From the IMG/VR virus record IMGVR_UViG_3300045776_000158, positions 1 through 21,602 of that record: DNA of 21,602 nucleotides; one strand, given 5' to 3'. Below, one piece after another: positions 1 to 21,602 of the stretch. A program made the position numbers and the translations under genes. Within the stretch, counting starts at the first letter, position 1, and every line of letters begins with the position of its first letter. This DNA is from a virus. The notes under the pieces were generated by a model, which worked only from the letters and a program-made list of their open reading frames with translations, was not told the DNA's origin and ran no database searches.

Positions 1-333
1 GGTCCAGATGACTCCGGCACCGATCACGTTCGGAAAGTATACACGTCTAAAATAGGTTGTTGGGCCAGTTGGCGCAGTGCCCCATGCAATAGCTGTGGTA
101 GACTGGCCGGTTGGATCACTAGGATTCTCCGCGAGAACTGCTAGACCAGATGTTTGCGCAACTGATCCATCATTACCCGGTCGGCCAAGCCCGTAAGTTG
201 AGGTTGTCGCTGCGCCGATGTTGACAAAATACTCCATCAAACGAAATGCATTTGATGACGAGGCTTTTATATCAAAACTGGGCACACCAGAACCGGCTAC
301 TGTTGTAAGCTGAGCCTGAGAGTAAATTGCCAT
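1..333 (-). CDS. Phage structural protein, C-terminus cut by window edge
   Basis: An open frame starts at ATG (331-333) and runs off the left edge after 111 codons, so this is a 5'-complete, 3'-truncated gene. It begins MAIYSQAQL and contains the segments TTSTYGLGRPGNDG, LLAENPSDPTGQS-like text and YFRRVYFPNVIGAGVIWT. From memory this pattern (GLGRP near residue 50, then FxRRxxxPxxIGAGVIWT) recurs in small proteins of phage tail regions and is normally followed by a short C-terminal strand; its exact role is unknown to me. The start is supported by a GAGG ribosome-binding site six bases upstream. It lies 95 bases beyond the preceding minus-strand gene, the widest gap in the operon, with an inverted repeat in the gap. 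I infer a virion or tail-tip component; the family assignment is from memory only. Confidence 0.75.
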   Translation of the reverse strand, partial: MAIYSQAQLTTVAGSGVPSFDIKASSSNAFRLMEYFVNIGAATTSTYGLGRPGNDGSVAQTSGLAVLAENPSDPTGQSTTAIAWGTAPTGPTTYFRRVYFPNVIGAGVIWT

Positions 334-350
334 AGCTTACCTCAATGCTG

Positions 351-425
351 CACCACCACCGCGAGGTGGTGCGCATGGTGGAAGGGTATTGAAACACTCA
401 CAGTTTGCTAAACTATGAGTGTTTC
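351..425 (-). repeat. Two hairpins in the intergenic gap (possible terminator or processing site)
   Basis: Positions 391-425 form a near-perfect inverted repeat: the arms GAAACACTCA and TGAGTGTTTC pair perfectly, continue through one C-A mismatch and five more pairs, and close on a 3-base loop, giving 15 pairs. It begins four bases after the stop codon of the upstream gene on the minus strand, where a transcription terminator or RNA-stabilising hairpin would sit. No clear T-run follows it on either strand, so it is not a textbook Rho-independent terminator. A second, smaller hairpin (CACCACC and GGTGGTG, 351-371) lies between it and the next gene's ribosome-binding site. The gap holds no other gene that I can see. 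Confidence 0.45.
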
Positions 426-428
426 ATA

Positions 429-824
429 TCAAGCAAGCGTAATAGTCAAGTTACCGATCGGAATCTGCAAGGAGTCACCAGACCCGAGCGTCCTCACGGT
501 AGATAGCAGGCCATACCAGAGGAAATTGCCACCGGAAACAGATGCGGTGTCCCAGATGCTGATACCGGAAACGGTACAAGCCGCTGACACTGGTCCAAAG
601 GTCATAGCCACGGAGTTTGTAGCTGATCCGGATGCTGAAACAGCAGGAGCAAACGAGACTGTTGCTCGCGTGACACCGGAACCAGTTGGAAATTCAGATG
701 CGCTCGTGGAACTAGGCGCTCCCAGGGAAATGTTCACGCCCAGTGCGCCTGGACGATACGCAGTAGCTCCCTGTAGCACCCAGTCCAACATCGCTTTCTG
801 TGACCATTGTGCGATTCCAGCCAT
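429..824 (-). CDS. Small phage tail fibre protein (gp80-like family)
   Basis: This 131-residue protein starts MAGIAQWSQKAMLDWVL, consistent with a family of short phage tail-fibre proteins that open with a helix of the type xxLxDWVLxG. They continue with SAS...FPTGSGVTRATVSF, then a stretch like SNSVAMTFGPVSAACTVSG, then ISIWDTASVSGGNFLWYGLL and a final GDSLQIPIGNLTITL. The order and the ending match the family well. A strong AAGGAG ribosome-binding site lies nine to ten bases upstream of the ATG, inside the 3' end of the glycosyltransferase gene that it overlaps by 113 bases in another frame. I infer a minor tail or fibre component. The role of the family is poorly defined, but the identity as a phage structural protein is fairly secure. 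Confidence 0.82.
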   Translation of the reverse strand: MAGIAQWSQKAMLDWVLQGATAYRPGALGVNISLGAPSSTSASEFPTGSGVTRATVSFAPAVSASGSATNSVAMTFGPVSAACTVSGISIWDTASVSGGNFLWYGLLSTVRTLGSGDSLQIPIGNLTITLA

Positions 825-1881
825 TTTCGTGCAGCTCCTTAGTTAATAACAGATTTTTCGCCGTCGTTACCAGTGTTTCAACACTGATATCACTAATACA
901 TGCAGCCCCGTTGTTATCCTTATTTGGCCTGCATGTTCCGACTTCGTCGTGAAGTCGGTGACATGGCCAGCAGTCAACTCTTTCAGGGTCGGCATGTAAC
1001 GACACTGTATTGTGCCAATGCTTGGTGATATTTGTATCACTCGCATGACTCAACATTATAATCTTCGGCATAGCTTCCATAGCTACAGCCCAGGCTGGGC
1101 CAGTATCTGGAGATATGACCAAGTCACATGTCTGCACCTGAGCCAGACTACGCCGAATCGGCCACGTTGGCTGTTCTGAATCAGGACTCAACGCTAAAAA
1201 TAACCCCTCTTCCGAGCTATTTTGGCGTTGAACGTGTTCCTGGATAATTTTAGCCAATTCAAAATCTTTTCCTGATGCGCCAAACATCACTACCGGCAAA
1301 CCAGTCTCTTTGATCAGGCGGGCAATCGCCATTGCTGAGTACGGATAGATTTTATCATGTCTTGACCCGGCAATGCACCAACCGATGACTCGTTTACCGA
1401 CTTTTGCTTTCGTTTCAAAGGCTTTTTCACGCTCTTCGGCAGTCGGATAGAACCGTGGTCCGATTGTGAAATCGTGTTCGACCTCGCATACATCATGCAC
1501 CATTTCTAGATAACTGTAGCCGCACAGTCGGCGCCGGGCGGAAGCAGGCCAATAGAATTGGGTTTGGGCCGGAAGTAGTGCTAATGTAGATTCACAGGTA
1601 TGTGATAAATTAATAAATTTAGCAAACTCACCGCTACGGCCGACAAACCATTTTTGCCAATCAAGCATACCGTTGCCAGTAGCAATCTCGTTAGGTTTCT
1701 TGATTGATAATTTATCTATATAAGGATTATTTTCAAAAATAGCGTGGTATGGTTCTTGTGCAATTACCTCAATATTATAGTCCTTAGAAATCAGCGGCAG
1801 TACTGATGTTGCCATCAGATTATCACCGATAGAACCGAGGCGGACCAATCCATACCAGCCCTTGGGTTTACGCTGAATCAT
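712..1881 (-). CDS. Glycosyltransferase family 9 (heptosyltransferase-like)
   Basis: This 389-residue protein has the layout of GT9 enzymes, which transfer heptose-type sugars from nucleotide sugars and have two Rossmann domains (GT-B fold). The N-terminal motif GLVRLGSIGDNLMATSVLP (residues 11-29) is the acceptor-side Gly-rich loop. The C-terminal motif ISPDTGPAWAVAMEAMPK (256-273) is the classical GT9 donor-site signature, although the usual His after GP is Trp-like here. Four cysteines (304, 307, 317, 328; C-x2-C...C...C) may bind metal or form disulphides. I chose the ATG at 1881, twelve bases after the upstream stop; a TTG at 1938 would extend it into the previous gene. The last 37 residues overlap the next gene in another frame and resemble nothing in the family. 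It sits among fibre genes, so it could glycosylate fibres or alter host LPS. Confidence 0.85.
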   Translation of the reverse strand: MIQRKPKGWYGLVRLGSIGDNLMATSVLPLISKDYNIEVIAQEPYHAIFENNPYIDKLSIKKPNEIATGNGMLDWQKWFVGRSGEFAKFINLSHTCESTLALLPAQTQFYWPASARRRLCGYSYLEMVHDVCEVEHDFTIGPRFYPTAEEREKAFETKAKVGKRVIGWCIAGSRHDKIYPYSAMAIARLIKETGLPVVMFGASGKDFELAKIIQEHVQRQNSSEEGLFLALSPDSEQPTWPIRRSLAQVQTCDLVISPDTGPAWAVAMEAMPKIIMLSHASDTNITKHWHNTVSLHADPERVDCWPCHRLHDEVGTCRPNKDNNGAACISDISVETLVTTAKNLLLTKELHENGWNRTMVTESDVGLGATGSYCVSSRRTGREHFPGSA

Positions 1882-1892
1882 GTGTTCCCGAA

Positions 1893-3653
1893 CTATGTTG
1901 TTGTCACGGTCACTGTGGCCGAAGGCGTTTGCCCCCAACTATTGCCCGCGAGCACCTGAAAATCATATTCGGTCACTGGTTGCAAGCCTGAAACACCGAT
2001 ACTGTAAGATGATGCTGCTGTAGCCGGGTTAACTACATTTTTGAATGTGGTATAAGATGTTTTTTGTGCACCAGCGTAGGTCAGTAAGCCATAATTATTA
2101 GCATCGTTGGTCGGGTCATTACCGCTGTCTTGATAGTTGTACCAGAATATCGGTCCGGCCCACGCTGTGGCCCCGAGCAAAGAATATATCAGTGACACTG
2201 ACTGCGATTGAAGCACTAACGTTCCGTCAGCCGGAACGCTCGCGGCAGTCGGCATGCCAAATTCAGTACACCAAATTGGTTTAGCGCTATCACCGTTGGC
2301 GATCATCAGTGAACGGAATGATGGATTGCTGGTTGCCAGTTGCTGATAAGCCCCTCCGGAACTGCCCGGCGGCACCTGCGGGGATTCCCCATAGACATAG
2401 GGCTGTGCACCAACCCCATCCATATAACCGGCAGCACCGGCTGCATACATGGAGGCCAGAAACTGCTCTGGCGTGCTCTGAGCCAAACCTGCGCTTAATA
2501 CAAACGATTGAGTATCCACTGCATGAATAGCAGTATAAGCAGGTTGCAATAAGGCTACATACTGCGCTCCGGTAGCCCCGGCGGTCCCGCCCCAGAATTT
2601 GGCGATGTTGGGTTTACTCCAGATTTCCCAAACATGCACGCCTTGTGGGGCGTAGCGTCGGGCCAAAGCTGCGCAGAAGGTGGTGAAGGATGCACTGTTC
2701 GTCGGCGGTCCAAGCGCATTCGGGCCTGCCCATGGGGCACAATAAGCGATCATCCCCAGAATCTGTAATCCACCGTTCAAAAGAGCAGTTACTACTGGAT
2801 CAATGCCGCTGTAATCGTATGCTGTAGGACCTGTGGCCTGGATTGATGCCCAGTCGAAAGGTAGTCTGACCCAGAGAACACCTAGATTCTGTAATCCGGC
2901 GACAATTGTGGCAAGTTGAGCCGTGGAATATCCATACCAACTAAGGTCACCGTTCATCGCCTTGACTGCGCCAATATTGCTATAACCTGCTTTGGCAGGT
3001 GCAGAAATTGCCGGACCTGTGTTATTCCACGTTGTAGATGTAGAAATGTCCATGGTACTAAAACCAAGCGGCGGCGTGTAGTTCCAAGAATTTGCTGCAA
3101 AATAGCCAGCAGCATTGTCTGATGCTTGGTACAACACCACTGACGGCACTACTGCATATGCATTTACATTAGTCGGAATAGTTAAGCCACCAACTGCCGT
3201 TGCAGGATTCGCGGGGGCTGAATTATTCCAAGGCCCAGAGCCTACGCAACCCCAGATTAAATTACGATTTAAGTCGACAGCTATGCGCAGTATTTGCAGC
3301 GTAGAGTATGGTGACCATGTTGCGACGACTGTGCTGTTATTATAGACAGATCCATCATACTGCCAACCGATCTCATTGAGCGTAGAACCTAGTTCGCCTG
3401 TCGTAGATGATGTCGTGTTACCTATGCCAATGCGAATAGAGCTGCCATACTTAACATATATCTCAAAGTAATACTTTCCGAAGGAAAAACTATTGATACC
3501 GAATGTTTTGACAAATGTCGTTGTCCCTGTCATGGACGCTGTAAGATTGCTGTTTGACAGTGTGATCAGCGAATTTGTTTGAGCAGGATTCCACCCCTGT
3601 CCTGTTATAACAGGTGTTTGACGATATTGTGTTTGGTATAAAGTTCCACTCAT
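1893..3653 (-). CDS. SPRY plus TIM-barrel glycoside hydrolase-like tail protein, probable pseudoenzyme
   Basis: This protein has 586 residues. In order: a short Fn3-like strand (LYQTQYR, residues about 5-11), an SPRY-like beta-sandwich (about 27-200; KYYFEIYV, IRIGIGN, LIWGCVGSGPW), a clan-A TIM barrel like GH39/GH5 (about 215-535), and a C-terminal Fn3 half (VTEYDFQVLAGNSWG). In the barrel the strand-4 acid/base motif, usually WNEPN, reads WSKPN (Ser346, Lys347), so the acid/base Glu is missing. The strand-7 nucleophile motif CTEFG with Glu464 is kept. I infer a tail-attached polysaccharide-binding protein that has lost or altered hydrolysis. The ATG at 3653 gives an ATGA overlap with the upstream gene; a GTG at 3665 would add four residues. 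Membership of a specific GH family is not certain. Confidence 0.8.
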   Translation of the reverse strand: MSGTLYQTQYRQTPVITGQGWNPAQTNSLITLSNSNLTASMTGTTTFVKTFGINSFSFGKYYFEIYVKYGSSIRIGIGNTTSSTTGELGSTLNEIGWQYDGSVYNNSTVVATWSPYSTLQILRIAVDLNRNLIWGCVGSGPWNNSAPANPATAVGGLTIPTNVNAYAVVPSVVLYQASDNAAGYFAANSWNYTPPLGFSTMDISTSTTWNNTGPAISAPAKAGYSNIGAVKAMNGDLSWYGYSTAQLATIVAGLQNLGVLWVRLPFDWASIQATGPTAYDYSGIDPVVTALLNGGLQILGMIAYCAPWAGPNALGPPTNSASFTTFCAALARRYAPQGVHVWEIWSKPNIAKFWGGTAGATGAQYVALLQPAYTAIHAVDTQSFVLSAGLAQSTPEQFLASMYAAGAAGYMDGVGAQPYVYGESPQVPPGSSGGAYQQLATSNPSFRSLMIANGDSAKPIWCTEFGMPTAASVPADGTLVLQSQSVSLIYSLLGATAWAGPIFWYNYQDSGNDPTNDANNYGLLTYAGAQKTSYTTFKNVVNPATAASSYSIGVSGLQPVTEYDFQVLAGNSWGQTPSATVTVTTT

Positions 3654-5158
3654 GGAATTGCCCACGAAATAGTCAACGTATTATTTCCCACGTTGCTAGC
3701 TGCGACGTTGATGACAGCAGGCGGATTATACGCAGTATCCCACGATACAAAACCATTCGGCGGCGTATAAGACCAACTGGCTGATGAGAAGTGACCGATG
3801 CAATAGTCGCCCACAGCGTTAAGTGAACACGCAGGGCCGAGAGCCGTCGTTAAGACAGAAGCTGGTATCACGAGTCCACCGCCTGATGTCCCGTTTACCG
3901 GATTAGCTGTTGAGCTGCCACACCAACTTCCGTTCCCGACTCTCGCCCAAACGATGCTGTTAGGTAGATCCAAGGCAAAACATACTGTTGAGCCGGACCC
4001 GGCTGTTGGCCAAATGGCTGTCGAACTGGCATTCCATGTAAATGTCGCCGTAGTGCCTGTATCTGCTGTCTCTTGGAAACTCGTCGGCGGCGATGGAGCA
4101 GTATTAGATGACATGATGGATGTTGAATTGCATTCCACTACTCCAGTAGCGATCATCCATCCGAGTCCATTTGCATCAGACCCAACCCACTGATTAATTG
4201 CATTTCCAGCGCTGGTATTGCCGATACCAACGGAAATAGAAGCTGGATCAGAGCATGATATATAAACTTCCCAATAATATTTATTAGGTGTAGCAGTAAT
4301 TGTTGAATTTGTCCAGTTTAGTTGCACCGAACTTGCTGCCGGAGTAGCTGCGAGATTTTGAATTGACGCTGGCCCTAAGCTTACCAGTGCATTGGTATTA
4401 GCATATACAGAACTATTGCCCGCCGTTGTAGACGACGTAGCTGTCAGATTATTATTTGACAACGTAATATTAGTATACTTATGCGTCGAACTCCACTGTT
4501 GTGGGTGTATAACTGTAGCGTATGTTGACACGCTACCGATACTAGCGATGTTGGATGCAGCAGGCCAAACGATACTGTTTTGCGCATAACTACAACTCGT
4601 GATTGCTGCGCCTGCTATGGAGGCACCACTACGATAGGTAACTGTTGCTATAGGTAATACACTACCAGCTAAATTCATAGCTGATTGTATTAGTTCTAAA
4701 GCTGTAGCAATAGCAGTGGTATTTACGATACCATTGGATGTCGTGGAGCAGAGACTTTTAGTAGTTGCTGTGGGCGTAGCTGTTGCTGCGCCATTTATGC
4801 TAGAGCTTCCGAATTGTATGCTAGGGATAGCGTCAACAGATATGGAGCCTGACCCACGAACTAATACAATACTTTTTGATGTTGTAGTAGCCTTTGCTTT
4901 AACAGTAGAGGTTGAAGTTAGAGTGGCGCTGGTTAGCTGCGTAATAGCACCGAATCCAGGTGTCACAACTGTGACAATAGGTGATGTTACTGCTCCAACT
5001 ATATTAGCTGCAATTACTTGAAAATCATAAGAAACAGTGGGCGACAAACCGGTAACAAGCTCACTGTTACCAGTGATCGGTACTCCATAGGCATACCATT
5101 GAGTTGTGCCGCTCACACGGTATTGTAATTGATAAGTAACTACTGTAGTATCAGTCAT
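3650..5158 (-). CDS. Mosaic Fn3/SPRY tail fibre-type protein
   Basis: This 502-residue protein is made of broken modules. Residues about 6-65 are the back half of an Fn3 domain (YQLQYR, GLSPTVSYDFQVIAAN) with no front half. Residues about 70-225 are Ser/Thr/Ala-rich and low-complexity. The remainder is an SPRY-like domain (ITLSNNNLTAT, NKYYWEVYIS, ISVGIGNTSAG, NSIVWARVGNGSW, SYTPPNGFVSWD) that resembles the SPRY of the next protein but is interrupted twice by front halves of Fn3 domains (around residues 260-285 and 357-380). A third Fn3 front half ends the protein (NNTLTISWAIP). TAATG links it to the gp25-like gene and ATGA to the hydrolase-like gene. Fn3 and SPRY modules are common in adhesive tail proteins, so I infer a tail-surface or fibre role. 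The exact receptor cannot be told. Confidence 0.75.
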   Translation of the reverse strand: MTDTTVVTYQLQYRVSGTTQWYAYGVPITGNSELVTGLSPTVSYDFQVIAANIVGAVTSPIVTVVTPGFGAITQLTSATLTSTSTVKAKATTTSKSIVLVRGSGSISVDAIPSIQFGSSSINGAATATPTATTKSLCSTTSNGIVNTTAIATALELIQSAMNLAGSVLPIATVTYRSGASIAGAAITSCSYAQNSIVWPAASNIASIGSVSTYATVIHPQQWSSTHKYTNITLSNNNLTATSSTTAGNSSVYANTNALVSLGPASIQNLAATPAASSVQLNWTNSTITATPNKYYWEVYISCSDPASISVGIGNTSAGNAINQWVGSDANGLGWMIATGVVECNSTSIMSSNTAPSPPTSFQETADTGTTATFTWNASSTAIWPTAGSGSTVCFALDLPNSIVWARVGNGSWCGSSTANPVNGTSGGGLVIPASVLTTALGPACSLNAVGDYCIGHFSSASWSYTPPNGFVSWDTAYNPPAVINVAASNVGNNTLTISWAIP

Positions 5159-5661
5159 TAACCAAGCACATTGCCTTCATCGAGAAGACCCCTGTTGGTG
5201 CTATTCAAGGTAAACACTGGTTCTGTGCTCCAAGACACAAGAATCGTATAAGGAGTTTCTTGGTTAATTGTGATATATTGCTGTTGCGGCGATATTGTTC
5301 CAGTCGTTGGCGTAACTGCTTTGATGGTCACTGGCCCAAATGTTGTGGTTACAGACATAGCCGCGTTAAAGGTGCGAGTATTGCCGGAGACCTGACTGCT
5401 ATAATTTGATATGCTGGCAACATTAGGGGTGCCCAGCACACGTGCCTGAATGATCGGATCACGCGTACTAGCTGTGCGATTACCCAATACTTTGGCGTCC
5501 CATGCGGTGCCATCTGTGGTATCGAGAAACCATTCGCCGCTATTGAGCATCAGCCGCGTGCTGACGATCTGGCCAACCGCGTCAGCGTTGTTGATCCAAA
5601 AAGCCCTCTGACTTCCACCGAAAATCATGTCGCCTTGAGCGTCTTGTTTACGAACACGCAT
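5158..5661 (-). CDS. Baseplate wedge protein, gp25/W-like
   Basis: This 167-residue protein has the gp25-like fold in its first 115 or so residues: a start rich in charged residues (MRVRKQDAQGDMIFG), a segment VGQIVSTRLMLNSGEWFLD, a D-G-T-W-D stretch, then RDPIIQARVLG with a C-terminal strand. In T4, gp25 is part of the wedge that nucleates sheath assembly at the baseplate. A further 50 residues (about 115-167), rich in T/S/Q and ending LLDEGNVLG, are not part of the usual gp25 fold. I chose the ATG at 5661 with an AGGAAC ribosome-binding site; the preceding TTG gives one extra residue. It follows the spike gene directly, the standard order in this kind of phage. The baseplate J gene that usually comes next is not found here. 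Confidence 0.82.
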   Translation of the reverse strand: MRVRKQDAQGDMIFGGSQRAFWINNADAVGQIVSTRLMLNSGEWFLDTTDGTAWDAKVLGNRTASTRDPIIQARVLGTPNVASISNYSSQVSGNTRTFNAAMSVTTTFGPVTIKAVTPTTGTISPQQQYITINQETPYTILVSWSTEPVFTLNSTNRGLLDEGNVLG

Positions 5662-5664
5662 CAA

Positions 5665-6432
5665 TTAAGTTCCTGCTGTCGGGATCACAGTGCCCGCTGC
5701 CGCAGTACCAATACCATGTCGGTGCGTCTGTAGGGACACCTGATCGGCTCCGCCGACACCTGCTACGATTGTGCCGCTGACGCCAAGATTGCCATTCACG
5801 GTGACTGTGGGAGCCGTCAGGGTGATTCCGCTGGACGCTGTGACGGAGACATTCTGTGCCCCGGATACTGTGACATTGTTGGCGCTGCTATCCAGCGTCA
5901 CAGCGATCCCATTGGACACAAGGGTGATCTGCTTGGCAGCAGCATTGATCTCGACGTGCTGAGTACCGTCTGCGGTGCGAAACTGCGCCGTGGATGTGCT
6001 GACACTGCCAATCTTGGTGGCCTGAGAATACGGGCCTGGAATGGCGAAAGCATCTGTCAGATCGTGCAGCCTGGAGTCCAGTGGAGGCTGAATGCCACCG
6101 CTTTGCCACCATCCGTCGATATTGCGAGTCGCGTGCACCAACAGCACTTCATCTCCGATGGCTAACGGGAAGGTCATGGCGTAGCCGCCGCCTTTCGGAA
6201 AAACCACTGGCACGTCGGGGATGATTGGCAGATTGCCCAAGGTGGTCACACCATTCGGTGTACGAGACTTACCTTGAACGGCTGGTTGCACATCTACTGT
6301 CAACTTGCCAGACAGATCAGATACTTTGGTGATGACGCCGGGCTGGGCGGTCCAGATAGATATCTGACGACTGTCCAACGCAAGCTGTAAAGCTTCGTGC
6401 TGATCCGGGATACGTTCATAAAAATCAACCAT
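5665..6432 (-). CDS. Gp138-like membrane-puncturing tail spike
   Basis: This 255-residue protein has an N-terminal OB-fold region (about 28-115: GVITKVSDLSGKLTVDVQP, MTFPLAIGDEVLLVHATRN, DGWWQSGG) followed by repetitive beta strands (about 140-225: VSTSTAQFRTADG, ITLVSNGIAVTLDSS, VTVNGNLGVSGTIVAG) typical of a trimeric beta-helix. It ends with THRHG (His237 and His239), the kind of His-x-His tip that binds iron in gp138, gpV and gp5.4 spikes. Such spikes sit at the centre of the baseplate and pierce the outer membrane when the sheath contracts. TAATG couples it to the hub gene upstream. Length and domain order fit the phi92 gp138 group well. Confidence 0.9.
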   Translation of the reverse strand: MVDFYERIPDQHEALQLALDSRQISIWTAQPGVITKVSDLSGKLTVDVQPAVQGKSRTPNGVTTLGNLPIIPDVPVVFPKGGGYAMTFPLAIGDEVLLVHATRNIDGWWQSGGIQPPLDSRLHDLTDAFAIPGPYSQATKIGSVSTSTAQFRTADGTQHVEINAAAKQITLVSNGIAVTLDSSANNVTVSGAQNVSVTASSGITLTAPTVTVNGNLGVSGTIVAGVGGADQVSLQTHRHGIGTAAAGTVIPTAGT

Positions 6433-7478
6433 TACGATGGGATACCTGATGCTACATCCAGAGCACCTTTCGGAGCCGGGGCTGATGGATCAACTGATAA
6501 ACAAATCAAATCTGTATACCAATCATTTCCACGATTGTCACCTGTATGGTCCATACATAATATTTTATAAACACCGTCAGCATCGACAGGCGGATACATG
6601 TTAGAACTAACACCGCCTTGCGTAGCTGTTAATGACGGCGTCGGCTGTTGAATCGAGGAATTATTGATTTTTACCCGACCACCAACTCTAAAAGTTGCGT
6701 TTATCAATGAGCGGATTTTAATACCACTGCTGGTGATTTCTGGCATACCAATCATGCCGGTTTGACTATTCAACAGTATTGCACTACTATCTGTGGTTGC
6801 AGTCCGTGCCAGAAAGTTAATATTCCCACTTTCATCAATTTTCCAGGTGTTGTCGTGGGATGCCGCGATATCTCGCATGTAGTCACGGGTCATGCCCCAC
6901 ATGGCCCGACCACGAGGAGACTGCTCTGGTGGTGTGACTGGCACTACACCTGATTCTGCTAAATACGGTGGTGTGCCTAGTGTAACACCGTAGACGTCAC
7001 ATGTTCCGACAGCCGCTGCGGCTAATTGCGCCTGGGTATATCCGGCAGAAAGGGTTTTGTTGACGGTGCCGCTATTTAGTGGGTAATCCCATGCTGCGGC
7101 CCATATTTCCGTATACGTGTCAGTGGGGTTTTCACGGCCGGAACGCACGTATCTTACACTACCACTGAATAAAGTGGCAATTGCTCCGACATACCCGGCT
7201 TTGATGATAAGTTGGCCGTTTGCAGATGTCGGGTCACTACCTGCATTATCAATGGTTACACCAAGCTGCCCTAGTGTTCTTGCTGTTTTTGTAGATAAAT
7301 TATATATTTTAACGACACAAGTTGACGGTGTATGCAGCACTGTATGTTTAATAGTGAAAGTTATGTGTAAAGCTGCGCCATCTGGCGTATTTGGTGCAGC
7401 TAGTTCAGTACCTTGACCACTTTGATTTGCTGCAATGACAGATAGCTGTCGTTTCCAAAGTTGATTTGACCCGCTCAT
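6432..7478 (-). CDS. Baseplate hub protein (gp27/gpD-like)
   Basis: This 348-residue protein begins LWKRQLSVIAANQSG and has a first beta-rich domain with HITFTIKHTVLHTPSTCVVKIYNLS, the type of opening seen in phage hub proteins of this tail type (STxxVxIYNL then an IxAGY motif, here IIKAGYVGAIATLFSG). Later parts have repeated short strands and a segment WKIDESGNINFLARTA. The hub forms the ring to which the spike attaches and continues the tube channel. It follows the baseplate plug gene with an ATGA overlap and precedes the spike with TAATG, which is the standard hub-spike order. I cannot see any enzymatic domain in it. Confidence 0.88.
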   Translation of the reverse strand: MSGSNQLWKRQLSVIAANQSGQGTELAAPNTPDGAALHITFTIKHTVLHTPSTCVVKIYNLSTKTARTLGQLGVTIDNAGSDPTSANGQLIIKAGYVGAIATLFSGSVRYVRSGRENPTDTYTEIWAAAWDYPLNSGTVNKTLSAGYTQAQLAAAAVGTCDVYGVTLGTPPYLAESGVVPVTPPEQSPRGRAMWGMTRDYMRDIAASHDNTWKIDESGNINFLARTATTDSSAILLNSQTGMIGMPEITSSGIKIRSLINATFRVGGRVKINNSSIQQPTPSLTATQGGVSSNMYPPVDADGVYKILCMDHTGDNRGNDWYTDLICLSVDPSAPAPKGALDVASGIPS

Positions 7479-7789
7479 GTTGTTACAACAAAATATAATT
7501 GAGCATTGACGCTAAGATCGGTATAACCGATGGAAAGGTTATCTCCCGATAAGACTGCCATCAGTCCTCCGCCTAAACCCAAATAGCTATATTGTTGTAA
7601 TAGATTGATACCGATTTTTAGTGGAATACCGCACAATATAGGTAATCCATTTGAGTCACCTATGTCCAATATCCAGCCAGCTGTGGGATCATCACAAAAA
7701 ATCAATCGCATTGAGTAAGCGACGCCATTTAACGTAATGGTAAAGCTCTGTTGCGAGGCAATAAGCGGTATTTGATAGAAGTTACTCAT
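7475..7789 (-). CDS. Baseplate plug protein (DUF6983-like)
   Basis: This 104-residue, mostly beta protein begins MSNFYQIPLIASQQSFTITL and contains NGVAYSMRLIFCDDPTAGW, WILDIGDSNGLPILCGIPL and GINLLQQYSYLGLGGGL. These match the short baseplate-plug family found just before the hub in DUF3383-type tails; I know the family as a domain of unknown mechanism that lies at the tail-tube exit. The ATG at 7789 overlaps the upstream stop as TGATG; an alternative start five codons earlier (7804) would lie inside the previous gene and is less likely. Gene order (Dit-like, plug, hub, spike) supports the call. Confidence 0.85.
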   Translation of the reverse strand: MSNFYQIPLIASQQSFTITLNGVAYSMRLIFCDDPTAGWILDIGDSNGLPILCGIPLKIGINLLQQYSYLGLGGGLMAVLSGDNLSIGYTDLSVNAQLYFVVTT

Positions 7790-8415
7790 CACGAACCAAA
7801 CCAACTATTTAGTACACTACTATTTTGAGATGGAACTTGTGCAGGTGTTTGTGGTCCTGTTGCAGTTACTGCGTTGGATTGTTGTGGATTCGTCTGTGCG
7901 GATGCTGCTGGTACGCTAACAGATTGCGTTGCAACAATAATGACTTGGGTGCATACTGCTGTCACCATCAGAACATTTTCTGTTTCTTTATCGGTGGTAA
8001 TCAATAAAGAAGTCAACACCATGCTCGGATAATTTCGTTTACCGGTGGATAATCCAAAAACTTCGCCGGAAACCTGAAGTGCTAGTAATGAAGAATAAAT
8101 TTCATCAAGCTGCGGTGTAATAAATCCTTGGCCATTAACCAGACTGACAAGCCCATTGATAGCTCCGCTCAATGTGGGGGACGCGCTCCAACCCCAACGG
8201 ATCGTCACTTCAGTGGGCATCTTATAGGTATGGTCCGAAATCGACGCTGATTGTTCTACCGGATGCTGTGTCACCATCATTCTATCGAGATGGCGCTCTT
8301 CTATGGCGCAATCGGGAATAATCGATGCGATCGCCCGCTGTGTCGTGAACATGGCGGTTTGAACGAAGCTGGCGGCTCCTGCTAATGAAGCATATCCGAG
8401 CGATAACGCACTCAT
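7789..8415 (-). CDS. Dit-like baseplate protein
   Basis: This 208-residue protein matches the Dit-like N-terminal domain seen between tape measure and plug in this tail type: EERHLDRMMVTQHPVEQSAS, ISDHTYKMPTEVTIRWGWS, YSSLLALQVSGEVFGLSTGK and VLTSLLITTDKETENVLMV followed by TAVCTQVIIVAT. The C-terminal 40 or so residues are a Pro/Gln/Ser-rich low-complexity tail ending SWFGS. The protein probably links the tube to the baseplate hub. The ATG at 8415 has a GAGGTAG ribosome-binding site inside the end of the tape-measure gene, from which it is separated by four bases. Confidence 0.85.
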   Translation of the reverse strand: MSALSLGYASLAGAASFVQTAMFTTQRAIASIIPDCAIEERHLDRMMVTQHPVEQSASISDHTYKMPTEVTIRWGWSASPTLSGAINGLVSLVNGQGFITPQLDEIYSSLLALQVSGEVFGLSTGKRNYPSMVLTSLLITTDKETENVLMVTAVCTQVIIVATQSVSVPAASAQTNPQQSNAVTATGPQTPAQVPSQNSSVLNSWFGS

Positions 8416-8419
8416 ATCA

Positions 8420-10690
8420 CTACCTCACAACAGACTGCGCGTTCCGGATCGCTTCAAGATTCATCCGATCTTGGGACTGGATGATCATATCAGATACGGT
8501 GCGAGCATCGTGCACACCATTTACATTTAGGTGTGATTCAATGCGGATAGACGACGCAAGTGGAGCAGTCGTTGCGGGTGTGCGATGAATAAGGGATTGT
8601 CGTGCTGCTTCGATGGATGGGACATATTTCTGCGTTTCTGATGGTAATTGACTAGGATCACCAGTCTCAGCAAAGCGGTGTACACCATGACCCATAGGGC
8701 CAGCATTATAGGCAGCATCGGCTGCCTGATAGTTACCATGAAACGCTTCTAATAGTTGCTTAAAATAGCGTTCCCCAGCTTCGATGTTTTTATGAAAATC
8801 AAATAAATCCTTTCGGGTCAAGCCTAAACCAGCTCCTGTGGACGGCATAATCTGCATGGTACCGACAGCTCCGGCCGGGGATACATTGTCGTAACCACCG
8901 CCTTCAGTCATAGCTAATGCAACCATGTGATTTTCATCCAGGCCTTTTTCCTTGGCCTGACGCCGTATCTCTTGTTCCAGTTCAGGAGTCAATGATCGGC
9001 CAACATGCCCACCCGCCGCACTGACTGGACCGCGCTGCTGACTGTTTGATCCCATGCCAATCAGATTGGCAAAATAATCACTGATTTTATCCTGCATAGC
9101 GGATGTTTCAGTGCCCTCAGCCGAGGGTATTAGAGCCTTTTCAATTTCGCTGGCTATTTTACCGGTATTAGTGATCAATCTGTCAAAACTGTTCCGCATC
9201 CAGTTATCGGAACCTGTACTCCAGAAGTTGTCTGTAAGACTACGCCAAGCCTGCTGGATATTTGATGTTGAATTACCTGTCCTATTGCCCGATGCATCTA
9301 TCGACCCTTGTCGACGTTGATCTTCCTCACTTACGCCAATTTTACCGCCAGTTGCTTTATTTACTGTTTTATCGAGCCATGACATGCCCGGAATATTTCG
9401 ATCACCCCAGTCATTAATAGCATCTTTATGCTTAACAAGATATTTGATAGTCGCTATACCGGCTACAATAGCACCGATTGCCAGCGATAACGGACCAAGA
9501 GCAATTACAGCAGATGCTACAGTTGTGGCCAAAGAAACTAGCCAACTACCAGCAAAATATAAGGCAAAAGCTTCAGCTACGGTCTGCCACCCACCGATTA
9601 TTTCAACACCATACTGAATGTATTCCCAAAGAACTTTGAACCGTTCTCTGGCCCTTTCAATCTCCGGTTCCCACACTTCCCATGGAATGAGATGCTTGCC
9701 GCCTTCCTTCCATTTTTCATAATCTTCGATAAGCAGTAGTATACCGGCAGTCAACACAACAAACGGGTTAATCGCCAGTATTCGGTTTATTAGTGCAAAA
9801 CCGGCAGCAATCTCGCCGATTCGAATAATGAAATCTTTCGTCGGCTGATCAAGCTGATTGTACCAATCATATATCGTCTTAAAGAAATCGACGGCTCTGA
9901 CAATGCCTCTTAACAGAGCTTCCCCAGCAAACAAAGTGCTAGTGGCAACTTTTTCAATAAAATCACCAATTTCTTTTCGATTCAGCTTCAACAGTTCGGT
10001 GAAACGGACGAGATCAGCGCCTAGTCTCTGTTGCAGAACATCAGTGACTTTGGTTCGAATGGCATCGAAAACGTTCAATAATAATTTGAACTGGGTATTG
10101 AACACATGAGAACGCTTAGTAGCGTCATCCATGTTAATACCAAACAATTTGAATGTCTTATCGCTATCGTCCTGGATAAGTCGGAAGTCCTTATCCATCA
10201 GCGCCAGTGCAGTATGCCAGTCGATACCGAACTGCTCAGCCCTGATCCGCTGCATGTACTCCGGCAGCGTCCGCAGATGATCGCCAAAATCCTCCAGGAG
10301 TTTGGTTGGGTCTTGGTTGGGGTTTATGCCAAAAGACGCCAGCAGGCCACTGGCGGCTGGCGTCGACCCAAGGAAATTGCGGAATGCTTCCAACGACCCA
10401 CGGGCACCGGCCACCGACGACCCGAGTCGCTCCGCCGCGAAGCCAAAGGTGCGGATATTCTCAGCAGACGCTCCGGTCCGCTTTGACGCAAAGTACAAGT
10501 CTTCAAGCTGGTCGGCCATCCCAGCCACGCCCTTGACCACGAGCGCGGCAGCACCTTCTACTGCTGTAGCAAAAGCAGTAACTTCAGCAGTAGCTTTTAC
10601 AATCGAATTGGTGAATTTTGATCCACTGGATTCATCAATTTTCCAGCCGAGTTCGATGAGAAAACTTTTCAGGACAGCAGAATCGGTCAA
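8420..10690 (-). CDS. Tape measure protein with C-terminal SLT lytic transglycosylase domain
   Basis: This 756-residue protein has an N-terminal helical region, two hydrophobic stretches (about 287-322 and 374-418) typical of tape measures, and a lytic transglycosylase domain from about residue 575. The catalytic Glu is Glu596 in the TEGGG motif, followed by SPAGAVGTMQIMPSTGAGLG and AYNAGPMGHGV, which are the classical Goose-type lysozyme/SLT signatures. The tape measure fixes tail length; at roughly 1.5 angstrom per helical residue a tail of about 80-110 nm would be expected, depending on how much of the C-terminal part counts. The enzyme domain would open peptidoglycan during DNA entry. The start is a TTG at 10690, chosen because a GAGG ribosome-binding site lies seven bases upstream. 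It follows the tail chaperone genes, as is usual. Confidence 0.93.
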   Translation of the reverse strand: MTDSAVLKSFLIELGWKIDESSGSKFTNSIVKATAEVTAFATAVEGAAALVVKGVAGMADQLEDLYFASKRTGASAENIRTFGFAAERLGSSVAGARGSLEAFRNFLGSTPAASGLLASFGINPNQDPTKLLEDFGDHLRTLPEYMQRIRAEQFGIDWHTALALMDKDFRLIQDDSDKTFKLFGINMDDATKRSHVFNTQFKLLLNVFDAIRTKVTDVLQQRLGADLVRFTELLKLNRKEIGDFIEKVATSTLFAGEALLRGIVRAVDFFKTIYDWYNQLDQPTKDFIIRIGEIAAGFALINRILAINPFVVLTAGILLLIEDYEKWKEGGKHLIPWEVWEPEIERARERFKVLWEYIQYGVEIIGGWQTVAEAFALYFAGSWLVSLATTVASAVIALGPLSLAIGAIVAGIATIKYLVKHKDAINDWGDRNIPGMSWLDKTVNKATGGKIGVSEEDQRRQGSIDASGNRTGNSTSNIQQAWRSLTDNFWSTGSDNWMRNSFDRLITNTGKIASEIEKALIPSAEGTETSAMQDKISDYFANLIGMGSNSQQRGPVSAAGGHVGRSLTPELEQEIRRQAKEKGLDENHMVALAMTEGGGYDNVSPAGAVGTMQIMPSTGAGLGLTRKDLFDFHKNIEAGERYFKQLLEAFHGNYQAADAAYNAGPMGHGVHRFAETGDPSQLPSETQKYVPSIEAARQSLIHRTPATTAPLASSIRIESHLNVNGVHDARTVSDMIIQSQDRMNLEAIRNAQSVVR

Positions 10691-10700
10691 AGCTTAATCC

Positions 10701-10871
10701 TCAATCAGGGCGGTTAGCATCTTCCCAGCGATGCTTATTCTCCTCCAGCACATCCAATGCTTCGTTCGCCATGGCTATTTCTAATAACCCTATTTCGCCC
10801 CTGAACAACGATTCACCTCGAAATACGCCTCGCAACACCGGACGCCAGACCCAGTCCAGGCCGTCCCGCAT
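10701..10871 (-). CDS. Tail assembly chaperone extension, -1 frame (DUF6889-like)
   Basis: This short open frame encodes MRDGLDWVWRPVLRGVF...; the segment LDWVWRPVLRG...ESL...LLEIAMANEALDVLEEN resembles the small DUF6889-type partners of tail chaperones (W-RPVL-G, E-S-L, D-A-L-D-V-x-x-E-N). With ATG at 10871 it gives 56 residues and ends in TGA at 10701-10703, ten bases before the tape-measure start. The frame is open well upstream of that ATG (to about 10953) and lies in the -1 frame of the chaperone gene, which ends at 10898. This is the arrangement of the lambda gpG/gpGT pair. It could be made either from this weak internal ATG or by frameshifting as the C-terminal part of a 199-residue protein. 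Too short to be listed by size-limited ORF calling, but the residue pattern makes it credible. Confidence 0.75.
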   Translation of the reverse strand: MRDGLDWVWRPVLRGVFRGESLFRGEIGLLEIAMANEALDVLEENKHRWEDANRPD

Positions 10872-10897
10872 GCCGACCCATTCGATGTGGCGCTTAG

Positions 10898-11299
10898 CTA
10901 CCGGATGGTAGGCGGTAAAGTTTTTGCCGGGGCGGGCATAAAAGACCCAAGGGTGTCAGTCAGAACAGCAAAAGTCAGTTGCAACATGGACGGCATATCA
11001 AAATCAGCAAACTGTGGCTGCTTGGCGCTATGGTTCCATACCAGCGCCCAAACACCGTCCCGGTAGCATTGCACGCCAGTCAGGCACAGATCAAAAATGT
11101 ATAAAGAGTCGTCATCGCTTAGCTTAGCGACACCATCCGCGATCAGGATGGCTAAATCCTCTCCGTCAGGTTTATTGCGAGCAACTCTGGAAATGACATC
11201 CAAAATTGGTACCAAGCGTTTACTTAAAAGAAACTGCTGAATTGCATTCAATTTTACAGAACTTTTATACTGGATTCCGTTTATTTCTACGTCGATCAC
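10898..11299 (-). CDS. Tail assembly chaperone (gpG-like)
   Basis: This 133-residue protein is encoded directly before the tape measure, the position of the gpG-like tail assembly chaperone. It starts MIDVEINGIQYKSSVKLN and is largely helical, with QQFLLSKRLVPILDVISRVA and an acidic patch around KPDGEDLAI; it ends TLGSFMPAPAKTLPPTIR before the TAG stop. GTG is the start codon (GTGA overlap with the upstream gene). The chaperone binds the tape measure and tube subunits during tail assembly and is not in the finished virion. I assign it by position, length, and its linked -1 frame extension rather than by sequence motif alone. Confidence 0.75.
   Translation of the reverse strand: MIDVEINGIQYKSSVKLNAIQQFLLSKRLVPILDVISRVARNKPDGEDLAILIADGVAKLSDDDSLYIFDLCLTGVQCYRDGVWALVWNHSAKQPQFADFDMPSMLQLTFAVLTDTLGSFMPAPAKTLPPTIR
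10920..10925 (-). other. Candidate -1 ribosomal frameshift site in tail chaperone gene
   Basis: On the minus strand a run of five A followed by C lies in codons GCA AAA ACT of the chaperone frame, nine codons before its stop. A -1 slip at AAA re-pairs perfectly (A AAA) and moves the ribosome into the open -1 frame, giving a 199-residue fusion of chaperone and DUF6889-like segment. This is not a classical X-XXY-YYZ heptamer because the A-site codon ACT would mispair, so the exact site is uncertain; the upstream TCT TTT ATG (10948-10956) is another possible slip point. Confidence 0.4.
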
Positions 11300-11748
11300 G
11301 GGTGATATCTCAATGCCATGCGGTGAAGTTCTACGGGTGGCGATGTCGAGGCGTCCGGCGGTAACGGCAGTCCTGCGATGAACGCTTGTAACACAGCTAT
11401 GGCCACAGGAATATAGGGGGCTGCGGAGCCAAGGAAGGGTGCGACAACCGGCTCGATCTGCTGGATAAATGCTACTACTTCCAACGCGATAGATCGAGCA
11501 TCAGAAACATTCACGACAGCTGTAATCGCGGCCTTCGCGGTCTGGAGATCAGCCACGATGGTTGTGACCAGAGCTTTATTAGCTGCTGTCACTGGCGAGG
11601 CCAGATACGTCTGCGCAGCAGCTGATACCGCGTCGATTGCATCAGTGGCCCACACCTGGACCTGGGCCAGCGTCACAACGTTGTTGCTCGCACACCGTGC
11701 TAAAAGCAGCAACCCTGGGATGGGTAGCAGGAGTCTACGGGTCAGCAT
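11296..11748 (-). CDS. Secreted or lipoprotein-like helical protein of unknown function
   Basis: This 150-residue protein opens with MLTRRLLLPIPGLLLLARCA: two arginines, a hydrophobic core and a Cys at 19, like a signal peptide with a lipobox. The residue before Cys is Arg rather than the usual Gly/Ala/Ser, so it may be a degraded lipobox or an uncleaved anchor. The rest is Ala/Val-rich and helical (AVSAAAQTYLASPV, VADLQTAKAAITAVVNV, PVVAPFLGSAAPYIPVAIAV) with a Pro-rich end. It sits between the tail tube and tail chaperone genes, six bases after the tube stop and overlapping the chaperone by GTGA, so it is part of the operon. I do not recognise a tail function; a membrane role such as exclusion or a lysis accessory is possible. 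Confidence 0.65.
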   Translation of the reverse strand: MLTRRLLLPIPGLLLLARCASNNVVTLAQVQVWATDAIDAVSAAAQTYLASPVTAANKALVTTIVADLQTAKAAITAVVNVSDARSIALEVVAFIQQIEPVVAPFLGSAAPYIPVAIAVLQAFIAGLPLPPDASTSPPVELHRMALRYHP

Positions 11749-11754
11749 TGTACG

Positions 11755-12204
11755 TTATCCTAGCACGCTATCTATTACGCCTGTATTAAAGACCCATTCG
11801 TTAACACCGCCTTCTTTGGCATAAGCGATGTTTGGGAACTTGACAAACGCTGCCGCACGAGCCACCGTGGCATCTCCGCGTGACAGGTCCGAGATCATGA
11901 TGACATTGTAGCCCCATGTCGAAGAAGACAGTGACTGCACGTCATACATAGCTTGTAATAGCGAATTTGTCGGACTAGTTTTCAAGATACGAACAGTAAT
12001 GCGTCCAGATTTGTCTGCATGCAGGCTGTGCATCGGTGTGCCATCAGCACCGATCGTCATTGTGTCTTTATCACCTGTGCGCTCAATGGTAATACCTTCT
12101 TCGGCCGCACCTGCACCTTGCCCAATCGAGAAAGCTCCACCGGGGCCAACTATTGAAGCTGAAACATCCGAGAACGCATAAGTCCCTGACGGTAGACCGG
12201 CCAT
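11755..12204 (-). CDS. Tail tube protein (DUF3277)
   Basis: This 149-residue protein matches the DUF3277 family: MAGLPSGTYAFSDVSASIVG at the start, then EGITIERTGDKDTMTIGADG, then HADKSGRITVRILKTSPTN. It continues with the small helix LLQAMYDVQ and the end INPF-like segment VNEWVFNTGVIDSVLG. In phages such as KPP10 a protein of this family is an abundant structural protein, and its place right after the sheath gene fits the inner tail tube. AGGTGA precedes the ATG at 12204. The 41 bases between the sheath stop and this ATG hold only the ribosome-binding site. Confidence 0.9.
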   Translation of the reverse strand: MAGLPSGTYAFSDVSASIVGPGGAFSIGQGAGAAEEGITIERTGDKDTMTIGADGTPMHSLHADKSGRITVRILKTSPTNSLLQAMYDVQSLSSSTWGYNVIMISDLSRGDATVARAAAFVKFPNIAYAKEGGVNEWVFNTGVIDSVLG

Positions 12205-12245
12205 GTATCACCTGCTTAGGTTAGAAGTTAAATAGAAACTAATGT

Positions 12246-13790
12246 CTACCGATTGACATTAATAGAAACGTTGGCAAAGTGTATGGCTCCAGCAAGCTTA
12301 CAAGCCACCTGAATCGGTACCGAAATACGGGTCTCACGTTGTGCCTGAGATTGCGATGCTATCGAAGGCGCATAAACATAGTAGCCGGTGGATAGTACGT
12401 CTCCAGTTTGGAGCGATCCGAACTGGAATGAACTTGTCCAAGTCCCAGGTGCGATTAACCCATTGTTCACGCCCTGCTCCAACGACGCCGCTACATTAGT
12501 GACCAGCAGATGGGTACCTGCATCGGTTTGCGGGATTTTGCTGGTTGACTGATATAACAAATTAAACAGGTTAACCTGCACGTTATTTTGTAACCAATCA
12601 AGGCCCTGTACTTCATCGAAGAAGTAGCCGTTGATCATGGTACCTTGTTGAATGATAGACACGTTGTTATTATATTGTGCGTATACATTGCAGTTTTTTG
12701 CGTTCAAGAACCCGGCCTGTGTTTCACTTAGGATTTCCGGCTGAACACCCGGCTCCTGTTTGAATTTAGCCGTAGTTGTGCTGTTATTGGCAGTGAAATC
12801 GACAGTGAACATACGTCCATAAAGCGATGCTACAGCATAAGCGTTTGTTGTAGAATACTGCACAAACGTACGCCAGTAATCCAGGCTCGCGAGTACACTA
12901 GCAATATCAGTTGTGGAATTTGTTGGAATAGCGGAATCATTGCTGGTAATGCCATATACATGCCCGCCCGGCAGTGATTGTGTATAACCGGCAACCGACT
13001 CATGCATAGCATCGGTAATATCGGTAACATACGTTGGTGCAAACATAAATCCGTAGACGTCGCCATTGTTGAGTGACGAGCCAAGAAGCGCCTGGGTTGC
13101 CCCCAAGGCCGACTCAGCAGCAAACCCCGGAACAGGAGAAGAAGCTCCGGAGGACTGGGTCAAGCCGATCAGTGTAGAGATATCAGTGCCGGAAGACGCT
13201 GTAGAACCATAGCTGACGGCGGAAGCTGTGCCAGTAGAACCGGAAGCAAGATTGAATCGGTCGTAACTGTCAGATGACCACGTGCACGTTGATCCAGCCA
13301 AAACCGCCGTAAGGCCGTTTTGAATAATGGTGGCCGCACCATTCAAGTTGGTAATGCCGCTGAAATCCAACCCGGTTATGTCGTGCTGAGTCCCATTTAA
13401 TGAGATACGGAAACTTCCTGACGAAATGGATTGCAATGTTGTTTGTATATTAACAGCTTGTGCTGCGTTAAATAGTGCTCCCATCAATAGGCCGGGTGAT
13501 GCATATTGCAACCACCGCCCAATGTACAGGACGCTAGGCTGTGGCGATTGGCTGAAAAACAAACTAGCAGCCTGCCATTCCGGATTAGAGGTCCCGAAAT
13601 CTGCGCCAACACCGGTCATGCTTGTGTATTGACGAATACGCGACATTGCGTCAATAACAGCAGACGGTCCTGCGATCATCAACGCGCCAAAGTTCCTGGT
13701 GCCGGTAGCAAGCGGTGAGATAGTCACGCCAACATTAACAACATCAGAAACTGTAAGGCCCGCACTAGCGGTGCTGGTAGTACCAGACAT
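12246..13790 (-). CDS. Contractile tail sheath protein (DUF3383)
   Basis: This 514-residue protein has the layout of DUF3383 sheath proteins: an N-terminal strand region with VSDVVNVGVTISPLATGTRN and FGALMIAGPSAVIDAMSRIR, an early YTSMTGVGADFGTSNPEWQA segment, a central variable domain, then KFKQEPGVQPEILSETQAG, NVYAQYNNNVSIIQQGTMI and NGYFFDEVQGLDWLQNNVQ in the conserved C-terminal core. The sheath polymerises round the tube and contracts to drive it through the envelope. A strong AAAGGAAG ribosome-binding site precedes the ATG at 13790, consistent with high expression. It is the clearest marker that the phage is a myovirus. Confidence 0.93.
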   Translation of the reverse strand: MSGTTSTASAGLTVSDVVNVGVTISPLATGTRNFGALMIAGPSAVIDAMSRIRQYTSMTGVGADFGTSNPEWQAASLFFSQSPQPSVLYIGRWLQYASPGLLMGALFNAAQAVNIQTTLQSISSGSFRISLNGTQHDITGLDFSGITNLNGAATIIQNGLTAVLAGSTCTWSSDSYDRFNLASGSTGTASAVSYGSTASSGTDISTLIGLTQSSGASSPVPGFAAESALGATQALLGSSLNNGDVYGFMFAPTYVTDITDAMHESVAGYTQSLPGGHVYGITSNDSAIPTNSTTDIASVLASLDYWRTFVQYSTTNAYAVASLYGRMFTVDFTANNSTTTAKFKQEPGVQPEILSETQAGFLNAKNCNVYAQYNNNVSIIQQGTMINGYFFDEVQGLDWLQNNVQVNLFNLLYQSTSKIPQTDAGTHLLVTNVAASLEQGVNNGLIAPGTWTSSFQFGSLQTGDVLSTGYYVYAPSIASQSQAQRETRISVPIQVACKLAGAIHFANVSINVNR

Positions 13791-13806
13791 GTAAACTTCC
13801 TTTTTC

Positions 13807-14427
13807 CTAGACGGGCATTGGATTAGTAACTATAATTTTGTTTGATAGTAACGGTGTTTCAGAATCTGTGCTAATGCCACCCTGCACCGACTCAAGGTTG
13901 AGTATTGGATACACACGGATGATTTCGCGATCAAGGATGATCGTCAAATCACACCGGCTGAGCCATTGCACATTCACCAAATCCGGCACCAAGGTCATTG
14001 TCCCGGCTTCGCGTAATTTAATACCGTAAGAAATCAAACTTTCACGGTTCTGATTAATATAGAGACCAGAACGCAGTACGGCCGCATTATTCCGACAGTT
14101 TGGTCCGTAGAAACTGGCCATGACATCCAAGGTTTCCCATGTAACCTGAGTATCGTAACCGTCGCCATCTCCGGTATGGTATTCATAAGGAAAATCATGC
14201 GGTATTTGATTTAATATTCCAATGGAACACCAATCGACATTTACGGCTGGTTGGGTTGGCGGTGTGTTAGGATCAGTGTCGGGGCGTTGCCAGCGAGGCC
14301 GCACCAAACTCCCAGGGAGTCCAGTCACGCCAACAACGAGCTGTTGTAGCACAGCGTCAAGTGCCGCATCATTTAACGGCAGCGCATTAGTTTGCCGAAG
14401 AAATCCACCAGTGGATGAATCATTCAC
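13807..14427 (-). CDS. Neck/tail terminator protein (LIC_12616-like)
   Basis: This 206-residue protein is encoded just before the sheath. It contains LDAVLQQLVVGVTGLPGSLVRP, a segment VDWCSIGILNQIPHDFPYEY, VTWETLDVMASFYGPNCR and SYGIKLREAGTMTLVPDLVN, which match the phage neck terminator family known from Leptospira LIC_12616. Such proteins close the tail at its head-proximal end. The GTG start overlaps the stop of the previous gene (GTGA); no strong ribosome-binding site is visible, so coupling is likely. The C-terminal part ends in a short strand NKIIVTNPMPV. Confidence 0.82.
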   Translation of the reverse strand: MNDSSTGGFLRQTNALPLNDAALDAVLQQLVVGVTGLPGSLVRPRWQRPDTDPNTPPTQPAVNVDWCSIGILNQIPHDFPYEYHTGDGDGYDTQVTWETLDVMASFYGPNCRNNAAVLRSGLYINQNRESLISYGIKLREAGTMTLVPDLVNVQWLSRCDLTIILDREIIRVYPILNLESVQGGISTDSETPLLSNKIIVTNPMPV

Positions 14428-14768
14428 GTCTTGTGTGTCCTATGCCATTCGGCATGTTCTTCGCGCATGTCTTGTAATATTTCCATAATAGCGTCATACT
14501 GTTCTTTTGCACGAGTTTCTACAGCGCGCCCCTGGACATCCTGTCCCACCATGACTATGGAAAGCAGCACCAATTGAAGAAAAGATTGTGACAGCCACGC
14601 CACCAGTGGAAGTGGATGAAACCCGGTGACAAAGCTATCTTGTATGGCCTGCGGGAGTGCTATCAATGCTATAATGGCAAAGATATATGCACACGTCATT
14701 GTAGCGACCCGGTTGATGGACCATATAGCGAACCTTTCGTTTATTCTCCCAAACCAGGATTGATTCAC
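14424..14768 (-). CDS. Small two-helix membrane protein with charged C-terminal helix
   Basis: This 114-residue protein has two hydrophobic segments: about residues 24-42 (MTCAYIFAIIALIALPQAI) and about 52-75 (LPLVAWLSQSFLQLVLLSIV and on), followed by a long charged helix (DVQGRAVETRAKEQYDAIM, LQDMREEHAEW) that could form a coiled coil. The pattern of an initial NxR/GTMTCAY segment, then WLSQSFLQLVLL and VGQDVQ, is seen in small membrane proteins of various phages and bacteria that I know only as uncharacterised. It starts at GTG directly after the preceding stop and overlaps the neck gene by GTGA. A holin-like or membrane-remodelling role is possible, but its place inside the connector genes is not explained. 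Confidence 0.7.
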   Translation of the reverse strand: MNQSWFGRINERFAIWSINRVATMTCAYIFAIIALIALPQAIQDSFVTGFHPLPLVAWLSQSFLQLVLLSIVMVGQDVQGRAVETRAKEQYDAIMEILQDMREEHAEWHRTHKT

Positions 14769-15155
14769 TTACCCATTCCGTTGTATCGGGTCTGTTAATT
14801 TGTGTAATGTGCAGATTACATGCACGTATCCTGCGCCAAAGTTTGTAAAATCTTCTGAATTCGATACAATATAGCTACGATTTTGCCATGACACAATATC
14901 AGCGGCATAATAGCCATCATTCATATGCAGAGAATCTTTGGTCCATATCTCAATTGCTCCCTGCACACGAGCTGAGTCCGGAAGCAAAAGTAGAGAACGT
15001 CCTGAAGCTGGTTGTATCACACCAGATGCGATAAACGTCGTGGACACAAACGAAGCTAATCCGTCCGTCCCAACAGTTTCCATTGATCTAACAACAGTAA
15101 ACTCATCCTGAAAATCGGGATCATCTAACAGACCATCTACATCAATACGTGCCAT
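14769..15155 (-). CDS. Putative head-tail connector / neck protein
   Basis: This 128-residue protein lies between the gp10-like protein and the neck terminator, the usual place for a head-tail joining component. It begins MARIDVDGLLDDPDFQDEFT, has GVIQPASGRSLLLLPDSARV and IEIWTKDSLHMND, and then IVSWQNRSYIVSNSEDFTNF with GAGYVHVICTLHK. The motif of a beta-rich middle with WQNRSYIV is common in short phage neck proteins. I chose the ATG at 15155, which overlaps the upstream stop as TAATG, over a TTG at 15173. The function is inferred from position and general pattern, not from a definite family match. Confidence 0.72.
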   Translation of the reverse strand: MARIDVDGLLDDPDFQDEFTVVRSMETVGTDGLASFVSTTFIASGVIQPASGRSLLLLPDSARVQGAIEIWTKDSLHMNDGYYAADIVSWQNRSYIVSNSEDFTNFGAGYVHVICTLHKLTDPIQRNG

Positions 15156-15727
15156 TACCGTGGCTTCGTCCAAAGTTGTGGCGGATCTTTACGTATTACA
15201 TACGTAATACTGCGGCGTAACTGTCCGGTGTCTATCAAGGGCGTCAGATTATTAGCCCCCCATTTGCTGACATCAGCACCTTTCTTGCGCATGCCTTTTA
15301 GCATAGTTCTCCCGGCCTGCGTGCGGCGTAAACGGCCCTCGATGGTAGATTGGGCCAAAGGCGGTGGGATGCCTGCTGTGATGCGTCCGCGTACCTTGTC
15401 AGCAACCTGCTGGCCCAATACTTTCATCAACCGTAGAGCGCCCTGGGCATCATCGTTAACTGCCCGTTCGCCCATGCGGCGAAAAGTGGTCGTGATGTCT
15501 CCTTGCATGGCTTTTACCGTGGGCAGCAAAAACGGACGTGCTGGCACGTTTTTGTCGGGCAGGCCAAATTCCATCGCGTACCCGATAAAAGCGTTGGAAA
15601 CTGCACCGCTTGTGCGCCCAGCTTCAGTATCTGGTATTCCGACCAACAGTCGCTGTTGAGATAGCTCAGTAATATTACGTACCACACTATCAACATTGTC
15701 AGTGACAGTTTTCAGATTAGCTGGCAT
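15155..15727 (-). CDS. Phage neck/tail completion protein, HK97 gp10-like
   Basis: This 190-residue protein has IGYAMEFGLPDKNVPARPFL at about residues 48-67 and the C-terminal NLTPLIDTGQLRRSITYVIR, the two hallmarks of gp10-like neck or tail-completion proteins (a G-x-P-x-R-P-F-L and an L-x-D-T-G-x-L-R-x-S-I motif). A basic middle part (RMGERAVNDDAQGALRLMK, RGRITAGIPPPLAQSTIEGR) is typical of the family. It probably joins the connector to the tail. It overlaps the next gene by TAATG, and the 54-residue upstream gene overlaps it by 11 bases. Confidence 0.85.
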   Translation of the reverse strand: MPANLKTVTDNVDSVVRNITELSQQRLLVGIPDTEAGRTSGAVSNAFIGYAMEFGLPDKNVPARPFLLPTVKAMQGDITTTFRRMGERAVNDDAQGALRLMKVLGQQVADKVRGRITAGIPPPLAQSTIEGRLRRTQAGRTMLKGMRKKGADVSKWGANNLTPLIDTGQLRRSITYVIRKDPPQLWTKPR

Positions 15728-15881
15728 GATCAGCTACTTCTTCAGTTCCGATATATCGTTCAACCAAGGCTTTGCCCAATTCCGCCGCTTCTTGCATCGT
15801 TAACCAGGATCGTTCAGAGGAGTGTGCACGAATCGAAACCCAAGCAGTATCTCCGACAATGTGTTCTTCGAGAGAGTACAT
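15717..15881 (-). CDS. Small hypothetical protein, 54 residues
   Basis: The protein begins MYSLEEHIVGDTAWVSIRAH and continues SSERSWLTMQEAAELGKALV with ERYIGTEEVADHAS. It has acidic character, with a likely short amphipathic helix around residues 28-42 (TMQEAAELGKALVER). The ATG at 15881 is preceded by GAGGG about nine bases upstream, inside the end of the DUF4054 gene, and the TAA stop overlaps the gp10-like gene by 11 bases. The frame fills an otherwise empty gap between two connector genes, which supports it as real. I recognise no domain. Confidence 0.65.
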   Translation of the reverse strand: MYSLEEHIVGDTAWVSIRAHSSERSWLTMQEAAELGKALVERYIGTEEVADHAS

Positions 15882-15886
15882 TGTCT

Positions 15887-16408
15887 TCAACCCTCACTGA
15901 CAGGTCCGACATACTCAGTATCGTCTGAGCAGGCTACCGCAGAACCAGGGAACCAGTTCCCAGGAAATAGATTATTACCAGGAAATACACTATTACCAGT
16001 GATCTGATCGCCCCCGGCTCCGACGAGCTTGGCAAATCGAATGAAACGACGACCGAATGATGTTGTATTCCAGTGTCCAGAATCTTTTTCCAAAGCACCG
16101 TCAGCATACGTAACTGATACTGCTCCGACCGTCTTACTGGTTATCGGTCCAGATGATGTATTATTACCGCGCTCGACACTCTGCTCATCCATACGATCCA
16201 GCAGAAGAAAATGAGCAGCCCAGAGTTCCTGGCCGAGTGTCCACAAATCACCCCACCTATACGGACTAAGTAAATTGCCTGCTGTCGTTAGATACATCGT
16301 CAATGTAGCGTTCTGAAATATTTCCGGGTCCTTAAACGCCGGGAAATCCATCCGAAATTGATCATTAAGTATGTACGGACTAGTAGTCGGTATAATACTA
16401 TTTGTCAT
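15887..16408 (-). CDS. DUF4054 head-tail adaptor (gp6-like)
   Basis: This 173-residue protein has the DUF4054 layout: FRMDFPAFKDPEIFQNATLT at the start, a helical part with WGDLWTLGQELWAAHFLLLD (conserved AAHxL), then GPITSKTVGAVSVTYADGA and a short WNTTSFGRRFIRFAK. The family is a helical adaptor under the portal. The C-terminal 40 or so residues, GNSVFPGNNLFPGNWFPGSA and an acidic tail, are an addition with a repeat (see the repeat entry). TAATG links it to a small membrane protein upstream. Confidence 0.85.
   Translation of the reverse strand: MTNSIIPTTSPYILNDQFRMDFPAFKDPEIFQNATLTMYLTTAGNLLSPYRWGDLWTLGQELWAAHFLLLDRMDEQSVERGNNTSSGPITSKTVGAVSVTYADGALEKDSGHWNTTSFGRRFIRFAKLVGAGGDQITGNSVFPGNNLFPGNWFPGSAVACSDDTEYVGPVSEG
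15945..15995 (-). repeat. Tandem FPGN-coding repeat
   Basis: Two 18-base units (15960-15977 and 15978-15995; CCAGGAAATAGATTATTA and CCAGGAAATACACTATTA on the plus strand) differ at two or three positions, and a 15-base partial unit precedes them. They encode SVFPGN, NLFPGN and WFPGS near the C-terminus of the DUF4054 protein. This looks like a recent in-frame expansion of a short coding unit. Confidence 0.7.
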
Positions 16409-16554
16409 TATTTTCTCCCGACTAACTTCGTTGGATAATTTGCCTGTGGGGTATCATTACATTTTTTAACATTTTTGGTAACGTTCAGCATGGTTATCAC
16501 AACCAATACAGCAACTACCGATAGTATAATTGCAACTTCAAGCACGTGCCGCAT
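16408..16554 (-). CDS. Tiny membrane protein, 48 residues
   Basis: The frame encodes MRHVLEVAIILSVVAVLVVI followed by TMLNVTKNVKKCNDTPQ and NYPTKLVGRK: one hydrophobic segment (residues 4-23) with a basic C-terminal tail. ATG at 16554 is ten bases after the previous gene's stop, with a weak AGG upstream. Its TAA overlaps the ATG of the DUF4054 gene as TAATG, the same junction seen across the operon. This fits a small holin-like or signal-anchor protein, but I recognise no family. Confidence 0.6.
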   Translation of the reverse strand: MRHVLEVAIILSVVAVLVVITMLNVTKNVKKCNDTPQANYPTKLVGRK

Positions 16555-16561
16555 GGTTAAC

Positions 16562-16765
16562 CTACACGAACAAAGGGTGTCCCAAGCTTGTTAGGCCAGT
16601 AATTGGCAATAGATAACTTGCCATTATTAGCAATAGTGCTACTATCAATATTACTTTCATAATAAGTATTGTATTATGTGATAACTGCACTAACTTACAG
16701 ATATGCCATATAATTATGAATACAATTAATATAGTGCATAACTGCTCCGTAATAAGTGATGTCAT
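16562..16765 (-). CDS. Small membrane protein, 67 residues, two predicted helices
   Basis: The sequence has two hydrophobic stretches (LCTILIVFIIIWHICKLV at about 9-26 and ILIMKVILIVALLLIMASYL at about 33-52) joined by a short polar turn and ending GLTSLGHPLFV. The ATG at 16765 overlaps the upstream stop as ATGA. With the 48-residue gene it forms a pair of very small membrane-protein genes, the size seen in phage holin or spanin gene sets, but no signature of either family is seen. No endolysin gene is in the window apart from the transglycosylase domain of the tape measure. Confidence 0.62.
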   Translation of the reverse strand: MTSLITEQLCTILIVFIIIWHICKLVQLSHNTILIMKVILIVALLLIMASYLLPITGLTSLGHPLFV

Positions 16766-17253
16766 ATAATACGTCCATCTTCAAGACCAGAGCTTTCACC
16801 ACCCATACGTTCGCGTAGGTTTGTCAAATTCTGCCGATTAACATTCACAGCAGCTTCATTCATAAGGTGCTTTTCAACTGCATCATTAATACGTTGCTGA
16901 CGTATCTTGCGTTGCTGATCTTCGGCAAATTTCAATGTCCCAGGTTGATCCGTCACGATCGGCGGGTTATCAGTATGTGCCAGTAGATACCCGTGCTTAG
17001 CGTCTTCCTGAGACACATCATAATAGCCCTCTTCACCACAGTTCGATCCTTTCGGATCGAACAATGACGTAGAGTGGTTATCACGGTTCAAGATGAACCG
17101 TTTAACAATCCTAACCCGCACCAACGCTGCGGGAGACTGCTCCCCCGCTTTGATGACATGAGCATCGACAGGCAGGACCCTGAATCCCGAAGGAGCATCA
17201 ACTTCTGTGCCAACAGCGGCTATATTGTCTTCTTTGGGCTTACCCACCTTCAT
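16762..17253 (-). CDS. Hypothetical protein, 163 residues
   Basis: I do not recognise this family. The N-terminal half is beta-like with short strands (PSGFRVLPVDAHVIKAG, PAALVRVRIVKRFILNRDN) and a Gly/Asp-rich loop (FDPKGSNCGEEGYYDVSQED). The C-terminal half is a charged helix (FAEDQQRKIRQQRINDAVEK). It lies between the GT2 gene and the small membrane-protein genes and overlaps the former by 14 bases; the overlap supplies a GGAG ribosome-binding site for the ATG at 17253. It may be a minor head or connector-associated protein, but this is only a guess from its position. Confidence 0.6.
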   Translation of the reverse strand: MKVGKPKEDNIAAVGTEVDAPSGFRVLPVDAHVIKAGEQSPAALVRVRIVKRFILNRDNHSTSLFDPKGSNCGEEGYYDVSQEDAKHGYLLAHTDNPPIVTDQPGTLKFAEDQQRKIRQQRINDAVEKHLMNEAAVNVNRQNLTNLRERMGGESSGLEDGRII

Positions 17254-18307
17254 TCTCCATCAATCTTACATTTTCTCTTAGACGTGCATCGTTCGGATTG
17301 AATGCTAAAGCACGCTTGGCAAACTCCAGTGCCGGTCCGCGCTGACCCAGATTGTATAGCGCTACTGATGCTAGATCGAAAGGCCCTTCTTCGCGGGCAT
17401 AGCGCTCACTGATGTAGTTAGGTTCAGAAGGCAACGAAGCCGCTTTACCACAAAAATGGACTACTCCGGCCCACTCCTTCTGACGAAGCAAAAAGTTTGC
17501 TAAATCAATAAGGGACTCTCGTGATTGAGAATCTTCTAGAGTAGCCAGGACGTAAGAGTTGTAAGCGGGACCGATGGCCTGCAAATTTTCATGACATTTA
17601 GCTATATAACGGAAAGAGGACGCCCGTTCCGCAAGCCATGTCGATGTTGACAACTGAAGATGACGATAGAATTGTTCTATAGCCTCTTTATACTCTTTGT
17701 TATAGTAAAGTTCTCGCGCATAATAATGCGCATAGCGATCATTAAGTGGTTCTTCTTCGATCGCAGTATGAAGTAGCGATAGGTAGTCACTTCTTTTTTC
17801 GGACGAATCGGGGCGATGCTCGATGAGTGTGCTGTCACACACTGCAATTACTTCCGGTACTGTGGGGACTAAAGTTTCGTGAGCCGGACCGCGCCACCGG
17901 TGCGTGAACCGTCCACTGATTTTATCAGCATAAAATACGGTATCGGGGTGATCTGGGCTAAGCCATGAACAAGTATATAGATACTTGAGACGTGTTGTAT
18001 CAGACTTCCAGACTGCCTCGATTTTCGAGCGCCATCCCGGTGTCAGCACCTCATCAGCATCCACCTGTATTGCAATATCAATACTATCATCCAGGCTAAA
18101 CAACGCCATATTTTTTGCATCATCGAACCGCCACGGCTTGATCAGTGCCGTGCGTACATCCACTGTCAGATCACGTAAAATATCGATGGTCCGATCGGTC
18201 GATCCCGTATCAATTACCAACAACTGATCAGCATCTTTGGCTGCTGTCACCCAGCGCTCGACAAACTGTTCCTCGTTCAATGCACAGGTGTATACGGCAA
18301 TTTTCAT
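17240..18307 (-). CDS. Glycosyltransferase family 2 with C-terminal TPR-like repeats
   Basis: This 355-residue protein starts [20 protein letters not shown] and carries [16 protein letters not shown] (residues 29-44) and VDADEVL (DxD-type metal and nucleotide-sugar motif, Asp83/Asp85), which define a GT2 enzyme (GT-A fold). From about residue 190 onward there are helical repeats ([40 protein letters not shown]) that look like TPRs, often used to bind protein acceptors. The gene directly follows the collagen-like fibre (ATGA overlap). I infer that it may add sugar to that fibre or another virion protein; alteration of host glycans is the alternative. Confidence 0.85.
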
Positions 18308-21300
18308 GATAACAGCTTTACTTTCAATGCTTCGACTTCAGCGGTCAACTCTTGCACCGCTTTCCATAGCACAGCCGTCATTTGATTTAAGCTATAAGAT
18401 TCATTGTCGTCCGGATTAGTCGGTTTCTGGTAACCGCCGAAGTCCAGGCCGTGTTTGGCCATAACATCCCCGATTTCGGTAGCACTAAAGCCAAAATGGG
18501 TACGACGGCCAGCACGCGGGGTAAACGCGATGGTTGGAATCTCTACATCTTCATAAACAAGTTCATGATGAATTTTTGGCACAGACTCCAGAGTCCCGTC
18601 GGGTGCCACCATTTTAAAGCGGTCCGGAGCATCATGGTGATACCCTGGCATGCCGTCTTTTTCATGTACAACATGACGTTTAAATTTAAACGTATTATGG
18701 GTTTCCGTATTTCTTGCAAAATAGGCTTTATCATCGTTACCGAAAGTGACCCCATTGACCTCTTGCGTGGACTCTTCAGTGGCCGGGCGACTTTCGATTC
18801 GAGTTGTAGAAACCCTGTCATGCGATAGCTTGTTTTTAAAAGTAATTGGATTCAATTCTTTTACAATATTAAGCATTCCGGCCGCTATTGGTTGAATATC
18901 AGTCTTGACTCTTGGGTCTGATACAACAGCAAACTGTGTTGCATACATGTATTTATAATAATTCGATGGTCCACCCAGTTGATAGGCGTTTGATGCCCCA
19001 GGCAATATGTTGGTGTAATGCAGTATGTTTACAGCATACTGACCGATGATGCGATTAAGCGATGTATCACAATAATCATAAGCAGCACCAGCAGCACCAG
19101 CCCACACAACAGAAGCGCTGTTAGGCCCTAACGGCAACTGAATCGCTGCATTTGCGTATGTACCGTTCAGATACAGACCGTAAGAATGGGTATTGCTGCT
19201 TTGGAACGAACATGCGTTTGGTGAATAGTCACGGAAAGCTGTGTCCGTGCATCCGTTCACCATATAAGCATTATTCCATTGAGTAGAACGATTATAGCCA
19301 GCATCTACCCAACACGCTGCCAATGAATTGTAACTTGACGCTCCGGTAAAACTCATGCCAGTTGCGAGCGCATTACCTATGTTCCGTGTATTTGCACCAT
19401 TATTAAAATCAACTTCCATGCATTGAGAATTTTGACTCGAACTAAACCCGCTATTAAGAATCATCACCGGGTTCCAACCCCAAACATCTCCGGAACCTGA
19501 TGTCGCATTAATGCCAGTATATAAGCAAACTTTGTCACCCAAATTATTGATAGCACCAGAACCCTGATTACTGTTCAATCCAAACTGAACTAAGAATTCA
19601 CGTCCTGATCCACCTAGTACAGTATTACCTTGCACTACCATAGATGAATGCGTGTTATAGTTAGAAACGCCGCTACTATCCGGGTTACCAACAGGACTAG
19701 CCAGTATGCTCGGATTAGCATAAATAGTTATCCCAGTGGGTGTGATTGTTCCGCTCGCAACACCAGAAGGGCCGGTAGGGCCGACAGGGCCAGTAACTCC
19801 GGCAATGCCTTGAACACCGGCACTACCTTGCAGCCCCTGTGAACCGGCAGGACCAGTCGGTCCTGTAGGGCCGGTTGCACCTTTTGCACCAGCAGTGCCC
19901 GCAGTGCCGGTAGGTCCGGCAGGCCCGACAGGACCAGCTGCACCGGCAGCTCCTGTTGTACCGGCAGGACCAGCTGCACCGGCAGGGCCTTGCGATCCGG
20001 CAGATCCAGCTGCACCGGCAGGGCCGGTCGGCCCTTGCGATCCGGCGCCAGTCGGTCCAACCGCACCTTGCGATCCGCTTTGTCCGGTGGGGCCAGTCGG
20101 TCCTACAGGACCGGCAGATCCTTGCGATCCAGCAGGGCCAGTTGCACCGGCAGAGCCGACAACACCCTGCACACCAGCAGATCCAGCTGGGCCAGTTGGG
20201 CCAACAGATCCAGCACCGGCAGGGCCGGTCGGGCCAGTTGCACCCTGTGGGCCAAAATTACCGGGAATACCAGCAGGGCCGGTCGGGCCGGTCGGGCCGG
20301 GTGAAGATGGTCCGGTCGTACCAGCCGGGCCGGTCGGCCCTTGGGAGCCGACCGAACCAGCTACACCAGCTGATCCAGCCGGGCCGGGTGGCCCGTGCGG
20401 GCCAATCGCACCTTGCTGACCGATCGGGCCACCAGGGCCGGTCGGGCCAGTTACCCCTTGTGAAGGGCCGGTCGGGCCTGATGGGCCGGTTGCGCCAATG
20501 AATCCAGTAGGGCCGGTCGGCCCTACTACACCGGTACCGGTAGGGCCTGTGGGTCCGGTTGCGCCAGATGCGCCAGTCGGGCCAACCGGGCCAGTTACCC
20601 CTTGCGTGGGGCCGGTCGGGCCAATCGGGCCAGTGGGTCCGGTCGGGCCACCGGAAGGGCCGGTCGGGCCTGATGGGCCAGTTACCCCTACACCGGCCGG
20701 TCCGGTTGCTCCAGCCGGACCGGCAGAACCCAGTGGGCCAGTGGGTCCGGCAGAGCCAGTGGGTCCAGCCGGGCCAGTCGCTCCGGTTGGGCCAGCAGCC
20801 GGGCCTGTGGGGCCGACAGGGCCAGTGGGTCCGGTTGCTCCACCAGAAGGGCCGGTCGGACCTAATGCACCTGGAGTGCCGGTAACGCCCATCAGGCCCG
20901 ATGGGCCGGTTGATCCTACAGGGCCGGTCGATCCTACAGGGCCAGTGGGTCCGACAGGACCAGTCGGGCCAGTGGGGGCACCTGACGGTCCTGTTGGGCC
21001 AACAGGGCCAGTGGGTCCGCTCGACGGGCCAGTGGGTCCGACAGATCCAGTTGCTCCGATCGGACCGGTTGCTCCTACAGGGCCAGTCGGTCCTGCTATA
21101 GCATTATTCAGCACCCAGTTCGTTGTAGCTATTCTACTGGAGTTGTCTCCGATTCCTGGTGTCGGAGCTGTGGGTATACCTGTCAACGGAGCGCTGTACA
21201 GCGGCGCATAAGTAAGCGCTGCCGTCGCGGCAGGCAGCATCAAACCAAACATCTGGTTTAGCTGACTAGCCAGCAACTCGCTATCGGGAAGGAAGGTGAT

Positions 21301-21312
21301 AGTTCCGCTCAC
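18304..21312 (-). CDS. Collagen-like phage fibre with S74 chaperone domain
   Basis: This 1002-residue protein has a short N-terminal domain (about 1-73; [19 protein letters not shown] and [13 protein letters not shown], a motif common at the start of phage fibres), a collagen-like Gly-x-y region (about 74-519, mostly GPT/GPV/GPA triplets with some one-residue breaks), a beta-rich part (about 520-797), and an S74 peptidase/intramolecular chaperone domain (798-1002; [44 protein letters not shown]). The S74 domain drives trimerisation and may cut itself off near the Ser798-Asp motif. GTG is the start, with only a weak upstream ribosome-binding site. It is the first gene of the minus-strand run, upstream of the connector genes, so it could be a head or neck fibre as well as a tail fibre. 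Confidence 0.9.
19756..21093 (-). repeat. Collagen-type Gly-x-y coding repeat block
   Basis: About 1.3 kb (446 codons) of short degenerate units on the plus strand such as GGGCCGGTC, GGGCCAGTC and GGTCCGACAG encode about 146 Gly-x-y triplets. The block is visibly richer in G+C than the genes around it and favours Pro, Thr, Val and Ala. Breaks of one residue occur (for example GPSSGPTG and GPTGTGVVG), which would bend a triple helix. Repeated DNA of this kind may change length by recombination or slippage. Confidence 0.9.
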
Positions 21313-21333
21313 GCTACCGATCCGTTCATATTA

Positions 21334-21363
21334 AAGATACGCATAATTCGCTTGCTTCCGCAA
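21334..21363 (-). promoter_or_regulatory. Possible promoter of the minus-strand operon
   Basis: On the minus strand TTGCGG (21358-21363) and TATCTT (21334-21339) are 18 bases apart, 21 bases or so before the GTG of the fibre gene. This is a weak sigma-70-like match, read by eye. It is the only intergenic space upstream of the run, so some promoter must lie here or further away. Confidence 0.3.
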
Positions 21364-21381
21364 CGGTGTTACCGGTATAAA
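21352..21381 (+). promoter_or_regulatory. Possible promoter of the divergent plus-strand gene
   Basis: TTGCTT (21352-21357) and TATAAA (21376-21381) are 18 bases apart and lie about 28 bases before the ATG at 21410, with GGAG at 21399-21402 as ribosome-binding site. It overlaps the candidate minus promoter, with -35 boxes side by side, so the two could compete for polymerase. Confidence 0.4.
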
Positions 21382-21409
21382 AGTCATATTGTAGTTTTGG
21401 AGCGTGACT

Positions 21410-21602
21410 ATGAGTCTTACAAGCACAGATCGCAGAGCGAAGCTGTCGGAATCTGCTCAAAAGCGTTGGAGCCGTCCCGGCGAGGTGAACGCTCAGAGTA
21501 TTCGCATGCAGCAGATGTGGTGTGACCCGGAGTTTCGGAAACGGCATCAAGAAAGTCTGCGCAATGGTAATAAAGACCGGCAGCATTCCACGAAAGGTTC
21601 GG
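21410..21602 (+). CDS. Plus-strand partial gene, NUMOD3/HNH-associated-like protein
   Basis: An ATG at 21410 with GGAG seven bases upstream opens a frame that runs off the right edge after 64 codons. It encodes MSLTSTDRRAKLSESAQKRW, then SIRMQQMWCDPEFRKRHQES and SLRNGNKDRQHSTKGS. The repeated pattern (K-L-S-E-x-x-x-K-R-W, D-P-E-F-R-K-R-H-x-E-x-L) resembles NUMOD3-type DNA-binding helices found in homing endonucleases and in small phage proteins. It is the only plus-strand gene I accept here and is divergent from the operon. The family call is tentative because the protein is truncated. Confidence 0.6.
   Translation, partial: MSLTSTDRRAKLSESAQKRWSRPGEVNAQSIRMQQMWCDPEFRKRHQESLRNGNKDRQHSTKGS

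Follow-up and report, generated by a model that had tools for sequence, protein, structure and literature searches.

A degenerate glycosidase barrel in a phage tail protein

A 586-amino-acid product of the tail operon of a contractile-tailed phage harbours a GH39/PslG-like TIM barrel in which the Asn-Glu acid/base pair and the strand-6 His have been replaced. Sequence comparison gives good support for classical catalysis having been lost, and the barrel is best read as a catalytically dead pseudoglycosidase that probably serves as a glycan-binding module of the tail (probability roughly 0.6). The window analysed here is the whole 21,602-nucleotide stretch of the IMG/VR record IMGVR_UViG_3300045776_000158, which represents one metagenomic contig.

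The protein is encoded on the minus strand (3653-1896). Its ORF begins at an ATG at position 3653 that overlaps the stop of the preceding gene (ATGA) and that is also the start used by the orthologues of two sibling phages, L110 and L111 (equivalent MSG); an alternative GTG start is possible four codons upstream. Three domains were delineated, in the following order: (i) a SPRY-like N-terminal domain (residues 1-220; 2994..3653, minus strand; phrog_10080, E 1.9e-14), which is 56 and 44% identical to that of L110 and L111, respectively; (ii) the GH39/PslG-like TIM barrel, for which residues 216-540 were used in searching (2034..3008, minus strand; phmmer and Foldseek matches to PslG); (iii) a C-terminal fn3-like domain (1896..2033, minus strand), whose Pfam fn3 match, best over residues 531-583, is under the gathering cut-off, and whose residues 551-586 are ~67% identical to the L110 orthologue. 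The frame stays open throughout the barrel, with no break across the 586 codons. The gene immediately upstream (3653-5158) encodes a related SPRY-like plus fn3-like architecture, parts of which are ~37% identical to the 586-residue protein, and the resemblance suggests an old duplication of an adhesin-like protein.

Family membership and predicted fold

The best match in both sequence and fold is PslG, a GH39 endoglycosidase of Pseudomonas aeruginosa (PDB 5bx9, 4zn2 and 9g17). In a phmmer comparison (E 1.1e-14), SKPN of the window protein was aligned to the acid/base NEPN (within WNEPN) of PslG and CTEFG to its nucleophile motif TEWG. The catalytic residues of PslG are E165 and E276 (PMC6813494); Lys347 of the window protein aligns with the former and Glu464 with the latter. 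The structure prediction that the first-pass annotation had proposed was made with AlphaFold2 from a 55-row alignment and returned a confident barrel over residues ~231-545 except for a few loops; the C-terminus and a large part of the N-terminal domain were modelled with low confidence. Foldseek ranked PslG (E 3.9e-17) and GH39 enzymes top in PDB, and phage proteins annotated as GH5 first in a viral library. At threshold, no Pfam GH family matched the window domain, yet the five intact homologues that were scanned do match GH families.

Measured against clan GH-A and family GH39, the protein thus has the TIM-barrel fold, family-level sequence similarity and the nucleophile Glu at the end of strand 7 (E464), but neither the Asn-Glu pair at the end of strand 4 nor the strand-6 His (HPY). 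It shares with PslG the barrel and a nucleophile Glu in the same motif, and differs in that E165 and its preceding Asn correspond to Lys and Ser, and that Gln417 stands where the aligned homologues have an invariant His. Unlike PslG, moreover, it is a phage tail-operon product equipped with SPRY-like and fn3-like domains.

Three replacements in the catalytic pocket

The first-pass annotation had reported WEIWSKPN where relatives have WEIWNEPN, and both the codon reading and the alignment to PslG bear this out, with the codons of Ser, Lys and Glu464 exactly where it had placed them. On the minus strand, the motif reads Trp342 (TGG, 2628-2630), Glu343 (GAA, 2625-2627), Ile344 (ATC, 2622-2624) and Trp345 (TGG, 2619-2621), followed by Ser346 (AGT, 2616-2618) and Lys347 (AAA, 2613-2615), which together replace the Asn-Glu acid/base pair (2613..2618), and is closed by Pro348 (CCC) and Asn349 (AAC). 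Its further point that each change is one transition away from the consensus codon is arithmetically correct when AAT and GAA are taken as the consensus codons. The nucleophile Glu464 (GAA, 2262..2264, minus strand) is intact within CTEFG, as had also been noted. A third pocket loss had escaped that annotation: Gln417 (CAG, 2403..2405, minus strand) replaces the invariant strand-6 His, turning HPY into QPY.

Eight residues of the GH5 pocket are strictly conserved, namely Arg, His, Asn, Glu, His, Tyr, Glu and Trp (PMC3978015), and the three changed positions (346, 347 and 417) correspond to members of this set. The first His has no counterpart in the strand-3 region of the homologues aligned here; of the remaining seven, the window protein retains four (Arg263, Tyr419, Glu464 and Trp504), and three are gone from it: Asn, the acid/base Glu and the second His. 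The near-invariant columns related to the fold (Trp268, Asp285, Trp342, Asp412, Gly466 and Gly522) are all intact. By sequence alignment, the sole evident candidate for a displaced acid is Glu423 (2385..2387, minus strand), in the loop after strand 6, a position at which only 15% of homologues have an acidic residue.

Conservation among homologues

The homologue alignment called for by the first-pass annotation was made with two sets of sequences. The first was mostly chosen by WE[IL]WNEP-type patterns and is thus biased for conservation of the acid/base Glu: this Glu was present in 108 of 108 aligned, mostly motif-selected homologues, as was the strand-6 His, whose position lies outside the selection motif. 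Because most sequences had been selected by WE[IL]WNEP, the figures of 104 and 108 intact ones were rejected as an unbiased estimate and replaced by a second set, which was gathered by protein and profile comparison plus patterns that omit the acid/base motif and permit His or Gln at 417, and which comprised 51 alignable homologues after copies of first-set sequences were removed. Among these 51 non-motif-selected homologues, the Glu and the His were each found in 51, and the Asn and the nucleophile each in 50. Five viral contigs among the non-motif-selected sequences (L167, L169, L170, L171 and L172) all retain NE[PVA]N and HPY.

Among the fully invariant columns, the window protein differs at N346, E347 and H417 alone. 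With column 231 left out, 11 of 14 near-invariant columns are kept, and all three that changed belong to the catalytic pocket (about 0.03 by a post hoc hypergeometric estimate in which five of the 14 columns were counted as pocket). The Gly-to-Lys departure at column 231 was dropped as alignment-dependent, as Gly228 meets the conserved Gly in another alignment. Similarly, an apparent Lys at the nucleophile position of two homologues (L010 and L019) was an artefact of gapped alignment and shows no real loss. One homologue from the genome of an actinobacterial sample (L144) keeps WNEPN and has MTAVGA at the nucleophile, which possibly reflects an independent inactivation within this family.

Neither the motif search nor the homologue sets examined yielded a relative with the Ser-Lys-Gln pocket changes. 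A search of viral contigs for W-E-x-W-[ST]-K-P-N returned a single match and no true relative with an altered motif, the match being a chance one in a phage portal-like protein; scanning the viral contigs at the protein level with the whole protein and with the barrel found no close relative.

Evolutionary origin of the loss

In a tree of 129 rows, which counts copies of a few loci twice, the window protein falls within a supported clade of 57 rows, on a long end branch (0.87) and with no close relative. Wherever these positions are present in the other clade members, both the acid/base Glu and the His are retained. This nesting among intact sequences marks the loss of the pocket residues as derived. 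The protein thus combines homology to glycosidases and loss of catalytic residues with descent from ancestors that were presumably active, which are among the features by which pseudoglycosidases are recognized.

An exchangeable module beside the baseplate genes

The protein is encoded close after the baseplate genes, with those for sheath (phrog_205), baseplate hub (phrog_196) and baseplate wedge (phrog_120) lying upstream. A scan with the sheath located three sibling contigs, L110 and L111 among them; L130 is the contig of L111. In L110 (sheath 82% identical), the orthologue has only 260 amino acids, with the SPRY-like domain directly joined to the fn3-like one, so that residues ~220-550 of the window protein are without counterpart. 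The orthologue of L111/L130 (sheath 75% identical) has both flanking domains, SPRY-like and fn3-like, and after them a GH16 domain (E 4.2e-14) whose EIDIFE motif is apparently intact. Since the barrel is absent from one sibling and GH16 is found instead in the other, the locus exchanges carbohydrate-active modules, and the barrel is one such exchangeable module of the tail protein. The GC content of the barrel region reaches 0.57 versus 0.41-0.48 in its flanks; comparable swings occur elsewhere in the window, and the rise is for this reason weak evidence of acquisition. Position in the tail operon beside baseplate genes and module exchange among related phages are both traits of receptor-binding proteins.

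Intact GH39/GH5-like barrels of the same family occur in other phage proteins, some of which are virion proteins: the tail fibre of L170, a protein of L169, the 'xylanase' of Caulobacter phage Cr30 and GH5 proteins in BFVD. Those of L169, L170 and Cr30 retain the Asn-Glu pair and the His, unlike the window protein; in L170 the intact barrel lies within a tail-fibre-like protein bearing collagen-like repeats.

Several neighbouring genes were also recorded. In L130, positions 6827-9184 encode a protein that opens with a pro-kumamolisin activation domain (S53 peptidase-like); its gene comes next after that of the GH16-bearing tail protein and precedes the glycosyltransferase-like gene. In the window, two glycosyltransferase-like genes lie inside the structural gene cluster: a GT9-like gene (712-1938; weak Pfam match) with counterparts in L110 and L111/L130, and a GT2 gene with TPR (17240-18307; phrog_13126) with counterparts in L111 and L112. 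Window positions 18304-21312 encode a 1002-residue protein that resembles a tail fibre; it contains a long collagen-like stretch of Gly-Pro-Thr repeats, and its C-terminus matches tail spike families. Both glycosyltransferase-like genes might modify this collagen-like fibre or other virion parts.

A proposed shift from depolymerase to binding module

In the proposed scheme, a degenerate clan-A glycosidase of the GH39/PslG type, placed between the SPRY-like and fn3-like domains of a protein encoded shortly after the baseplate genes, would have lost retaining catalysis with the replacement of Asn, the acid/base Glu and the strand-6 His. By homology, Lys347 would be placed next to Glu464, with which it probably pairs; such a pair would neutralise the nucleophile as well. 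The retained cleft would then most likely bind a host surface or capsular polysaccharide without cutting it, and the protein would serve as a tail adhesin. Sugar binding by the barrel is putative, as is a receptor-binding role, which is plausible and in line with the location in the tail operon and with the exchange of modules among siblings. The first-pass annotation had proposed a sugar-binding pseudoenzyme turned into a receptor-binding part; the pseudoenzyme half of this proposal is strengthened by the loss of His417, by the catalytic role of the motif in PslG and by the derived state of the loss, and the receptor-binding half would fit this context. A more specific version, offered tentatively and with somewhat less than even confidence, is that a Lys-Glu pair in place of the carboxylate pair converted a depolymerase module into a non-cutting receptor-binding one, so that across related phages the locus would span no module, a cutting GH16 enzyme and a binding-only module.

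Alternatively, and as the main rival reading, the domain may simply be decaying, as an acquired enzyme module that is now functionless and whose catalysis drifted away when the phage no longer needed cutting. This reading draws on the fact that L110 manages without the domain and that the altered pocket is shared by no relative and so bears no sign of maintenance; it nevertheless appears less likely, as drift should also have hit fold residues, yet the frame is open across the domain and, column 231 aside, the near-invariant columns that changed all belong to the pocket. Still less probable is the other option raised by the first-pass annotation, that of an active enzyme with a changed mechanism, in which Glu464 attacks and protonation is supplied by a displaced acid (Glu423) or an outside donor, or is made dispensable by an activated substrate. 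Myrosinases function without the acid/base Glu, and the retained nucleophile, Arg263, Tyr419 and Trp504, together with the location of Glu423 just past strand 6, would suit such an enzyme; but the pocket Asn and His are gone too, a Lys adjacent to the nucleophile would neutralise it, and no homologue examined has such a design. A sequencing or assembly error, which the single contig and the adjacency of two of the changes might suggest, is highly improbable given three in-frame substitutions, one of them ~200 bases away from the other two, that all fall on invariant catalytic positions and leave the frame unbroken.

A dead, glycan-binding barrel would have precedents. Pseudoglycosidases such as YKL-39, klotho and CyRPA act as lectins or receptors in which a glycosidase fold has lost catalysis and binds glycans or other ligands (PMC7828330); these belong to the eukaryotic GH18, GH1 and GH33 lineages, whereas the window barrel is GH39-like, lies in a phage tail protein and is a putative binder. 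Endo-NF, the GH58 endosialidase of E. coli K1 phages, still binds its polysaccharide in inactivated form, with a KD of 191 nM (PMC7828330); that enzyme, of another GH family, was inactivated in the laboratory, whereas the loss in the window is natural. The literature searched, with incomplete coverage, contained no description of a GH39-like pseudoenzyme of a phage tail; pseudoglycosidases are already known as a kind, with none found reported for this family or position.

An open issue in the evolution of receptor-binding proteins is how phages switch between capsule cleavage and mere attachment. Here, one phage member with three pocket replacements stands amid almost uniformly intact hydrolases, and its siblings have at the same locus either no module or a different, motif-intact hydrolase, which provides three natural constructs for testing the switch. 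Such proteins could also be used as glycan probes.
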